A DNA stretch of 62,793 nt from a virus. Every line of letters starts with the position of its first letter. Within the stretch, counting starts at the first letter, position 1. The DNA lies in IMG/VR virus record IMGVR_UViG_3300035659_000011, positions 1 to 62,793 of that record; one strand, written 5' to 3'. Below are positions 1-62,793 of this stretch, piece by piece. Under the pieces are notes generated by a model that did not search any database, had not been told where the DNA came from, and saw only the letters and a list, made by a program, of their open reading frames with translations. The translations under genes were made by a program, and so were the position numbers.

Positions 1-243
1 GCTGCGCTTAGCAGCTTCTGAAACGTGAATATTTGCTTCGTCGTACTTTGTCAAATCAACTAGTTCAATAACATCTCTTACATGACTCAATGAATCATTC
101 TTTTCAATCTCATATTTATATTTGTTTACGATGAAATCTATAAGTTCATCTGTGATATTAGCAGAGTCTATTAACTCAGTAATTTCTGCTGGTGTTAGTG
201 TCAGATTCTCAATTTTCTTGATTACGCTGTTTATTTTCTTCAT
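1..243 (-). CDS. hypothetical protein, 3' end cut by window edge
   Basis: An open frame of 81 codons starts at ATG 243 (MKKINSVIKKIENLTLTPAE) and runs off the left edge without a stop, so only the N-terminus is present. It overlaps the end of the upstream gene by about 35 bases, a tight coupling like that of its neighbours. The visible part is charged and helical, with no motif I recognise. Confidence 0.6.
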   Translation of the reverse strand, partial: MKKINSVIKKIENLTLTPAEITELIDSANITDELIDFIVNKYKYEIEKNDSLSHVRDVIELVDLTKYDEANIHVSEAAKRS

Positions 244-541
244 TTCGAAATACTTTGAATCTGCTTGAGCTATTAGCATGCTTTATGAAGTGATCTAGCT
301 TAAACTTGAATTCATCAACTACTTCTTGTAAATCACGACCAATTATCATTTCATAATAAAACACAAACCCGTAATCTTTACTTTGTTTGAGCTTATCTGG
401 ATCACCTATTCCAACAACTGACATTTCTTCATCTTTTGTGACCCAGACTTTACCTTTAAGACCGCGCTGCTCAATGTATCGTTCGCAAATCGTTATGAAA
501 ACATCAATTTGCTGTTCAACTATTCGGTAATACCTACTCAT
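209..541 (-). CDS. hypothetical protein, 110 aa
   Basis: The gene starts with an ATGA overlap with the stop of the small gene at 538-702, which supports a coupled operon. The protein (MSRYYRIVEQQIDVFITICE at its start) has an amphipathic N-terminal helix and a lysine- and asparagine-rich tail. I do not recognise the family. Confidence 0.65.
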   Translation of the reverse strand: MSRYYRIVEQQIDVFITICERYIEQRGLKGKVWVTKDEEMSVVGIGDPDKLKQSKDYGFVFYYEMIIGRDLQEVVDEFKFKLDHFIKHANSSSRFKVFRNEENKQRNQEN

Positions 542-702
542 TTGACAGATTCATCAATAATTGTTGATAGATTGTCATCAAGAAACTTCTTAACAGTCAA
601 TTTAGTAACTTTTGCCAATATGGCTTTTTCTACTGCATTAGCAACAATCTGTCGTACAATTTGTTCTTCATACAACTTCTTTTTAATTACGCTATCTGGC
701 AT
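538..702 (-). CDS. small hypothetical protein, 54 aa
   Basis: An ATG at 702 opens 54 codons (MPDSVIKKKLYEEQIVRQIV onward) ending in a TGA that shares bases with the next ATG. It also overlaps the last 16 bases of the zinc-ribbon gene upstream. The product is predicted to be all helical. It fills exactly the space between its neighbours, which argues that it is real; no function can be given. Confidence 0.6.
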   Translation of the reverse strand: MPDSVIKKKLYEEQIVRQIVANAVEKAILAKVTKLTVKKFLDDNLSTIIDESVK

Positions 703-1028
703 ATTAATCTCATTACATCATCAAAAGTTTTACAGCTTGCTAAATCTATCTGAAAATTAACGACATCATCATGAGTTATTATGTGTTTACTTTTTAACTG
801 TATTTTCTTATCTAAACTATTAAATATCGAATTTATCTCAGACTGTGATTTAACTTTACTTAATTGTTCTTGCACAGTATCATTGATTGTCGTTTGACCA
901 TCATAGAATGACAATGAGACTTTACAGGTAGGACAATTAAAAGTCATTAATTCTGGCTGTTTCTTGAGGAATACTTCAAATGATGAATTGCATGAGGGAC
1001 AATTGAAAGATATGCACGGTGTCTTCAT
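687..1028 (-). CDS. zinc-ribbon protein, 113 aa
   Basis: The N-terminal 40 residues hold two CPxC-type knuckles (FNCPSCNSSF and FNCPTCKVSL), as in an MJ0042/zinc-ribbon finger, followed by an unrecognised helical C-terminus of about 70 residues. Binding of one zinc ion is a fair inference. The partner or target cannot be read from the sequence. A GGAGGGACAAT ribosome site precedes the ATG. Confidence 0.75.
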   Translation of the reverse strand: MKTPCISFNCPSCNSSFEVFLKKQPELMTFNCPTCKVSLSFYDGQTTINDTVQEQLSKVKSQSEINSIFNSLDKKIQLKSKHIITHDDVVNFQIDLASCKTFDDVMRLICQIA

Positions 1029-1044
1029 ATTGTCCCTCCTGTTC

Positions 1045-1341
1045 TTAAGGTGAAGCTTTTACTCGTTCAATCTTAGGTTTAAGTGCGTTTTCATATGCTT
1101 CAAGTACTTTGTCATCAATCAATTGTCTAAACGTGTTGTTAATAGGATGAGCAGTGTCTTGAAAGCTACCATCTTTTCGTTTGAAATTCGGCATAACTAC
1201 AAAAAATCCCTTTGAACCTTCAATCACTCGAACGTTGCGTACTATGAAAACTTCATCAAATATGATATTAGCAAAGCACTTGAGCTTGCTATTCACTTCT
1301 TTATTATGAGGAAAAATAATCTGTACGTCTGTTATGTTCAT
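1045..1341 (-). CDS. spoVG: SpoVG family protein
   Basis: The 98-residue product keeps the SpoVG core: an N-terminal strand (MNITDVQIIF), VRVIEGSKGFFVVMPNFKR and the strongly conserved DTAHPINNTFR, the usual family length and order. Bacterial SpoVG binds DNA and RNA and tunes gene expression (sporulation and virulence in Firmicutes and spirochaetes). In a phage it may act as a small regulator of host or phage transcripts, but that role is inference. It sits in a run of orphan genes on the same strand. Confidence 0.9.
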   Translation of the reverse strand: MNITDVQIIFPHNKEVNSKLKCFANIIFDEVFIVRNVRVIEGSKGFFVVMPNFKRKDGSFQDTAHPINNTFRQLIDDKVLEAYENALKPKIERVKASP

Positions 1342-1368
1342 AATTTATTCTTGTGAATCTGATTCAAT

Positions 1369-1773
1369 TTATTTACTGATTGCCAATTTCAATTCTTCAA
1401 ATGGAAACTCATCAAAACTAACAATACCTTTATCTTTAAACTGTACCATGCAACTTGCTTTATTCACCGATACTATTTTACCAAGAACTGACCTGTTAAT
1501 AATTTCTACAGCATCATTTATATTGAAACTTTGTAATTCTTTATGACTTTTACTATCGAAAAGCTCAATTGCTATGTTTTCATGCTGCTTTGCTATAAAC
1601 CGTACAATCTTATCTGGTTCAAAAAATATTTGTTCTATTCCACCATAGCAGCTTGCTTCTCTAATACTTATCTTCTTGTACAATGTCCGTTTATAGAAAA
1701 ATAGACTTGCTACAGGAACGTTCTTGAACATTATTTTCTTAGACGGAATAGCCGTAATTTTACGCATAGTCAA
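1369..1773 (-). CDS. hypothetical protein with SH3/KOW-like C-terminus, 134 aa
   Basis: The last 60 residues form a compact beta-rich stretch (AVEIINRSVLGKIVSVNKAS and VQFKDKGIVSFDEFPFEELK) that resembles the C-terminal half of the next gene downstream (1791-2057). Both look like small SH3/KOW barrels. The N-terminus is basic with no motif. No function is assigned. Confidence 0.6.
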   Translation of the reverse strand: MTMRKITAIPSKKIMFKNVPVASLFFYKRTLYKKISIREASCYGGIEQIFFEPDKIVRFIAKQHENIAIELFDSKSHKELQSFNINDAVEIINRSVLGKIVSVNKASCMVQFKDKGIVSFDEFPFEELKLAISK

Positions 1774-1790
1774 TTATCTGTTTGAATATT

Positions 1791-2057
1791 TTAACTGAAC
1801 CAAATTTTTTTGATATCAGCTATTACTTTTTCATCTGACGCGCTTTTTCTGATCAATTTGATGTTTTCCATCTGTGCAAAATCTTTTGTGGAACCATCAT
1901 CAAATCTAATATTGACAGATTCTCGATCAAAATTAACGACACGTCCTTCGTTATTGTCATACTCTACTATATCACCCAACTGTACAATACCGCCATTATT
2001 ATACAATAAGCGTTTTCGTTGATTCAAAAATTCAGAACGTTTTTCCAAGTGTGACAT
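1791..2057 (-). CDS. hypothetical protein with SH3/KOW-like barrel, 88 aa
   Basis: I place the start at ATG 2057 (MSHLEKRSEFLNQRKRLLYN); a longer frame upstream would run deep into the neighbouring gene. The core VQLGDIVEYDNNEGRVVNFD followed by VNIRFDDGST is typical of an SH3-like barrel, and the barrel resembles that of the 1369-1773 product. The start overlaps the end of the 630-residue gene by 26 bases. The function is unknown. Confidence 0.6.
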   Translation of the reverse strand: MSHLEKRSEFLNQRKRLLYNNGGIVQLGDIVEYDNNEGRVVNFDRESVNIRFDDGSTKDFAQMENIKLIRKSASDEKVIADIKKIWFS

Positions 2058-3924
2058 CTGACACAGTATCCTTGTCAGGTGAATAAACATCAACGTCATA
2101 CTGATTAGTAGGTTTCATGTACATACTAACATCACTTGCAGTTTTCTTAATAATCGCTTTAACATCTGAACTAAATGCAACTTTATTTGTAACTTGGGGT
2201 TCTAACACTCTTACTAATGACAATGTTGATGTCCACGATGTTGATGCAATCTTACGAACTACATTGATGTCTTTAGCATATTTTAGTGCAACATCGGTAA
2301 GTTGCTTGACAAGTGAAGAACTAATTTTCTTTACACCCTTATTCACGTCAGCAATGAAATATCGAATTGTATCAGTATTATTTGAATCCTTTAATTTCGA
2401 TGCAATTCGATCTAATTCAAACTTATTCGCTAAATTAACTGACTTTGCATGCTCGATAACACTTGCAGCTTGTTTCTTGGTATCCACAGCTGCATTCTTA
2501 ACAATTGTTAATCCTGTAATCTTACAAATTCCTGATGTATTGTCTGATAGTTTACACAACGGTCCTTCTTTAATTTGGAAAATCATATTATTTGCACGAC
2601 GATTCAACATCGGTAACACTGCTTGTAATTCACTTGCATTAGAATATAGATTAGAATCAATATACGTAAGACCCAGCATCTGAGCTTCTTTATCAGCTGC
2701 TAATTTGCCCATAACGTGATTTGCAACATCAGCACTATAAGATTTAGATACTGCAGACTTGATTGCGTCATCTGATTGTCTGAGTGTCTTTAAAGTGTAC
2801 GCCATCTTAGTAGCGCTGTCAATTGATGCTACAGATGTCTTATTGTGCAATTTAGTAGATGAAGATTCCTTCGTAATTGCATCTCTAGAATTAGCAGTCA
2901 ACGACTTTGTACTCAAGAAATTAATGTAACGCTTAAGATCATCACGAGCTTCTTTTAAGAATGTTTCTACTCTAGTATTACTATACTTCTTTGTCAATTC
3001 AGATTTTGCAGTACGAATTGAAGGATTGTTTATAAGTAACTGCTTAAATGCGTTAGACATCTCGATGTCGTCTTTACCCATTTTAATAGCAGCTTCTTTA
3101 TTCTTAAGCTCATTTGCAATTGTCTCTTTTACAGCTAATCTAGTATTTATATGCTGTTTAGCTGTTCTTCTGGTATTGACATCAATCAAAAAATCACTCA
3201 CAACTTTTTCAGGATTTTCAGATGCCAATCTGCTGTAATATTTCGTAATATCAGACGCTTTGATGAAAAACGAATTGACATATTTAAGCGACGCAAACTT
3301 ATTAAGAACAAACTTTGCTTCACTAGCTGTCTTAATAGCAGTAGAATCAACAATGTTCAATCCCAGTTTAACACAGCAGTTGCTTTTATTGAAATTACAA
3401 TCATTACACTTTGCAGACCGTTTAACGTCTCTAATAGCTATACTTGAAACATGGCTAGCATTCTTCAAAAGAGTAGATAGATCATTACATGTGTCGACTA
3501 ATGAAGCGTCAACATAAACATGACCAAGTTTACCATATTCTGGTTCTAATTTAGCTATATCAAATGCTTTGATTTCAATGGATTCATATTTTTTCTTAAG
3601 CACTGATGCTACTTTTTCAAGACTCAACCCTGTCATCAATAATTTTCTAGCTTCTTTTTCAATACTTTCACTTGATGCTAACACTGTTGGGCGGTTATCT
3701 GGATGTCGAATTGAATCGCTTAACATTGGTGCCGGTGTAGAATCTGTGGCTGATGACTTGTCCCAAGTAGATGATATTCCTGTATAAGCAGCTTTATGCT
3801 TAACAGCTAGAGTATCATCTTTCAAGTCTTCATTTGTAAAGTTTGGTGACTCATCATTGGCTAACTTCTCAAGCCAAGGTGACATAGGCTGACGTTGATC
3901 ATCAAACATCTGTGCTTTTTTCAT
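2032..3924 (-). CDS. large protein with an internal duplication, 630 aa
   Basis: I do not recognise the family. The protein carries two related segments, roughly residues 133-270 and 415-535. Each runs from a GxxYxD strand (GHVYVDASL; GLTYIDSNL) through a conserved GLxIVxxxA turn (LGLNIVDSTA; TGLTIVKNAA) to a xFxxDVNxx end (FLIDVNTR; YFIADVNKG). The first copy has five close cysteines (CNDCNFNKSNCC), the second only two. Short helical modules resembling HTH repeats precede each copy. It lies in a block of unknown genes (3935-5112), so a virion or assembly role is possible but unproven. Confidence 0.75.
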   Translation of the reverse strand: MKKAQMFDDQRQPMSPWLEKLANDESPNFTNEDLKDDTLAVKHKAAYTGISSTWDKSSATDSTPAPMLSDSIRHPDNRPTVLASSESIEKEARKLLMTGLSLEKVASVLKKKYESIEIKAFDIAKLEPEYGKLGHVYVDASLVDTCNDLSTLLKNASHVSSIAIRDVKRSAKCNDCNFNKSNCCVKLGLNIVDSTAIKTASEAKFVLNKFASLKYVNSFFIKASDITKYYSRLASENPEKVVSDFLIDVNTRRTAKQHINTRLAVKETIANELKNKEAAIKMGKDDIEMSNAFKQLLINNPSIRTAKSELTKKYSNTRVETFLKEARDDLKRYINFLSTKSLTANSRDAITKESSSTKLHNKTSVASIDSATKMAYTLKTLRQSDDAIKSAVSKSYSADVANHVMGKLAADKEAQMLGLTYIDSNLYSNASELQAVLPMLNRRANNMIFQIKEGPLCKLSDNTSGICKITGLTIVKNAAVDTKKQAASVIEHAKSVNLANKFELDRIASKLKDSNNTDTIRYFIADVNKGVKKISSSLVKQLTDVALKYAKDINVVRKIASTSWTSTLSLVRVLEPQVTNKVAFSSDVKAIIKKTASDVSMYMKPTNQYDVDVYSPDKDTVSDVTLGKTF

Positions 3925-3934
3925 GTTTTATCCT

Positions 3935-4339
3935 TTACTTACCAGAAGCTAAGCCGTTGTTTTCATCAAATGATCTGACTGCATACTGTTTGTCGTCAGA
4001 TATCTTCCAAAAATCGTTAGTTGCAGCGTCTTGATAAAGATCATTACGACCGGCGACTTTAACAAACCGTCCCTCTCTACGAGCAATCCTAACTTGATGC
4101 AATGTCAACTTTTCTGCAGCTGCTTTTTCCATAACTGCCTTTTCAGTAGCTGCCTTTTCAATAGGATGAGTTCCACTAGCAACTTTATCTGCTTCAAGCT
4201 TTTCAACCGGTTCAGCATCGACAGGCACTGAATTTACAAGAGACGCAGCAGTCTTTGTAAGACCTTTGTGTTCCTCTTTTGTCAAAGCTTTGACTAAATT
4301 ATCAAGAAATGTTGATTGACCTTCACGATTTGACAGCAT
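3935..4339 (-). CDS. hypothetical protein with EKA repeats, 134 aa
   Basis: The middle (about residues 50-85) is a low-complexity helix of EKA/EKLEAD repeats. The C-terminus carries DLYQDAATNDFWKISDDK. The next gene downstream has a matching DMHQDIATPDFWTIS block, so the two share a motif. A basic segment (HQVRIARREGRFVKVAGR) lies just before it. The function is unknown. Confidence 0.65.
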   Translation of the reverse strand: MLSNREGQSTFLDNLVKALTKEEHKGLTKTAASLVNSVPVDAEPVEKLEADKVASGTHPIEKAATEKAVMEKAAAEKLTLHQVRIARREGRFVKVAGRNDLYQDAATNDFWKISDDKQYAVRSFDENNGLASGK

Positions 4340-4342
4340 ATG

Positions 4343-4606
4343 TTATCCTTTCACTTTGGTTGGAACAATTCTAATTAGTCGATTTTTACTAATTGTCCAA
4401 AAATCAGGCGTTGCTATATCTTGATGCATGTCCATTTCAGGCTGTTGTATTCGACTAAAAGAATATGATGCAGATGCTGTCTTTTTAGTTTTACATTCTT
4501 CAATTGTACTCGACATCATCATTCTTGCATCATCACCATCGCCCTCAAACACTTCACCAGCAATTAGATCAATATGGTCTTCAGCAATTCTATCAAGCAC
4601 GTTCAT
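4343..4606 (-). CDS. hypothetical protein sharing the QDxATxDFWxIS motif, 87 aa
   Basis: The product starts MNVLDRIAEDHIDLIAGEVF, then has an acidic segment (FEGDGDDARMM). Its C-terminal DMHQDIATPDFWTISKNR matches the C-terminus of the 3935-4339 product. The shared motif between adjacent genes suggests a common partner or an ancient duplication. No known family is recognised. Confidence 0.65.
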   Translation of the reverse strand: MNVLDRIAEDHIDLIAGEVFEGDGDDARMMMSSTIEECKTKKTASASYSFSRIQQPEMDMHQDIATPDFWTISKNRLIRIVPTKVKG

Positions 4607-4608
4607 AG

Positions 4609-5112
4609 TTATGCCTTAGGCTTTGATTTCTGAACGTTTTCAGGTTTCTTAGGCTCTAATTCTAATTTCGATTTATCAGGAACAGGCTTTGCAGGAACTG
4701 GCTTAGGCTGTGCAGGTTGTGCTTGTGGTTGCGGCTTCTTAATATCAGCTTCTTTTTCTGCATTACCTTCTTCATCTTCATCATAGAATTCTTTTGAAGC
4801 ATCATCGAAGCCTTTAACATCCTGCATAACTTGTTGTGCTAAATTCATCGGCCGATTCTTAAGAATTGTTCTCTTATCATTAAATTCAAACTGACTCATT
4901 GAATTAACAATACTTTGAATCGAACCAGTAAATCTAGCTGTATAAAGCTTAAGAGCATCAACTGCTGACTGAAACTGGTCTTTAGTCAATGTCTCATTCT
5001 CAACTGCATTTGCTAACTCTTCAATGATCAAGTCATCTTTGTAACCTTCTACAACTGCATTAACAATGGCGTCAACGACCGATCCATCTTTTTTAAGTTC
5101 AAGAACTGCCAT
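4609..5112 (-). CDS. hypothetical protein with proline-rich tail, 167 aa
   Basis: The first 115 residues are helical and acidic. The rest is a Pro/Gln/Lys-rich linker with repeated KPVPAKPVPDK-type units, expected to be disordered. A strong AGGAGG ribosome site lies upstream of ATG 5112, and 88 untranslated bases before it may hold the promoter of this block. The function is unknown. Confidence 0.65.
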   Translation of the reverse strand: MAVLELKKDGSVVDAIVNAVVEGYKDDLIIEELANAVENETLTKDQFQSAVDALKLYTARFTGSIQSIVNSMSQFEFNDKRTILKNRPMNLAQQVMQDVKGFDDASKEFYDEDEEGNAEKEADIKKPQPQAQPAQPKPVPAKPVPDKSKLELEPKKPENVQKSKPKA

Positions 5113-5200
5113 AACGTCCTCCTGTATTTTTCTATAAAACTACAAAATACAAAGTATGCGATTTCACAAATATAGATAGTTTATCAAACTTTGATCAACT

Positions 5201-6157
5201 TCATCGCTTGAAGAAAGAACGGAGCTTTTTAAGTTTAATGCGGTCGAACTTAATTTTCTTATGCCGTAAACGATTGTTTGACTTTGTTATACTCAGTTTT
5301 CTAAGCTTTATCGGCTTCTTATGACTAACTGTCTTAATAGGCACTGTGCTTACTTGTCGATCTCGTTCATCATTATCACTATTGCCATTAAATTGTGCGT
5401 AGTTGTCAACCTGCGTCATGACCTTCATTCTTGTCTGTGAACTATACAATGACTTTTGCTTCGTCAAGTTGTCAAACACTAAATAGTACTTTGCTGCTCT
5501 CTCATCTACTTTCACTTTTCGTTTCAATTTCTTTAGACCTTGCTTCAATCTAGCTGACACTGCAGATTGTGATATGCCCAATTCTTTAGATACAATCCTC
5601 TGATTGTGCTTTAAGAAATATAACATCATCGCTTCTAATTGACGCTTAGACATGTGTTGTGCCAAGCAATTCCTCATGTCATTCACGTCAATCTTGCGAT
5701 TATTGTAGAAATGTAATATCCTATGTATAGCTCTCTTCTTATAATAATTCACCATTTCTTGTGACAAGCCCAATATCACACCAATATCTTCTTGTATCTT
5801 ATTATAGTCAAATATCAATGTCATTATGTCACGTTCAAAGTCTGGTAACAGATTATGAATGATGAATCTAATCTCAGCTAATCTCTCTTCTTCATCATCA
5901 TCATAATGACTTAATGACCTGGACGTTGCATTTTCATCAGCAGAAAAAAATGTAGATAACACATTATTATCAATTGCGATTTCTTTACGAAAACCAACTG
6001 CTCTAAATGTAGACTTGATATAATTATTGCGATTTTTTGTAGTAGTAATATCTATTTTTGCATCATTGAACGCATCAAATATAGTATCTGATGCTGTTTG
6101 CTTATCTTTATCAGTCATCAAATCTTTAGGTAATTCAGAAAAGAATGATTTATTCAT
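5201..6157 (-). CDS. sigma-factor-like protein with two region-4 helix-turn-helix units
   Basis: The 318-residue protein has two sigma-region-4-like units. The first is around residues 110-150 (FERDIMTLIFDYNKIQEDIG, then VILGLSQEMVNYYKKRAIHR). The second is around 170-215 (SKRQLEAMMLYFLKHNQRIV, then LGISQSAVSARLKQGLKKLK), a clear HTH. I see no good region 2, so it may be a divergent sigma or an HTH regulator. The C-terminus is very basic, suggesting nucleic-acid binding. A second, more complete sigma factor lies at 47664-48464. Confidence 0.7.
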   Translation of the reverse strand: MNKSFFSELPKDLMTDKDKQTASDTIFDAFNDAKIDITTTKNRNNYIKSTFRAVGFRKEIAIDNNVLSTFFSADENATSRSLSHYDDDEEERLAEIRFIIHNLLPDFERDIMTLIFDYNKIQEDIGVILGLSQEMVNYYKKRAIHRILHFYNNRKIDVNDMRNCLAQHMSKRQLEAMMLYFLKHNQRIVSKELGISQSAVSARLKQGLKKLKRKVKVDERAAKYYLVFDNLTKQKSLYSSQTRMKVMTQVDNYAQFNGNSDNDERDRQVSTVPIKTVSHKKPIKLRKLSITKSNNRLRHKKIKFDRIKLKKLRSFFKR

Positions 6158-6324
6158 AGTTCTATACTATTATCGATAGTCTGTGAATCATTCAAATTCA
6201 AAATATCAGGCGAACACTCACAACAATATAACTTACCATCTTTAGTAACTGATGCAGGTCTATCACATATACAACATCTATTGACTACAGACATTGGTTG
6301 TGGTGCACCATGTTTCTCAAACAT
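6154..6324 (-). CDS. zinc-binding mini-protein, 56 aa
   Basis: ATG 6324 follows a good GAAGG ribosome site, and the stop overlaps the next gene's start as ATGA. The product has two cysteine pairs, RCCICDRPAS and YCCECSPDIL, as in a small treble-clef or zinc-ribbon. It is one of several Cys-rich mini-proteins in this genome. The function is unknown. Confidence 0.65.
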   Translation of the reverse strand: MFEKHGAPQPMSVVNRCCICDRPASVTKDGKLYCCECSPDILNLNDSQTIDNSIEL

Positions 6325-6326
6325 TT

Positions 6327-6515
6327 TTACCCTTCTTTCTTTTTAGTTGAAAGTGTGTCTATATTTGCATCTTCTAGTGGACACCATTCTGGAACAGAAT
6401 GTGTATCAACAATAAGTTTCTTAGTCAATATGCAAAATGGTTCTTCTTTCAATACATCTCCACTTGCACAATTACAATCACCACAATTTCTGATAATTGC
6501 TAGTTTGTATTTCAT
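6327..6515 (-). CDS. small Cys-rich protein, 62 aa
   Basis: The product begins MKYKLAIIRNCGDCNCASGD and has five cysteines, including CGDCNC and a later EWCPLED. The layout resembles small Zn or Fe-S binding phage proteins. It sits between the ligase gene and another Zn mini-protein with only two or three bases between genes. No function is assigned. Confidence 0.6.
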   Translation of the reverse strand: MKYKLAIIRNCGDCNCASGDVLKEEPFCILTKKLIVDTHSVPEWCPLEDANIDTLSTKKKEG

Positions 6516-6518
6516 TTC

Positions 6519-7448
6519 TTATTCCCATACACAAGATTGAGGTTCTTTGTCCAATCGTAAACAGTTAGATCCAGAGTCAACTAATCTTGGATTCTTATAG
6601 CTATTTAATGTTTTTGACTCCGATATGAATTGAATTACTTTACCAGTATAATACTCAATCTTTGATCTAAAATCTGATGCTTGCTCTTTTGTCAACCCAC
6701 TTATATTCGCAACATGTGTTAACCGGTTATATCTATACTGACTCACTTTTATTGATGCTACAAAATCATCAGGATACTGTTCATTGAGATTGAAACCTGT
6801 AATCACACCATCATATGTATCAAACTTCTTAAGTTTCTTCCACCACTTCGATCTGTCACTCTCATATTCTGATTCAACAAACTTGAATACTACGCCCTTC
6901 TCTTCATGATTTGATTCTAATAATTGTTTCCAAAAGACTTGTTTATCAGTCTTCTTAATTAGCCCGCTGATTAACTCAATATTACAAGTCGGTGTAACTA
7001 CTGACGCTAATTTTGATTTCCTAAATGATAATGTCTTACTCGTCAACAATTTATCTTCAAAAGCCATAATATCAAAAATCACATACGATAAGAAACCATA
7101 TTGTTCTTGCAACGTTATTGCATCATCAATACCTGAATTAATAATTTGTAAAGTGTCAGCTACAGGCCGTCCCGGTAAATAAACCTCACCATCAAACAAT
7201 GTTCCCTTTGGCAATTTCATCTTAACTATATCTTCATATATTCTGCGAAATTTCAATCTCAATAGACTAATATCTTCGTGACCCTCTCGACCATATCGAC
7301 CAGCAAAAGATACATCATCATTTATCAAACATTGTATTCGTCGACCATTGATTTTAGGTTCTTGAATCCAATCGGCATCTTCAAATTGTTCGTCAGACTT
7401 CTCTAACTTCAAAATTGACGGGTCCATCAACTTCAAAAAATCTATCAT
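6519..7448 (-). CDS. ATP-dependent DNA ligase
   Basis: The 309-residue protein carries the nucleotidyltransferase motifs in order: I at Lys32 (EPKINGRR; Asn replaces the usual Asp of KxDG), III at about 86 (LFDGEVYLPG), IV at about 183 (EEKGVVFKF) and V around 202 (KWWKKLKKFD). An OB-like C-terminus follows (YDGVITGF onward). It would seal nicks during replication by forming a covalent ligase-AMP on Lys32. It is shorter than cellular ligases but normal for phages. Confidence 0.9.
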   Translation of the reverse strand: MIDFLKLMDPSILKLEKSDEQFEDADWIQEPKINGRRIQCLINDDVSFAGRYGREGHEDISLLRLKFRRIYEDIVKMKLPKGTLFDGEVYLPGRPVADTLQIINSGIDDAITLQEQYGFLSYVIFDIMAFEDKLLTSKTLSFRKSKLASVVTPTCNIELISGLIKKTDKQVFWKQLLESNHEEKGVVFKFVESEYESDRSKWWKKLKKFDTYDGVITGFNLNEQYPDDFVASIKVSQYRYNRLTHVANISGLTKEQASDFRSKIEYYTGKVIQFISESKTLNSYKNPRLVDSGSNCLRLDKEPQSCVWE

Positions 7449-7479
7449 GAATACTTATTGCAAAAAATTGGCAGGAAGT

Positions 7480-7728
7480 TTACGAAGATGTGATAATGTG
7501 AAATTTGTCAATTGTATCGCAGTAACTAGCAGCCCACATATTAAGATCATTAACGAACTTATCTTTATCACCTCTACCATGAACTACTAACTTATTCATC
7601 ATCTCATTTTTAACACCAACACAACCATACGAATCAATATCAAATAACTCTATTGCACGTTTAATTGCTATCAACACGTCATCATCTAATCTTTCAAAAG
7701 TATGATTGTCGAACATAAACAAAATCAT
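7480..7728 (-). CDS. hypothetical protein, 82 aa
   Basis: I use ATG 7728 (MILFMFDNHTFERLDDDVLI). The open frame continues upstream to a GTG at 7791, but that part looks non-coding. The protein is small, acidic and mixed alpha/beta, with no motif I can name. It lies between ligase and SbcC genes. Confidence 0.5.
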   Translation of the reverse strand: MILFMFDNHTFERLDDDVLIAIKRAIELFDIDSYGCVGVKNEMMNKLVVHGRGDKDKFVNDLNMWAASYCDTIDKFHIITSS

Positions 7729-7852
7729 AATAGTCTTTCTGACGGTGTCAGCATGCAAATTATTGCTGCACATAAAAAATATGATAACCACTGTGATACA
7801 AGCATATACAAATATTCGCGCGTCAACAAGAAAACTAAACTTACTAGCAGCT

Positions 7853-10114
7853 TTAATTGTAAAATACTTTGCTCCCTAATTTAGCATCTTTCCTAACATT
7901 TATCATACTTGAAAATGACTCTTTCAACTCTGTTATATGCGACACTAACATCACTTTCTTATAGTCACTCTCTATAAATCTCATAATCTCAATAAATTGA
8001 TCAATACCCTCTTGATCTAATGCTGCTATTCTCTCATCAATAATCAATGTCTGACTTCGTTTACCGGAACGCTTTGTCAACAAGAATGACAATGACAACA
8101 ATATTGAAAATACTATTCTAACAGTTTCACCACCACTATACATATTCAACAATCTTGACGGCTTACCCTTCTGGAATATAACTACATCTAACCCTCCTTG
8201 CTTCTTCAACTTACCAGATTTAGTCACTGGATCTAAGTCAAACTTAACTTGCAATTCTGTATTACCCGTAAACTTTGACAAAAATTCGTTAGTCTTTGCT
8301 TCCAATAACGGCACATTATCATTAATGATATCCTTTTGAATACCGTTTTTACCAAATGAAAAACTCAATTCAGTACATATTCTAAGCTCATCTTGCAATT
8401 CAGCAATCTCAGTTTTTATTGTTTTGACGTCTTCAGCTGCTAAAGTTGCCTGTTCTAACTTTGATGTCAGTGAACCAAGTTTAGTGGAGCATTCAGTCTT
8501 ACCTTCAGTTTCAGTAAAAACATCACCATTTATAACTTTGATTTGTCGTTCAACTGTTACTAATTCAGTTGCAAAATCTGATGCTATATGCTTTTCAATT
8601 TCAGCTTTCTTATTTTCGACAGTATCAATCTCAGTCTTCATTGATGCAATTCTTTTATCTAACAACTCTTTTGACAATGTCAATTCGTCAACTTTAGTTC
8701 TATACTTAATCTTTGTCTTTGGCATCTGCTCTTTTGCAACTTTGATCTGATCCAAATTACTTATAGCTGTTGCAAGTTTTGATGTTAATGTAGATTCACG
8801 ATCAGTTCGTTTGATGATAGTTTCTAATTGACCATCAAGTTCAGTAATACTTTCTCTAGTAAAAGTCAAATCCTTTTGTACTTGTTCTAATTGACTATTA
8901 TACTTAGAAATGACTGCATCAAGCTCATTAATTGTCTTTTTCTTATTAACATCTGACAATTTATCGCAAGTCTCTTCTGTAATTGGACATATAGCGCCAG
9001 CTTTTTCAATTTTCTTTTTCTTATCAGTTATTGCTCTTATATTAGTATTGATCTCAGTTTGCTTCTGAATCAATGTTTCTTTTGAAGTAATATGAGACGT
9101 TAACTTCTCTTTAATTGCTGGCATCTTTGCTTTTTCAACAGCAATTGCTTTCAATGATTCTTGATGTTTAGCTTTTTGATCTAAATACTCTTGTTCTGAA
9201 TCAATTGATTTCTGTAATTGTTCAATAGCCTCAATACCCTCGTCAATTGTCGTCTCAATTGCAGCAGACTTTTCAATTTCATCTTTCTCTAATTGCTGTT
9301 TTTGTTTTTTCAATAATTGAATTTGTTGTTCGACATCAACTAATTGTTTTTTATTTTGCTCTTGTTTTGATATACTGAGATTTATTTGTTCTCGTTTTGT
9401 TTGCAATTTAGCAAGATGTTCTTGAAGATGCTTAATCGTATTTGTGTGAGTTTGAATTTGTGCAGACGTTAATGATACATTAGTCTTAATTGTCGATACT
9501 TGCTCGGCTAACTGTACTTTGTCATTTAGTACAATAGACTTTGATTGAATTTTGCTATCTGCTTCTTTAGCTGATTCTTTTGCAATTTCTGCTGCTTGTT
9601 CATATATTTGACTACCTAAAAGATTGCAAAACAGTTCTTTCCTATCAGAGGCATCACCTTCAATAAATGATGATTCTTCTCTCTGACCTAAAAATACACT
9701 ATTTGAAAATATGTTGTAGTCATAGCCTAATATATTAGATAGTAATTCGTCAGTCTTTCTTTTCGTGTCATCAGATATCAATCGCCACTTTACATCTTCT
9801 AGCTTTTCATTAACTTTGTCAATATACAATTCATTTATTGTGCCTGCCTTACCATATTGTCTGATCTTCTTATATCGCGAGTTATCCATCAAGAAAATTG
9901 TTTCAACTCTTAGTGTCAAGCATTGATCGTTAATGTAGTCAGACAATGATTTGCCTCGACCGACGCCCCACCAACAAAATGGTACTGCTTCTAACAATGC
10001 ACTCTTACCTTCACCATTACTGCCAGCTATCAATAACGTGCGATAAGGTCTGAAATCTACTTCTTCATCGATGTAACTCATAAAGCCTTGGAGTTTGATT
10101 TTTTCGATAATCAT
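7853..10114 (-). CDS. sbcC: SbcC/Rad50-like recombination ATPase (T4 gp46 type)
   Basis: The 753-residue protein has an ABC-type P-loop near the N-terminus (GSNGEGKSALLEAV), about 500 residues of coiled coil with a central hook region, then the signature motif (LNMYSGGETVRI) and Walker B (TLIIDERIAALD). The hook is unusual: CPITEETC has a Cys-x6-Cys spacing rather than CxxC. With SbcD (18531-19700) it should form an Mre11-Rad50-like nuclease that processes DNA ends for recombination-dependent replication. An AAGGA ribosome site precedes ATG 10114. Confidence 0.93.
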   Translation of the reverse strand: MIIEKIKLQGFMSYIDEEVDFRPYRTLLIAGSNGEGKSALLEAVPFCWWGVGRGKSLSDYINDQCLTLRVETIFLMDNSRYKKIRQYGKAGTINELYIDKVNEKLEDVKWRLISDDTKRKTDELLSNILGYDYNIFSNSVFLGQREESSFIEGDASDRKELFCNLLGSQIYEQAAEIAKESAKEADSKIQSKSIVLNDKVQLAEQVSTIKTNVSLTSAQIQTHTNTIKHLQEHLAKLQTKREQINLSISKQEQNKKQLVDVEQQIQLLKKQKQQLEKDEIEKSAAIETTIDEGIEAIEQLQKSIDSEQEYLDQKAKHQESLKAIAVEKAKMPAIKEKLTSHITSKETLIQKQTEINTNIRAITDKKKKIEKAGAICPITEETCDKLSDVNKKKTINELDAVISKYNSQLEQVQKDLTFTRESITELDGQLETIIKRTDRESTLTSKLATAISNLDQIKVAKEQMPKTKIKYRTKVDELTLSKELLDKRIASMKTEIDTVENKKAEIEKHIASDFATELVTVERQIKVINGDVFTETEGKTECSTKLGSLTSKLEQATLAAEDVKTIKTEIAELQDELRICTELSFSFGKNGIQKDIINDNVPLLEAKTNEFLSKFTGNTELQVKFDLDPVTKSGKLKKQGGLDVVIFQKGKPSRLLNMYSGGETVRIVFSILLSLSFLLTKRSGKRSQTLIIDERIAALDQEGIDQFIEIMRFIESDYKKVMLVSHITELKESFSSMINVRKDAKLGSKVFYN

Positions 10115-10222
10115 TTGTAAATCCTTTTTTGACAGACAAAATCACGACAATTTATTGTTGTCAGTTACAAGCCACAGGTTTACAAAAGATCAGGAAATGA
10201 AGTCAAACTTAGTAGCAGGCGA

Positions 10223-11344
10223 TTAATCAGATGTAGTAGATAATATATTCAAGTCTCTATCTATAATATCTATGCACAGTTCATTTATTGCATTTACGTC
10301 GCTTGTTTTTTGTAACTTACTTGTCTTATACAGCTCATTCAAGATTTCATCCATATTTTTAGCATATTTTTCTAACTGTTCATAACTCCAGTCACCTCGC
10401 TTAATTGCTTTCAACTCATCAGCATCAATATTTGTTCTATCAACATTAACTTGACCAGTCTGAAGTATTTCGGCTCCCATCCTCATCAATCGAACAAGAT
10501 GCGCACCATGCTTAGTATCATACCCAAACTTTATTTCTAAATCTGCCCTTTTCTTATTCCTGGTTTTAGACCATTGCTGATATCGTTGCCATTCGTGACT
10601 TGCGCAATAATATGCTAACTCACGCTCAGTCAAATCTAAATATTCTTCTTTAATATACGTCGGTCCCAAAGATCGTAAACAATTCAAATTTGATTTCAAT
10701 CCAGCTTGTAACCATTCCATTGCTATAGGTCTAAGATTCTCTTTTGTAAATTTCCAAAACAATGGTATGATATAGTCACCATATACAGCGTCAAGCGCAT
10801 CAAAGAAATCTTCTTTAGTTTCTTCAACTAAGAAATCATTCATTGAAGAGTTTATCAGTGCTTTTAGCTGTGTAGTAGGAAGAAAACTTTGATCAGACAA
10901 ACCAAAATCAGATCTCTCTGGTTGTTTCTTTGGAGGATTCAATAAATATGATCTGTGTGTTTTGATTCTTTCTAACTGTGCAATAGCGTAGCCTGAAAAT
11001 GTAAATTTTGCTTTTTTCGATATAAACAGGTGTCGATTGTCAATTATTTCTTGCCACGGCGTCAACAATTTCAATACGCATCTATCTGGAGTGTAAATTA
11101 AATCAAGCATGTTCGGATTGTTGTCGCTAATTAGTCTAATTGCTTTTCTAAAATCATATATTGTTTTGTCTTCGTTTGGATAATTCTGAAATTGATCAAA
11201 TCTGTTAAGTCCATAAATATATGACTTGTCAGTAATCATGACACCGGCTTTATCTATGTCTGATTCTTGCGTGTTAATCCCGTAAGCGTGACTGCCAACA
11301 ATACATTCAAAAATTGTGTGGTCTTCTACATATTTAACATTCAT
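10223..11344 (-). CDS. predicted nucleotidyltransferase (RlaP, DNA polymerase beta superfamily)
   Basis: The N-terminus has the signature GSHAYGINTQESDID (GSxxxGxxTxxSDxD), the metal-binding motif of the polymerase-beta-like fold, followed by helical regions with conserved polar residues as in the RlaP family (PF10127). RlaP-type proteins are common in large phages and are linked to RNA repair. The substrate is unknown. The start overlaps the end of the upstream homing nuclease gene by 11 bases. Confidence 0.85.
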   Translation of the reverse strand: MNVKYVEDHTIFECIVGSHAYGINTQESDIDKAGVMITDKSYIYGLNRFDQFQNYPNEDKTIYDFRKAIRLISDNNPNMLDLIYTPDRCVLKLLTPWQEIIDNRHLFISKKAKFTFSGYAIAQLERIKTHRSYLLNPPKKQPERSDFGLSDQSFLPTTQLKALINSSMNDFLVEETKEDFFDALDAVYGDYIIPLFWKFTKENLRPIAMEWLQAGLKSNLNCLRSLGPTYIKEEYLDLTERELAYYCASHEWQRYQQWSKTRNKKRADLEIKFGYDTKHGAHLVRLMRMGAEILQTGQVNVDRTNIDADELKAIKRGDWSYEQLEKYAKNMDEILNELYKTSKLQKTSDVNAINELCIDIIDRDLNILSTTSD

Positions 11345-12149
11345 TTATTGTTCCTTGATTGCAGACAGTACAAATCACTTGATTATGTCTAATTTTTTTG
11401 CTAAAATCTATTCTGTTTATATCAAATTGATGTCCTTTATCACATTTTAGCGTCATTATCAAATCAACATATTTGAGAAGCATATAATGCATATGATTTA
11501 ATCTTAACATTGTCTTGTTTGTTACACGTCGTATTTTATTTGGAATTGTTCTATCAGTTAAAGCTGCACTTATTTTCTTTTTTGTTTCTTCAGATTGATG
11601 AGAACCAAGTCTGTTGCCTATCTTACATTTAGCAGCATAACTTAATTTTTTCTTGTGCTCTTCTGTAAATACTCTATTTTTATTTGAAGTGCTTATTTTA
11701 AGTTTTGTTTCAATAGAATGTTTTGTGCCTAACCTATTATTTTTACCATGTATTCTGTTTTGACAGGCAAGACTCAATAATTCTCTAGTTTGTTGAGAAA
11801 CAATTCTACCAATATTTGCTTGCTGAATTTTAAGCTTGAGACTAGCTGACATTGGTCGTCCTGATGATCCCTCACCGCCAGCTGTAGCATTGTAACCGTC
11901 ATTATAAGTATTATAGTATTTTATCCAAAATATTTCTCTTTCACTTAAGACGTTTTCATCATTTATATCATTTTCTATAATTTCCCAATAAAAATCTTCA
12001 AACCCATATTTACGAATGGCATTATAAAAATGATATGAGCAATGTCTTGATCGCCGTCTATGTCCTCTTTTTCTAGTTTCTAAAGTACGCATTGTTTTAC
12101 CAATATAAGATTTCTTAGATGTTTTTGATGTCGCTTTATAGATTAACAT
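11334..12149 (-). CDS. GIY-YIG homing endonuclease with NUMOD3 repeats
   Basis: The N-terminus matches the GIY-YIG nuclease: LIYKATSKTSKKSYIGKT, catalytic-region RKRGHRRR and the SEREIFWIKYYNT helix with Glu. Several NUMOD3-type DNA-binding repeats follow, and the C-terminal zinc finger (CDKGHQFD, then CTVCNQ) would read DNA. It is free-standing between the RlaP-like gene and a small orphan, so it probably homes as a selfish intergenic gene. A related GIY-YIG gene is at 25751-26815. Confidence 0.88.
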   Translation of the reverse strand: MLIYKATSKTSKKSYIGKTMRTLETRKRGHRRRSRHCSYHFYNAIRKYGFEDFYWEIIENDINDENVLSEREIFWIKYYNTYNDGYNATAGGEGSSGRPMSASLKLKIQQANIGRIVSQQTRELLSLACQNRIHGKNNRLGTKHSIETKLKISTSNKNRVFTEEHKKKLSYAAKCKIGNRLGSHQSEETKKKISAALTDRTIPNKIRRVTNKTMLRLNHMHYMLLKYVDLIMTLKCDKGHQFDINRIDFSKKIRHNQVICTVCNQGTINEC

Positions 12150-12159
12150 TTTAGTAATC

Positions 12160-12357
12160 TCATTTGAAAAGTAGTTCTAATGTCAAAACTATCATTCCTC
12201 GATCATCTTTTTCTACAGCAATAATGCGCCGGCCAACAATATCATTAACTGGAATAGTGTCATTTGACATGTGACTATTATCATACATATACACTTTTTG
12301 CCATTGCGTTTTTTGATCATGCATGGCATAGTCAATATACACTTTCATTGTACTCAT
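12160..12357 (-). CDS. hypothetical protein, 65 aa
   Basis: The start ATG overlaps the stop of the AAA+ ATPase gene by four bases, suggesting translational coupling. The product is a small beta-rich protein (MSTMKVYIDYAMHDQKTQWQ onward, ending VLTLELLFK). Nothing recognisable is present. It may belong functionally with the ATPase. Confidence 0.6.
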   Translation of the reverse strand: MSTMKVYIDYAMHDQKTQWQKVYMYDNSHMSNDTIPVNDIVGRRIIAVEKDDRGMIVLTLELLFK

Positions 12358-15300
12358 AATTGAGGTTCTTCTGGACCAAAACCAACATTTTGGCTTTCTT
12401 CTTTTACATTTGACAACACTTCATTAAACAATGCATCAATCTCGTCCATATCATTATTAGCAAATCTTGCTCGTATTCCTTCGCGTCGCTCTTTGTCAAA
12501 GCCAACCCATTTAACTAGATGTTCTAATTGCTTTTCCATTGTCTTGGTAATTGGTATCTTAATACTTAATGCATGCTTCAAAATTTCAGTATTTAGATCT
12601 GTTTTGCCATCGACTTTATACATTTCAAAAGCGTCATACATAGCTTCATTGACTGCATGCTTGATTTCACGACCTGCTAAATGATTTGATGCTTCGCCTG
12701 CTAACAAATCTAAATCAAATTTTGCAGGATCTCGCTTATTATTCTTTATCTGAATTGCAATGATTTCTTTTCTTTCTGTAGGATCTGGTGGACCCACATA
12801 AAATACTGAATCATACCTTGACACTAATTCAGGCGGTAAAATGTGTATCTGATTACAAGTTGAGACGCTAAATACCCAAGAGTTATTATTATTCATCCAA
12901 ATCAAGAATATTCCAATTGTTCTAGCTGTCGTTCCGGCATCTGAAAATGATGAACTTTGCATGCCGGCAAAGCCCTTTTCAATTTCATCGATGAAGAGAA
13001 TGCAATTGTGAGTAAACATTTTATTTGCTATAAAGTTATGATGTTTATCTAGACAAAGATCATATACATCGTGATTTCCTTTGAGTTTTTGTTTGCTTTC
13101 AACTTTAGCAAAAAAGTAATCGTCAGATAAAAACCAAGGTAGTGATTTATCTTGTTGCAATTCTTGAAAAATTTGTCTAATCTTTGTTGTGGAAATATTA
13201 TGATTATGTTTAAGATCTAAATAAAATTGCAATTTTCGTTTGCTTTTAACAATACTTGATATACTCTTGTAAAAGCTTTGTCTTTTCCAGTCTTCATTTA
13301 TTAATTGTTTCTCTAGCAGTAAATTTATAAGATTTTGTTTGACATTCATAGTATCAAATCTACTGCATTCGCCGTTATGTCTTCCATCTAATGTTTTTAG
13401 TATACTTTTCTTTTTAGGATGTCTACTATTAATCTTAGTCTTGAACAACGTTAAAAAATTAGATGTAATATTTATAGGACAGTTATGATTACTTTTATAT
13501 CTTTTACCATATTCAGGTGTAATGATACCTACTCTGAGAAGCATGTTTCTTAAACATTCATTATTTTCAAATTTAGCTGCCGTATAATTTACTTTATTCC
13601 TAAACACACAACCGTCACCGTCTAGTACACCTGATAACCAAGCCCATTGAAATTTCTCATCTACAGTTAAAAGGTCTTTCTGAATTCGTCTCATAACTTT
13701 TGCTAAAATCAAAGGTATCCCATAAGTCACGAATTTATCATTTGTTCTGCAAAGATCTGCATCAAAATTATCTTTAAGAAAAGTAATTAATTCATTATGT
13801 AATGCTTGCTCTTTATTATAAAACCTTGTTTTGTTCTTATTTCTAACTCTTGTCATTCTATTTCTAGTCATTTCAAATGTAGCACTATCATATTTCCAAT
13901 AATTCTTGTTTCCTAAATTACCGTCAGACCATAATAGCCCAAGAATATAAGCAAAATCTTCAGAAAAGTTATTTGGAATTTTATTTATTGAGCTGTCAGT
14001 GTATCCTCCCAAACCTTCAACTATTTTAGTAATATCATTCGCAGTACTTATGTCAAGTTTGTACTTGATAATTTGCCATTGATAAACATAATTTTGTGTA
14101 ATTTGACGACCTTTTAGCAATTTTTTATCTAAAAGAGAAAGAAGATCTTTATGAAGTTTTTCAGAATAAAATCTAGTGTCTTTGTCAAAATATTCAATTA
14201 AATTAATTGTTTTGCTAGTCTTAATTTGTCGAGGACAAACTATAAAGTCGTCATTGCTCAACTGCGACACTGTTTTCCATTGTAAATTACCATCTGTTAC
14301 AAGTACGGGAAACATATGGTTACTTGTGGCTTTTATATCGCCAATATTTGTTACTACATTAAAGACGTCATTAGATTGCTTTTTTGTAATCAATTTAACT
14401 GTTGATGTCGTTATCTTAAACTCATCATCAAATGAGATCACATTTTGTCTATAATTGTTTTCATGTAATTCCTTTATGGTTGCGACTTGACCATCAGCCA
14501 GTGTTATTTTTGCATCTTCTGTTAAGCACGGTGCAAGACTTTCTATTCTTGCAAGGGCAAGGTGCATATTGCCTTCACTCTCACCGACTCTTGACGAAAA
14601 CACCTTTGACGGATCGAATTCCACAAGATTTAGATTCCATTCACTGGCGAGAGCTTCACAGATAAGACTCTTTCCGCAGCCCGGGAGTCCGATGAGTAAA
14701 CACCCCTTTACAATAGGCAATCCAAACTTTTGACCTTCATTAGTCCACCCACCATGCATTTTCTTGAACCATTTCTTAAGTCTGCCTAAACCGCCAACAT
14801 CTTTGAATGACACAGTTGATTCTTTGAATTTCAACAATGAAGTCTTATTAATAACTTCACGTTTAAGTGCATTAATTATGCCTGGATCCAATTTGCCTCG
14901 ACCTGAATTTTGTGAATCTTTTCGAGTAATGTCAATACATGCAGTAATCATTTGATGTATTTGAGGTATGATCAAACCTTTTAGAGCATTAACAATTTCA
15001 AAATCAGTACATAGTTCAACTTGCTTTTTCTTGTCTTTAATAGCATCATTGAATTTTGCGACCCAAGTCGTAATCTCTTCTTTTATCTCTTCTTCAGATG
15101 GATATGGATATGTAAAAACATCTACATACTTCTCTAATTTGCTTGGTAAATTAAGCTTTGAAGATAACAATACAACTATTTTAAGATTGCTGTCACTATT
15201 GTCAGCTTGAATAACAAAGTCTTTGAACCTACGAACAATTTGAGGATCTTCTAAATGATGATCTGCCTCTGTTATAATGTAGATTTGTCGTCGGTCTTTC

Positions 15301-15587
15301 TTATCTGCCTGATAAATCTGTATAAGTGCATTGTTGATTTCCATTGTTGCAGTATTATTAACACCCTTTTTCTCGTCAATATCATGTTTATAAGCCTGCA
15401 ACGGTATTATTCCTGTAGTAGACTTGTAAATAAATACTTCAGTTGTAAACTTATTTGATTGTCGCTGTGATAATCGTTCGATGCCCATTATCGCACGATG
15501 TTCATCATCAGTGAGGACATACAATAGCGGAGACATCTGGTCTAATTTAGACTGTAGATAGTCTATCGACAGCATGTTAATCTTCAT
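12354..15587 (-). CDS. Ycf46-like AAA+ ATPase interrupted by an intein
   Basis: The extein is a AAA+ protein of the Ycf46 type. An N-terminal domain (about residues 1-180) contains EADHHLEDPQIVRRFKDF and an LSSKLNLPSKLEK strand, like the Ycf46 family. The ATPase module follows, with VGGLGRLKKW, Walker A (GLPGCGKS, about 300) and VGESEGNMHLAL. Walker B (CILFIDEIEKG) comes after the intein. The intein replaces nothing and must be removed to restore LAPC-ILFIDE. In bacteria and plastids Ycf46 ATPases occur near DUF1257 (Ycf35) proteins, and a pair like that lies at 16998-17487. The cellular role is unknown. Confidence 0.85.
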   Translation of the reverse strand: MKINMLSIDYLQSKLDQMSPLLYVLTDDEHRAIMGIERLSQRQSNKFTTEVFIYKSTTGIIPLQAYKHDIDEKKGVNNTATMEINNALIQIYQADKKDRRQIYIITEADHHLEDPQIVRRFKDFVIQADNSDSNLKIVVLLSSKLNLPSKLEKYVDVFTYPYPSEEEIKEEITTWVAKFNDAIKDKKKQVELCTDFEIVNALKGLIIPQIHQMITACIDITRKDSQNSGRGKLDPGIINALKREVINKTSLLKFKESTVSFKDVGGLGRLKKWFKKMHGGWTNEGQKFGLPIVKGCLLIGLPGCGKSLICEALASEWNLNLVEFDPSKVFSSRVGESEGNMHLALARIESLAPCLTEDAKITLADGQVATIKELHENNYRQNVISFDDEFKITTSTVKLITKKQSNDVFNVVTNIGDIKATSNHMFPVLVTDGNLQWKTVSQLSNDDFIVCPRQIKTSKTINLIEYFDKDTRFYSEKLHKDLLSLLDKKLLKGRQITQNYVYQWQIIKYKLDISTANDITKIVEGLGGYTDSSINKIPNNFSEDFAYILGLLWSDGNLGNKNYWKYDSATFEMTRNRMTRVRNKNKTRFYNKEQALHNELITFLKDNFDADLCRTNDKFVTYGIPLILAKVMRRIQKDLLTVDEKFQWAWLSGVLDGDGCVFRNKVNYTAAKFENNECLRNMLLRVGIITPEYGKRYKSNHNCPINITSNFLTLFKTKINSRHPKKKSILKTLDGRHNGECSRFDTMNVKQNLINLLLEKQLINEDWKRQSFYKSISSIVKSKRKLQFYLDLKHNHNISTTKIRQIFQELQQDKSLPWFLSDDYFFAKVESKQKLKGNHDVYDLCLDKHHNFIANKMFTHNCILFIDEIEKGFAGMQSSSFSDAGTTARTIGIFLIWMNNNNSWVFSVSTCNQIHILPPELVSRYDSVFYVGPPDPTERKEIIAIQIKNNKRDPAKFDLDLLAGEASNHLAGREIKHAVNEAMYDAFEMYKVDGKTDLNTEILKHALSIKIPITKTMEKQLEHLVKWVGFDKERREGIRARFANNDMDEIDALFNEVLSNVKEESQNVGFGPEEPQL
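13005..14528 (-). other. LAGLIDADG-bearing intein in the AAA+ ATPase
   Basis: This in-frame 508-residue intein starts with Cys (CLTEDAKITLADG) and ends in the canonical HN (FIANKMFTHN), followed by the +1 Cys of CILFIDE. It includes Hint blocks (ATSNHMFPVLV; HDVYDLCLDKHHNF) and a homing endonuclease with two LAGLIDADG helices (YILGLLWSDGNLG and WLSGVLDGDGCVF). It sits exactly before Walker B, a catalytic and highly conserved site, typical of intein targets. Both acidic LAGLIDADG residues are present, so the endonuclease may be active. Confidence 0.93.
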
Positions 15588-15613
15588 TTGAATCTCTCTT
15601 TAATCGTATACTA

Positions 15614-15910
15614 TCAAAATTCGTATGACTTCTCAATAAGATTCACTCCTTGTTCTTTCAACCATGGCATTAGTTTGTTCTCAAAACAAGTTGGGCATAT
15701 ATGAACATCATACTCATTTCCAGAGCTACCTTCAGGATAATGTTCTCCTTGCCGCCATCTAACTATTGTTTCATTTCGATCATATTGATTTTCACCCCAA
15801 TCTCCTCCTGGCCATTCAGGATGACCTTTTTTGCCACAAATGTCACATGTTACAGCAACTACTCGTTCTTCTGTTTTTGCAGGAATCTCTACAGTTTTTT
15901 TAAGCTCCAT
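15614..15910 (-). CDS. zinc-binding protein, 98 aa
   Basis: I place the start at ATG 15910 (MELKKTVEIPAKTEERVVAV) because a GGAGG ribosome site lies six bases upstream; the frame extends to a TTG inside that site. Two cysteine pairs (CDICGKKGHPEW and CPTCFENK) flank an aromatic, acidic segment and would form a zinc ribbon or treble clef. The function is unknown. Confidence 0.75.
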   Translation of the reverse strand: MELKKTVEIPAKTEERVVAVTCDICGKKGHPEWPGGDWGENQYDRNETIVRWRQGEHYPEGSSGNEYDVHICPTCFENKLMPWLKEQGVNLIEKSYEF

Positions 15911-15934
15911 AATGTCCTCCGACAACTGATATAA

Positions 15935-16096
15935 CTACTTTGGTTGCCAACCTGCATGATCATGGGGATAATGATGTCGACCACCACTTAGATATTTCTG
16001 CGAACCACAACCACAATGGTCTCTCTTTTTTTCATCTTCTTTATCAGAAATCTCTTTGTCATTTGTAGTCTGTTTTTTGTCTTCTATATCGTTCAT
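15935..16096 (-). CDS. His/Cys-rich mini-protein, 53 aa
   Basis: The gene starts with an ATGA overlap with the Nudix stop. Half of the product is charged (MNDIEDKKQTTNDKEISDKE). The end holds HCGCGSQKY and GGRHHYPHDHAGW, a probable metal-binding tail with two Cys and five His. The function is unknown. Confidence 0.6.
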   Translation of the reverse strand: MNDIEDKKQTTNDKEISDKEDEKKRDHCGCGSQKYLSGGRHHYPHDHAGWQPK

Positions 16097-16632
16097 ATTG
16101 TTCCGTACTTTGAAAAATACAAAAATATCAAATACGACTTTGCACCCTTCTTACGAGTCTGATCATTCAATAACTCTCTAACTTCTTTCTGATCCATCAA
16201 GTATACTGTTATATCTTCTGAATCAACCAACTTAAGATCACTTGTTTTACCTTCTGCATTTGCAAACACTATATGAATTCCCTCATCTGTCAATCCGGCA
16301 GAATTATACACTAACTGACTCTCATCTCTAAGAAATCTAACAATCTTCAACCCTGTTTCTTCTTCAAACTCACGAGAAGCTGCTTGTAAAACAGATTCTT
16401 CAGGATCAATCAATCCTGCCGGACATCCCCATTCATAATCATCTATAGGCACTCGAAACTCTCGAGTAACTACTAATTTACCTTCCATAGTTGCAACAAT
16501 CATGACAGCTTGTTGATCATTGGGTCGTTGTGCCCATGCCCAGTGTTTTTCAACACCCTTCTTGTCAACATAAGTAGTCTCATTAAGATCAACGAAATTT
16601 GTGTGATGTAGCAAAGTCGTTATATTGCTCAT
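16093..16632 (-). CDS. Nudix hydrolase (ADP-ribose pyrophosphatase-like)
   Basis: A full Nudix box is visible at about residues 75-98 (GLIDPEESVLQAASREFEEE then TGL). The surrounding fold (RPNDQQAVMIVATMEGKLVV, CPAGLIDPEE, VYNSAGLTDE) resembles ADP-ribose/NADH pyrophosphatases. It would cleave a nucleoside diphosphate linked to another group. With the NadD-like enzyme at 50558-51178 it may touch NAD metabolism, which is inference. The gene is flanked by tightly coupled small genes. Confidence 0.9.
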   Translation of the reverse strand: MSNITTLLHHTNFVDLNETTYVDKKGVEKHWAWAQRPNDQQAVMIVATMEGKLVVTREFRVPIDDYEWGCPAGLIDPEESVLQAASREFEEETGLKIVRFLRDESQLVYNSAGLTDEGIHIVFANAEGKTSDLKLVDSEDITVYLMDQKEVRELLNDQTRKKGAKSYLIFLYFSKYGTI

Positions 16633-16635
16633 GTT

Positions 16636-16821
16636 TCACCCACAATAGATTTTAGGTAATACGCCGTTATTCAAATCAAGCAGTTGCTGTCGCTCCTCTT
16701 TTGAATATAGTGCATCGATAATCACATCAGAAAATTCAGTGCTTACCCAATCAATAACAATTGTGCCATCAGGCTTAATAATAAATTTCTGAGTAGGAGC
16801 AACTAATTTGTCTAAATTCAT
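16636..16821 (-). CDS. hypothetical protein, 61 aa
   Basis: The gene is coupled by an ATGA overlap to the upstream membrane peptide gene. The product (MNLDKLVAPTQKFIIKPDGT onward) has two short beta strands and a helix. It has no recognisable motif. Confidence 0.6.
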   Translation of the reverse strand: MNLDKLVAPTQKFIIKPDGTIVIDWVSTEFSDVIIDALYSKEERQQLLDLNNGVLPKIYCG

Positions 16822-16928
16822 GGATTGTAATCATTCCAGTATTGGTCACGAAAATATTGTTTGCTTTGTTCATTTGCTCCCCATACTACAAGCGCTATAG
16901 CTACAATTAAACAAATAATAGAAAGCAT
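16818..16928 (-). CDS. single-span membrane peptide, 36 aa
   Basis: ATG 16928 has a GAGG ribosome site six bases upstream, and its stop overlaps the next start. The sequence begins with one hydrophobic span (MLSIICLIVAIALVVWG) followed by a polar tail (NEQSKQYFRDQYWNDYNP). It probably sits in the inner membrane. The role is unknown. Confidence 0.55.
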   Translation of the reverse strand: MLSIICLIVAIALVVWGANEQSKQYFRDQYWNDYNP

Positions 16929-16960
16929 AATACCTCGCAAGAGTTTAGTTAGTAAGACAG

Positions 16961-16988
16961 AAAAAGTCGATTGCGAAAAACAATCGAC
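16961..16988 (-). terminator. intrinsic terminator
   Basis: On the minus strand a perfect 8-bp stem (GTCGATTG / CAATCGAC) with a 7-base loop is followed by TTTTTC. It ends the transcript of the DUF1257/DUF2997 pair. Confidence 0.85.
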
Positions 16989-16997
16989 TATGAAAAA

Positions 16998-17309
16998 CTA
17001 GTAACCGGCAACTATCTCTATATTGCCATTAACAGTATTGACTGAATTTATTCGATGACCCTTCTTTGCAATTTCTGCTAAAATGAAATGCTTGCTATAT
17101 GCTTGTTTGATCTGATTCACGTTTTTAGCATACATTTCATCAAATCTAATTTCGCCAGTTGAAATATCAACTGTCATCTTTTGATAACCTGTTCCCCACG
17201 TCATTTTCTCTGCATTAAGTTCATTGAATGAAATACCAAGTTCAGTCAATGATTGCTTGAGAATTGTCATGTTCCGGATATCAGTTACTCCGGTAATTGA
17301 CTTAGACAT
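16998..17309 (-). CDS. DUF1257 (Ycf35-like) protein
   Basis: I place the start at ATG 17309 (MSKSITGVTDIRNMTILKQS), just after a GGAGG site. The frame (103 aa) follows the Ycf35/DUF1257 pattern: an N-terminal xDxxxLKxxLxxLG helix (ILKQSLTELGISF), a beta core and a C-terminal KQAYSKHFILAEIAKKGH helix followed by a final strand (GNIEIVAGY). The gene overlaps the DUF2997-like gene upstream. The function of the family is poorly known; it often travels with Ycf46-type ATPases. Confidence 0.7.
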   Translation of the reverse strand: MSKSITGVTDIRNMTILKQSLTELGISFNELNAEKMTWGTGYQKMTVDISTGEIRFDEMYAKNVNQIKQAYSKHFILAEIAKKGHRINSVNTVNGNIEIVAGY

Positions 17310-17487
17310 TTTGACCTCCAATATGCACAGTATCTGTGACAGGAACATCGTCTTGCTTATCTTTGACGTTCACAACTTGACCAAATGACCCAATGACATT
17401 AACAATCTCTGCGCAAGCATGTCGTTCTTTATTAACGACATCGCAGCCCCATGTACCATCATTGTGTATTGTGACTTTATATTTCAT
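17302..17487 (-). CDS. DUF2997-like small protein, 61 aa
   Basis: The protein (MKYKVTIHNDGTWGCDVVNK onward) has the size and order of DUF2997: a first strand pair, then a Cys-containing helix start (ACAEIVNVIGSFGQVVNVKD). DUF2997 genes sit next to DUF1257 genes in bacteria, as here. The match is by pattern only, so it is moderate. A good GGAGG site precedes ATG 17487. Confidence 0.55.
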   Translation of the reverse strand: MKYKVTIHNDGTWGCDVVNKERHACAEIVNVIGSFGQVVNVKDKQDDVPVTDTVHIGGQNV

Positions 17488-17512
17488 ATGATCCTCCTAT
17501 CACTATAGTCAC

Positions 17513-17881
17513 TTAAAATGTCAATGCTTTTTTATACATAACTGTGTTTGATAAGAAAGCATCTTTCCATTCCCATTCATCAAGGAAAAATCTTTCAAAG
17601 TCATGCTTAGATATGTCTATTTCATCTCTTACTTCAAGTTCGATCATTTTGATAGCTTTTTCATACTCTTTTTCAAAAGATATCGGCTTCGGCAAATGAA
17701 TGTCTAGCTTCACATCTCTTGCATTATTCGCTTTTAACTCAATCAAAATCGCAGTGACATTATCTTGCGCTTTTGTAATCCAACCTTCTATAGCTTCTTC
17801 AAATTCTTTGTGATGCATCTCTTTGTTTGACTTCAACGTCTCTAGTACTTTGATTTTATTAACTCGAACGCTATCTGGCAT
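17513..17881 (-). CDS. hypothetical protein, 122 aa
   Basis: AAGGAG stands five bases before ATG 17881 (MPDSVRVNKIKVLETLKSNK), so I prefer it to the earlier ATG 17920. The protein is highly charged and helical, reminiscent of phage proteins of unknown function near nucleotide-metabolism genes. No motif is recognised. Confidence 0.65.
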   Translation of the reverse strand: MPDSVRVNKIKVLETLKSNKEMHHKEFEEAIEGWITKAQDNVTAILIELKANNARDVKLDIHLPKPISFEKEYEKAIKMIELEVRDEIDISKHDFERFFLDEWEWKDAFLSNTVMYKKALTF

Positions 17882-17948
17882 CATGACTCCTTTTTTGATT
17901 TGAAATTCTTCATAAATCACTATTCATATAATAGATATCGTCGATTAT

Positions 17949-18521
17949 CTAATGACTTACAGGTTTCTGAAACTCTTCATATATCTTACTACTGTCAATA
18001 GGTTCTGCATGTCCTCGTTGATATTTACCCTTATATTTCAACGATGCATCACCAAATGTCTTCATGTAGATTATTTGACAAAAGTCTACAAATGGATAAA
18101 CCTTTACTGACATCGTAGCTACAATTTCTAATGTCCAATAATTCTCAAATCCATCATCGCCCCAACCGGCAGTTTTATGAACATCAATACCCAATCGACC
18201 TATAGAGCTACGACCTTGTATTTGAGGCACAAAGCCCACTGTCTTTGTCATCTCAGCTGTTCGACCTAAATATAATATCCCTGGTCGCAAAATAAAACCA
18301 TCTTCAGGTATGATCAAACTTCTTGTCGCATTCTTCTTCTTCATATCTAAATAACACTCACCATCAGCTGTTTTATCTAAGTATCTACTATCATAAATAA
18401 GCAACTCATTATGCAGCTTCAGATTATATGAATTGGGATTGACTTTTGACGAATCAAAATTCTCAATATAGATACTACCCAATTTTACTTGTTCAATTAT
18501 TTCAAGACCCGTAAGAACCAT
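17949..18521 (-). CDS. dcd: dCTP deaminase
   Basis: The 190-residue protein carries the Dcd/Dut-fold motifs: VNPNSYNLKLHNEL, IQGRSSIGRLGIDVHKTAGW (the substrate-binding loop) and a C-terminal KYKGKYQRGHAEP tail. It converts dCTP to dUTP, feeding the dUTPase at 20383 and dUMP production. It could be the bifunctional dCTP deaminase/dUTPase type. If the TS-like enzyme at 37819 hydroxymethylates dCMP, Dcd would also remove unmodified dCTP. Confidence 0.9.
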   Translation of the reverse strand: MVLTGLEIIEQVKLGSIYIENFDSSKVNPNSYNLKLHNELLIYDSRYLDKTADGECYLDMKKKNATRSLIIPEDGFILRPGILYLGRTAEMTKTVGFVPQIQGRSSIGRLGIDVHKTAGWGDDGFENYWTLEIVATMSVKVYPFVDFCQIIYMKTFGDASLKYKGKYQRGHAEPIDSSKIYEEFQKPVSH

Positions 18522-18530
18522 AAATAACCT

Positions 18531-19700
18531 TTACATTGATTTTGCTTGTTTCAAAATCTCAATTCCTCGATCTATCATCTTTTCTTTTATATCACCAAAT
18601 CTTTCAGCATGCTTTTCAACAAACTTCTTAAGAGCCTCATCGGGCATATCTATACTTGTAATCTTATCAACATTCTCATCTATAGCATCGTCTGCAACTA
18701 CATTAATGTCAGCACTAGTGAAGTGCCAACAATTATCTCTCAAATATGATTCAATAACATCAAGTCTAATAGCCGAAAAATACGTCTGCTTGACATTTAC
18801 TTTCAACTTAACAATTGCATCTTGCAAATCTGTTGGATGAAATTTCTCTAACACATCTTTATAGTCATCTGACAAATTCAATGTAAATGTCACAAATCGT
18901 CTGTCACTAACAGGTATGAATTTGTCTGTACCTTTAGTGAATACGTAAAATCCCTTTTGTTCTGATTCTTCAGAGAAATCTACTCGACCTAATGAACCTA
19001 CATGTCGCACAATGTCATTAAATTCTTGTTGTTTATGTATGTGACCCAAATAAACTTTAGTCCAGTCACCTTCTTCAAACAATTTAAGTTCTATCTTGTT
19101 CTCATTTTCATCAGACGACATATCCAAATCAAAACTATTTCCAACAACAGACTTATCTGTGCCAAAATGACCAAAAAACAGCTTGTACTTAGCATCACTT
19201 GTCTTTGTTTGCTTATTGAAATCTTCAATACACTTTCTTTGATATGCCAAAAACTCTTGAGGTGTCAATAATCCTTGTTCACCTCTATTGACAAATGGTA
19301 AAAAGTATAATTCTTCTTTACCCAATCTTATGACTGTCGGTGATGAAACTATAGTCAAACCATCAATAACATCTGATAATTCTTCCATTTCTGACATTGC
19401 ATGAGCACCGTCAGACGAAGTTGTCATATCGTGATTACCGGTCATCAATATGGTAGGAACGCTGGCTTTTATGAGGCACTTGAGTCTTGCAGCAAATTGT
19501 TTTCTGATTTTTGAATTTGGGTGTTTGACACGGTAGATGTCACCAGCTATTACATAAGCAGATTGCTTGTCAATAGCAAAATCAATAGTTTGATCTAAGT
19601 TGTAGAGGAAGTCAAGTAGTCGAGTGTTCAAACCACTTACTGGATCAGTTTTTCCGTAACTATAATCACCAATGTGTGGATCTGATACAACTGTAATCAT
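18531..19700 (-). CDS. sbcD: SbcD/Mre11-like nuclease (T4 gp47 type)
   Basis: Calcineurin-type phosphoesterase motifs appear in order: VSDPHIGD, AGDIYR, MTGNHDMT and LGHIHKQQ, with FFGHFGTD in between. It would be the nuclease partner of SbcC (7853-10114). A copy of the repeated promoter-like motif lies just upstream (19710-19732), so this gene may start its own transcript. Confidence 0.92.
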   Translation of the reverse strand: MITVVSDPHIGDYSYGKTDPVSGLNTRLLDFLYNLDQTIDFAIDKQSAYVIAGDIYRVKHPNSKIRKQFAARLKCLIKASVPTILMTGNHDMTTSSDGAHAMSEMEELSDVIDGLTIVSSPTVIRLGKEELYFLPFVNRGEQGLLTPQEFLAYQRKCIEDFNKQTKTSDAKYKLFFGHFGTDKSVVGNSFDLDMSSDENENKIELKLFEEGDWTKVYLGHIHKQQEFNDIVRHVGSLGRVDFSEESEQKGFYVFTKGTDKFIPVSDRRFVTFTLNLSDDYKDVLEKFHPTDLQDAIVKLKVNVKQTYFSAIRLDVIESYLRDNCWHFTSADINVVADDAIDENVDKITSIDMPDEALKKFVEKHAERFGDIKEKMIDRGIEILKQAKSM

Positions 19701-19709
19701 AGTTAATCA

Positions 19710-19732
19710 TATACAATTACAGTCAATAGATT
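19710..19732 (-). promoter_or_regulatory. conserved promoter-like motif (copy 1 of 3)
   Basis: On the minus strand the block AATCTATTGAC, seven bases, then GTATA occurs ten bases upstream of the sbcD ATG. Identical spacing and blocks occur at 41441-41463 and 41974-41996. The TTGAC part resembles a -35 box; the GTATA part is too close for a normal -10. Confidence 0.5.
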
Positions 19733-20235
19733 TACTCAGCTTGCTTGAAATTGTCGACGTATTCTATTGAATCATAGGGTTCAGAATCTTGCACAGGTTG
19801 GTATGAAACTAGCAGTTCTTCGTAAATTCTTTGCCAGCGTTCTTTAGTTAGACCACGATGTTCTTTCATTCGTCGTTCAATATTACCATTAGTGTCAAGT
19901 TTGAATGATACAAATTTGACTTTAATATTACTGTCATAACTTTTTATTAGATTGACTAAAAGCATGCGTCGAGTGACATCTAATGATAGCAATGTTTCAT
20001 CAATTATGATGTTGTTCTTACTAGCAAGAGCCAATTTAATTGCATCAAATGTCAATTGCATTACTATAGGTTCATACTTTGGACTATAACGATATTTTCC
20101 ATGAAGCATTTCTCTAAAACAATCTAAGGATACAATAACAGTATCCTCAGATTGTTCCAATATATTTCGTGACCAAGTAGATTTTCCTGACCCAGGTAAG
20201 CCGACTAAGACGTAGACTTGTAATTGTTTAAGCAA
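19732..20235 (-). CDS. polynucleotide 5'-kinase-like P-loop kinase
   Basis: The 167-residue protein has a P-loop (LVGLPGSGKSTWSR), an Asp-containing substrate loop (IVSLDCFREML) and a downstream lid with RRMKEHRGLTKERW. This is the layout of the T4 Pnkp kinase domain, but the 3'-phosphatase domain is absent. With the RNA ligase (59957-60583) and tRNAs it suggests RNA or tRNA repair. A zeta-toxin/AAA_33-type small-molecule kinase is the alternative. Confidence 0.75.
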   Translation of the reverse strand: MLKQLQVYVLVGLPGSGKSTWSRNILEQSEDTVIVSLDCFREMLHGKYRYSPKYEPIVMQLTFDAIKLALASKNNIIIDETLLSLDVTRRMLLVNLIKSYDSNIKVKFVSFKLDTNGNIERRMKEHRGLTKERWQRIYEELLVSYQPVQDSEPYDSIEYVDNFKQAE

Positions 20236-20365
20236 ATTCTTCTTCCATCATTTCTTCAGGTTTCGGTTCTTCACAATTAACAGCTTCCCAACAATCATCA
20301 GAACAGCAACCATCATCTATACTTTTAACTTCATACAGTTTACCACAATGCTTACATGCATGCAT
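20228..20365 (-). CDS. zinc-finger mini-protein, 45 aa
   Basis: GGAG precedes ATG 20365 by seven bases, and the stop overlaps the kinase start by eight bases. The protein has ACKHCGKLY and DGCCSDDCW cysteine clusters in the first 27 residues and a Glu-rich tail (EEPKPEEMMEEEF). A single zinc site is likely; the role is unknown. Confidence 0.6.
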   Translation of the reverse strand: MHACKHCGKLYEVKSIDDGCCSDDCWEAVNCEEPKPEEMMEEEFA

Positions 20366-20382
20366 ACACACACTCCTACGGT

Positions 20383-20871
20383 TTAGGTGGAACCTGTACT
20401 ACCAAAACCTTTATCATTACGAGCTGTTTTATCTAAATCTTGTACTTCGATTACTTTAGTAAGTTCTACAGGACATACAACCAATTGAGCAATTTTTTCA
20501 CCAACTTTTATCTCTTGAACAACAGGTCCCAAGTTTGCTACGATAACACCAACTAACCCTCGGTACGATTCATCGATTGTGCCCGGAGTGTTAAGAACTG
20601 TTAACCCTCTCTTTAATGCATTACCACTTCGAGGTCTAACTTGAATCTCAAAACCTTCACCATAAGTGACAATAATTCCAGTATGTACTAATACTCTTTC
20701 TAATGGTCTTAACTCTATTGTTGACAACTTATGCAAATTGTCATCATCTTGACATTCACCACTTATCGAATAATACTTCTCAAACCGATAAACAAAAACA
20801 TCAACTCCAGAATCAGTTTCATTTGCTCTTTCTGGTAACTTTGCATCTGGAAAAATCTTCTTAACAAACAT
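20383..20871 (-). CDS. dut: dUTPase
   Basis: All trimeric dUTPase motifs are present: ETDSGVDVF (I), RPRSGNALKRG (II), GTIDESYRG (III), KIAQLVV (IV) and a C-terminal KGFGSTGST (V). I prefer ATG 20871 because AAAGGA lies six bases before it; an ATG 15 bases upstream is possible. A GECQDDDNLHK insert lies in the first third. It removes dUTP and supplies dUMP. Confidence 0.95.
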   Translation of the reverse strand: MFVKKIFPDAKLPERANETDSGVDVFVYRFEKYYSISGECQDDDNLHKLSTIELRPLERVLVHTGIIVTYGEGFEIQVRPRSGNALKRGLTVLNTPGTIDESYRGLVGVIVANLGPVVQEIKVGEKIAQLVVCPVELTKVIEVQDLDKTARNDKGFGSTGST

Positions 20872-20896
20872 GTCATATCCTTTCATTTATGTTAAT

Positions 20897-23476
20897 TTAC
20901 CCGCACCGAGAATTCCCACAATCTTTGCATTTAAAGCACCCTGCTGACATCTCAACATTTTCACTTTTGCATTCTGGACATTTCATGCCATCAATTCTTG
21001 TACCATCTTTAATAGTCATTCCTATAAAATGTCGAACAGCTGTCAAAAGAGATGATATGTAGTCCCCCTCTATATTCTGTAAGGCAACTAATATATCTTC
21101 ACGCTTAACGTTATGTCGTAGGCAGAGCGAAATCATCCGGCCCAATCGATTGTACGAGTAATCTGTTCGAGCTTTTTCAATACAATCACTAATAATACTA
21201 GCATCTATTCCCTTTTGTAAAGCTAAATGAGCTAATTTCCTAGCAGCTCGATTACATGTTTTTGTACGACCAACTTCTCTAGAATTACTATATATCCACA
21301 AGCAGATCGGATATTTCATTTCAGTATCTTCTGGTAAATAACTGAAATGAATATAGAATTTCAGTCCTTCACATTTAATAATATGACATTGCCCATTTAG
21401 AAATACATCGGGCAATTTAATATCTTTTGCAATGATCTTTTGTTGAGCTTCTGCTTCTGCTAAACTTGAAATGACAGACTCCATACAACCATCACGATAT
21501 ACTGTGAACCCATTGAGACCATTTTGCCATGCGTCAATATACAAACTTTTGAAATCCTCAAAAGGATAATCTTTCGGTAAATTGCAAGTTTTTGATACTG
21601 ATTGATTGCAATGATATTGAACGACTTTTTGTATATTGATATGATCTTGCGGTAACAAATCTTTTGTTGTTACTAAATATGACTTATGATCTTTTTTTGG
21701 GAAATTATCTAACAGCCATTGATAACCATAATCTCTAACCACACTAACTTCACATAGTCCACGATTGTGTGGTTCGTAATAATATGTCTTACCTTCAAAA
21801 GTTCCTTGCCAATATTCAAAATCTTTACCCTTATGATGCTTCAATTCATGTTTGACATTTTCTATATTCAAACCCTTGGGCCAATGACAAATATTCTTGC
21901 GATCATACTCAAGCAAAAATGCAGGTTCAATACCGTTAGAAACGTTGTCTGCAATTATAGAACTGTTGCCTAAGGGAGGATTAGTTGTGGTTTTCGCGTT
22001 TCTTACACCATAAGTGACGATCATCTCTTTTGTTTTAGGCCACAATCTATTAGATTGAAAATACTCAGTATTTTGAAATTTTTCAGCTACATATGCTTCG
22101 CATTGTCCTTTTTCTTTAGCTAATAATGCTGATGCTTGCCAAGTATAATTCTCTTTCAATTCACATAATCTACTTGTAAACTTAACAGCTTCTTTAGAAT
22201 TGTATGCTATTCCCATCATCATTAAGGCAGATCCAAGACCGTTAAGTCCCATACCGAATTGTCGAGTTTTCTTAATGATGTATTCATAAGAAGGCAATGG
22301 GGCATTTGACAAATCATTTATATTGTCAAGCATTCTTGTAAATGTGCAAATGTCACGAATGTATTTAGCTTCATCAAACTTGACAACTCCATCTTCAATA
22401 TAGACATATTGTGTAACATTCAGTGACCCAAGTAAACAAACTGTTGTAATATCTGCTATGCCTGGGACCTCGCCACAGGGATTGCAGGCATTGCAGTCGC
22501 CTAAGTAAGCAACTGGATTATTTCTTTGCATGCTGTCATAAAATAATACACCCGGTTCAGCTCGATTGTATGTGCATGACATTATCAATTCATATAATTC
22601 ACGAGCATTTACTTTCTTGTAAACTTTACCCTTAAAATGCAGATCATAAAAATCATCAGCTAAAACTGCATTCATAAACTTGTCGTCAATCAGTACAGAT
22701 ATGTTGAACTTTGTTAACACACCTTTTGACTGCTTTGATTTAACAAACTCTTCTATGTCGGGGTGCCACACTGGTAAACACCCGAGCATCGCTCCTTTTC
22801 TTGTGTCACCTTTTACAACTATCTGCAATTCTTCCATCTGTTCTTTTGTCAAATGATTTTTGAGATTATCGACATAGCCATCAGTATCGCCCTTAACCAT
22901 ACATTCAGAAACTGTGTCCCATAACTTCATATATGACATGACACCAGGATGTTTGATTCCAGTACCTTTTATTAATGATCCTCGAGGTCTAATAAACCCA
23001 AAGTTGATTCCGTAACCACCTTCAGAAGCTAATGTCTTTGCTTGCTCTAAAATGGTCAAGAATATATTTGACAAGTTATCAGGATTGTCATCAGTTTTCA
23101 TATCTACATCGTATGAAACTGATCCATCTTTTGATTTTCTATTATAGTGAATTGTTGCACCTGAAACAGGCCCATTCACAAAACAATTCATCAATGTAGC
23201 ATTTTTGAACGTTGTTCCGACGTTGGCAGTAATACGACCACCAAAAGTAGCTTTTAGTCCAAGAGGTTCTTTATTGGGGTAACCATTTTCATCAACGGTA
23301 ATATCACTGTCGAATCTAAGAAGTACTTGTAGGAATTGTTTGTACCATTCTTGAGGATGTTTCTCAATAGCAGCAACAGCTTTTGCACTTCTAATAAATG
23401 TTTCAATTGGTTTCTCATTACCAAATCGATATTTCTTTGACCAATTCTTATACGCTAAATCTGTTTTAAGAATCAT
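20897..23476 (-). CDS. nrdJ: class II (B12-dependent) ribonucleotide reductase
   Basis: The 859-residue enzyme shows the class II pattern: FGGRITANVGT, EGGYGINFGFIRPRG, the NPCGEVPG radical/catalytic Cys loop, NPPLGNSSIIADNVSNGIEP, and a C-terminal CxxC/CxxC ribbon ending GNSRCG that carries the reducing cysteines. No small subunit (nrdB) is seen nearby. It reduces ribonucleotides using adenosylcobalamin, so the host must supply B12. It works with Dut and Dcd next door. Confidence 0.93.
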   Translation of the reverse strand: MILKTDLAYKNWSKKYRFGNEKPIETFIRSAKAVAAIEKHPQEWYKQFLQVLLRFDSDITVDENGYPNKEPLGLKATFGGRITANVGTTFKNATLMNCFVNGPVSGATIHYNRKSKDGSVSYDVDMKTDDNPDNLSNIFLTILEQAKTLASEGGYGINFGFIRPRGSLIKGTGIKHPGVMSYMKLWDTVSECMVKGDTDGYVDNLKNHLTKEQMEELQIVVKGDTRKGAMLGCLPVWHPDIEEFVKSKQSKGVLTKFNISVLIDDKFMNAVLADDFYDLHFKGKVYKKVNARELYELIMSCTYNRAEPGVLFYDSMQRNNPVAYLGDCNACNPCGEVPGIADITTVCLLGSLNVTQYVYIEDGVVKFDEAKYIRDICTFTRMLDNINDLSNAPLPSYEYIIKKTRQFGMGLNGLGSALMMMGIAYNSKEAVKFTSRLCELKENYTWQASALLAKEKGQCEAYVAEKFQNTEYFQSNRLWPKTKEMIVTYGVRNAKTTTNPPLGNSSIIADNVSNGIEPAFLLEYDRKNICHWPKGLNIENVKHELKHHKGKDFEYWQGTFEGKTYYYEPHNRGLCEVSVVRDYGYQWLLDNFPKKDHKSYLVTTKDLLPQDHINIQKVVQYHCNQSVSKTCNLPKDYPFEDFKSLYIDAWQNGLNGFTVYRDGCMESVISSLAEAEAQQKIIAKDIKLPDVFLNGQCHIIKCEGLKFYIHFSYLPEDTEMKYPICLWIYSNSREVGRTKTCNRAARKLAHLALQKGIDASIISDCIEKARTDYSYNRLGRMISLCLRHNVKREDILVALQNIEGDYISSLLTAVRHFIGMTIKDGTRIDGMKCPECKSENVEMSAGCFKCKDCGNSRCG

Positions 23477-23581
23477 TTATTTCCTCTACATTATAGTTAA
23501 AAATAGTTTTGATTTCGATTATAAGTCTTGCCTAACAAAAAATTAACATTTTGTGAATTGCCAAGTGAATGGCTTTCTGCT

Positions 23582-24862
23582 TCAACGAACACAACTTACG
23601 CTAATATATGGCGAAGCCACACGTAGCGCAGAGGTCGCATTCTCCACAGACGTAAATTCCCTATATTCCATAGGTACATAGCTATTATTACATTGTCCGA
23701 CATGTAGTATTGTCTTCGCTGCTTTTACGTCGCGATCTTCTACTAAGCCACATAAACAAGTGTAAATTCGCTGCGATCGAGGTATATCGTTAATCTTACC
23801 ACACTTGTAGCACAACTTAGTTGTAGGAAACCATTTATCAACTACACCTACACTATTAGAGCGCTTAAGTTTTGACTTTACTAAGCCCATACAACTATGC
23901 TGCACTTGAGCACCATAATCAGTCGAGTGCCACTTATGCAGCTGTTCGTCTTGAATATACACGTGTTCATGATTCATTAATAGGTAATTAACGATCTTAT
24001 TGGCAGCGTCTAACTTTTTGTTCTTAATCTTCTCATACTCTTGCTGTAACTTAATTTGCGTTTTGTATCTATTGTTAGAACCCTTAAACTGCTTAGCTAG
24101 CTTTCGCTGCAAGCGCTTAAGTCGTTCTGTTTCTTCAATACATACATTAATCACTTCACCATTTGATAAAGTCAAATTGTTCTTAATCCCAAAATCAATA
24201 CCAATAGCCTCCTTTTTCTTGACGTTAAGTGTTTCAGGTTTTATGAACTCATAGCAGGTAAGTTTGACATAATAGCTAGAGGGTTTTTGGATTAGTTTCG
24301 CGTTAGCTATTTCGTAGTTTTCTTTTACTTGATCTAGACCATACACTAATAATAGTTTCTTGATACCATTTATTCTAATTCTGTTACCAACTATTTTGTG
24401 AGTATTACCGTATTGTGACAAGTCAATAGAATTACATGACGATTTGAACTTGAGTCGTCCAACTTTCTTACCTTTTTTCTTAACAATAGATAGTGTGCGA
24501 ATACTTTGATGTAAAAGCTTTACTATGTCTTGCTTATTCTTCGCTGGTAGGTATTTGAGTTCTTTTTGTTCTAGTTGTTTGTCTTTATTGAGGACAGTGA
24601 CAGTTGATGTTTTTGAACTAAAGTCAAATGGATTTTCTTGTGATAAGATGAAATTATAGAGCCATTTAGCTTCTACAAACATCATTTTCAAAGAAGTAGC
24701 TTGCTGTAAGTTTAGTTTTGAAGAGTCTATTTTAAGTTCTATGACTTTACAACGTTGCGATTGACGTTTCAATCGAGTGAGTCGAAGTGATTCCTTTATT
24801 TTGTTTCGCTTTTCTTCTTTCATATAAATCACACTCGAAATAAAAACTAATTCAACTGTCAT
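23582..24862 (-). CDS. tnpB: TnpB (IS200/IS605 family RNA-guided nuclease)
   Basis: The 426-residue protein has a basic N-terminus, a RuvC-like core with the three acidic sites (AIGIDFGIKNN; YIQDEQLHKW; GLVEDRDVKAAKTI) and an intact zinc finger (LCYKCGKIND, then YTCLCG). ATG 24823 (MKEEKRNKIKESLRLTRLKR) is a possible later start. No TnpA is visible, so it is a stand-alone tnpB, possibly with an omega-RNA overlapping its 3' end and the 105 bases before nrdJ. It overlaps the end of the upstream orphan gene by 11 bases. Confidence 0.9.
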   Translation of the reverse strand: MTVELVFISSVIYMKEEKRNKIKESLRLTRLKRQSQRCKVIELKIDSSKLNLQQATSLKMMFVEAKWLYNFILSQENPFDFSSKTSTVTVLNKDKQLEQKELKYLPAKNKQDIVKLLHQSIRTLSIVKKKGKKVGRLKFKSSCNSIDLSQYGNTHKIVGNRIRINGIKKLLLVYGLDQVKENYEIANAKLIQKPSSYYVKLTCYEFIKPETLNVKKKEAIGIDFGIKNNLTLSNGEVINVCIEETERLKRLQRKLAKQFKGSNNRYKTQIKLQQEYEKIKNKKLDAANKIVNYLLMNHEHVYIQDEQLHKWHSTDYGAQVQHSCMGLVKSKLKRSNSVGVVDKWFPTTKLCYKCGKINDIPRSQRIYTCLCGLVEDRDVKAAKTILHVGQCNNSYVPMEYREFTSVENATSALRVASPYISVSCVR

Positions 24863-25223
24863 TTGTGCTTCTTATAGCCAGCAGTATGTCGATTTGTTCA
24901 AGAATGAATTGGTATCTACGTGAAATCTGTTCCCACGTCATCCCTCGTTGGCTTAAAGATTGGTCATATCGTTTCGATATACGTTTCTTTAGCCATTCCA
25001 GTGAGTCTGTATCATCTGGCATTTTTAGTTTACTAGCGTAGAGAATTCCCAAGAAATTCAATACTTGATCATCATCAATTTGTGTTATTTGCAAACCTTT
25101 AGTGCCAAGAATTTTGTTTAGTAACCAATTTGTGTTTATTTCACTTGCCGCATATTTGACTTTGATACTGTTAGTTATTAACGGAACAGTTCCGTCTTGA
25201 GCAACTTTCAAATTTTGATTCAT
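24852..25223 (-). CDS. hypothetical protein, 123 aa
   Basis: I use ATG 25223 (MNQNLKVAQDGTVPLITNSI). The protein has a helical C-terminus with conserved-looking Trp and Arg positions (GMTWEQISRRYQFILEQI). Its final codons overlap the tnpB start, so tnpB may have inserted precisely after it or use a start within it. The function is unknown. Confidence 0.6.
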   Translation of the reverse strand: MNQNLKVAQDGTVPLITNSIKVKYAASEINTNWLLNKILGTKGLQITQIDDDQVLNFLGILYASKLKMPDDTDSLEWLKKRISKRYDQSLSQRGMTWEQISRRYQFILEQIDILLAIRSTNDS

Positions 25224-25261
25224 GATTATTACTAGCAAAAAAATGTCTTCATATTCACAAT

Positions 25262-25288
25262 AAAAAAGCGGATGAAAAATTCACCCGC
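25262..25288 (-). terminator. intrinsic terminator
   Basis: Minus-strand GCGGGTGAA / TTCATCCGC forms a 9-bp stem (one G-U) with a 3-base loop, followed by TTTTTT. It ends the transcript that includes 25323-28304. Confidence 0.88.
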
Positions 25289-25322
25289 ACATTAACTACA
25301 ATCGTAGTGTTGCAAATTTCTA

Positions 25323-25685
25323 CTACATTATTTTTACAACTTGCATAGCTTTTTTATTGAAAGCGCAAGTTGTCGTCCAACAGTGACGATCATCTTCATC
25401 AAATAGAAGATCAGTAATATTAGGTCCAGCATCTACATAAAGTATATCTTTGTCTTTGCAAATAATACCTTTTTGCCACATACCAAACACATTTGTTAAA
25501 ACTTTAGTACCGACTTGTAAATCTTTAGTTTTTATAGTTGGTAACGTGCCAGGGTCTACATCTGGTGTATAATTTTCTAGTAAATGAATTTCAACACCTA
25601 AATAACAAATATATGACCATCCAACTTTTTCTGAATCTTTTCTTGGTTCAACTAACAATTCGGGCGCTTTTGGCAATTTAGACAC
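25323..25685 (-). CDS. hypothetical protein, 120 aa
   Basis: The gene starts at GTG 25685 behind an AGAGG site. The product (MSKLPKAPELLVEPRKDSEK onward) is beta-rich and ends with CWTTTCAFNKKAMQVVKIM. It has no recognised domain. The terminator at 25262-25288 follows it. Confidence 0.65.
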   Translation of the reverse strand: MSKLPKAPELLVEPRKDSEKVGWSYICYLGVEIHLLENYTPDVDPGTLPTIKTKDLQVGTKVLTNVFGMWQKGIICKDKDILYVDAGPNITDLLFDEDDRHCWTTTCAFNKKAMQVVKIM

Positions 25686-25750
25686 TTTAACCTCTATTCT
25701 TCATCTTTACACTTATTTGCACCGACTTATCAATTTAATAAGAATGCAAT

Positions 25751-26815
25751 TTAGCTGTTTTCAGATTTAAGTGCTTTTCTTTTAATCCAAGCTAATTTAC
25801 TTGCAATACCAATATTTTTTCTCGCATGTTCTGAAAAACGGTATTTTTCTTTTCCATGTTTTATTCTTAAAAAATCTTTGTGCTTTCTGCTTTTCTTACA
25901 ATCATAACAATAAATAGTGTTGCGACCTTTAGATAAAAAATCTTTAGTGCAAACTACGCACGTTCTTTTATATTGTTGATTTAGTAATGATAATCTAACT
26001 TTCTCTTTAAATTCTGCAGATTTTCTTTTACCGCCTTTAACAAAACCTTTCGGCATACGATCATTTTTATCTATTGCTCTTTCTTCATTTGTTTTCTTAT
26101 TATAAATCTTAATTTTTCCAGTATTCATTCGTTGCAGATGCTCTCTAGCTTCTTTTGCCATTATATGTCCAGTGTTAGCTATTCGTAATTTCTCTCTTGT
26201 CTCTTTCGTAACTACATGTCCCATGTTTATGAGTCTTAATTTTGCTTTTACTGATTCTGGCATCATTCTATGTCGTCTTATTTTCAAATTCAATTGTCGT
26301 TTTTTATACTTTTTACCCTTTTTACCTTTGAGCATGATACTAAACTTATTTCGTTGCTCTTTCGAAAATGGTCTGCGACCTTTAATAAACCCATCAGGTA
26401 CTACTTCACCACGAACTAAATATCTCATTTCATCAGTTTTTTCATTATATATTCTAATTTTGCCCTTGCTACTATTTTTAAGTTTCTGTCTTATCACTTC
26501 TTTATTCGGATTTTTTGTAAACGTATCACCGCCCCAAACTTTATCAGTTATATTATACCCAATAGCTGTATCAGTAGAATTCAATTTTTTGATCCAAAAT
26601 ATTTCTCTTTCATCAATGTTAGCTTCAGTACATCGTTCTAATAACTCTTTTGAAAAATTTGACATACCATATTTTTTGAATGCATAATTCAATTTCAAAC
26701 CTGAGCCATAATATTCATCAAAATCAAAATCTTTTCTAGATGTTCTTTGACCAACATATATCTTACCATTTACTAAATTTGTTATCTTATAAATGTATCT
26801 AAATCTGTTTTTCAT
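25751..26815 (-). CDS. GIY-YIG homing endonuclease with NUMOD3 repeats
   Basis: The N-terminal nuclease shows RYIYKITNLVNGKIYVGQRT and the DEREIFWIKKLNST catalytic helix. Repeated NUMOD3-like units follow (TKETREKLRIANTGHIMAKE), along with two FIKGRRPF/FVKGGKRK turns and a zinc finger (CVVCTKDF; YCYDCKK). It is larger than the 11334 gene and lies directly downstream of RuvC with a four-base overlap. That fit suggests insertion of a mobile gene without loss of coupling. Confidence 0.88.
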   Translation of the reverse strand: MKNRFRYIYKITNLVNGKIYVGQRTSRKDFDFDEYYGSGLKLNYAFKKYGMSNFSKELLERCTEANIDEREIFWIKKLNSTDTAIGYNITDKVWGGDTFTKNPNKEVIRQKLKNSSKGKIRIYNEKTDEMRYLVRGEVVPDGFIKGRRPFSKEQRNKFSIMLKGKKGKKYKKRQLNLKIRRHRMMPESVKAKLRLINMGHVVTKETREKLRIANTGHIMAKEAREHLQRMNTGKIKIYNKKTNEERAIDKNDRMPKGFVKGGKRKSAEFKEKVRLSLLNQQYKRTCVVCTKDFLSKGRNTIYCYDCKKSRKHKDFLRIKHGKEKYRFSEHARKNIGIASKLAWIKRKALKSENS

Positions 26816-27573
26816 GATAATTCTTTCTGTCGTGCAATAGCGACGCCTATACTGTCTGCAATATCATCATTAATAGATGTCTCTGAATAGATTTCTAAAC
26901 TAATTTTGTCCATCTCTTCATTAGCTATCTTTTTATTAGCCTTTGTTTTAGCACCTTTTTCTTGTTTCAATAACTCAATTTTGTGCTCAAAAACTTTAAT
27001 ATCTTCATCTGTTACAGCTTTCCTTAAATCTCTCTTTAATTGTTTCAATTGTTCTTTAGTTGACTTCTTGATGTCTTCTTGATTATCTCTTAAGACTATA
27101 GAATCTAAACTGCTAGTCTCTTTGACAGATGCTCTAATATTATCAATTCTATCTTTATAATGTTTAACTCTATCTTTAGACAATAAATCATATTTTGCAC
27201 AGACAGACAATTGAACATCGCATTTCTTTGCTCCTCCTGTACAACCATCAAGAACTTTTTTCCATTCTGATGGTGCATATAGAGGCGGATCTCGCTGTAA
27301 ATATTTATATGCTTCGATAATTGCTACTCCGTTAAAGCGCGATAATATCTTAGTAACACTGACACTACTGACTTGAACAACATCTTCAATTGCAATTTCA
27401 TCCGGCTTGTATTTTTCAATTACTTTACTAATCTCGTTACCAAATAAGCACAATTTCTGTCCAAGACTCATTTTCCCAGATGGCACTATTTTACCGTAAT
27501 CAAGCAACTTATCATCTTGAATTATTGCCCAGCCAGTGCTGCGCGACGAAATGTCAACTCCAAGAATTTTCAT
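26812..27573 (-). CDS. ruvC: RuvC-like Holliday junction resolvase with coiled-coil insert
   Basis: RuvC motifs are present: MKILGVDISSRSTGWA (first Asp), PDEIAIEDVVQVSS (Glu) and SINDDIADSIGVAIA (last Asp pair). Between the second and third lies an insert of about 100 highly charged residues (about 125-225), predicted to be coiled coil. It is longer than bacterial RuvC (about 170 aa). It should resolve recombination intermediates produced by RecA and SbcCD. Confidence 0.88.
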   Translation of the reverse strand: MKILGVDISSRSTGWAIIQDDKLLDYGKIVPSGKMSLGQKLCLFGNEISKVIEKYKPDEIAIEDVVQVSSVSVTKILSRFNGVAIIEAYKYLQRDPPLYAPSEWKKVLDGCTGGAKKCDVQLSVCAKYDLLSKDRVKHYKDRIDNIRASVKETSSLDSIVLRDNQEDIKKSTKEQLKQLKRDLRKAVTDEDIKVFEHKIELLKQEKGAKTKANKKIANEEMDKISLEIYSETSINDDIADSIGVAIARQKELS

Positions 27574-28304
27574 TGCACCATCCAGTGAAATTTGTTAGTA
27601 TGCATAATATCTTCAAGATCTTTATCGACAATCTTAACAACTTCTTGTCGCTTAATCATCATACCTACTTGTTCAAAGCATGAATAACCTATCGATCTAT
27701 TTACTGAATCGTCACCCGCTAAACAACTAAAATCACGAATAGGTATTCTGCCATCTAGTTTTGATTTACAAGCTAATAGTATAGTATCTTCAATATTTGG
27801 TATTTCAAATACGCAAATAGATGATGATAACTTCTGTAAAGTCTTACTTTGTTGTCTAGTTTTAGTATTGCAAAATGCATAGTGATAATTTACTAAATTA
27901 GAAATGTCATCGTCACGTGTGACTAATCGACGTAGTAATTTTCCAAAACATGTTATTTCTATATTTGCAAAGTCAGTAAAAACTGTTTCATGCAAATTTG
28001 CAAGTTTGCGCCACAGTTCATTATCTAAAAGACTAAAAGCAAATACACGATACATTTCAAATATTGGTACTACAACTCGTTCTTTAACACTTATATCAAA
28101 ATCAAATGGATCAAGATTCTTAACAAAAACAGTATCTTTAATGTCATAGTATGGAATTCTACCGGCTGCATAGTTTTCAGTAAGTAACAAATTTCGAGTG
28201 ACGCTATTCTTCAGTAAACCTTGAACACTGTCTGTTATTATTTTTTGAAATGTCTGCCGACCTTCGGCAGAATTATGATAGTGTCTAGCTTGAATTTCAG
28301 TCAT
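27570..28304 (-). CDS. hypothetical protein, 244 aa
   Basis: The stop overlaps the RuvC start by four bases. The mixed alpha/beta protein starts MTEIQARHYHNSAEGRQTFQ and contains DTVFVKNLDPFDFDISVKER. I do not recognise the family. Its place between RecA and RuvC suggests a replication or recombination role, which is inference. Confidence 0.7.
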   Translation of the reverse strand: MTEIQARHYHNSAEGRQTFQKIITDSVQGLLKNSVTRNLLLTENYAAGRIPYYDIKDTVFVKNLDPFDFDISVKERVVVPIFEMYRVFAFSLLDNELWRKLANLHETVFTDFANIEITCFGKLLRRLVTRDDDISNLVNYHYAFCNTKTRQQSKTLQKLSSSICVFEIPNIEDTILLACKSKLDGRIPIRDFSCLAGDDSVNRSIGYSCFEQVGMMIKRQEVVKIVDKDLEDIMHTNKFHWMVQ

Positions 28305-28318
28305 AATGTATTTGTTTA

Positions 28319-28346
28319 CAAAAAAGGGAGTCGTTTACTGACTCCC
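28319..28346 (-). terminator. intrinsic terminator
   Basis: Minus-strand GGGAGTC / GACTCCC with a 7-base loop is followed by TTTTTTG, just after the recA stop. Confidence 0.88.
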
Positions 28347-28361
28347 AATATCACTCAATGA

Positions 28362-29753
28362 CTAAATTCTGAGTGATCGCTTCTTTTCACGTTCAAGACG
28401 TTTTCGTTCTCTTCTTGCTGATCTTGATTCGTCAGAACTTTCGGACTCAGACTCAGTTTCTGTGTCAGCGTCTGATTCAGATTCAACTGAAGTTTTAGTC
28501 ATTGCATCTGCTTCATCTTCATCTGAACCCATAGCTGATTCTGGTACGTCTTCCTTCACATTCTCTTTCTTAACAAATATCTTCTTTTCTTCAATCAATG
28601 TTTGAATTTTGCTTTTAATCTTAGGATTCTCTTCTAATATTACTTCAAACTTCTTCTTACCAAAGTCCTTAATGTCAGGATACATCTTCTCACCATTCTC
28701 ATTCACAAAATTGTATCGAATAACTACTCGACCGTCATCTTTTGTGAACTCAAATTCTTTCAAATATCCATTCATAAGAGCAACATCAAATAACTCTTTC
28801 TGATTGTCAACGCCTGATCCATTATGTCTCAAAGTAAACACAATTGCTTCTTCAGGCATTGAACCTGCTTTGTTCTTCTCAAAAGTGACTTTGACATCAT
28901 GTGACAGTATAATGCCATTATCATCTCGAACAGTCGAATCCCAAACTTTTGCTACTTTAAGAGCAATGGTGTCATAAAATGGGAGTGCGTTCCCGCCTGT
29001 CCGATAGTCTGGACTGCCAAATCTTTGATTAGGATTTTTTCTCAATTGATTGATGAAGAACAATATAGTCTTAGAATCAACATCAGATCTTGCCATTGCA
29101 GATGTAACCTTCTTGAGTCCCAATCCAATGGCAACAGCTTGAGTTCCTCTTTGTCTTGATTCTTCCATACCCTTAGTAGCATCAACTGTCGAAACTAATT
29201 GTGTCACACTATCAATTCCGATAATCGCGTACTTACCAGGACTAATGACTTTAGTGACTTTATTAGTCTTCTTGTCAACTTCATGCTCACCAAGTATCAA
29301 TGCATGCATAATATCAAACGCTTCTTCAGCTGTAGACACCGGTATGACAATCAACTTCTCAATGTTTACACCGACTGAAGCAGCCCATTTAGCTTGGAAT
29401 TGAAATTGACGTTCAGCATCAATCAATACACAAGGTTTATCAGGATGTTTTCGTTGTGCTTCAGCTATTGCTAAATACAACAATAGAGTTTTTCCTGCGC
29501 CTTCCCAACCAAAAACTTCAATGACTGATCCGAAAGGATATCCCTTACAAGGTCCCATTGAATTGTCAAGCAAAATCGATCCTGATGAAATCGATTCTGG
29601 CAAACTCTTATACTTATTACCAGAAGGTGCAATTGATCGACCAAATCGCTTTTGTATAATAGCTGCAGCAGTTACAAGAGTAGTCTTCTTTTGTTTACCA
29701 CTAGTTTCTTCTTCTTCAACCTCTGCCACGACAACATCTTCTTCATCAGCCAT
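28362..29753 (-). CDS. recA: RecA recombinase
   Basis: I place the start at ATG 29753 (MADEEDVVVAEVEEEE) because AAAGGA precedes it. Walker A is FGWEGAGKT (about 81-89), followed by VLIDAERQFQ, the Walker B region YAIIGIDSVTQLV and INQLRKNPNQRF (L2 region). An acidic, Ser/Glu-rich C-terminal tail of about 60 residues ends in a basic patch (RRERKRLEREKKRSLRI). It pairs DNA during recombination-dependent replication with SSB (29814) and SbcCD. It is flanked by terminators on both sides, so it is its own transcript. Confidence 0.95.
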   Translation of the reverse strand: MADEEDVVVAEVEEEETSGKQKKTTLVTAAAIIQKRFGRSIAPSGNKYKSLPESISSGSILLDNSMGPCKGYPFGSVIEVFGWEGAGKTLLLYLAIAEAQRKHPDKPCVLIDAERQFQFQAKWAASVGVNIEKLIVIPVSTAEEAFDIMHALILGEHEVDKKTNKVTKVISPGKYAIIGIDSVTQLVSTVDATKGMEESRQRGTQAVAIGLGLKKVTSAMARSDVDSKTILFFINQLRKNPNQRFGSPDYRTGGNALPFYDTIALKVAKVWDSTVRDDNGIILSHDVKVTFEKNKAGSMPEEAIVFTLRHNGSGVDNQKELFDVALMNGYLKEFEFTKDDGRVVIRYNFVNENGEKMYPDIKDFGKKKFEVILEENPKIKSKIQTLIEEKKIFVKKENVKEDVPESAMGSDEDEADAMTKTSVESESDADTETESESESSDESRSARRERKRLEREKKRSLRI

Positions 29754-29766
29754 AATAAGTCCTTTC

Positions 29767-29803
29767 AAAAAAAATAGCGAGTACATAATTAATGTACTCG
29801 CTA
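29767..29803 (-). terminator. intrinsic terminator
   Basis: Minus-strand TAGCGAGTACAT / ATGTACTCGCTA is a perfect 12-bp stem, followed by eight T. It ends the SSB transcript just before recA. Confidence 0.92.
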
Positions 29804-29813
29804 TCGAGTTAAG

Positions 29814-31163
29814 TTAGAACGGAAGATTTCTTTTCTTAGGAGCAGATGTTGCTTCTTGTTCAACAGCAGCTGGTCCTTGTTTACCTACTTTTCCTTGCTT
29901 TCCCATTGGTTTTGCTTTTGCTTTTTCAAGAGCTTTCTCAATTTCAACTCCTGACATATTTGCAATTTCAATACCAAGTTCAGCAGCAGATGCCTTGAAC
30001 TCTTTCTTCAATCCCTTACATTCACCGACTAAAGCACATTCTTGACAACCAACATCTTCAGGATCATAAGTGCCACGACAGTCCATTTTCTTCAATGTGA
30101 CACTTGATTCTGCTGCAGGTGCCGTTGCTTCAGTAAATGCTTTTGAGTCTTTTGCCGATTCTTTATCTGTTACAGGATCATCTTCATCTTCGTCTGGTTC
30201 TTTTACATCTTCATCATCTTCATCAGGTTTTGTAACTTTCTTTGCAAGCGCGGGTGTTTCATCTTCATCGTCTTCAACTGCAGGTTTTGTAGCTTTCTTT
30301 GCAGGAGCCGGTGCTTCGTCTTCATCATGAGACTCAGTATGAGCTTCATGATCTTCTGCGTCTTCTGCATCAGGTGCGTCTGCTTCTGCTGTTGCTTTAT
30401 CATCATCACCGCTAATCAACTTCTTCAATTTCTTCAAGCTGATGCCGTCAAGTGGAGGTTTTGCATCAACAATGATGTCCAACATATCACTTGGTGATGA
30501 AAACACTCTCAATTTTGCCAAATCATAAGCTTTAGTCTTGATTGCTTCAATTTCTTCATCAGTCAATGCTTTTCTTTCAGAGTCAGGTAATATCGTGTAT
30601 TCTCTCTTGAGTTTCTCACCGTCGACTGTTACCGTGAGATCATATCCTCTTTCTCCAGAAGCAGAAGGGTTTCCCCATTTCGAACTATTGCCAAGTTCGA
30701 TAATAGGTTTCCAAATTGTAGGTCCTGCGACTAATCGTTTGATCTTGATTTTTCCATCATCTGTCTTGTAATCTTCACGATGGATGACATTCATATCATA
30801 CGTCTTTTTGCCACGAAAAGTCTGAATCTGTTTCATCAGCTTCTGGACTTCAGGTGACTTATCATTCATGTCTTCTTCTTCTTTCAAACGATAAACTTCA
30901 CTCCAAAGTGTGCTTACAAATTCGCATACTGGACACTTAAACTTTACATTATGAATGATTGGCCGATTGTTCTTACTAGTCTTCATCGGAATCCAGTGTA
31001 CCGTATACTTGACGAACGGTAATCCACCCTTTGGATTCGGACAAATACGAAGTGTATGATCACCTTGTTTCCAAGTCATACCCAAAACATCTGATCGTTT
31101 TCTAGGAGCATTCTCTTCGTATTCTTTAGCCCATGGATTTGCCGCATGTTCTTCAGCACCCAT
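29814..31163 (-). CDS. gp32-like single-strand DNA-binding protein
   Basis: ATG 31163 follows AAAGGAG. The order is that of phage gp32-type SSBs: an N-terminal basic segment, an OB core (LRICPNPKGGLPFVKYTVHW, CPVCEFVSTLW), then an acidic region of about 120 residues (repeated DEDE, APAKK). A second Cys cluster follows (CRGTYDPEDVGCQECALVGEC). The tail would recruit replication partners. The extra Cys-rich C-terminal segment is not in classical T4 gp32. Confidence 0.8.
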   Translation of the reverse strand: MGAEEHAANPWAKEYEENAPRKRSDVLGMTWKQGDHTLRICPNPKGGLPFVKYTVHWIPMKTSKNNRPIIHNVKFKCPVCEFVSTLWSEVYRLKEEEDMNDKSPEVQKLMKQIQTFRGKKTYDMNVIHREDYKTDDGKIKIKRLVAGPTIWKPIIELGNSSKWGNPSASGERGYDLTVTVDGEKLKREYTILPDSERKALTDEEIEAIKTKAYDLAKLRVFSSPSDMLDIIVDAKPPLDGISLKKLKKLISGDDDKATAEADAPDAEDAEDHEAHTESHDEDEAPAPAKKATKPAVEDDEDETPALAKKVTKPDEDDEDVKEPDEDEDDPVTDKESAKDSKAFTEATAPAAESSVTLKKMDCRGTYDPEDVGCQECALVGECKGLKKEFKASAAELGIEIANMSGVEIEKALEKAKAKPMGKQGKVGKQGPAAVEQEATSAPKKRNLPF

Positions 31164-31165
31164 TG

Positions 31166-31732
31166 TCACTCCTTTGTTGATTGTTGTTCTTCATCATCTT
31201 GAAATGCAGTTCTATCTTTCTCGTCATCAAAATTGTCTCGATGTTTTACTCCAGATGTCGATTGCTCAGACTTCATCATCGATACTATATTCACAAGTCT
31301 CTCGCCGCGTTCACCAAAACCAAAAGCCATTGATCTAATATTCAATGAATCTTTCTTCTTCTCTAACGATTTTCGATACTTTCTCATATACTCAGGATCT
31401 GTCATCACAGATTCTTCAACCATCTTATCAGTCACTCTTTTACCACCCAAATTATCAGCAAGTTCTTCTCTATAATGTTTTGACTGTTGTTTGCACCAAA
31501 CATCAAATTCCATTTTATCTAAGTCATAATCAATTGCTGCTTCATTCGCCATTACATTCCATCTTGCATGTAATGATGGATTCTCAGCCATCATGTTACA
31601 TGCTTTTGCTGGTGTCAATACATCTATAGATGGAATGTGCAACTTTTGATTTATGTCAACTTCAAGAGTCTCTTGTCTAACTGACAAAATAACTTTGAAA
31701 GAATCCTGAGCTTTGCCTTGCTTGCCCATCAT
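31166..31732 (-). CDS. hypothetical protein upstream of SSB, 188 aa
   Basis: This charged, helical protein (MMGKQGKAQDSFKVILSVRQ; acidic end DDEEQQSTKE) lies directly before the SSB gene with two bases between them. The context suggests a recombination mediator or loader acting with SSB and RecA, but no known motif supports it. It also shares MGKQGK with the SSB C-terminus. Confidence 0.65.
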   Translation of the reverse strand: MMGKQGKAQDSFKVILSVRQETLEVDINQKLHIPSIDVLTPAKACNMMAENPSLHARWNVMANEAAIDYDLDKMEFDVWCKQQSKHYREELADNLGGKRVTDKMVEESVMTDPEYMRKYRKSLEKKKDSLNIRSMAFGFGERGERLVNIVSMMKSEQSTSGVKHRDNFDDEKDRTAFQDDEEQQSTKE

Positions 31733-31775
31733 AATAAGTCTAATAGTATGCCGAAATCACACGTAGTTTTACTGG

Positions 31776-34769
31776 TCATACTTCTTTTGCCATCTCGTCG
31801 TACTTTGCAAGTTTTTGTTCTTGTTCTAATGTCTTCTCATATACATTGCCAATACAACAAATGTCAAGCAAATCTATGAAGATACGACCCATATACTCAC
31901 TAGTTTCTGCATCACCAACTAAAATATTGTTCATCTTAATAACTTCTTCAACTGGTACTTTCTGATATTTACCAGTCACATGATTCCAAACAAAAGCAGT
32001 CTTGCATCTACGATTATAACATGGTATCCGAATTTTGACAATATTGAATTTTGAATCAGTCAAAACTGTGTAGTAATAACTGTTATTATTCTTGCTAGTT
32101 TTTTGTACAATACTAGTAATTATACCCCAAACAGTTCGTTTCATATTTGCTTTTGGCTGTACTAACTTTGTCAACGTTTTAGCATTTAATCTACCAACTT
32201 CTTCTTTATGTAGATCAGATAATTTTGTTCGCCAATCTAAACTATATGATTCTACAAATTGTTCATGTTCATATTTACGGTCATCATAGTCAACATCGCG
32301 TTCCCATTTACTATCTCCCCTTAAGTCTTTATAGTATTTCTGTAATATCTCATTCTGCGTGCCAAAACAATCAAATACATGTGCGTTTATCAAAGCTAAC
32401 ATTGCCGATTTACCGACTTTCTTTATTTGTGAAGTCTTATCCCAAAAATCACCAAATGATGTAAATGGTTGCGTTCTCTTAATCACATCAATAATTGCTG
32501 GTCCGACACCCATAATATGACCCAAACCAAATATGATACTATTACTCTCACTATCTATAGTAAATCCCTCTTTTGACTTATTGATATCAGCCGGAACAAT
32601 ACTAATATTCTTTCCCATAATCTCAGAGAAATAATCAGTGAACTTCTCTTTCGGCGAATTTGTTAGCAACACTACATAAAACTCTAATGGATAATAAATC
32701 TTAAACCACATCATTTGATAACTGAGAATAGTATACGCTACAGCGTGGCTCTTATTGAATCCGTAGCGCGCAAATGACACGCAGCTTTGCCACCATGACT
32801 CAGCAACATCAGCCTTAAGGCCTCGCTCAACGCAGCCATTGATGAATTTATCATGTATTTCTTTTCGTTGTTTAGCCTCTTTATCTTTTGCATCTTTATC
32901 TCTAATAGACTTCATCAAATTCTTACGAACAGTATCAGTCAAGTCCAATGGAAATCCTGCTACTATATTACACAACCTCATAACATCTTCTTGATATACC
33001 AATATACCAAAACTATCTTTCAAACATCTTTCAATCAACGGTGATCCAAAATCGAATGACTTACCATTCTTGCGAGCAGCATATTCATGATGCATGCCCA
33101 TATCTAATGGTCCTGGCCGACCCAATGCAGTTGCACTAGTAATGTCATTGAATGTTGTTGGTCTAATCTCTTTCAACAACGACTTCATTAAATTACTATT
33201 GTGTACTACAAACCCATTTGCAACATAGTTGTGATGTTGTCTATCTGTAAACCCAATATCGTATACTAACTTTTCACCAATAAAATCAATACGCGTTATC
33301 GGTACAAACACATAACGTTTTTTGAAAAATCTAAACTGGCTTAACACCTGAGGCATGCAAGTTCGTTTACCTTCACAAATGCATTTCTTACAATCAGCTC
33401 CAACACCCTTTGACTCAATAGTCTTATCATAGACATTACAGTAATATTGAGTTCTACATCTTTGTTGATCAATAAGTACTTTGTCACCGACTTTCAATTC
33501 AGATAATTTCTTGAAACCTTGGAGCGTATAATATTCGTGAGTCATTGTTGATTCAAGGCACTTATTATCATGATCAACAGTGACTCTATAAACTTCTTTA
33601 AGCTGTTCTTTCATTGCATAAATTGTTTGTCGAACTTTCTTCTTACGTTTAAGATCAACACAACCAATTTTGCGAACCCTCTTACTTGAAACATAAATGT
33701 CTTTGTCTCTAAAGTCTCTATATAGTTCTCTTATTCTGTAATTGCCAATCCATGAATCACCAGCAATACATTCAAACTGGAAAATACCATTTGTATCTGT
33801 ATGTCTAAATCTATCATATATGACTTCATTACCATCTAATGGTAATTTACTTGAAAACTCTTCATACAATAATGATGTTATTTGACCACGATCAATTGAC
33901 TCAAGACTGAAATCAGCTTCTTTACTATACAGTTTTCGTAATCGAATCAAATCCAATATCTCTTTTATGATTGTTAGAGTCTTTAGTCCTAAAATATCAA
34001 ATTTGATGAAGCCTGAAGATTGTAAGTCTTTTCTAGTAATACCATCAACCCAACTTGTTATGAGATCACCTTTATGTCTCATTAAAGGTATTGTCTCATC
34101 AATTTTTGTAGGAGTTGCGACAACTCCTGCAGGATGTTTTGTGAGGTGTCGTAATTGACCTTTGAGTTTGAATAGTACTTCACGAACTTGAGGATATCGT
34201 TCAAGATATTTTCTTATTTCATACAAGTCATTTCTGAAACCGTCTTCACCAGGTTCTTTTGCAATGGCAATATCAAATTCTTCTTCAGTCATCGCATCTA
34301 CATCATCACCAAGATTTTTAACAACTTCATTAGTGTCATTCAAATCAACATCAAAAATTCGAGCTATATCTCTCATGACCATTTTCATTTTCATTTGGCC
34401 ATAAGAACCAATAGCTGCTACGTGGTCACTACCGTATTTGTTAATGAAGTATTTGACGACGTCTTCACGTTCATTTATACTGAAATCAGAGTCAATGTCT
34501 GGAAATGAAGATTGCTTTTTGATTTTGATAGCTATATTGTTTTTGATAGGATCAGAGTCTGAGATACCAAGTAAGAAGTAGACTAATGAGCCATGCTTTT
34601 CTATTTTAGTTTTGTTTTTGATTAGGTCAACAACATAGTCTTGAATGTTTTGTACATCAATGTTGGTCAATTCACGTTCAAGTTGTTGTATGTATTGAGT
34701 ATTGTCTAATGACAATTCTTTCAGTTTTCGTTCACAAAGGTATTGGACATAATCTAGTTTTGTAATCAT
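31776..34769 (-). CDS. dnaE: DNA polymerase III alpha, C-terminal part, with mini-intein
   Basis: This part carries the palm catalytic motif FPDIDSDF, HPAGVV, fingers motifs (FIKFDILGLKTL; GIFQFE-SNLMK after intein removal; ATALGRPGPLD; ILVYQEDVM; ARYGFNKSHAVAY) and the C-terminal OB-like region. I use ATG 34769 (MITKLDYVQYLCERKLKELS); a TTG 39 bases upstream is the alternative. The N-terminal about 100 residues are a degraded second copy of the palm segment that also ends the N-terminal gene (35687-37534). The two halves must associate to form the replicative polymerase. Confidence 0.9.
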   Translation of the reverse strand: MITKLDYVQYLCERKLKELSLDNTQYIQQLERELTNIDVQNIQDYVVDLIKNKTKIEKHGSLVYFLLGISDSDPIKNNIAIKIKKQSSFPDIDSDFSINEREDVVKYFINKYGSDHVAAIGSYGQMKMKMVMRDIARIFDVDLNDTNEVVKNLGDDVDAMTEEEFDIAIAKEPGEDGFRNDLYEIRKYLERYPQVREVLFKLKGQLRHLTKHPAGVVATPTKIDETIPLMRHKGDLITSWVDGITRKDLQSSGFIKFDILGLKTLTIIKEILDLIRLRKLYSKEADFSLESIDRGQITSLLYEEFSSKLPLDGNEVIYDRFRHTDTNGIFQFECIAGDSWIGNYRIRELYRDFRDKDIYVSSKRVRKIGCVDLKRKKKVRQTIYAMKEQLKEVYRVTVDHDNKCLESTMTHEYYTLQGFKKLSELKVGDKVLIDQQRCRTQYYCNVYDKTIESKGVGADCKKCICEGKRTCMPQVLSQFRFFKKRYVFVPITRIDFIGEKLVYDIGFTDRQHHNYVANGFVVHNSNLMKSLLKEIRPTTFNDITSATALGRPGPLDMGMHHEYAARKNGKSFDFGSPLIERCLKDSFGILVYQEDVMRLCNIVAGFPLDLTDTVRKNLMKSIRDKDAKDKEAKQRKEIHDKFINGCVERGLKADVAESWWQSCVSFARYGFNKSHAVAYTILSYQMMWFKIYYPLEFYVVLLTNSPKEKFTDYFSEIMGKNISIVPADINKSKEGFTIDSESNSIIFGLGHIMGVGPAIIDVIKRTQPFTSFGDFWDKTSQIKKVGKSAMLALINAHVFDCFGTQNEILQKYYKDLRGDSKWERDVDYDDRKYEHEQFVESYSLDWRTKLSDLHKEEVGRLNAKTLTKLVQPKANMKRTVWGIITSIVQKTSKNNNSYYYTVLTDSKFNIVKIRIPCYNRRCKTAFVWNHVTGKYQKVPVEEVIKMNNILVGDAETSEYMGRIFIDLLDICCIGNVYEKTLEQEQKLAKYDEMAKEV
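33198..33770 (-). other. mini-intein in DNA polymerase III alpha
   Basis: This in-frame 191-residue insert starts with Cys (CIAGDSWIGNYRIREL) and ends VANGFVVHN before the +1 Ser. It splits the invariant FQFE-S block of the polymerase. Splicing blocks A (CIAGDSWI), B (TVDHDNKCLESTMTHEYY) and F/G (YDIGFTDRQHHNYV then HN) are seen. There is no endonuclease domain, so it is a mini-intein, possibly maintained without homing. It contains a CxxC/CxxC-like stretch (DCKKCICEGKRTC). Confidence 0.93.
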
Positions 34770-34800
34770 GATATTTTCTATACTTATTGGTGCTACTGAA

Positions 34801-35127
34801 TTACTCAAACATTATTACTTTGAATTTTCGAGAAGATAGTTTACTGAAATCAAGATCAAAATCACTTTGATCCAGAATGAATGTGTGTTTGTTTACAAAA
34901 GTATCTCCATTAATATCAAACGCATTAAGCTGTCGAATTACATAATCAACTGCAAATTGCATTTCAAGAAACTTAACTAAATCAACGTAATTATTACATA
35001 CTGTTGCTCTTAAGCAGAATAATCGAATGATATATTGAAACCAAAAATTAGACTCTTTAAGTCCAGTGATTTGTATAAAATCAGATATTGTTACATCTTT
35101 ATTGACTATCAAAATGATTTTTTTCAT
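34801..35127 (-). CDS. hypothetical protein between polymerase halves, 108 aa
   Basis: The product starts MKKIILIVNKDVTISDFIQI and is mostly hydrophobic helix plus strands. The short overlap with a possible TTG start of the polymerase C-part suggests coupling. No motif is recognised. Its place between the halves makes an accessory role possible. Confidence 0.6.
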   Translation of the reverse strand: MKKIILIVNKDVTISDFIQITGLKESNFWFQYIIRLFCLRATVCNNYVDLVKFLEMQFAVDYVIRQLNAFDINGDTFVNKHTFILDQSDFDLDFSKLSSRKFKVIMFE

Positions 35128-35141
35128 TCTTCAGTCCAACT

Positions 35142-35678
35142 CTAGATTCTGCTTGGTGGATCAAGAGACACTGGTTCATACCCAGAAGAAGCTGTGCTAC
35201 GACTATAACCTGAAACACCCATAATTCCTGTACTACCTGCATAACCTGAAAATCCTGTAATTCCCGTGCTACCTCGCAAACCTGCAATTCTCGTGCCAGT
35301 CACACCTTGTAAACCCGTACTACCTTGTAAACCCGTGCAGCCTCGCAAACCTGTGTAGCTTGTGTAGCCCGTGAGACCTGCACCAAATAACCCTGTCGTG
35401 CCAGCTCCATAAGTTTGTGAATGTATCAAATTTACAGCGTCTAAATACGCATTACGACTACTATCTAATAGAATTTGTGATTTAGGTTTATATTTGATAA
35501 TGCCTGGAGATTGAACTCGTTTTTCATCTTTATGATAACCATTATGAGATTTGAGATAACCATTTGCAGATTTCTTGTATTTACCAACAATATTTGTAAT
35601 GTATTTTCTAATAGATGAAATAGCAAACATGCGATTACATGTAGTTGTATCACAAGGCGGGTTAGGATTAATAGCCAT
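35142..35678 (-). CDS. collagen-like repeat protein, 178 aa
   Basis: The C-terminal half (about residues 90-170) is made of Gly-x-y triplets with Thr-Gly enrichment (GLRGCTGLQGSTGLQGVTG, then GITGFSGYAGSTGIMG), typical of phage collagen-like fibre proteins. The N-terminus has CDTTTCN and basic helices. An AGGAG site precedes ATG 35678. Such proteins usually decorate virions, so its location inside the polymerase cluster is unexpected. Confidence 0.8.
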   Translation of the reverse strand: MAINPNPPCDTTTCNRMFAISSIRKYITNIVGKYKKSANGYLKSHNGYHKDEKRVQSPGIIKYKPKSQILLDSSRNAYLDAVNLIHSQTYGAGTTGLFGAGLTGYTSYTGLRGCTGLQGSTGLQGVTGTRIAGLRGSTGITGFSGYAGSTGIMGVSGYSRSTASSGYEPVSLDPPSRI

Positions 35679-35686
35679 ATTGACTC

Positions 35687-37534
35687 CTATTCATTAAGCT
35701 TGATGAGTCTATTCTTTGACCATTCATCAAAATCTTCGTCCATAAACAACTCAGCTTTATCTTCAATCTCTTTGAATGTCGGTACTGACATATCATATAT
35801 AGCCATACTTCGTGACATACTCAAAAATCTCTCGAACAACAAATTAAACTTCAATGGATCGATATTTGTAATATCTAGAAGATAACAGACGAGAGACCCA
35901 GCAGCTGATCCGCGAGCACTCCCTACGACAACGTTATTATTTTTTGCATACTTAATGTAATCTGCTACAATTACAAAATAATCGGCCATCTCCGTCCTTC
36001 TTATAACGCTCAATTCTGTTTTAACTCGCTTTACATGCTCACTATTTTCTTCATACCAACTGTCTTCTGCTTTTCTAGTCCAACCTTCGCGAACCATTGA
36101 TACCATATAGTCATAACTACTAGCGAAACCTTCAGTCTGTATCTTTGGTAACTTCTCTTTCGTATCCCATTCCCATACTTCAACTTTATTTGCTAACTTA
36201 ATTGTATTGTCAAGAGCTCTTGTAAAAGTCTCAACATTAACGTATTCATAATGACCTTGGTCAATATATGTATCTATCATCTGGTGACGATCTTTGAACC
36301 AAAAACCCTTAGTAGAAAACTCCCAAACTTTCTTGAATTTCTTCTTACCAGTAACAATATCAAATATCTCTTCAAATGTAATCCCTAATTCTTTATTTGT
36401 TGCAGGACTAAATTCAGCAAATCTGTCAAGCTCAATAAAATTGTTATAAACAGATCGAACGTGAGCTTGAGTTATATCTTCACCAATCTCAACTAATATC
36501 TCTGAAATCACATTCATCCTCTTCTTATCTTTCATCGTAACTTGATCGCCACCATCATCTTTTGACCCGAGCATTAATGATATCTCTTGAGCTTTAGCAC
36601 CACTCTCATCTAAATAATGAACGTCATTTGTTACAATCACTTCTATACTCAACTCTTCAGCAATTTCTAGTAATAATTTATTCACAACTCTTTGTTTGTC
36701 AATCTCAATCATCATAATTTCAATATAGAAATCTTCACCAAAAATGTCTTTATACATTTTGGCAGCTAACAATCCTGCTACTTTTGCATCTTTCTCATTA
36801 TCGTGTTTCAACATTTCATTGTTAATGATTCCTGCAAGACATGCAGATGTAACAATGATGCCTTCTTTATTTTCAGACAAAAATTGCAATGACGTTCGAG
36901 GTTTGTAATAGAAACCATTTCTAGCAGCATCACTAACAATTTTAGTAATGTGTTTACGACCAGTTTCATTCTTTGCTAACAATACAATGTGCTGATTTCG
37001 CTTTAATGCATCTCGACTGTCTGACAATTCTTTGTCTTGAGCTTGTAATTTTTTAAGATGCTTGTCAAGTTTTTGTTTAACTTCAGAATAATCTAATACA
37101 GTAATATCTTCAAACTCTGCAGTTGGCATCTCTAGTATTTGCCTGAAGAAATCAACATTTGCTACAAACAACACTTTATTTGCTTTTTTATGCTTGATTG
37201 AATTCTTTAATACTTTAACTTTTTCATCTATCTTATCGAGTGCCGTATTGAAAGCTTCAACTTCTTCTCGTTTATTTTGCAGATACATTTCTACACCAAC
37301 AATTGGCTTCAAATTCACAGATCTACAATACATAAAGAATGAAGGATGAGCACCAATACTTCCATGATCTGTGATTGCTAATGCAGGCATACCAAGCTCA
37401 ACTGCTCGTTTAGCATATTGGTTTGGTTTGCCGATACCGTCTTTGAGCGAAAAGTCACTATGTAAGTGTAGGTGAATGAAATCTTTTTTCTCACCAGTTT
37501 TATATAATGCTTGTCTAATTTCTTCTTTGTCCAT
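35687..37534 (-). CDS. dnaE: DNA polymerase III alpha, N-terminal part (PHP domain)
   Basis: The PHP domain opens the protein (DFIHLHLHSDFSLKDGIGKP; PALAITDHGSIG; KPIVGVEMYL). The palm start ends it: NNNVVVGSARGSAAGSLVCY and IDPLKFNLLFERFLS (about 534-570), then a non-conserved tail of about 45 residues. The usual PDIDxDF follows only in the other gene, so the polymerase is cut within the palm. There is no split-intein C-terminal signature (no trailing Hint block), so joining by protein splicing is not expected. Confidence 0.92.
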   Translation of the reverse strand: MDKEEIRQALYKTGEKKDFIHLHLHSDFSLKDGIGKPNQYAKRAVELGMPALAITDHGSIGAHPSFFMYCRSVNLKPIVGVEMYLQNKREEVEAFNTALDKIDEKVKVLKNSIKHKKANKVLFVANVDFFRQILEMPTAEFEDITVLDYSEVKQKLDKHLKKLQAQDKELSDSRDALKRNQHIVLLAKNETGRKHITKIVSDAARNGFYYKPRTSLQFLSENKEGIIVTSACLAGIINNEMLKHDNEKDAKVAGLLAAKMYKDIFGEDFYIEIMMIEIDKQRVVNKLLLEIAEELSIEVIVTNDVHYLDESGAKAQEISLMLGSKDDGGDQVTMKDKKRMNVISEILVEIGEDITQAHVRSVYNNFIELDRFAEFSPATNKELGITFEEIFDIVTGKKKFKKVWEFSTKGFWFKDRHQMIDTYIDQGHYEYVNVETFTRALDNTIKLANKVEVWEWDTKEKLPKIQTEGFASSYDYMVSMVREGWTRKAEDSWYEENSEHVKRVKTELSVIRRTEMADYFVIVADYIKYAKNNNVVVGSARGSAAGSLVCYLLDITNIDPLKFNLLFERFLSMSRSMAIYDMSVPTFKEIEDKAELFMDEDFDEWSKNRLIKLNE

Positions 37535-37559
37535 TAGCTAAATTCTTTCTGGATCACTG

Positions 37560-37826
37560 TCATACGAATCTAATAGCAAGGCCTTTGATTTTTCGAATAC
37601 ATCTTCTAATGACACTGCATTGTACTTTCATGTCATCATGTATGATCTTAAGTGTTTTGTATGAGTAAAATTTACCGCTAACTTTTATGCCATGCACTCC
37701 ATCTTCAAACCAGTATCTAGCTTCTCCCGAACCCAGCACGCAACGTATACAGAATTCACTAAAGCTTGAATTAGCTAATTGTTGTTTTGTATTTTGCTCA
37801 AGTAATGTTGTTATCAATTTATTCAT
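37560..37826 (-). CDS. hypothetical protein, 88 aa
   Basis: I use ATG 37826 (MNKLITTLLEQNTKQQLANS), just after AGGTGA; a GTG two codons earlier is possible. The product has three Cys and a basic C-terminus (CIRKIKGLAIRFV). It overlaps the end of the TS-family gene by eight bases. The function is unknown. Confidence 0.6.
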   Translation of the reverse strand: MNKLITTLLEQNTKQQLANSSFSEFCIRCVLGSGEARYWFEDGVHGIKVSGKFYSYKTLKIIHDDMKVQCSVIRRCIRKIKGLAIRFV

Positions 37827-38838
37827 GTTCACCTGCTTGCTTTGCTAGTTTTCTATCGATACTTCTTTTCATGAAGATATAGAATGGATGATCTTTACCG
37901 ATTTTTTCGTTATGATCATTTGCTTCATCTAATCTATCTTCTTTTAGTGATTTATAGCAAGCAAATACTAGTAACCATTTTTTCCAATATTCTGGAACTG
38001 TATGTATTAAACTACAATCATTGTCATGTCGAATCATTTCTTCTAATGCACCAATGACTTTTATGTATTGTAGCGAATTTAGTGGCATGGGTGGCACTTC
38101 CAATATCTCTCCAACTTTTCGGTGCCTATTATTTAGTATCCTTTGTGCCCATTCATAGTCTCTTTTGTAAATGTGTAATGAACCATCAACATGATAATAC
38201 CAACCAGGTTCAATACCAAGCTCTGAAGCTATGAGTTCCTGTATTGTAGAGAAGTTGTGAGCATCTGTGCTAAGTCCCAGACAGACATCGTTACTTCTCA
38301 TTGATGCTATCATTTCAAGCTTTTTGCATTTTGCAACTTCTCTAATGAAGAACTGGAATGTCATTGTGCACGGTACGTCTTTTGTGCTTATGTAATCTTT
38401 TCCAGCATAGAATATATTGCAAACTGCTTGACGACTATCAGGATCTTCTTTGAGTTTATTGATTACTTGTTGAAATTGATCGACAGTGTTATAACCGGTA
38501 GTAAGTAATCTTCGAAGTCTTGGGCCGTATGCTCCATGAAAATCAATACCGTTATCAGAGAATTGTTTTAGTTTTGAGTTATAGAATGTTATCATTTCTA
38601 CATCATCTTTGCCATTCATAATCCATAAACATTCCGCAAGCATAAATGCCAAATTGACTTTTCGTTCTGGATTGAATATTAGTCGTTTTCTTGAATTTTC
38701 AAAACCGATCATGTATGATATTAGTTCTTTTGTCTCCATACCTCTTGGAAATGTAGTACGACCTAATGTCATTAATGATTCAATCGCATCAGTGTAGCAG
38801 TGTTCAAAGGCAGTTGCTATTGAACAATGAAAGTCCAT
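37819..38838 (-). CDS. thymidylate synthase superfamily enzyme, dCMP hydroxymethylase-like
   Basis: The catalytic Cys is in DVPCTMTFQFFIR. The nucleotide-binding block MRSNDVCLGLSTD and GSLHIYKRDYEW are clear. In thymidylate synthase the residue at the end of the LGLxx block is Asn (E. coli N177, dUMP). Here it is Asp, as in T4 dCMP hydroxymethylase (MRSNDVVFGFRND). I place the start at ATG 38838 because a strong GGAG precedes it; the open frame continues 66 bases upstream. Substrate dCMP is inferred. Dcd, Dut and the MazG-like enzyme in this window would fit a dCTP-depleting scheme. Confidence 0.75.
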   Translation of the reverse strand: MDFHCSIATAFEHCYTDAIESLMTLGRTTFPRGMETKELISYMIGFENSRKRLIFNPERKVNLAFMLAECLWIMNGKDDVEMITFYNSKLKQFSDNGIDFHGAYGPRLRRLLTTGYNTVDQFQQVINKLKEDPDSRQAVCNIFYAGKDYISTKDVPCTMTFQFFIREVAKCKKLEMIASMRSNDVCLGLSTDAHNFSTIQELIASELGIEPGWYYHVDGSLHIYKRDYEWAQRILNNRHRKVGEILEVPPMPLNSLQYIKVIGALEEMIRHDNDCSLIHTVPEYWKKWLLVFACYKSLKEDRLDEANDHNEKIGKDHPFYIFMKRSIDRKLAKQAGEHE

Positions 38839-38943
38839 CTTGCACTCCTCAGAAAATTGGTGATTGTATGAATAATTTGAAGATTCAGAATTTGTCTTTT
38901 TCATTCATAATATGATTTACTTTTTGGGTCATCAACTTTACAC

Positions 38944-38974
38944 AAAAAAGGCTGATGCATAAGCACCAGCCTTT
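38944..38974 (-). terminator. intrinsic terminator
   Basis: Minus-strand AGGCTGGTGC / GCATCAGCCT (10 bp with a G-U pair), a 4-base loop, then TTTTTTG. It lies just after the HU gene stop and ends its transcript. Confidence 0.9.
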
Positions 38975-39010
38975 CACTCAATGAATCTGATATGAATCTG
39001 AAACTAGCGT

Positions 39011-39394
39011 TTACTCCTTGTCGTCGGCATTCTCTTCTTCTTCAACGAACTTCTCGAGTTCGATGACGCCGTTAACAAGCAGCTTCAGGCTCTTGAGCGG
39101 ACGGAACTTGACGACGTCCTTCTCAGGAATCTTCGTCATCTTACCAAATGACTTGCGCTCCGTTGCCTTCTTGTGAATCTTGACGAACTTGCCGAATCCA
39201 GGGATCTTCACATATCCCTTGTCCATCAAACCCTTCTTCACAGCATGCACGACTGCCTGAATGGCAACCTTGGATTCACGCCGTGAAAGACTGGTGACGT
39301 CCTGAACAACAGTGATCAAGTCCGGCATACGAAACTGCTCAGCCTTTGTCCGGCGAACTTTCTTCGCCTTCTCTGTCTTCTCTGCCTTTGCCAC
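39011..39394 (-). CDS. HU/IHF-family DNA-binding protein
   Basis: The HU fold is clear in the middle: LITVVQDVTSLSRRESKVAI, then IPGFGKFVKIHKKA with the conserved Gly-Phe-Gly turn and the DNA-contact arm. An acidic tail (EKFVEEEENADDKE) is added. The start is GTG 39394 behind AGGAGG. Base composition is unlike its neighbours: counted line 39061-39120 is 57% G+C against 28% in 40081-40140. It is its own transcript, with a terminator after it and 179 non-coding bases before it. Confidence 0.93.
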   Translation of the reverse strand: MAKAEKTEKAKKVRRTKAEQFRMPDLITVVQDVTSLSRRESKVAIQAVVHAVKKGLMDKGYVKIPGFGKFVKIHKKATERKSFGKMTKIPEKDVVKFRPLKSLKLLVNGVIELEKFVEEEENADDKE

Positions 39395-39573
39395 GATGAC
39401 CTCCTACGTTAAGTGAATGGAAAAGAAACTGCAACTATTACCAACGGTTTTATACTATACTGCTTATCGACCGAATTTTACACCTTTTGTTGTTCCGGTA
39501 TTGCAAGGATGCCTTGTGTGAGAAACTGATGCTCATAGCTATCTCGTGTGTTTACAAATTGACAATCAACGTA

Positions 39574-40494
39574 TCAAGAGAATGTAGAGATAAACTCGTT
39601 GAATTTTTGCAGCATCGTAGAGAAACCATACAACTTCATCATGTCACGTAGTTGATGATAGTCAGCATCACTCTGATCAATAACCAACTCTATATCAAAC
39701 TTCTTCTGAATAGTTACTAACTTCTTAGACAACAATAATTGCTCTTTTGAAGCATTAATCTTTTGCTGTAGCTTTTCACTGACTTCTTTCTTCGTGCCAT
39801 CTTTTGCAAATTTATAATGTACATCTGCTTTAACAATATCTTCAATTGTGCCATTACATTGCACTAGCTTTGCTGCTGTCTTCTTACCTATACCTTCAAT
39901 TCCGGCTACATTATCTGAAGAATCACCTTGTAATGCTAACCAATCAATAAACTGACTTGGTTTCACTCTATATTCTTCTTCTACTACTTCAGGTGTCATT
40001 ATCTTATCGCCATCTTCACCTGAATTAGGATGCGCAACACTAACACGACTACTAACCAACTGATTGAAGTCTTTATCGCCTGATATTATTAAAACATCAT
40101 ATCCCTTCAATCTAGCCTGTATTGTCAATACTCCAATAATATCATCTGCTTCTGTATTAGGTAATTGCACTTGCATGACACCTAATACTCTAATGAAGTC
40201 TTTTGTTAAACCAATTTGGAATAGAAATTCTGGTGTCTTTTTTGCTCTTGTAGCTTTATATTCGACACTTAATTCTTGTCTGAAATTTTTGCCGCCACCA
40301 TCCCAAACAACAATAACTTTATCATTTTCCTGTTTATAACGATCAAACATTTTCTTTAGCGACCACAAAAAGCCGTACGTAGCACCCGTAAGCACTTCAC
40401 GATCATCAATAGTCACTTTCAAATCTTGAAATGACGGCACGTGATACGTACGACTTAGTAAGTGATTCGCATCTATCAGTATTACTTTTTTCAT
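39574..40494 (-). CDS. 5'-3' exonuclease / flap endonuclease (RNase H-like)
   Basis: FEN-type motifs are in order: ILIDANHLLSRTY, VWDGGGKNFRQ, NTEADDIIGVL, IISGDKDFNQL, DSSDNVAGIEGIGKKTA (H3TH). It would remove RNA primers or process flaps at the phage fork, then ligase (6519) seals. The stop is followed by the HU promoter region. The start overlaps the metallopeptidase stop by one base. Confidence 0.93.
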   Translation of the reverse strand: MKKVILIDANHLLSRTYHVPSFQDLKVTIDDREVLTGATYGFLWSLKKMFDRYKQENDKVIVVWDGGGKNFRQELSVEYKATRAKKTPEFLFQIGLTKDFIRVLGVMQVQLPNTEADDIIGVLTIQARLKGYDVLIISGDKDFNQLVSSRVSVAHPNSGEDGDKIMTPEVVEEEYRVKPSQFIDWLALQGDSSDNVAGIEGIGKKTAAKLVQCNGTIEDIVKADVHYKFAKDGTKKEVSEKLQQKINASKEQLLLSKKLVTIQKKFDIELVIDQSDADYHQLRDMMKLYGFSTMLQKFNEFISTFS

Positions 40495-41012
40495 CAGCCT
40501 TTTGCTTCAACCTTTTCTTTTGCATGAGCTTCTTTTGTCTTCATGATCTTGTCGACGTTCTCCCAATGTATGCCGTACTGCTCTAAGACGTAAGAAAAAT
40601 CTTTGATATCGTGGTCTTCGCACTTGCGATAGTCCTTCTCTCCTTCTTCAAACCCAAGCGCTGGCACATGTAATAGTTCATGCAAAATCAATACGTACTT
40701 TTCTGATTGAGTAATCATAACCCAATGCTCTAAATGCACACTAAGTACATAATCAATATTAGCAAACAAACCAAACATAGGCTTCATGCCAAAAATCTTA
40801 GCCTGATTCTTAGACCGTTTCCTTGAAAATGCGACATAACCAATTTTACTTGGTTTGATATGACTAAGCTTTTCAGGAAACATCTCAATGAGTTCACTAA
40901 CAATGGGTTTGATGTCATCGCGAGTTTGCCACTTAGGCACATCAAGCTTCTTTTTTTCCTGCTGTTCATCATCGGGATTGTCTAATTGAATTGCTGTAGG
41001 ACGGGGCATCAT
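40494..41012 (-). CDS. putative phage metallopeptidase (HELLH)
   Basis: ATG ATG at 41012/41009 follows AAAGGAG, and I use the first. The protein contains the zinc-peptidase motif LHELLHVPALGFEEG, preceded by a strand-rich region (IGYVAFSRKRSKNQAKIFG). The family matches putative metallopeptidases of large phages (PF18894-like). The substrate is unknown. The Lys/Glu-rich C-terminus is probably helical. Confidence 0.8.
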   Translation of the reverse strand: MMPRPTAIQLDNPDDEQQEKKKLDVPKWQTRDDIKPIVSELIEMFPEKLSHIKPSKIGYVAFSRKRSKNQAKIFGMKPMFGLFANIDYVLSVHLEHWVMITQSEKYVLILHELLHVPALGFEEGEKDYRKCEDHDIKDFSYVLEQYGIHWENVDKIMKTKEAHAKEKVEAKG

Positions 41013-41073
41013 TGACTCCTTTGTTAAGTTAATATGCTGTTTGACAGTTACCAAACTCGTGTTTCACGATTTC

Positions 41074-41409
41074 TTATAGCTCCTCAAAGAAAGGGTAGAA
41101 CGGATTATCTTTGTGTTCCAACTTGTCTTTAATAAAGATCTCTAAACCTTTCCCAGGGTTGTGGTACTCCAAAGTATCAACTGTAGCTGAGAGACCTACT
41201 TGATTTGCTGCTGTAATACAAGCAGGCATAGCTTTGTCGTACTGCTCTTTGAATGTAGTGACTCCCAATATGGCACTCAGCTCCCATATCAAACATTCCT
41301 TAAAAGCTATAGCCCCAGCATAAGCTGCTGCTATTTTGTCCCGCGGGGTTTTGTATACTCTGGAGTTAATGTCCACATATACAGGCTCTGGGTGTAGTTT
41401 TGGATACAT
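41074..41409 (-). CDS. hypothetical protein, 111 aa
   Basis: The product starts MYPKLHPEPVYVDINSRVYK and has an Ala-rich helix (DKIAAAYAGAIAFKEC). A near-perfect promoter (41429-41457) and AAAGGAG lie upstream, so this gene starts a transcript. The function is unknown. Confidence 0.65.
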   Translation of the reverse strand: MYPKLHPEPVYVDINSRVYKTPRDKIAAAYAGAIAFKECLIWELSAILGVTTFKEQYDKAMPACITAANQVGLSATVDTLEYHNPGKGLEIFIKDKLEHKDNPFYPFFEEL

Positions 41410-41428
41410 AGTTTACTCGACTCCTTTG

Positions 41429-41463
41429 AATATAGTCTCTTATACTAAAAATGTCAATAGATT
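41429..41463 (-). promoter_or_regulatory. promoter with sigma-70-like boxes; motif copy 2
   Basis: On the minus strand TTGACA (41452-41457) is 17 bases from TATATT (41429-41434). It also holds the repeated block AATCTATTGAC, seven bases, GTATA at 41441-41463. It sits about 20 bases before the 41409 start. Confidence 0.65.
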
Positions 41464-41474
41464 AACGAACTAGT

Positions 41475-41963
41475 TTAAACTAACATATCAAACATTGTAA
41501 ATAATTTAGTAAGATAAGAATATACAAATACAGTTATATTAGCAGATTTGTCAGGTGCATTGCCGGCGATATTTAATGTTTCTACATGGTTTTCATTTAA
41601 CCATGTGCAAACTCTCTCAAATTCTAAATCTGCAATACTTGAGAAATTTCTAATTGGTATGTCCAAATAAGGTTTATTGCATAATTTGATAGCTTTCAAT
41701 GTACATTTTTCACCCGAAGAATTCCAATCTGAAGCAAACCTAATTGTCGCGTCTGATTCATTTACATTTTTGAATGTTCGTTCTTTGTAATCACCAAATT
41801 CAATCAAATTATATTGTTTTGCACGATCAACATTTGGTCCACTTAATGTCAAACAGCCTATAGGTATAAACCCACTAGTTTCAATGTTACAATGTCGTGC
41901 AGCCATTAAGCCGGCAGTATCAGCACCGTCTTGTCCACCAGATATGACTTTTTTCAATATCAT
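41475..41963 (-). CDS. SLOG-family putative nucleotide-binding protein (YpsA/Mo-carrier-like)
   Basis: The N-terminus KKVISGGQDGADTAGLMAAR matches the Gly-rich GGQTGAD loop of the SLOG/YpsA (PF12694-like) superfamily. NVNESDATIRF and the NKPYLDIPI strand follow at family positions. SLOG proteins bind nucleotides or related ligands, and some sense them in conflict systems. The role here is unknown. A copy of the repeated promoter motif lies just upstream. Confidence 0.8.
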   Translation of the reverse strand: MILKKVISGGQDGADTAGLMAARHCNIETSGFIPIGCLTLSGPNVDRAKQYNLIEFGDYKERTFKNVNESDATIRFASDWNSSGEKCTLKAIKLCNKPYLDIPIRNFSSIADLEFERVCTWLNENHVETLNIAGNAPDKSANITVFVYSYLTKLFTMFDMLV

Positions 41964-41973
41964 AGATGATTAT

Positions 41974-41996
41974 ATACTGAAAATGTCAATAGATTT
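41974..41996 (-). promoter_or_regulatory. conserved promoter-like motif (copy 3 of 3)
   Basis: AATCTATTGAC, seven bases, then GTATA (minus strand), eleven bases upstream of ATG 41963 and just after the T-rich end of the structured RNA. TTGACA is present, and TATGAT lies 19 bases further on. Confidence 0.5.
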
Positions 41997-42015
41997 AATG
42001 CTAATTCAAAAAAAC

Positions 42016-42106
42016 GACAAAATAAAAGCTCGTAATTGGAAGGAAAAACGAGTTCTCACCTAACTCGTACCAGTCCTTACGGATACTGACTTCCAATCAC
42101 GAGCTA
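42016..42106 (-). ncRNA. structured RNA, three-way junction with terminator tail
   Basis: The minus strand forms an outer stem of 15 Watson-Crick pairs plus one G-U (42090-42105 with 42027-42042). Inside are a hairpin CAGUauCC-GUAA-GGACUG closed by a GNRA tetraloop and a second perfect 7-bp hairpin ACGAGUU/AACUCGU. A UUUUAUUUUG tail follows. The G-U pair favours minus-strand RNA, since the plus strand would have an A-C mismatch. The inner ACGAGUU could also pair with the outer AGCUCGU arm, allowing a switch. It lies right after the stop of 42104-42733. Confidence 0.75.
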
Positions 42107-42733
42107 TATTGATTGTCTCATCAACTTATGCACAATTTTTGAAATGTCGCGATTGCCCATCATCAATTGTCGCAACGCCCAATTGTAAAATGAAGTATAA
42201 CACGGCCTGCAAAACACGCACTTTGATTCATCTGATACTACACCTATTATTTTGCCTTCAAATATGTTACCAAACATTGTTCGACGTTGTTCTTGTGACC
42301 ACGGATGACCATCAACTTCGTCTTTTAGTTCCTGACAAATACAGTTAGTTAGATCTGTACTCATCGTTTTACGCATAAATTCGTCTGCATCAGCAATGTT
42401 AGCAGAGCAGATACAACATTTTCTATCTCGAGGTCTTTCAGCAAATGAAAATAATGATGTGACTTTAGTATATGGCATGAATGCATATAACAAGTGAGTC
42501 ATGAATTTTCGTGATCGTTCATTCGTCCACATGTTGTTAAGTTTGACAAATTCTTCAGAATCATCTGGTCGGCTATAAGCAGAAGAAGGTATTCTCTCTG
42601 ATTGTCGCTTTTCTTGCTCTCTTTTCTTTGCTTCTTCAACTAACGCTTGCTGCTTTTCTTTCTCAACTCTTTCAATATCTGTCGTTGCTACAACTCCTGA
42701 CTTAAGCAATGCTTCTGCAAATGATGTAGCCAT
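42104..42733 (-). CDS. Cys-rich hypothetical protein, 209 aa
   Basis: An N-terminal Lys/Glu/Gln-rich helix (about residues 20-50) is followed by a Cys-rich region: CCICSANIADADEFM, NCICQELKDE and CVFCRPCYTSFYNWAL. This suggests two zinc sites in a treble-clef-like fold. Its stop lies inside the outer stem of the structured RNA. The function is unknown. Confidence 0.7.
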   Translation of the reverse strand: MATSFAEALLKSGVVATTDIERVEKEKQQALVEEAKKREQEKRQSERIPSSAYSRPDDSEEFVKLNNMWTNERSRKFMTHLLYAFMPYTKVTSLFSFAERPRDRKCCICSANIADADEFMRKTMSTDLTNCICQELKDEVDGHPWSQEQRRTMFGNIFEGKIIGVVSDESKCVFCRPCYTSFYNWALRQLMMGNRDISKIVHKLMRQSI

Positions 42734-42737
42734 AATG

Positions 42738-43034
42738 TTAACTCTTTCTAAGCTGCGGCCATTGAGGGCCCATTCTTTCTCTTACATGTTTACATATCGC
42801 ACAATTGCATTCTTCAGATGCGGGAGTTTCTGCCCAACCCCGAGAATCACTTTCATTTTCTGTCTTCAAACGTTCAACGAACTGATAACGCTCCCCTATT
42901 TTCTTCAACACTTCATGCTCCAGATCTTGTAACTTTACTCCCAGGTCATAGAGAGTTTTCTTCTCATCATCAAGGACATGAATGAGTTCCCAAAAGGCTT
43001 CTGAAAGTTCTCCACTATAATGAGAGTCTGTCAT
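42738..43034 (-). CDS. hypothetical protein with C-terminal Cys motif, 98 aa
   Basis: A helical N-terminus (MTDSHYSGELSEAFWELIHV; coiled-coil-like GVKLQDLEHEVLKKIGERYQ) precedes an ECNCAICKHVRERMG motif with three Cys and a His. It overlaps the membrane gene upstream as ATGA. The role is unknown. Confidence 0.65.
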   Translation of the reverse strand: MTDSHYSGELSEAFWELIHVLDDEKKTLYDLGVKLQDLEHEVLKKIGERYQFVERLKTENESDSRGWAETPASEECNCAICKHVRERMGPQWPQLRKS

Positions 43035-43264
43035 GATTGCATTTCCTTTTCAAATTCAATCGCATCCCATAAAACCAGCCCACACAAATAAAGTGACTCT
43101 AACAACGTCATAATACAACAATATACTATAATAAAGACACTGTGATTAACAGTAACAGCTATCAAACTTGCAACCCATAATGCCATGATTGTTAGTGATA
43201 AAATTGTTCGAAACGGTGCAACGAAAAGCGGTCGACAGGTTCTAAAAAATTTGTCTTTCATCAT
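43031..43264 (-). CDS. two-span membrane protein, 77 aa
   Basis: Two hydrophobic spans (TILSLTIMALWVASLIAVTV and FIIVYCCIMTLLESLYLCGL) are separated by a very short polar turn, with a basic N-terminus (DKFFRTCRP). It would insert in the inner membrane as a hairpin. Coupled overlaps on both sides place it in the helicase operon. The function is unknown. Confidence 0.65.
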   Translation of the reverse strand: MMKDKFFRTCRPLFVAPFRTILSLTIMALWVASLIAVTVNHSVFIIVYCCIMTLLESLYLCGLVLWDAIEFEKEMQS

Positions 43265-44892
43265 TTACCCTTTGAAAATTGACACGCTTCTATGAACCAG
43301 TCAGGCAAAATACTTCTATTACGTTGAATGAATCCTCTAGCACCACTGTCAAAGATATATGCTGTTCCCCAGTCTTCTTCTGATCTAAATATCCGGCCAT
43401 AACTTTGTACTAATGTCAAACAAGTTTGCCAATTGTACCAGTCAGGATCAATCGCCATCCTTCTAGATACTTGCTTATCGCCAAGGTATAGATATGGTAT
43501 CTTAACTATTACTTCCCATCGAGCCAAATCATCTTTAAGATCAAGACCTTCTGTCATTGATGGTGACACAAGTACGCTTGGTTCATCTGACAACATGAAC
43601 TTCTGTAGCATTTTCTCACGAGTCAATGTATCATGAAATATCAATCGAGAGTCTTGAAGATTTTCTTGTATATAATTTGCAATTTTATACGAGTGACAAT
43701 GAATTAATCCTCGCTCGTTCTTATGATAGTTTAGTGCTTTCTTCAAGTCATTAACAATTTCAGGTAATGTGTCGTTAATGTTAGCCATGTTCATGTAGCC
43801 AGAGTTAGTGAAGAATATCTTTCGATTTTCTGCTGGAAATGTTGACGGTACTCGAATAAAGGCAGCTTCGTCAGGTTCAATGCCTAAACTATGACAAAAA
43901 CTCTTTTTGTCAAGAATAGTAGCTGACAGATATAATCGTTGTTGACCATACTTTAATAGGCAATCAGGTGCAAACATGTCAATTGTCAATGGTCTGAAAG
44001 CTATCCGTTTCATCTTTAGCTTTTCAGTTTTTTCAACTGTGAATACCCATTCTACAGTGCCAAGAGTATTCAAAAACGTCGTCATTCGCCGATAAAGTCT
44101 ATCAATATCTTCAACTTGAGATACTAATTCTGTCGCTTCGCCTGATAATTTCTTAAATTCATGAGATACTCGATCAATACCAACTCTATATCGATTCAAC
44201 GTGTCTAGTTCTGCATTTTTCTTACCCAATATCGTCTTTACTTGTTCAATATTGTCTTTCATCCACACTTCATACTGTTCCAGTGACTCATATGTCGGTA
44301 TTGACACTGGATATCCAGCACGCTTAAACATGAATTCAGACAGCAGAAACTCAACCTGACCCATCAACTCGCTTTCAAGTGAATGCGCTTCGTCGCATAT
44401 CAGCAGCTTACGTTCTCCAAATGCTTTGCTTGGATCGCAATCAGTGACGTTCAAAAAATATGAATAATTCATCAGTGCTATCTGTGCTGCTATCGTTCGC
44501 TTTTTTGCAATTTGATAAAGGCACGTGCCATCTTTATAGCATTGCTTTTTTGCAGGTTCATAACACTCATTGCACATTGTAGGTTCGCCCAAAAATGTAC
44601 ATTCATAATTGCCTCGACCCTTCATCACAGATATTCTAGGATCTTCAGTAAAATCTTTAGTATATTGATCTTGCAAAATCTTTTGTGATGTAAGACAATA
44701 AGAATTCTCAGACCACAATCCACATGCAATAGCTACCGGAGACTTTCCTGATCCTGTAGGCATCTCAATGATAATGTCTTTGACACCATCAACAAGACAT
44801 TGCTGTATTTTATCAATAGTCTCTCGTTGATGAGGTCTATATGAAGGGAATAAGAAAAAGTCAGTTATGTTTTTTTGATCAAATCGTACCAT
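43261..44892 (-). CDS. DinG/XPD-type superfamily 2 helicase with Fe-S motif
   Basis: Helicase motifs are present: Walker A (EMPTGSGKSPVAIA), Walker B (LLICDEAHSLE), a C-terminal LVSPSMTEGLDL and QSYGRIFRSEEDWG. Between motifs I and II there are cysteines (YECTFLGEPTMCNECYEP, KQCYKDGTC) that match an XPD/DinG iron-sulphur domain. It would unwind DNA with 5'-3' polarity, like T4 Dda/XPD families. It is followed directly by a 3'-5' exonuclease gene, so the two may act together as in DinG-exonuclease fusions. Confidence 0.92.
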   Translation of the reverse strand: MVRFDQKNITDFFLFPSYRPHQRETIDKIQQCLVDGVKDIIIEMPTGSGKSPVAIACGLWSENSYCLTSQKILQDQYTKDFTEDPRISVMKGRGNYECTFLGEPTMCNECYEPAKKQCYKDGTCLYQIAKKRTIAAQIALMNYSYFLNVTDCDPSKAFGERKLLICDEAHSLESELMGQVEFLLSEFMFKRAGYPVSIPTYESLEQYEVWMKDNIEQVKTILGKKNAELDTLNRYRVGIDRVSHEFKKLSGEATELVSQVEDIDRLYRRMTTFLNTLGTVEWVFTVEKTEKLKMKRIAFRPLTIDMFAPDCLLKYGQQRLYLSATILDKKSFCHSLGIEPDEAAFIRVPSTFPAENRKIFFTNSGYMNMANINDTLPEIVNDLKKALNYHKNERGLIHCHSYKIANYIQENLQDSRLIFHDTLTREKMLQKFMLSDEPSVLVSPSMTEGLDLKDDLARWEVIVKIPYLYLGDKQVSRRMAIDPDWYNWQTCLTLVQSYGRIFRSEEDWGTAYIFDSGARGFIQRNRSILPDWFIEACQFSKGK

Positions 44893-45401
44893 TATCGTAA
44901 CCCCAGCGATGTTTTCATTGTAATAAATGCTTCAGCATTACCTTTAGCATCATCAACTGGATTGTGAGTATGTCTAGTTACTCGCAGATGTTTGAAACTT
45001 GATCTCATGTCTTTCATCATACCTTTGTACAATGACCCTAGATTCGTTGAACTATAACCAAAAGGGTTATTATTTGTAAAATGATGGAAATACCAATTAA
45101 TGAATTGCCAATCATATCCATTGTTATCTGATATGAACATTGGCCGATCATTACTATTTAGTCTCAGCCATTCTGTAAATTTCAACATCACTGAAGAAGG
45201 ATCTGCAAACGTTAGAGTCTTTTCACGAGAAAATCCGCTGATAGCTAGAGCTTCTGGAATCCATTTTTCAGAAATAGGTTTCAATTCTGAATAAAATGTC
45301 TTAGTTAAACCTGGTTCAACAATAACTGCTCCAAAACAAATCATCGAATAGTCTCCCGGAATTGGACCGTCAGATTCTACATCAACCATAACATAACTCA
45401 T
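44892..45401 (-). CDS. DEDDh 3'-5' exonuclease (DnaQ-like)
   Basis: The acidic sites are MVDVESDGPIP (Asp, Glu), SDNNGYDWQFI (Asp) and RHTHNPVDDAKGNAEA (His, Asp), giving the DEDDh set. It is a stand-alone domain of 169 residues and could proofread for the split DNA polymerase, which lacks an obvious proofreading domain. Its stop overlaps the helicase start. Confidence 0.88.
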   Translation of the reverse strand: MSYVMVDVESDGPIPGDYSMICFGAVIVEPGLTKTFYSELKPISEKWIPEALAISGFSREKTLTFADPSSVMLKFTEWLRLNSNDRPMFISDNNGYDWQFINWYFHHFTNNNPFGYSSTNLGSLYKGMMKDMRSSFKHLRVTRHTHNPVDDAKGNAEAFITMKTSLGLR

Positions 45402-45410
45402 TCGAACCGC

Positions 45411-45632
45411 CTATCCAAAATCATGAAAGAATGCCACTGCTTTTGCGCTTTTCAGTTTATAAAATGCACCGTATCTATCATCAGTACAAATTTTAGCCAA
45501 TACATAAGGTTTATGACAATCAGTTCTTTTCTCAATCTTCCAGTCTGTTTTATAGCCCATTGCAAAATAATATTGAATCAAGTTATCATCTTTAACTCGA
45601 TTGTGAGATCTTATCCACTTTCGTGTCGTCAT
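45411..45632 (-). CDS. hypothetical protein, 73 aa
   Basis: The basic protein starts MTTRKWIRSHNRVKDDNLIQ, with CTDDRYGAFYKLKSAKAVAF in the second half. It overlaps the glycosyltransferase stop as ATGA. No motif is recognised. Confidence 0.6.
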   Translation of the reverse strand: MTTRKWIRSHNRVKDDNLIQYYFAMGYKTDWKIEKRTDCHKPYVLAKICTDDRYGAFYKLKSAKAVAFFHDFG

Positions 45633-46735
45633 TCTTGCGTCTTAAAAATATGAATAAGCTTTTTCATCACGTTATTAATGTCAAACAATTCTAACTTGTC
45701 AATATTTTCATCTAACAGTTCTTGTCTCTTCTCTATTCTCATCTCATTCAACATATTAACTACTTGTATCAAATCATAAGAATCTGATACTATGAGGTCT
45801 TTGTTTACAAATTGTTCAATGCCTCGCTGTTCTTTAAGACCAATAGCAATGACTCCATTTGCAGCAACTTCATGAATTCTCTGAGTTATATGACAATGAT
45901 CAGCGTAATTACTTTTACATAACAAAACTGTTGATAGACATTGTCGGTAGATATTACCCATTTCTCTTGGTAACACACGGTTAGCAAATTTGATACATGG
46001 AAAATTTGCATCATTACGTTTTGCTATTTCAGGATATTTTATCCAGTTACCAACAAACAACACTTGATGAGGATACTTAAATGAGAAGGGATTGATATAC
46101 TTGTAGACTTGCTCATCACGCTCATATTGAGAACCTACATAACCAATCAAGTGTTGGTAATGTTTGTTAACTCTAGTACCTTTGATTGATTGTAAATCAC
46201 ACGGAAACAATAGAGTTTTACGAATGAAGTGTTGCGTGATTGGGTAGATAGCAGGTGACAAAATTTCAATTTGGTAGGGCCATTTACGATTTGATTTTAA
46301 CCATAGTTCATCTATATCAGTTAGCTTTTCATCCTTATCCCAGATTATGATTCGAGTAGATGTCTTAATGTAATGTTCAAGTAATTCATTTTGTCTATCA
46401 TAATCTGGAGTATAATTACTACTTGTCTTACTAACATTGTGATTTCGACCAGGAATTATCCAACGCCATTCAAGAAATAAAATGTCAATGTTTGGAAAAC
46501 CAATATCATATTGAAGCTTACACAACGTCTGCCTTTGCATATTGAAATATTCTTTGTCTTGTGAAAACAATGGCTTGTTAAGATCATCAACATCTCGATT
46601 TTGTTGTAACCAGACAATGTCGTAGTTTTCATTTAAAAGATGTTCAATGAGTAAAGCTCTAGTAAGACGACCGCCGTCAGGAGAATCTACGACTCCGTCG
46701 CCAACAAAACCCCAAGCTGAATAACCAATTTTCAT
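45629..46735 (-). CDS. glycosyltransferase-like protein (CgeB-type)
   Basis: The 368-residue protein shows a GT-B-like layout: an N-terminal strand MKIGYSAWGFVGDGVVDSPD, a middle LIGYVGSQYERDE strand, and the donor-side HITQRIHEVAANGVIAIGLK, similar to CgeB/GT4-type proteins. The acceptor is unknown. Addition of sugars to phage DNA bases or to host surface is possible. A second, GT2-type enzyme lies at 61167-61919. Confidence 0.7.
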   Translation of the reverse strand: MKIGYSAWGFVGDGVVDSPDGGRLTRALLIEHLLNENYDIVWLQQNRDVDDLNKPLFSQDKEYFNMQRQTLCKLQYDIGFPNIDILFLEWRWIIPGRNHNVSKTSSNYTPDYDRQNELLEHYIKTSTRIIIWDKDEKLTDIDELWLKSNRKWPYQIEILSPAIYPITQHFIRKTLLFPCDLQSIKGTRVNKHYQHLIGYVGSQYERDEQVYKYINPFSFKYPHQVLFVGNWIKYPEIAKRNDANFPCIKFANRVLPREMGNIYRQCLSTVLLCKSNYADHCHITQRIHEVAANGVIAIGLKEQRGIEQFVNKDLIVSDSYDLIQVVNMLNEMRIEKRQELLDENIDKLELFDINNVMKKLIHIFKTQE

Positions 46736-46768
46736 GATTGATTAGTCCTATAGATTTGCAACGATTGG

Positions 46769-47113
46769 TCAGTAATTTTTGTCGTGAACGCGTTGAACGT
46801 TCTTTTTATTTTTGTCAACGAATGCTGCAATAAGATCTTCAGCATTCATCCCCCAACAGCAGGCCAAGTTGATTACAAAATGTTGAATATCGGCTACTTC
46901 TTCTCTAACATTCTGAATGTTGACAGGCTTTTTTGTTTTCTTATATGTCTTGAAATTTATCTCCCTTAACAACTCGTGAGTTTCTTCAGACAAGTACAAT
47001 ATCATGTCTCGTGTGTATGTTTCTTTTTCATCAATTGTCATTTTATCAAAATCGTGACCATGCAGTAATTGAAGGTTCTTTTGTAAATCAAATAGTGTTT
47101 GAAGGTCTGCCAT
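46769..47113 (-). CDS. MazG-like all-alpha NTP pyrophosphatase
   Basis: The MazG metal motif is visible: YLSEETHELLREIN, then about 20 residues later VREEVADIQHFVINLA, and a C-terminal KNKKNVQRVHDKNY. At 114 residues it resembles dimeric dUTPase/dCTPase-type enzymes. It would cleave a dNTP to dNMP. A dCTPase or dUTPase role is inferred from context. Confidence 0.85.
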   Translation of the reverse strand: MADLQTLFDLQKNLQLLHGHDFDKMTIDEKETYTRDMILYLSEETHELLREINFKTYKKTKKPVNIQNVREEVADIQHFVINLACCWGMNAEDLIAAFVDKNKKNVQRVHDKNY

Positions 47114-47625
47114 TATGCCACCTTGACGTCATCTATTTTTAAGTTAGTGTATATTGCTCTATTGAAAATTTGAATCTCTATATTTAACGTGTTTATGTCT
47201 TTGATATCGATAACTCGTCCAGATAAGCCTTTACAATGGCCACCGACAATCTCAACCATATCACCAATCTTATACTTAAAAGCACTACTGATTTTTATAT
47301 TCCCTGCAATTGCTCTAACGACTTCCATTTCTTCGTCTCTAATATATAAAGCGTGGCCCAAGCCCAAAAATCTCATTACAAAGCTGACTTCGAGTACTGC
47401 TGATTGAATATCACTGTCGAGATTGGCACGGATGAATAAATAGCCAGGGTAGACAGTTATATTGCGAACGATTTTTTTGCGGCGAACTTCGTAGATTTCT
47501 TTTGCAGTAGGTAGCAGTACTTCATCAATTTTTTTATCTTCTACTAATGATCTGAGTCTATCTGCAATATAAAATTCTTTTCCTTGGACGACAAAAAGCG
47601 CATACCATTTAGAATTTTTAATCAT
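47113..47625 (-). CDS. nusG: NusG/RfaH-like transcription factor
   Basis: An NGN domain is followed by a KOW domain. SKWYALFVVQGKEFYIADRL is the NGN opening, YPGYLFIRANLD the core, and KIGDMVEIVGGHCKGLSGRV the KOW motif. Length (170 aa) is normal for NusG/RfaH. It could help RNA polymerase read through terminators on phage operons. It lies next to a phage sigma factor (47664) and MazG-like enzyme. Confidence 0.92.
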   Translation of the reverse strand: MIKNSKWYALFVVQGKEFYIADRLRSLVEDKKIDEVLLPTAKEIYEVRRKKIVRNITVYPGYLFIRANLDSDIQSAVLEVSFVMRFLGLGHALYIRDEEMEVVRAIAGNIKISSAFKYKIGDMVEIVGGHCKGLSGRVIDIKDINTLNIEIQIFNRAIYTNLKIDDVKVA

Positions 47626-47663
47626 GTTGAATTTTTGACAAATTTCGCTCCTTGATTTACGAA

Positions 47664-48464
47664 CTAAATTGCGACGAGTCGCTTATCTGCTACCAAATCA
47701 AATTCTTCAATTGTCTCGTGCCTTATTTTCTTTATCGCTCTGGCAATCTTTCGCTTTTTAATTGCTGATATAGTGGGTTCTGATTTATTGTACTTTTTTG
47801 CTAATTCTTTACCAGTAATAAGACCTTGGATGTCACTTCTTATGAATATGTCATATTGCATTGGTGTCAATTCTTTTTTACATTTGTTCAATATAGCCTC
47901 TGCAATCACTGCTTCATCTTCTGATATATCATCAACTTTGTCAGCTATTATATCACTTAAAGTGGCTCCAGAACTATCATCATTGTTAACCGGTTTACTT
48001 AAACTGTCAGTGAAATAATGAGGACTTAATCTTTTAGTCACTTTTTTACCATTTGCGTCTTCAACACAAATTTCAACCGTGCGCTTTTTCTTGCGAAGTT
48101 CAACGAGGACTCTGTTTACAGTCTTTTCAAGTGCAGTATACATGTATGTAGAAAATTTAGTGCAAAAACTGAAATCAAACTTTTCTGACATAGCTTTATA
48201 TAGACAGCATAAACATCGTTGGTATAGATCATCTTCATTATAAATATCAAAACCATGTCTGGACTTTGATATTCGCCACCGTACATACTTCCTAATGACA
48301 GTATCCCATGAAGCTTTAGTTTCATTTTCTCTTTTGCGCATTAGCAACGTCTTAAATATCTGTACTCTCTTAGAATCTGTAGTTTGAGGACTTCGATATT
48401 GAGCAATTAACTGCTCATCAGTTATATAAGTAGGTTTAGAAACCGTAGCGGTTGAATTTAACAT
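47664..48464 (-). CDS. sigma-70-family factor
   Basis: Region 2 is clear (NEDDLYQRCLCCLYKAMSEK, then FDFSFCTKFSTYMYTALEKT), and region 4 has an HTH (MQYDIFIRSDIQGLITGKEL; KKYNKSEPTISAIKKRKIAR). A very strong AAGGGGGG site precedes ATG 48464. It probably redirects host RNA polymerase to phage promoters. Together with NusG (47113) it forms a transcription block directly downstream of the primase. Confidence 0.88.
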   Translation of the reverse strand: MLNSTATVSKPTYITDEQLIAQYRSPQTTDSKRVQIFKTLLMRKRENETKASWDTVIRKYVRWRISKSRHGFDIYNEDDLYQRCLCCLYKAMSEKFDFSFCTKFSTYMYTALEKTVNRVLVELRKKKRTVEICVEDANGKKVTKRLSPHYFTDSLSKPVNNDDSSGATLSDIIADKVDDISEDEAVIAEAILNKCKKELTPMQYDIFIRSDIQGLITGKELAKKYNKSEPTISAIKKRKIARAIKKIRHETIEEFDLVADKRLVAI

Positions 48465-48473
48465 GAACCCCCC

Positions 48474-48572
48474 TTACAAACGAAGTGAAGTATTGTGGAT
48501 GGGTTTTGTGGTAGGAATTGCTAAAGCTAAAATTAACAGGCACCTAATGCTATATAAATAAATTAGAAACAT
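48474..48572 (-). CDS. possible small hydrophobic peptide, 32 aa
   Basis: The frame from ATG 48572 (MFLIYLYSIRCLLILALAIP) gives one hydrophobic span and a short polar tail in the space between primase and sigma genes. The ribosome site is weak (AAAAGG about 14 bases away). The peptide could be real or chance. Confidence 0.3.
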   Translation of the reverse strand: MFLIYLYSIRCLLILALAIPTTKPIHNTSLRL

Positions 48573-48591
48573 TCCAAAAGTACATACCTTT

Positions 48592-49728
48592 TCAAAATAA
48601 ATTTGCATCACTGTTGTCTGAATCAGCAAAGTATTGAGCAAACTCTTCTCTAGTGCACTCGTCAGGATCTTTGTTCGGCGGTAAAACAATATTGTATACA
48701 TCTACGCGATTATATAAGCTATCTTTGATAGCCTGTGCTGACTCTTGCCCTGCATTCTTAGCTTTACCAATGTCATTGTCTAGTGCAATGTAAATTCTAT
48801 CAAATTGCTTGAGCAGCAAAGATCTATTATGTGCGCTCAGTTTCGTGCCGCATAGTGCAACAGCGTTGAATCCCCAAGCAAACAACCTCATACAATCAAA
48901 AACACCCTCAACTAAAATAACATAATCTTTACCTGTCTGTACTGCATTATCGTAATTAAACAATAAATGCTGTATCGGAGAACCATAAATAATATTACCC
49001 TGCAACACTCCATTTACTTTGTCAAACACTGGTGGATACAAAATCTTCTTACACTCATATTTACTCTTCAACTCAGCTATCTCAGTAACAGTCAACTTAT
49101 CCTTCTTAGCTTGACTCAATATCTTTAACCACGTATTTGCTTTGCCTGTCATATCTCTAGCAGCAAAAGACATCACTCGATTGTTTACCGTTATCGGTAT
49201 GATTAACCTATCTTTGTAATATCCACTTACTGCGTATTTCAGATTCCATAATTTTATCATCTGATGACTAACACGCTTCTTAACCTTAATAAAATGTAAT
49301 GATGCATCTTCAAATTCTGGATACTTACTAAAATCAATCTCTATATATTCTACTTTTTTATGCTCAATACCCTCTTCATTCAAAACATCATTCAACTCAT
49401 CTATCACGTTATCTATCTGAGTAACTTCGTCACTCTCATAACCAATCATCTTCTTAACAAATTCTATAGAAGCTCCAAATGATTTCAAACTCTCTAACTC
49501 TTGCACTAGCTTGAAAAAATTTCGACCACCACAAACATAACAATTATATATCATCTTATCTATATTAAAACTTGCAGATGGTGAACTATCTTTATGTCCT
49601 GGCAATATACAGCACATTCTAAGTTCATTACCACAGTTATTAACTTTAGCATGATAATGCTTAAAAAACTTATTTAAGTCGACCTTTTTGTAGATCTTTT
49701 GTAATTCTGCTTTAGAATTGTAGGCCAT
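48592..49728 (-). CDS. dnaG: DNA primase (CHC2 zinc finger + TOPRIM)
   Basis: The zinc finger is in the first 80 residues (CCILPGHKDSSPSASF, then YNCYVCGGRNF). TOPRIM motifs are LVEGVFDCMRL and YIALDNDIGKAKNAGQ. No helicase domain is fused. I use ATG 49728 (MAYNSKAELQKIYKKVDLNK); a TTG 39 bases upstream is possible. It makes primers for the phage fork. It is the first gene after the 370-base gene-free region. Confidence 0.9.
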   Translation of the reverse strand: MAYNSKAELQKIYKKVDLNKFFKHYHAKVNNCGNELRMCCILPGHKDSSPSASFNIDKMIYNCYVCGGRNFFKLVQELESLKSFGASIEFVKKMIGYESDEVTQIDNVIDELNDVLNEEGIEHKKVEYIEIDFSKYPEFEDASLHFIKVKKRVSHQMIKLWNLKYAVSGYYKDRLIIPITVNNRVMSFAARDMTGKANTWLKILSQAKKDKLTVTEIAELKSKYECKKILYPPVFDKVNGVLQGNIIYGSPIQHLLFNYDNAVQTGKDYVILVEGVFDCMRLFAWGFNAVALCGTKLSAHNRSLLLKQFDRIYIALDNDIGKAKNAGQESAQAIKDSLYNRVDVYNIVLPPNKDPDECTREEFAQYFADSDNSDANLF

Positions 49729-49767
49729 GCTATTATCTAAATCAATCTTGTTATTGAAGATAGACAA

Positions 49768-50140
49768 CTATTATTATAAAGAATTAAATATTTAATTATA
49801 CGAGTTTTTGACCATGTATTTAGCTCGTCAGATAAGCGACTAAAGGATATTTTGAATAAATCTATTTGTCTGCTGTCTAATATATAAATTTTAAGTATTA
49901 TCATTAATCTCGTTGCGAGATTAAATATTCTCAGTATAGTTTACAATAATCGTCTTTGTTAGCAACATTGTGCAATTATATTGTTAATTATTAGTTATAA
50001 TATCAATTAACAGTTTAACTATCGCCAAGCAGATGAAGATATTTTCTTGAAGAAGATTACAGACAACATTAAGCATTATTGTTACTAATAAGATAATTAA
50101 AAATAAATTTTAGTGAAACGCGTATATAGCTCGACAGAAC
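49768..50140 (-). other. gene-free AT-rich region upstream of primase
   Basis: No gene is seen in these about 370 bases. The stretch is very AT-rich. It contains a perfect 16-bp palindrome AATTAAATATTTAATT (49782-49797) and a hairpin AATCTCG-TTG-CGAGATT (49906-49922). It separates a terminator from the primase, sigma and NusG genes, so it must contain their promoter. An origin is possible, but no repeated iteron was found. Confidence 0.5.
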
Positions 50141-50176
50141 AAAAAAACGGCCGCCAACTTCTTACGATTAGCGGCC
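50141..50176 (-). terminator. intrinsic terminator
   Basis: Minus-strand GGCCGCTAA / TTGGCGGCC (9 bp with a G-U), a 12-base loop, then a run of seven T. It ends the transcript of 50209-50541. Confidence 0.9.
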
Positions 50177-50208
50177 TGTGCGGAAAACTGACCTTGCGCA
50201 ACGAACAA

Positions 50209-50541
50209 TCATACATCCATAGTATCTTTAGTATAGTCAATACCCTGAATGTTCTGAGTCTTCAAATATTCATAACATTGCTTAATCTGATTAACTCCTT
50301 GAGCATTCAATACATCAGTTGAAAAGAACTTCTGCATATCATCTCCAGATATCTGCGGCAAACAAAAAGTCATAACTGGACTTTTGTCTGCACATTTTGC
50401 AGCTTCATCTTTATAAATCGCAACTTCAATCAATATACGATTATCTTGACCATTACGAATTGTATTAGTCGCAACAACCTTATGATATGCATCTGCCACT
50501 ACAATGTCGCTCTGTAACGTAATTGCTTTCTTAATAGCCAT
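50209..50541 (-). CDS. hypothetical protein, 110 aa
   Basis: A strong TAGGAGGATGAT site precedes ATG 50541 (MAIKKAITLQSDIVVADAYH). The beta-rich protein looks like small phage proteins of unknown role near structural genes. It is the last gene of its transcript, before the terminator at 50141-50176. Confidence 0.65.
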   Translation of the reverse strand: MAIKKAITLQSDIVVADAYHKVVATNTIRNGQDNRILIEVAIYKDEAAKCADKSPVMTFCLPQISGDDMQKFFSTDVLNAQGVNQIKQCYEYLKTQNIQGIDYTKDTMDV

Positions 50542-50557
50542 ATCATCCTCCTATGGT

Positions 50558-51178
50558 TTATGAACGATAAAGACCATTCTTATTTATATATTGCAAAACT
50601 TCTGGTTGCAAATTATTCTTAAGAAACTCGATATTATTTTGTTTCACTGCCATTCTTATATTTGTTGACGAAATTTCAGGTATATCTGCATCTTCTAAAT
50701 AAACATGAGGATATTTCAAATACCAATTAACTTTAGTATCTCTAGTCTCACTTTTTCTAGGAACAACTATAAACCTAACAATGTTTATCAATTCTTCATA
50801 TTTAGACCATTTATCAATTGTATTGGCATTGTCCATACCAATAACAAAACTAAACGCATGAACTTTTCCTAATTTTGTTTGTAATTGTTTAGCTACTAAT
50901 ATCGTTTCGCCAGAAAAATTGCTCCAGCCTTTTATAGGATTAGCGCACACGATTTCAAACGTCGATAATTTCAACCTGATATCAATACCAATAGCCAACT
51001 TGCACATGTTTAATCGATCTTCAACCGGTGCCATCACTTTACCAAATCGATGTTTGAAGCACGGCATGAACCATACTTCATCTACTAGTCCAGTTGCTAA
51101 TACTCGATCAGCAGTTTTGACATGACCCACAGTGATCGGGTCAAACGCACCGCCAAGAATAGCTACATTTGTTTTCAT
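50558..51178 (-). CDS. nadD: NadD-like nicotinate-nucleotide adenylyltransferase
   Basis: The HxGH-type nucleotidyltransferase signature is LGGAFDPITVGHVKTADRV, and the C-terminal PEISSTNIRMAVKQ matches the ISSTxIR motif. The enzyme (206 aa) would join a nicotinate or nicotinamide mononucleotide to ATP, making the NAD backbone. No ribosome site is visible. Its ATG may be reached by coupling with the exon upstream (TGA overlapping ATG), or in one frame may be fused to it. Confidence 0.85.
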   Translation of the reverse strand: MKTNVAILGGAFDPITVGHVKTADRVLATGLVDEVWFMPCFKHRFGKVMAPVEDRLNMCKLAIGIDIRLKLSTFEIVCANPIKGWSNFSGETILVAKQLQTKLGKVHAFSFVIGMDNANTIDKWSKYEELINIVRFIVVPRKSETRDTKVNWYLKYPHVYLEDADIPEISSTNIRMAVKQNNIEFLKNNLQPEVLQYINKNGLYRS

Positions 51179-51207
51179 AATAAGAATTTGAAATAATGGA
51201 GATGGAG

Positions 51208-51672
51208 GGACACATAATCTACAATTTTCATTGTAGTGTGGACTATCTCTTTATCCATTGGTTATGGATAACGGGCGCTAATAGAGGTTTATTGATTGAG
51301 TTTCTCACCTCTTAGTCTCTGCACCTTCTGACTTACAACTGTCCTCTTCGGTCAGCTTGGCTCAGGGTTATCATGTCATTTCTGATTTAGAGTTCCCTGA
51401 ATTCACCCGTTTTTCATTAGTCATTACTGACCAATGCGACCATTTTGTTAATCGAACCCTCGTCCAGAATGCAATCCGTAACAGCTACTACATGTTTATC
51501 TGGTTCTACAAAGCGCTCTCATTCAATACTCAGAACCAGCAAGTTTCATAGATGAGAGCCGTAGATGTAATTTCGGTCACCTTCTCTACTACGATTCGGT
51601 TACCCTATCCACATATGAATTGTCAGACTCTAACTGCTGTGGCTCCATCAGAATCTTAGTTGCTTTTAATTA
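51208..51672 (-). ncRNA. group I intron (no ORF)
   Basis: The minus strand holds group I core elements: TCAGGGAACTCTAAATC (51384-51400), CCTGAGCCAAGC (51355-51366), GGTGCAGAGACTA (51313-51325) and GATAGTCC (51240-51247), with the last two pairing as P7. A terminal hairpin CTACAAT-GAAA-ATTGTAG (51219-51236) fits P9. The 5' border is placed after the Ala codon at 51673, because the intron opens with TAATTAAAAGCAAC. AGCAAC pairs with exon GTTGCT as P1, but with a U-A pair instead of U-G. The 3' end is approximate. Confidence 0.8.
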
Positions 51673-51867
51673 AGCAACAGCTGCAACCGGCATCGCCATT
51701 TCGCACATTGCAGCGAACTGCATAGCGAAACGGATTCCGGCATTAACTGTTTTGGCAGTTAAATTTCGACCGGTATTTTTAGGAGGCCAACGATCATCCT
51801 CCACATGCAACTGTGACTTCACACAATCTGTCGAAAACCAGGTCATCCCCATAATTTCAAAGAACAT
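51673..51867 (-). CDS. 5' exon of an intron-interrupted small gene
   Basis: The exon starts at ATG 51867 (MFFEIMGMTWFSTDCVKSQL) with AAGG about 9 bases upstream, and reads 65 codons to VAAVA at the splice site. The unspliced frame stops at once in the intron. After the intron, codons for VSLHLHYFKFLL end in a TGA overlapping the nadD ATG, a plausible 3' exon. The Ala/Met-rich end (FAMQFAAMCEMAMPVAAVA) is unlike known families. Confidence 0.5.
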
Positions 51868-51931
51868 GAATATCAACCTTATCAATCAATTAATCAAGCC
51901 ATATATCGATGTAACTCATCATAAAGACCTC

Positions 51932-52021
51932 TTAATGTAAAAATAGCGGCGGATCTGCGACAATGACAGATAATTGCATCCCACCGCCGCTTGGCAATGC
52001 AAATGCTCCCGTTGTCATCAT
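51932..52021 (-). CDS. possible coupled peptide, 29 aa, overlapping a terminator
   Basis: ATG 52021 shares bases with the stop of the 52018-52722 gene (ATGA overlap). The frame MMTTGAFALPSGGGMQLSVI ends inside the terminator stem-loop. The coupling supports translation; the peptide may be a by-product of the terminator. Confidence 0.3.
   Translation of the reverse strand: MMTTGAFALPSGGGMQLSVIVADPPLFLH
51939..51991 (-). terminator. intrinsic terminator
   Basis: Minus-strand AGCGGCGG / CCGCCGCT (8 bp), a 31-base loop that can fold further, then TATTTTTAC. It ends the transcript of 52018-56466 before the intron-bearing gene. Confidence 0.8.
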
Positions 52022-52722
52022 GATTTCATTAATTCGCTAATCATCTTGTCAATCAGATCTATTGATAAATTCGGATTTTCAAACTTCAACTGAATTGCAT
52101 CACTTTGCTCTTGCGTCACAGTTCTAAAAGAATAATTCACAGGCTTACACTGATAACCTATTTCATTCTTACAATGAAATTCAAACACTAACTCATCTTG
52201 TCTTATCTTAACATCATCTAATCTTACATTATCAGTTACAAACCCAGCACCAGTAGCCAAATTTGATAACTTACCATTTTCAAACAACTGATAAAACAAA
52301 TCATGTGTATTCAACTCTGTCACATTAACTCGATCAGCATAGTGCTTTCTAATATCATCAAACTTAATTGTAAGTCTATACATTCGATGAATCTTTACAG
52401 AAACATCAACACCACAACGAACAATTTCAAACTTCGTTTGCTCTAGAAGTTTATACTCTTTATTATTCCAAATTATCTCATATCCATCTTCATATAATCT
52501 ATCTAACATTCCCAGCATTGCTGTTTCACTCTCTTCAACTGTAAGACACATATACTTTTCATCATCAAATTTATCACTTACATCTTTAAGCGCAACTATT
52601 GCATATTCTTTAATATCAAATTCTACACCACAGCCATTGTCAACAGTATCACCAACTTTACTTGATTGTAACACATACAGCACATCATTAATGAACGGCT
52701 TTATCATCTCTAAGTCAAACAA
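52018..52722 (-). CDS. hypothetical protein, 234 aa
   Basis: TTG 52722 follows GGAGG by five bases and is the likely start. The beta-rich protein (GYEIIWNNKEYKLLEQTKFE; YRLTIKFDDIRKHYADRVNV) has no known motif. It overlaps the HD-domain gene upstream by eight bases, indicating coupling. Confidence 0.65.
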   Translation of the reverse strand: MFDLEMIKPFINDVLYVLQSSKVGDTVDNGCGVEFDIKEYAIVALKDVSDKFDDEKYMCLTVEESETAMLGMLDRLYEDGYEIIWNNKEYKLLEQTKFEIVRCGVDVSVKIHRMYRLTIKFDDIRKHYADRVNVTELNTHDLFYQLFENGKLSNLATGAGFVTDNVRLDDVKIRQDELVFEFHCKNEIGYQCKPVNYSFRTVTQEQSDAIQLKFENPNLSIDLIDKMISELMKS

Positions 52723-53374
52723 TTTTACCTCCTAAATATACTATCAACTGCTTAATATTCACAATAGCTTTCTGATTGTACTTGTCTCGAAAATATGGTG
52801 TATGATATACAAATCCATTTGCAAGCAGTTGATTCAATATCTTAATTCGTTCTCTTTTATATACTTCGTCAGTAACGTAAAAATACTCCTGTCGAACACC
52901 TCGTTCCATTCTGTCCATAACATAATCAAAATCTTTACCGAAAATCGAAATATCAATGTCAGCTATAATCTTCTTTTTTGTTGACGTTAAAAAATCTACA
53001 TTGTTCTGAGAACTTAATGCTGTTGCATTTATCAATGACATAATCTCTTCTGCTATTTGTGTCTCGACACCCAATCTATAACAGTCATGCATACATCGAT
53101 AACCTGACAATTTTTCCATTTCATAATCAACATCACTAATATATGAAGACGGCAATATCACAATATCATGTTCGTATATGGCAAATGATATAATAGCTTT
53201 CTCGACATCATCAAGATCCAATAGATCTAATTCTGTTTGACAATCATTAATGTGCAACATGTTGTGGTAATGTCTATAAGACATCGTGTACTCTTGCAAA
53301 ATATCAGCCATTACGTCTTTGGCAGCGTCAATGTGTTGTACATTTAACAACTGACAGACTTTAGTGAAATTCAT
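52715..53374 (-). CDS. HD-superfamily phosphohydrolase-like protein
   Basis: The product (219 aa) resembles predicted HD-domain metal-dependent phosphohydrolases (COG4339 type). RHYHNMLHINDC (His-rich first motif), SFAIYEHDIVILP (HD pair) and a later Asp (IIADIDISIFG) are at the expected order and spacing. An AGGGA site precedes the ATG. The substrate is unknown. Confidence 0.75.
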   Translation of the reverse strand: MNFTKVCQLLNVQHIDAAKDVMADILQEYTMSYRHYHNMLHINDCQTELDLLDLDDVEKAIISFAIYEHDIVILPSSYISDVDYEMEKLSGYRCMHDCYRLGVETQIAEEIMSLINATALSSQNNVDFLTSTKKKIIADIDISIFGKDFDYVMDRMERGVRQEYFYVTDEVYKRERIKILNQLLANGFVYHTPYFRDKYNQKAIVNIKQLIVYLGGKIV

Positions 53375-53383
53375 AGATATTCC

Positions 53384-53587
53384 CTATAAATCTTCAATAG
53401 TGTCGTCGAATACACTTTCCATTTGATCTAATAATTCATCATCGCCTACATCAACAACATCCTCTTTACATTCTTTGCAAATGCCCTCATTTTCAGCGTA
53501 ACAAGTCTCACATAACGGCTCACCACAATTTTCACATTCGTGCTTCTCTTTCGGTATCTGTACATTACAAGAAGTACAAAAAGCCAT
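53384..53587 (-). CDS. double zinc-ribbon protein, 67 aa
   Basis: Four CxxC pairs fill the first 42 residues (FCTSCNVQ, CENCGEPLCETCYAE, GICKECKED), giving two zinc sites. The tail is acidic (DELLDQMESVFDDTIEDL). The ribosome site is GTAGGAGAAC. The function is unknown. Confidence 0.75.
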   Translation of the reverse strand: MAFCTSCNVQIPKEKHECENCGEPLCETCYAENEGICKECKEDVVDVGDDELLDQMESVFDDTIEDL

Positions 53588-53598
53588 GGCACGTTCTC

Positions 53599-54123
53599 CT
53601 ACGCATTCGTTAGTTTATGCCACAGTGATTCATAATCAGCTTTCATACCCGATACTTTATACAGCACATCAAACACATATTGATTTGGGTTTATCTTTCT
53701 ATTAGCATCACGATATTTTGTCTCGTCCAATCCCAAATATCTACATACAAATAAACCAACAGCTCCTGAACGACTAATACCGGCCTCGCAATGAATGACT
53801 AGATCAGTTATCTTATCTTTTAATCTATCTATAAAAGCAATTATTTGTTTTGCATGAGCATCTGAAAATAACACTAAATGTTTCTTACGACTCTTGTACT
53901 TACTCATACTATCATACTGCGTATTTGAAATATCAGAAAATCTAATGCTCAATACTTCGTGACAACCTAATAATCCCAACACACCATTTTCATCAACAAC
54001 TGGCCCTTTTGTATTATAAATAGATATCAATGCCCAATTACTGAATTTACAACGACAAGTCTTAATAATTCGATCAACTTGACTTCGAGATAATATATGT
54101 ATATTCACAATCATTCTAATCAA
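53599..54123 (-). CDS. dual-specificity/tyrosine phosphatase-like protein
   Basis: The protein (about 174 aa from a TTG, or 171 from ATG 54114) has the P-loop HCEAGISRSG, the CxxxxxR motif of protein tyrosine phosphatases. ILSIR/IRFSDISN lies upstream, where the general acid loop is expected. It lies directly before the polyamine genes in one operon. A phosphoprotein, nucleotide or RNA substrate is possible. Confidence 0.85.
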   Translation of the reverse strand: MIRMIVNIHILSRSQVDRIIKTCRCKFSNWALISIYNTKGPVVDENGVLGLLGCHEVLSIRFSDISNTQYDSMSKYKSRKKHLVLFSDAHAKQIIAFIDRLKDKITDLVIHCEAGISRSGAVGLFVCRYLGLDETKYRDANRKINPNQYVFDVLYKVSGMKADYESLWHKLTNA

Positions 54124-54124
54124 T

Positions 54125-55354
54125 TCAACCCACTAAGATTTCAGTCTTAGTCGGTAATCCCATCTTATCCAACAAATTGATAAAAGGCACAGGGTCTAAC
54201 TCTTCTACGTTTACCATAGTCTTAGAATCCCAGATGCCATTTGCTACTAATATTGCAGCAGCTGCTACGGGCACTCCTGCAGTATAACTAATCGCCTGTG
54301 AATCAGTCTCCTTGTAACAGTCTTTATGATCGCACACATTGTAGATAAATATCTCTCTATAATTACCTAGTCGTTTACCCTTAACTAAACAACCAATACA
54401 AGTCTTACCAACATAATCGGGAGCCAATGTCTTTGGATCTGGTAAACATGCTTTCACTACTTTCAACGGTATAACATCTAATCCTTCAGCTGTCTTGACA
54501 GATTTCTCTGACAATAGTCCAATATTCTTTAACACATTGAAGCAATTGATATAATGGTCACCAAATCCCATCCAAAAACGTATACTATTAGCATCAATGT
54601 TTTGAGACAATGAATGCAATTCATCATGTCCTGATAAATAAATAGTCTGTTTACCAACTTCTGGAAAATCATACACTTTCTTTACTTCATGCATCTCATT
54701 AACTACCCACTTACGGTCAATCCATGACATGACTTTTCCAGTAAACTCCCTAAAATTAATCTCAGGATCGAAATTTGTAGCAAAATACTTACCATGACTT
54801 CCAACATTCACGTCCATAATATCTATTGTGTCAATTACATCAAAGTAATTTCTAGCAGCTAATGCGCAATATGCATTAACAACTCCCGGATCAAACCCAA
54901 TACCCAAAATAGCAGTAATTCCAGCTTGTTTGCAAGCTTCTCTCTTTTTCCATTCGTAATTTCCATACCACGGCGGTGGCTCACACACTGTAGCCACTCT
55001 ATCAGGATGCTCATAAACAGCAGTGTCTATATACGCCACGCCAGCTTCAATGCAAGCATCTAAAACTGACATGTTTACAAACGGTGATGCCAAATTGAGT
55101 ACTATAGTAGATTCTGTCTCTTTTATCAACTCGATTACTGACTTAGTATCTAGAGCATCAACACTGGTTGATGATAGCAATTTCGAATTGTCTTTCATAC
55201 TATCATGACTAAAAACACTCTCAAGTATATCGTCACACTTGCTTCTAGTTCTAGATGCTATGCAAATGTTTCCCAAAACATCATTATTTTGCGCACACTT
55301 ATGTGCTGCAACTTGTGCCACCCCTCCTGCCCCGATGATTAGTGTGTTGTGCAT
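54125..55354 (-). CDS. carboxy(nor)spermidine synthase (saccharopine dehydrogenase-like)
   Basis: A Rossmann start (TLIIGAGGVAQVAAHKCAQN) is followed by family landmarks: VAYIDTAVYE, NYEWKKREACKQAGITAILG, GFDPGVVNAYCALAARNYF and C-terminal NVEELDPVPFINLLDKMGLP. This matches the carboxyspermidine dehydrogenase branch rather than lysine saccharopine enzymes. It would condense putrescine or diaminopropane with aspartate semialdehyde using NADPH. It is paired with the decarboxylase gene (55363-56466), eight bases away. An AGGAG site precedes the ATG. Confidence 0.85.
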   Translation of the reverse strand: MHNTLIIGAGGVAQVAAHKCAQNNDVLGNICIASRTRSKCDDILESVFSHDSMKDNSKLLSSTSVDALDTKSVIELIKETESTIVLNLASPFVNMSVLDACIEAGVAYIDTAVYEHPDRVATVCEPPPWYGNYEWKKREACKQAGITAILGIGFDPGVVNAYCALAARNYFDVIDTIDIMDVNVGSHGKYFATNFDPEINFREFTGKVMSWIDRKWVVNEMHEVKKVYDFPEVGKQTIYLSGHDELHSLSQNIDANSIRFWMGFGDHYINCFNVLKNIGLLSEKSVKTAEGLDVIPLKVVKACLPDPKTLAPDYVGKTCIGCLVKGKRLGNYREIFIYNVCDHKDCYKETDSQAISYTAGVPVAAAAILVANGIWDSKTMVNVEELDPVPFINLLDKMGLPTKTEILVG

Positions 55355-55362
55355 GCATACTC

Positions 55363-56466
55363 CTACGATAAATTGTATTTATAGTCTTCATATCCAAATT
55401 TGCGCACAGTATCAATAGATCCACCAATTCTCTTGACAACAATTGCGGGCATTTGCAAACCATTAAACCACGTCTTTTTAACCATGGAATAGCCAGCTGC
55501 ATCTAAAATACGCACTGTGTCACCGACCTTGAGAGGCGTTTCAATCTCGCAATGACCAAAAATATCTCCAGCTAAACATGACCGACCAGCAATCAAATAA
55601 TAGTTATGACCATTGTTTCTTCTATCAAATTCTGACTCAACATTGTAAATCAATCGATCTAACAAATGCGCCTCAACTGAAGCATCAACTATCGCAATAT
55701 CAATCTCATTATGCACAATATCGACAACTGTCGTAACTAACTCTGCAGCATGAGAAATAGCAGCTTCACCCGGTTCAATGTAAATTTGAATATCAAACTT
55801 ACTGCTAAATGACTTCAACTTATTACAAAACATATCAAACGGATACTTACTTTCAGTAAATAACACTCCTCCACCCAAACTTACCCATTTCAATTTCACT
55901 AAAACATCACGATACATGTTACCAATAAAGTCTAACATATTTGAAAAGTCATCAAAGTCTTCATTATCGCAATTAAAATGAAACATTGCACCGCTAATCA
56001 ATGGCAAAACACTTTCAACTTCTTTCTTATCAATAACACCAAGACGTGAAAATTTACGGCCAGGATCAGCTAAATCATAATCAGAATGACTAACGACAGG
56101 ATTTATTCGAAGACCAATTGGCAGGTCAGCCACTATAGAATGATATGCTTTTAACTGTGATACAGAATTGAAAATGATCTTACTAGCATATTGTCTAATG
56201 TCTTCTACATCTTGTTTTGAATAGCCTACGCAATAAGCATGTGTTTCTTTACCAAAAGTCTCATATCCTAATCGAGCTTCATACAAGGAAGAACTAGTAG
56301 TACCATCCATGTATTTTTTCATTAAGTCAAATACAGACCACATTGAAAAACATTTCAATGCAAGCAGAGATTTTGCACCAGAAATATCTCTTACACGCTT
56401 GATTTTTTCAAGATTGTGTAGTAGTTTACTTTCGTCAATAAAATAATACGGCGTGGGAATAACCAT
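55363..56466 (-). CDS. nspC: carboxy(nor)spermidine decarboxylase
   Basis: This is a PLP-dependent alanine-racemase-fold decarboxylase. TPYYFIDESKLLHNLEKI opens the barrel. SLLALKCFSMWSVFDLMKKY holds the PLP lysine. Then come GTTSSSLYEARLG and IEPGEAAISHAAELVTTV (Gly-rich phosphate site). RSCLAGDIFGHCEI matches the C-terminal catalytic Cys region. It would convert carboxyspermidine or carboxynorspermidine to the triamine. Together with the synthase it forms a complete two-step pathway. Confidence 0.9.
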   Translation of the reverse strand: MVIPTPYYFIDESKLLHNLEKIKRVRDISGAKSLLALKCFSMWSVFDLMKKYMDGTTSSSLYEARLGYETFGKETHAYCVGYSKQDVEDIRQYASKIIFNSVSQLKAYHSIVADLPIGLRINPVVSHSDYDLADPGRKFSRLGVIDKKEVESVLPLISGAMFHFNCDNEDFDDFSNMLDFIGNMYRDVLVKLKWVSLGGGVLFTESKYPFDMFCNKLKSFSSKFDIQIYIEPGEAAISHAAELVTTVVDIVHNEIDIAIVDASVEAHLLDRLIYNVESEFDRRNNGHNYYLIAGRSCLAGDIFGHCEIETPLKVGDTVRILDAAGYSMVKKTWFNGLQMPAIVVKRIGGSIDTVRKFGYEDYKYNLS

Positions 56467-56519
56467 AAGTCCATCTTATGATAGACTTAGAAGACTATTT
56501 ACTAAAGAGGAATAGAAAA

Positions 56520-56595
56520 TGGCGTGCCTGGAGAGATTCGGACTCCCACTATCGGTTTCGTAAACCGATCCCCTATCCAGTTAGGAAACAGGCAC
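56520..56595 (-). tRNA. tRNA-Arg (anticodon ACG)
   Basis: Minus-strand cloverleaf: acceptor GTGCCTG/CAGGCAC, anticodon stem TCGGT-TTACGAA-ACCGA, T arm GGGAG-TCCGAAT-CTCTC, discriminator G and encoded CCA at 56520-56522. Confidence 0.93.
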
Positions 56596-56602
56596 GCAAA
56601 AA

Positions 56603-56676
56603 TGTCCCTAGAGAGACTCGAACTCTCAATCTGCAGTTTAGGAAACTGCTGCGCTATCCAGTTGCACCATAGGGAC
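56603..56676 (-). tRNA. tRNA-Arg (anticodon CCT)
   Basis: Acceptor GTCCCTA/TAGGGAC, anticodon stem GCAGT-TTCCTAA-ACTGC, T arm GAGAG-TTCGAGT-CTCTC, no encoded CCA. A small open frame (56638-56805) overlaps its 5' half. Confidence 0.93.
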
Positions 56677-56805
56677 AGATGTTCGTCTAAAAATATCTAA
56701 ATCTTTACAGTATCGTTCAACAAATCGTCTAAGTGATGTATGACTAATATTTAACAATTTTGATGCTTCGCTCACCCAACCAAATTTACTTGTATCTATA
56801 GTCAT
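56638..56805 (-). CDS. possible small helix-turn-helix protein, 55 aa, overlapping a tRNA
   Basis: The frame from ATG 56805 reads MTIDTSKFGWVSEASKLLNI then SHTSLRRFVERYCKD, a good MerR/excisionase-type HTH. It runs into tRNA-Arg(CCT), where its last 12 codons are tRNA sequence. No ribosome site is visible. It may be a truncated remnant cut by recombination at the tRNA. Confidence 0.4.
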   Translation of the reverse strand: MTIDTSKFGWVSEASKLLNISHTSLRRFVERYCKDLDIFRRTSVPMVQLDSAAVS

Positions 56806-56844
56806 CAATGCGCATCACTGCAGCTAAAATACATCATGAAAGCT

Positions 56845-56920
56845 TGGCTGGGGCCCGGAGATTTGAACTCCGAACTACATGCTCCAAAGGCATGGGCTCT
56901 ACCAATTGAGCTAGACCCCA
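56845..56920 (-). tRNA. tRNA-Gln (anticodon TTG)
   Basis: Acceptor TGGGGTC/GGCCCCA (first base U as in bacterial tRNA-Gln), anticodon stem CATGC-CTTTGGA-GCATG, T arm CGGAG-TTCAAAT-CTCCG, discriminator G, encoded CCA. Confidence 0.92.
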
Positions 56921-56927
56921 TCATAAT

Positions 56928-57002
56928 TGGTCGGGACAGCCGGATTTGAACCGACGACTACAACATCCCAAATGTTGTATGCTACCACTGCATTACGTCC
57001 CG
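56928..57002 (-). tRNA. tRNA-Pro (anticodon TGG)
   Basis: Acceptor CGGGACG/TGTCCCG, anticodon stem CAACA-TTTGGGA-TGTTG, T arm GTCGG-TTCAAAT-CCGGC, discriminator A, encoded CCA. Confidence 0.93.
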
Positions 57003-57018
57003 TGCTTATTTCAACAAT

Positions 57019-57055
57019 AAAAAAGGCCTCACTTTATTCAAGTGAAGCCTTTTTA
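57019..57055. terminator. bidirectional intrinsic terminator
   Basis: AAAAAGGC-TCACTT / AAGTGA-GCCTTTTT stem (one mismatch) with T runs in both directions, between the TnpB unit and the tRNA genes. Confidence 0.85.
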
Positions 57056-57075
57056 GAAGAGATTCTTCGACAGCT

Positions 57076-57153
57076 TCACTTGAGCATACGTTGTCCTGGT
57101 TGGGGTTGACGCTGCGGTTGTGGCTGCCTGCGAATCATAATGTCTTCTCTCAT
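57076..57153 (-). CDS. possible Gln/Pro-rich peptide, 25 aa
   Basis: The frame MREDIMIRRQPQPQRQPQPG ends LK just before the terminator. The composition is not random-looking, but the frame is short and has no clear ribosome site. Confidence 0.25.
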   Translation of the reverse strand: MREDIMIRRQPQPQRQPQPGQRMLK

Positions 57154-57179
57154 GTTATTAAATGTCCGTATAAAGTAAT

Positions 57180-57221
57180 AATCAATTCTATTAGCGTAGA
57201 GTAATCAATCTATTAGCGTAG
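57180..57221 (-). repeat. tandem near-repeat at the tnpB 3' end
   Basis: AATCAATTCTATTAGCGTAG (57180-57199) and AATCAATCTATTAGCGTAG (57203-57221) differ by one base and flank the TnpB stop codon. This could be part of a transposon end or guide-RNA scaffold. Confidence 0.6.
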
Positions 57222-58464
57222 TGGTTAATTCATTACTAGACCACTTGTCATGATCTAGCAACATCCTTGAAAAGCTTACGCTCTCCAAATGGGCTAACCA
57301 CGAGCCCTTAATTGGTATGGCGCTGTCACCACAGTAACTCTTCATGATATTCACTGCCCCATTACCATCTCTTGTGAATATCAAAGAATCATTCAGCTTC
57401 ACTATGCGATCTGACAGCTTCAGCTCTGCGTCAAATCGCTCATTTGTCAAACAATTAGTACAGCTTGTATAAGCCTCATTCTGCCTGACAAATAATATAC
57501 CCTCGTCAAGTACTTTGTACTCAATGAAAGTTCTAAATCTACTCAGCGTGCCCTGATTCTGAGTTGATTTATTCAATCCCCTATCCTTCGCTAACTTTGA
57601 ATCTTTCACTAACTTCTTAGTCTTTATGTCACCATAAACAACTTTCGACACTTCATTTTCTATACAGTAATCTACAATCTTCTTACTGACTTTATGCTGA
57701 AAGTCTTTATTCTTATTTGCTAGTTTTTTCTTGCAACGTTTATAAATAGCTGCTAGTCTTTTATATCGTCTAGAGTATTTCTTTTTCTTGTCACGAAGTG
57801 ACTGTATGACTTCTATTCTTTTTTCAAGCTGCTTGTGAAATTGATCGTTTGGTATTTCTATAATCTCTTTCTTATCTGGGTTGTAGATTGTAGCTATGTT
57901 AGTAACGCCAGGATCTATAGAAATTAGTTTCTCTTGAGTGAACGTTTTGACTTTTTTGGGTTCACTATAAGTGAAGATAGCGAAGTACACATCATCTTCT
58001 TTTTTTATTTGCAAAGTTTTAAGAGTACCTACAATTGTTTTACAGTAATCTGGTAATTGAATTTCTAATACTTTTGCTGTTTCAATGTAGTGATTTTCAA
58101 TAAAAATAGTTAAAATATTGTCATTTAGTTTGAAATTGCAATTACGCCATTGAATAGTTGTAAAGTACTTCCACGATTTGAATCTATATGGGAGTCTAGC
58201 TGCTTTGTCTGTTTTCTTTTTAGCAAGATAGCTTTTCACACTATTGATTAGTGTTTTACAAGTTTCATAAGCCGGTCTATATTGTATAGTTAAATTGTTC
58301 TCTCGCCTAAACTTGCTACATTCCTTACTGAACCCTACAATTGTACCAGTGTTTTTCGCATGTTCAAGTAAATGATTATACAATAGTCTATGTTCATTAG
58401 ATAGTGTATTCAACACTAACTTCTGATACCACGACAAATTAAGTTTAACTTTTAACGCTTTCAT
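57205..58464 (-). CDS. tnpB: TnpB-like protein with altered catalytic and zinc sites
   Basis: The 419-residue protein shows TnpB architecture. The first RuvC acid is kept (ISIDPGVTNIATI). The position where most TnpB have Glu reads VVYGDIKTKKL, a Gly-Asp. The last segment is FTRDGNGAVNIMKSY. The finger has only the first pair (SCTNCLTNERF); the second CxxC is missing. It may be nuclease-impaired, as reported for repressor-like TnpB relatives, or belong to the GD clade. It is unlike the other tnpB (23582), so it was acquired separately. Confidence 0.8.
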   Translation of the reverse strand: MKALKVKLNLSWYQKLVLNTLSNEHRLLYNHLLEHAKNTGTIVGFSKECSKFRRENNLTIQYRPAYETCKTLINSVKSYLAKKKTDKAARLPYRFKSWKYFTTIQWRNCNFKLNDNILTIFIENHYIETAKVLEIQLPDYCKTIVGTLKTLQIKKEDDVYFAIFTYSEPKKVKTFTQEKLISIDPGVTNIATIYNPDKKEIIEIPNDQFHKQLEKRIEVIQSLRDKKKKYSRRYKRLAAIYKRCKKKLANKNKDFQHKVSKKIVDYCIENEVSKVVYGDIKTKKLVKDSKLAKDRGLNKSTQNQGTLSRFRTFIEYKVLDEGILFVRQNEAYTSCTNCLTNERFDAELKLSDRIVKLNDSLIFTRDGNGAVNIMKSYCGDSAIPIKGSWLAHLESVSFSRMLLDHDKWSSNELTTTLID

Positions 58465-58476
58465 AGTAATTATTGT

Positions 58477-59265
58477 TTACTTAATATCATGTAGCTTTTC
58501 CACTTTATTAAACAAAATCCTGAACTTATCATCTATGTCCATATCTTCGTGGAAATGACCACAATAGTAATGATCGAACAACATCTTGTCGCAGATTTCT
58601 TCTAACATCTTTGCAGTCGGATCAGAAAGTCGTTGAATCAATGATGTTGATACTTCATCAACATAACCACTTCTTGGAGTACTTAACATGCCGTGCGGAG
58701 CAGTATTATAATCGCCAAATTGATCAATTCCAAATATTGTCAATAATTTCGCAATCTTATTTCTTGGTAACGTATGGGCTACTACATAATCTACACTACT
58801 ATGTGCACTAATTGTGTGTAATGCTAATTCAAACTCTTCATCTGATGGTATTTCTTGTTTCCACCATGATTCATTTTCAATTCGTCTATTTTTGTCTGTG
58901 GTCATCGCACCGCCGAAACAAAAGAATTTTTTGTTTTCAATAATATATATGTAGCCAGTTTTCAAATGGAATATACTATCATTAACAATGCCGACGGGCC
59001 CACCGAACTTTTCAATGACGTCCAGTTTAGCTAGTCTATTGTAATTGTCATGATTGCCACTGATGAATAATGTAGTGAATGGTTTTTCAATTAACCAATT
59101 TGTCCAGTAAATTTCAGTTTTGTCAGGTTCATCTTCCCATAATAGGCCGAAATCACCACAAATTATGACTACATCATTTTTAGTGAGAGTTTTTACGGGG
59201 AACGAATCAGTAGCTAGTTTGCTGATATCGTGAGGTATGTGAGTGTCACCGGTAATGAATATCAT
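58477..59265 (-). CDS. calcineurin-like metallophosphoesterase
   Basis: Motifs in order: IFITGDTHIPHD, IICGDFGLLW, ISGNHDNYNR, VVAHTLPR and YYCGHFHEDM. These are the five metal-site blocks of the fold. It differs from SbcD in length and in the C-terminus. It would hydrolyse a phosphodiester or phosphomonoester, with unknown substrate. The gene is coupled with a secreted-protein gene (overlap of four bases). Confidence 0.9.
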   Translation of the reverse strand: MIFITGDTHIPHDISKLATDSFPVKTLTKNDVVIICGDFGLLWEDEPDKTEIYWTNWLIEKPFTTLFISGNHDNYNRLAKLDVIEKFGGPVGIVNDSIFHLKTGYIYIIENKKFFCFGGAMTTDKNRRIENESWWKQEIPSDEEFELALHTISAHSSVDYVVAHTLPRNKIAKLLTIFGIDQFGDYNTAPHGMLSTPRSGYVDEVSTSLIQRLSDPTAKMLEEICDKMLFDHYYCGHFHEDMDIDDKFRILFNKVEKLHDIK

Positions 59266-59744
59266 TTATCAATGCTAGTGCAATAATACCAGCAATCACT
59301 TTTGTTTTGAAGTTGCATGATGATAGTTATAGGTTTTCGATCTTCAGTCCATACTTTGGCTGCTGTGTCATAGTAATAGAAAAATAGCTTGTATGTCTTT
59401 ACTGTAGGGCAATTGGACAATGTATAGTTCAAAACTGCTATAGTTATTCTTTCTCCATTAAATTTTGGTTTGACTTGTCTAATTGTAATGTCACAAAGAT
59501 AGACATCATCACCTTTTAACAAAGATTTACTAGCAGAATCAAGACAAAGTGTAGGATAGAGTTCTATTGGAATGAACTTGTAGATGAATTGTAATGTTTG
59601 CGATGGTCGATTGTCAAATTCTACTTGCTGTTTCTTATAATTCTTGTCAATTAAATCAAATACTGGTTGATATGATCCAAAACACATAGAAGCACATAAT
59701 GCCGTATTTACTAATAAGCAAATTGACATTATGAACTTCTTCAT
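59262..59744 (-). CDS. exported hypothetical protein, 160 aa
   Basis: The N-terminus is a signal peptide (MKKFIMSICLLVNTALCASM, probable cleavage near residue 23). The mature part is beta-rich with five Cys that could form disulphides. AAAGGAGTAACT precedes the ATG. It may act in the periplasm or at the cell surface, but the role is unknown. Confidence 0.7.
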   Translation of the reverse strand: MKKFIMSICLLVNTALCASMCFGSYQPVFDLIDKNYKKQQVEFDNRPSQTLQFIYKFIPIELYPTLCLDSASKSLLKGDDVYLCDITIRQVKPKFNGERITIAVLNYTLSNCPTVKTYKLFFYYYDTAAKVWTEDRKPITIIMQLQNKSDCWYYCTSIDK

Positions 59745-59772
59745 AGTTACTCCTTTTTATGAGTTCATTGTC

Positions 59773-59970
59773 TCAAGCACATTCATTAATTTCATCAGCC
59801 AATTCATGTCGTAAGACTTTAGTAGTGTCATCATGCGTGTTAAACCAAAACATTAATGTATTGTCTTGCACAGTAAAACAATCATGCAAAGACTTGTGTT
59901 TACCGCATGGTTTGATGTGTGTAAATCGCTCTTTAGCAGTTTGTATCAGTTTCTCTTTAATGTGTTCCAT
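59773..59970 (-). CDS. hypothetical protein, 65 aa
   Basis: The start overlaps the RNA ligase stop. The product (MEHIKEKLIQTAKERFTHIK) has a WFNTHDDTTKVLRHE segment. The size and context resemble small phage proteins of unknown role. Confidence 0.65.
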   Translation of the reverse strand: MEHIKEKLIQTAKERFTHIKPCGKHKSLHDCFTVQDNTLMFWFNTHDDTTKVLRHELADEINECA

Positions 59971-60583
59971 TATTCATCCTATTTGGAGTCCAATTTGTTT
60001 TCCAGTGATCATCGGTCTTCACATGAGATTTTCTAACCCATTTTGCCATATTAATGCTCATTTTATCAATTAGAAATTCATCTGTGCTCCTTACAACATA
60101 GCCTTCAATTTCGTTGCCAAATGCTGACGTTGTTGGCACTTTAAACGCAGGATCAAATGGTCCTCTCTGCAAAATCGGTACATATTGCAGTCCAAATTCG
60201 TTACAAATTTTGATAGTGTCATCTACTGATAAGAAAACATTTCTCTCTAAGTCGATTACTGCAAACACATAGAAAAACGTAGACAACTTATCATAGAAAA
60301 TGCTATGCTTAGCAAAGACATTTTCTCCCACAATTTGAATGTATTCCGGTATTTTCCACGCTATTTGAGCATGAAGTGCTTTAATCCATGACTGAGATGG
60401 ATGATGCGTAGATTCTTCACTTCTTGCATGACATCTGTCTGATTTCAACGATGTACATTCTCCGTCGAGTTTCTCTGTATAAATTACGCCCTTGCCTATC
60501 AAACACTGATCATTCTCAAGTATCTCGTCGTCATCTGAGATACCCTCAGAATTAGGAAGGTGTCTAGTCCTTGGGTACTTAAT
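59957..60583 (-). CDS. RNA ligase family protein, probably using an AUU start
   Basis: The ligase nucleotidyl motif is YTEKLDGECTSL (Lys-x-Asp-Gly). Motif III is near IVGENVFAKHS, and IV is FGNEIEGYVVR. The N-terminal family block KYPRTRHLPNSEGISDDDEI lies upstream of any ATG, GTG or usable TTG. A TGAGG site is eight bases before an ATT codon (60583) that would start (I)KYPRTRHLP. The enzyme (208 aa) would repair RNA breaks, together with the kinase at 19732. A shorter product from TTG 60502 would lack the conserved N-terminus. Confidence 0.75.
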   Translation of the reverse strand: MKYPRTRHLPNSEGISDDDEILENDQCLIGKGVIYTEKLDGECTSLKSDRCHARSEESTHHPSQSWIKALHAQIAWKIPEYIQIVGENVFAKHSIFYDKLSTFFYVFAVIDLERNVFLSVDDTIKICNEFGLQYVPILQRGPFDPAFKVPTTSAFGNEIEGYVVRSTDEFLIDKMSINMAKWVRKSHVKTDDHWKTNWTPNRMNNGTH

Positions 60584-60588
60584 AGAGT

Positions 60589-60828
60589 CTACCTCAATCT
60601 CAATATTCTACAGATCTTTGACCACAAACTTATCGATCTTAATTGCGTAGAATCTTCAGCATCTCTACGCCATTTCCTTATGACATACCAGTAATCTTTA
60701 CATCGTCTACGAAAATTCTTATAAGGACCGAAGTACAATTTCTTACCATTCATTTCAACGATAAGAAAGTTATCTTTCGCATATATATAATCAGCAGAAT
60801 TCAGATCGATATTTCGAATTCTACTCAA
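60589..60828 (-). CDS. hypothetical protein, 79 aa
   Basis: The product contains a compact region FLIVEMNGKKLYFGPYKNFR and DYWYVIRKWRRDAED. The start is a TTG, and the last 15 residues (RSISLWSKICRILRLR) look unlike a natural end, so the annotated C-terminus may be affected by a frameshift. The function is unknown. Confidence 0.5.
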   Translation of the reverse strand: MSRIRNIDLNSADYIYAKDNFLIVEMNGKKLYFGPYKNFRRRCKDYWYVIRKWRRDAEDSTQLRSISLWSKICRILRLR

Positions 60829-61156
60829 TTTCTTTTATCTCGATATTCAAATGTTTCATCAACCATTCTGCTACTAAATGTCTATGACAAAACTTTCCAG
60901 ACTTTTCCCAACACAAAATTACAGCATCTTCACCAAGCTCTTCAAACACTTGCTTCGGATCCAACTCATCTAACACTTCTTTTTGATACTGCAATTTATA
61001 GAACTCTTCATCACCATCTAGTTTGTACTTCTTGAAAAACCAATACTTGGGTGCTAACTTTTTGTACTGACGACCTGTGAACCAATCAGGAGCTTTTGCA
61101 GCAATCGATACAGCTTGTGGATGTTTTGAAGATTTTGCATAGTATGAAGTCTGCAT
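60821..61156 (-). CDS. DUF488-like protein
   Basis: The C-terminal CWEKSGKFCHRHLVAEWL matches the Cys and CHR motif of the DUF488 family. The N-terminal part is consistent (ISIAAKAPDWFTGRQY). DUF488 proteins are of uncertain function and common in phages. Confidence 0.8.
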   Translation of the reverse strand: MQTSYYAKSSKHPQAVSIAAKAPDWFTGRQYKKLAPKYWFFKKYKLDGDEEFYKLQYQKEVLDELDPKQVFEELGEDAVILCWEKSGKFCHRHLVAEWLMKHLNIEIKEIE

Positions 61157-61166
61157 ATATCAATCT

Positions 61167-61919
61167 CTATAATTTTGTCAATTTTCGATTTTTTATTCCT
61201 TCTTCAGAAACTAACACATGTTCATTGTAATAAGCTACAAGCGCAGCATCTCCACCCTCAACCCACAATTTATTCTTAGCCTGCCAACCCTCACCCATAT
61301 TCTTAAGTTTCTCTTCAGTCCAATGCCCTTTATACTTTTTAATAAATTGCTGAATAGAGCGTTGTTCATAATGATAAAGTCTCAAGCTTGGATCAAACAC
61401 ACTATTTACTTTACCATTCCAGAATCCCCAATGATTGCCTTGACAAATTCCAATGAGTCCTGTGAGATTTACTATTGCTTTATCATTAGAATACTTGAGC
61501 TCCCAAGGATCATGGTATGTGATACGTTCAATAGGATTTTCAATATTAAGATCTAATACAGTAGGTCGCATAAACGTGCCATGTGAATAAATCTGTTGTA
61601 AAGTACCAGCTCGCATACATGATGCTCGCACATCACCATCTAAAAATTCGTCAGCATCAGCATTAACAGCCCATACACATTCAAGATTTCTAAGAGTACA
61701 GTCCATAGCATATACCCATTCAGACTGTTTATAAGTCTGTTCAGGTATACTTATAATAAAAACAGTGTCACTTTGAATAGATCTTAAATACTCTAACGTG
61801 CCATCTGTACTACCATTATCTTGAATAATCGTATAATCAAATCGAAATATATGATAATCTATCCACTGCTTTATAATATCTATCTCATCTTTGCATAATA
61901 ATGTTAATCCTATCTTCAT
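61167..61919 (-). CDS. family 2-like glycosyltransferase
   Basis: ATG 61919 follows AGGAGTTGAT, so I prefer it to an earlier frame start. MKIGLTLLCKDEIDIIKQWI, a QDNGSTDGTLEYL donor loop and AVNADADEFLDG (DxD-like) give the GT2 pattern. A His/Trp-rich segment (HYEQRSIQQF) follows. The acceptor is unknown. It could modify host surface sugars or phage DNA. Confidence 0.85.
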   Translation of the reverse strand: MKIGLTLLCKDEIDIIKQWIDYHIFRFDYTIIQDNGSTDGTLEYLRSIQSDTVFIISIPEQTYKQSEWVYAMDCTLRNLECVWAVNADADEFLDGDVRASCMRAGTLQQIYSHGTFMRPTVLDLNIENPIERITYHDPWELKYSNDKAIVNLTGLIGICQGNHWGFWNGKVNSVFDPSLRLYHYEQRSIQQFIKKYKGHWTEEKLKNMGEGWQAKNKLWVEGGDAALVAYYNEHVLVSEEGIKNRKLTKL

Positions 61920-61920
61920 A

Positions 61921-62616
61921 TCAACTCCTAATTGCTGGTGAATGTATTGCAAGACATTGGAAACATATTGAGTATACAGCATTATAACAATTCATTGCAA
62001 CACTTTCCCATTTGTCAAGAAGTGCAACGTGTTCTTCAGATATGTGTCCTATAGATACTTTGCCTCGGTAATCTCCGCAACACATTCTCAGATGTCCATA
62101 ATAGTTAACTACCATCTCTACTCGAGACGGACGAACGCAACCTCCCGCTAATAAATGACACTGATCATACATAGTTATACGATTATCATGAGGAGCCCAA
62201 CTCGCTGTCATATTAGGATAGATCTTACATAGAGTTTGAAAATGCTGCATATCTTTTTCTTCATAAACGCTAACACATACACGATTGAACTTCTTGATAT
62301 GATCATCAGAGAGGTTATGGAGTAGAAATCCATTAGTCCACAAAATAAATTTAGCTTCTGGCAGAGCCTCCATCACAGTCTGCATTCTATCTGGGTAGAG
62401 GCATGGATCATTATAATAGTGGAATGCAATCTCTCCGACAAATCCCCTAACTATTACTGATTTAGCAAAGTGTATGATCTCGTCATCAGTCATCGGATTT
62501 TTAGATTCTCGATCAGGATATCGGAGAGGATCATTGATTGGACACCACAGATGTTTACTTGATAAATTACAAGCAGACCCTATCTCGAAACTTAAGAATC
62601 GCAAATCTTTAATCAT
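61921..62616 (-). CDS. radical-SAM/SPASM-like protein with altered Cys motif
   Basis: FEIGSACNLSSKHLWCPIND resembles the radical-SAM start but with Cys-x8-Cys spacing, so Fe-S binding is uncertain. The middle has a TIM-barrel-like pattern (EAKFILWTNGFLL). The C-terminal GGCVRPSRVEMVVNYYGHLR then MCCGDYRG and CFQCLA fit a SPASM-type Cys cluster. It is followed with one base between by the GT2 gene, so a joint modification pathway is possible. Confidence 0.65.
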   Translation of the reverse strand: MIKDLRFLSFEIGSACNLSSKHLWCPINDPLRYPDRESKNPMTDDEIIHFAKSVIVRGFVGEIAFHYYNDPCLYPDRMQTVMEALPEAKFILWTNGFLLHNLSDDHIKKFNRVCVSVYEEKDMQHFQTLCKIYPNMTASWAPHDNRITMYDQCHLLAGGCVRPSRVEMVVNYYGHLRMCCGDYRGKVSIGHISEEHVALLDKWESVAMNCYNAVYSICFQCLAIHSPAIRS

Positions 62617-62624
62617 ATTGACTC

Positions 62625-62759
62625 TTATTGTTTGACTTTTTTGACTTTACGTTTACTAAACTGTCGTCGTGTACTATTCACAGGCACAGTAACACCTGTA
62701 AATCCAGCTCTACCTGGTGCCAAACTATCAGGATGATCACCGCATCCAGACTTATCCAT
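62625..62759 (-). CDS. small basic protein, 44 aa
   Basis: ATG 62759 has an AGGAGATACA site. The product starts MDKSGCGDHPDSLAPGRAGF and ends in a strongly basic tail (RRQFSKRKVKKVKQ). The tail suggests nucleic-acid binding. It lies near the window edge; the function is unknown. Confidence 0.55.
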   Translation of the reverse strand: MDKSGCGDHPDSLAPGRAGFTGVTVPVNSTRRQFSKRKVKKVKQ

Positions 62760-62793
62760 TGTATCTCCTGAATCTTGACCTACTTGAAATGGT

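What the first reader, a model, noticed from the sequence alone, without database searches (positions are those of the whole stretch)
42016..42106. Three-way-junction RNA with a GNRA loop and an alternative pairing
A 16-bp outer stem, a GNRA-capped hairpin and a second 7-bp hairpin fit together with almost no loose bases. The outer arm AGCUCGU and inner ACGAGUU are complementary, so two folds are possible. The element ends in a U-rich tail next to a promoter for a SLOG gene. A riboswitch-like attenuator, a small RNA or a terminator with a protein site are open options.
Basis: seen in the sequence. Interest (0 to 1): 0.65.

Follow-up and report, generated by a model that had tools for sequence, protein, structure and literature searches.

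The report
Phage transcription terminator with branched hairpin
A short stretch of DNA in a large phage, right behind the stop codon of one gene and ahead of the next gene's own start signal, codes for an RNA hairpin with a uracil-rich tail that most likely just ends transcription; its forked tip is unusual but not shown to matter.

Summary
The fold exists. On the minus strand (the coding strand of every gene here), 42105-42027 folds into a perfect 16-bp stem, one G-U included, enclosing a GUAA-capped hairpin and a 7-bp hairpin, followed by UUUAUUUU. The whole element is far more stable than shuffles (z -5.5). That significance comes from the outer stem: the 47-nt interior is no more stable than chance (12.5% of shuffles equal it), and the 7-nt alternative pairing is a roughly 1-in-20 coincidence and 17 kcal/mol worse. 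The 5' arm starts inside the stop codon of a 209-aa gene; the U-tract follows the GC-rich stem base directly; the next gene (SLOG) has its own promoter-like motif behind the element, one of three copies in the window. This is the layout of an intrinsic terminator between two transcription units. No copy or homologue was found in three related phage records, Rfam, or pattern scans of IMG/VR and GTDB genomes, so covariation cannot be tested. A riboswitch or attenuator is not supported: both folds leave a hairpin in front of the U-tract. Verdict: real but near-ordinary; an intrinsic terminator with an unusually long, branched loop.

The parts
42104..42733 (-). 209-aa upstream gene, Cys-containing protein of unknown function; its TAG stop (42106-42104) overlaps the first two bases of the stem
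   Evidence: ORF list; no Pfam or PHROG match; a 24% identical 207-aa homologue in relative record G003
42090..42105 (-). 5' arm of the outer 16-bp stem, AGCUCGUGAUUGGAAG
42070..42089 (-). inner hairpin 1, 4+3 bp with a UA bulge, GUAA (GNRA) loop at 42080-42077
   Evidence: interior not more stable than chance
42048..42068 (-). inner hairpin 2, ACGAGUU-AGGUGAG-AACUCGU, followed by UUUUC; terminator-like by itself but weak (-6.2 kcal/mol)
42027..42042 (-). 3' arm of the outer stem, CUUCCAAUUACGAGCU
42007..42026 (-). U-rich tail UUUAUUUUGUCGUUUUUUUG, the predicted transcript release region
   Evidence: sequence; only on the coding strand
41973..41995 (-). promoter-like motif AATCTATTGACATTTTCAGTATA upstream of the SLOG gene; same motif at 41463-41441 and, with a variable spacer, at about 19732-19710
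41475..41963 (-). SLOG (circularly permuted YpsA) gene, next transcription unit
   Evidence: Pfam PF12694, E 2.6e-27

Best explanation
The element is a factor-independent (intrinsic) transcription terminator, read on the minus strand, that ends the transcription unit whose last gene is the 209-aa ORF (probably helicase - small membrane protein - 98-aa - 209-aa) and insulates it from the SLOG gene, which starts from its own promoter-like motif. As RNA polymerase moves through, the two inner hairpins form within the 47-nt spacer and bring the arms of the 16-bp stem close together; closing of the GC-rich stem base (AGCUCGU/ACGAGCU) behind the polymerase while it transcribes UUUAUUUU releases the transcript at about 42024-42016. 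Shown here: the stem, its strand, the U-tract, its position in the stop codon, the promoter-like motif behind it, and absence of a known RNA family. Inferred: that termination happens, its efficiency, and that the inner hairpins help closure; selection on the inner hairpins is not shown.
For: All genes in this region lie on the minus strand, and the U-tract is only on that strand. The 5' arm begins in the stop codon of the upstream gene (distance -2). The other minus-strand stem-plus-T-tail sites in intergenic gaps (38973, 50176, 29805) lie 8-37 nt behind stop codons and look like ordinary terminators, and such sites favour the coding strand. The stem is far above chance. The SLOG gene has its own motif AATCTATTGAC-N7-GTATA after the element, one of three in the window, all just upstream of ATG codons. 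Predicted stepwise folding ends in the 16-bp stem as soon as the 3' arm is out. A second long-loop stem with a T6 tail lies 1 nt behind a stop codon in the relative G002 (L048:10424-10546).
Against: The hairpin is atypical: TransTermHP's canonical limits are loop 3-13 nt and stem-loop at most 59 nt, and observed terminators have a median loop of 4 nt (PMC12207403); this one has 79 nt with a 47-nt branched loop. The U-tract is interrupted by an A. There is no transcript data and no homologue, so no covariation. The relatives do not keep it: in G003 the gene homologous to the 209-aa ORF runs into the next gene with no terminator.
Confidence: 0.82

Rival explanations
1. A stable 3'-UTR-derived small RNA: the terminated, structured 3' end is cut from the mRNA or made from an internal promoter and acts on its own. 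This does not exclude termination.
For: About 80 nt, compact fold and U-rich 3' end, as in many 3'-UTR sRNAs (general knowledge); z -5.5.
Against: No homologue or second copy, no Rfam match, interior not more structured than chance, and few unpaired bases to pair with a target.
Confidence: 0.1
2. A processing site: the long, partly stacked double helix is a substrate of host RNase III, which cuts the polycistronic mRNA behind the 209-aa gene, as at intergenic sites of T7-like phages.
For: A 16-bp helix that could stack on the 7-bp GNRA hairpin gives about 20 bp between two genes (fold; RNase III preference from general knowledge).
Against: The flush U-tract and the separate promoter-like motif for the next gene are not needed for this; the continuous helix is 16 bp; no conservation.
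Confidence: 0.05
3. A riboswitch-like or protein-controlled attenuator that switches between two folds and so controls read-through into the SLOG gene.
For: Alternative pairing AGCUCGU/ACGAGUU exists and is the predicted intermediate at simulated transcript lengths of about 76-96; the phage encodes a NusG-like protein (47113-47625) that could act on termination.
Against: The alternative fold is 17 kcal/mol worse, its length is expected in about 4.5% of pair-shuffled elements, and it leaves a hairpin in front of the same U-tract. The element follows a stop codon, not a promoter, and SLOG has its own promoter-like motif. No riboswitch family matches.
Confidence: 0.03
4. A small mobile or repetitive palindrome (REP-like or miniature insertion) that landed behind the gene.
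For: 16-bp inverted repeat with an unrelated interior; the five-gene stretch 41074-43264 has no counterpart between helicase and metallopeptidase in relatives L003 and L004.
Against: Single copy in the window and none in three relatives; outer-stem pattern absent from IMG/VR and GTDB collections; no target-site duplication seen.
Confidence: 0.03

Closest known systems
Bacterial intrinsic (Rho-independent) terminators
   Same: GC-rich stem base directly followed by a U-rich tract, on the coding strand, at the 3' end of a gene and before the next promoter-like motif
   Different: Loop of 47 nt with two inner hairpins and 79 nt in total, against usual loops of 3-13 nt and hairpins of at most 59 nt (PMC12207403)
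Canonical terminators of the same phage (38973-38948, 29805-29773, 50176-50149, minus strand)
   Same: Strand, closeness to the stop codon, T-rich tail
   Different: Those have 10-14 bp stems with loops of 4-8 nt and no branching
G002 element L048:10424-10546 (relative phage)
   Same: Long stem (14 bp), long structured loop (95 nt), T6 tail, 1 nt behind a stop codon
   Different: No sequence similarity, a different interior fold; itself unexplained

Membership tests
Intrinsic transcription terminator | Stable stem with G-C pairs at its base, 3' arm flush with a U-rich tract on the transcribed strand | tested here: met
   16 bp, 7 G-C pairs; tail UUUAUUUU
Intrinsic transcription terminator | Lies at the 3' end of a gene or operon | tested here: met
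   5' arm starts in the stop codon of 42104-42733; separate promoter-like motif for the next gene
Intrinsic transcription terminator | Canonical size (loop 3-13 nt, stem-loop at most 59 nt, TransTermHP limits) | tested here: not met
   Loop 47 nt, 79 nt in all. This is a limit of prediction software, not a defining mechanistic requirement, so it marks the element as atypical rather than excluding it
Intrinsic transcription terminator | RNA polymerase stops and releases the transcript there | not testable with these tools
   No transcript data
Riboswitch / attenuator | Two folds of comparable stability, one with and one without the terminator hairpin | tested here: not met
   -35.2 against -18.4 kcal/mol; a hairpin precedes the U-tract in both
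Riboswitch / attenuator | Conserved aptamer or match to a known class | tested here: not met
   No relevant Rfam match even at E up to 5; no homologues
Riboswitch / attenuator | Lies in the 5' leader of the gene it controls | tested here: not met
   The SLOG promoter-like motif (41995-41973) lies downstream of the element
Conserved structured ncRNA | Covariation across homologues | tested here: inconclusive
   No homologue found by covariance model, BLAST or pattern scans
Mobile palindromic repeat (REP/MITE-like) | Several copies | tested here: not met
   One copy
RNase III site | Cleavage within the double helix | not testable with these tools
   Helix length permits it; no data

The most novel reading that the evidence does not exclude
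A nested, translation-gated double terminator: because the outer 5' arm begins inside the stop codon, a ribosome sitting there would mask it, leaving only the weak inner hairpin with its five Us; with the ribosome gone, the strong outer stem forms. Termination and read-through into the SLOG gene would then depend on translation of the upstream gene, or on the phage's NusG-like protein.
Probability: 0.05. Interest if true: 0.5.

Novelty: new member of a known kind. Interest (0 to 1): 0.17.

Why it matters
As a terminator it is ordinary biology, useful mainly for annotating transcription units of this large-phage lineage. Two small points go beyond that: a strong terminator-like hairpin with a branched loop of this size falls outside the limits of standard terminator finders, and a similar long-loop site occurs in a relative. 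The recurrent motif AATCTATTGAC...GTATA gives a testable phage promoter.

Tried and rejected
Searched for homologues with a single-sequence covariance model in the window, three related phage records (86, 330 and 416 kb) and further loci: only the element itself, plus its own reverse strand. DNA BLAST of the flanking 1.4 kb and tblastn of the 209-aa protein in 50,697 phage records: none. Exact patterns of the inner hairpins in IMG/VR gave 7 and 1 hits, which do not fit the model; outer-stem patterns gave 2 (chance) and 0 in IMG/VR and 0 in GTDB genomes. Rfam: no match; a permissive search gave only a meaningless SNORD50 hit at E 1.5. Followed the gene instead: the 209-aa homologue in G003 has no element behind it; the SLOG homologue in G002 and the Maribacter phage SLOG locus do not carry it by covariance search. 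Coding potential: only spurious ORFs of 31 and 59 aa overlap it. Literature searches for branched or three-way-junction intrinsic terminators in phages found nothing relevant in the held library, which is not proof of absence. Collections may leave out records very near the window, so null searches are limited.

Full report
What was claimed.

Observation. It is there, on the minus strand, which is the coding strand of all genes around it. 42105-42027 folds into a 16-bp stem, a 20-nt hairpin with a GUAA loop and a 2-nt bulge, and a 7-bp hairpin, with 1 and 5 unpaired junction bases; the tail reads UUUAUUUUGUCGUUUUUUUG. The whole is much more stable than shuffles (z -5.46, 0 of 200). Stems of at least 14 bp with a T-rich tail are rare in shuffled sequence (1 hit in 20 shuffles of the whole window) and here occur on the coding strand (5 raw hits, nested registers counted separately, against 0 on the other strand).

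What carries the significance. The outer stem does. The interior 47 nt alone folds at -11.6 kcal/mol against -8.6 +/- 2.4 for shuffles, and 12.5% of shuffles do as well. So the branched tip is a correct prediction of the minimum-energy fold but not evidence of a selected three-way junction. The alternative pairing (AGCUCGU with ACGAGUU) is real but 4.5% of elements with the same structure and shuffled pairs have one at least as long, and the alternative fold is 17 kcal/mol weaker. It does appear as an intermediate in a stepwise minimum-energy folding of the growing transcript, at simulated lengths of about 76-96 nt, before the outer 3' arm is made. In that alternative the second half still forms a hairpin (AACUCGU/ACGAGCU, about -5 kcal/mol) in front of the same U-tract, so it would not work as an antiterminator of the main site; at most it would compete with the weak inner hairpin (-6.2 kcal/mol) and its five Us.

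Context. The 5' arm begins inside the TAG stop codon of a 209-aa ORF (42104-42733). Downstream, the SLOG gene (41475-41963; Pfam cpYpsA, E 2.6e-27) has its own promoter-like motif, AATCTATTGACATTTTCAGTATA at 41995-41973, after the element. The same 23-mer with one change lies at 41463-41441 in front of the next gene, and AATCTATTGACTGTAATTGTATA lies in front of the gene 18531-19700. Three copies, all on the coding strand and each just upstream of an ATG, point to a real phage promoter or operator. The element therefore sits between the end of one transcription unit and the start of the next. Other stem-plus-T-tail sites in gaps of this window look like normal terminators 8-37 nt behind stop codons.

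Relatives. The helicase gene upstream (43261-44892) identified three related phage records, at 82, 70 and 69% identity. In two of them (L003, L004), helicase and metallopeptidase are near neighbours and the five genes 41074-43264 are not between them; in L002 they are also not found. Whole-record searches found a 207-aa homologue of the 209-aa protein in G003 (24% identity), followed directly by an overlapping gene with no terminator, and a SLOG homologue in G002 (45%). The covariance model of the element finds nothing in any of them. Outer-stem and inner patterns find no true copy in IMG/VR or GTDB genomes. No Rfam family matches.

Mechanism. The best-supported reading is an intrinsic terminator: a strong, GC-based stem flush with a U-rich tract, on the coding strand, at a transcription-unit boundary. 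The atypical feature is size: standard finders allow loops of 3-13 nt and hairpins up to 59 nt, and measured loops have a median of 4 nt (PMC12207403). Folding of the two inner hairpins would shrink the effective loop to a junction with six loose bases, which may let the arms meet in time; this is inference. A similar long-loop stem with a T6 tail lies 1 nt behind a stop codon in G002 (L048:10424-10546), so long-loop sites are not unique in the lineage, but the two share no sequence.

Verdict. Observation confirmed; interpretation partly supported (terminator yes, riboswitch no). A member of a known kind with an unusual loop; low interest.

Noticed in passing
window 51842-51219, minus strand: A tmRNA gene (Rfam 86.7 bits) whose T-loop (GGGTTCGATT) is interrupted by a group I intron (103.7 bits); ARAGORN finds no tmRNA here, presumably because of the intron. 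Group I introns in tmRNA T-loops are known (general knowledge); a phage case may merit a look.
   Followed up: partly
window 31776-34808, minus strand: DNA polymerase III alpha subunit with an intein splicing domain match at residues 386-537 (PF14890, 36.3 bits against cut-off 35.8). A separate ORF that by eye looks like the N-terminal part of a polymerase III alpha lies at 35687-37534.
   Followed up: no
window 41995-41973, 41463-41441, about 19732-19710, minus strand: Recurrent motif AATCTATTGAC...GTATA directly upstream of three genes (SLOG, 111-aa ORF, metallophosphoesterase); the TTGAC/GTATA spacing does not fit sigma-70 promoters, perhaps a phage-specific promoter. No close matches in three related phage records.
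   Followed up: partly
window 47113-47625, minus strand: Phage-encoded NusG-like protein (PF02357, E 2e-14) next to an ORF (47664-48464) that looks sigma-factor-like by eye but has no Pfam match.
   Followed up: no
L044:7636-7928 (relative record G002): RNase P class A RNA match below the curated threshold but significant (55 bits, gathering 100, E 3e-14), among more than 20 tRNA genes of a 330-kb phage record: a possible phage-encoded RNase P RNA.
   Followed up: no
L048:10424-10546 (relative record G002): 14-bp GC-rich stem enclosing a 95-nt structured loop with a T6 tail, 1 nt behind a stop codon; no Rfam match. Long-loop terminator or small RNA.
   Followed up: partly
L052:12636-12726 (relative record G002): Near-continuous long hairpin, about 91 nt, with tail TTTCTTTT, no Rfam match.
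   Followed up: no
L002:7654-7884 and 8657-8887 (relative record G001): The same 76-aa ORF appears twice about 1 kb apart just downstream of the helicase gene: a direct duplication or an assembly artefact.
   Followed up: no
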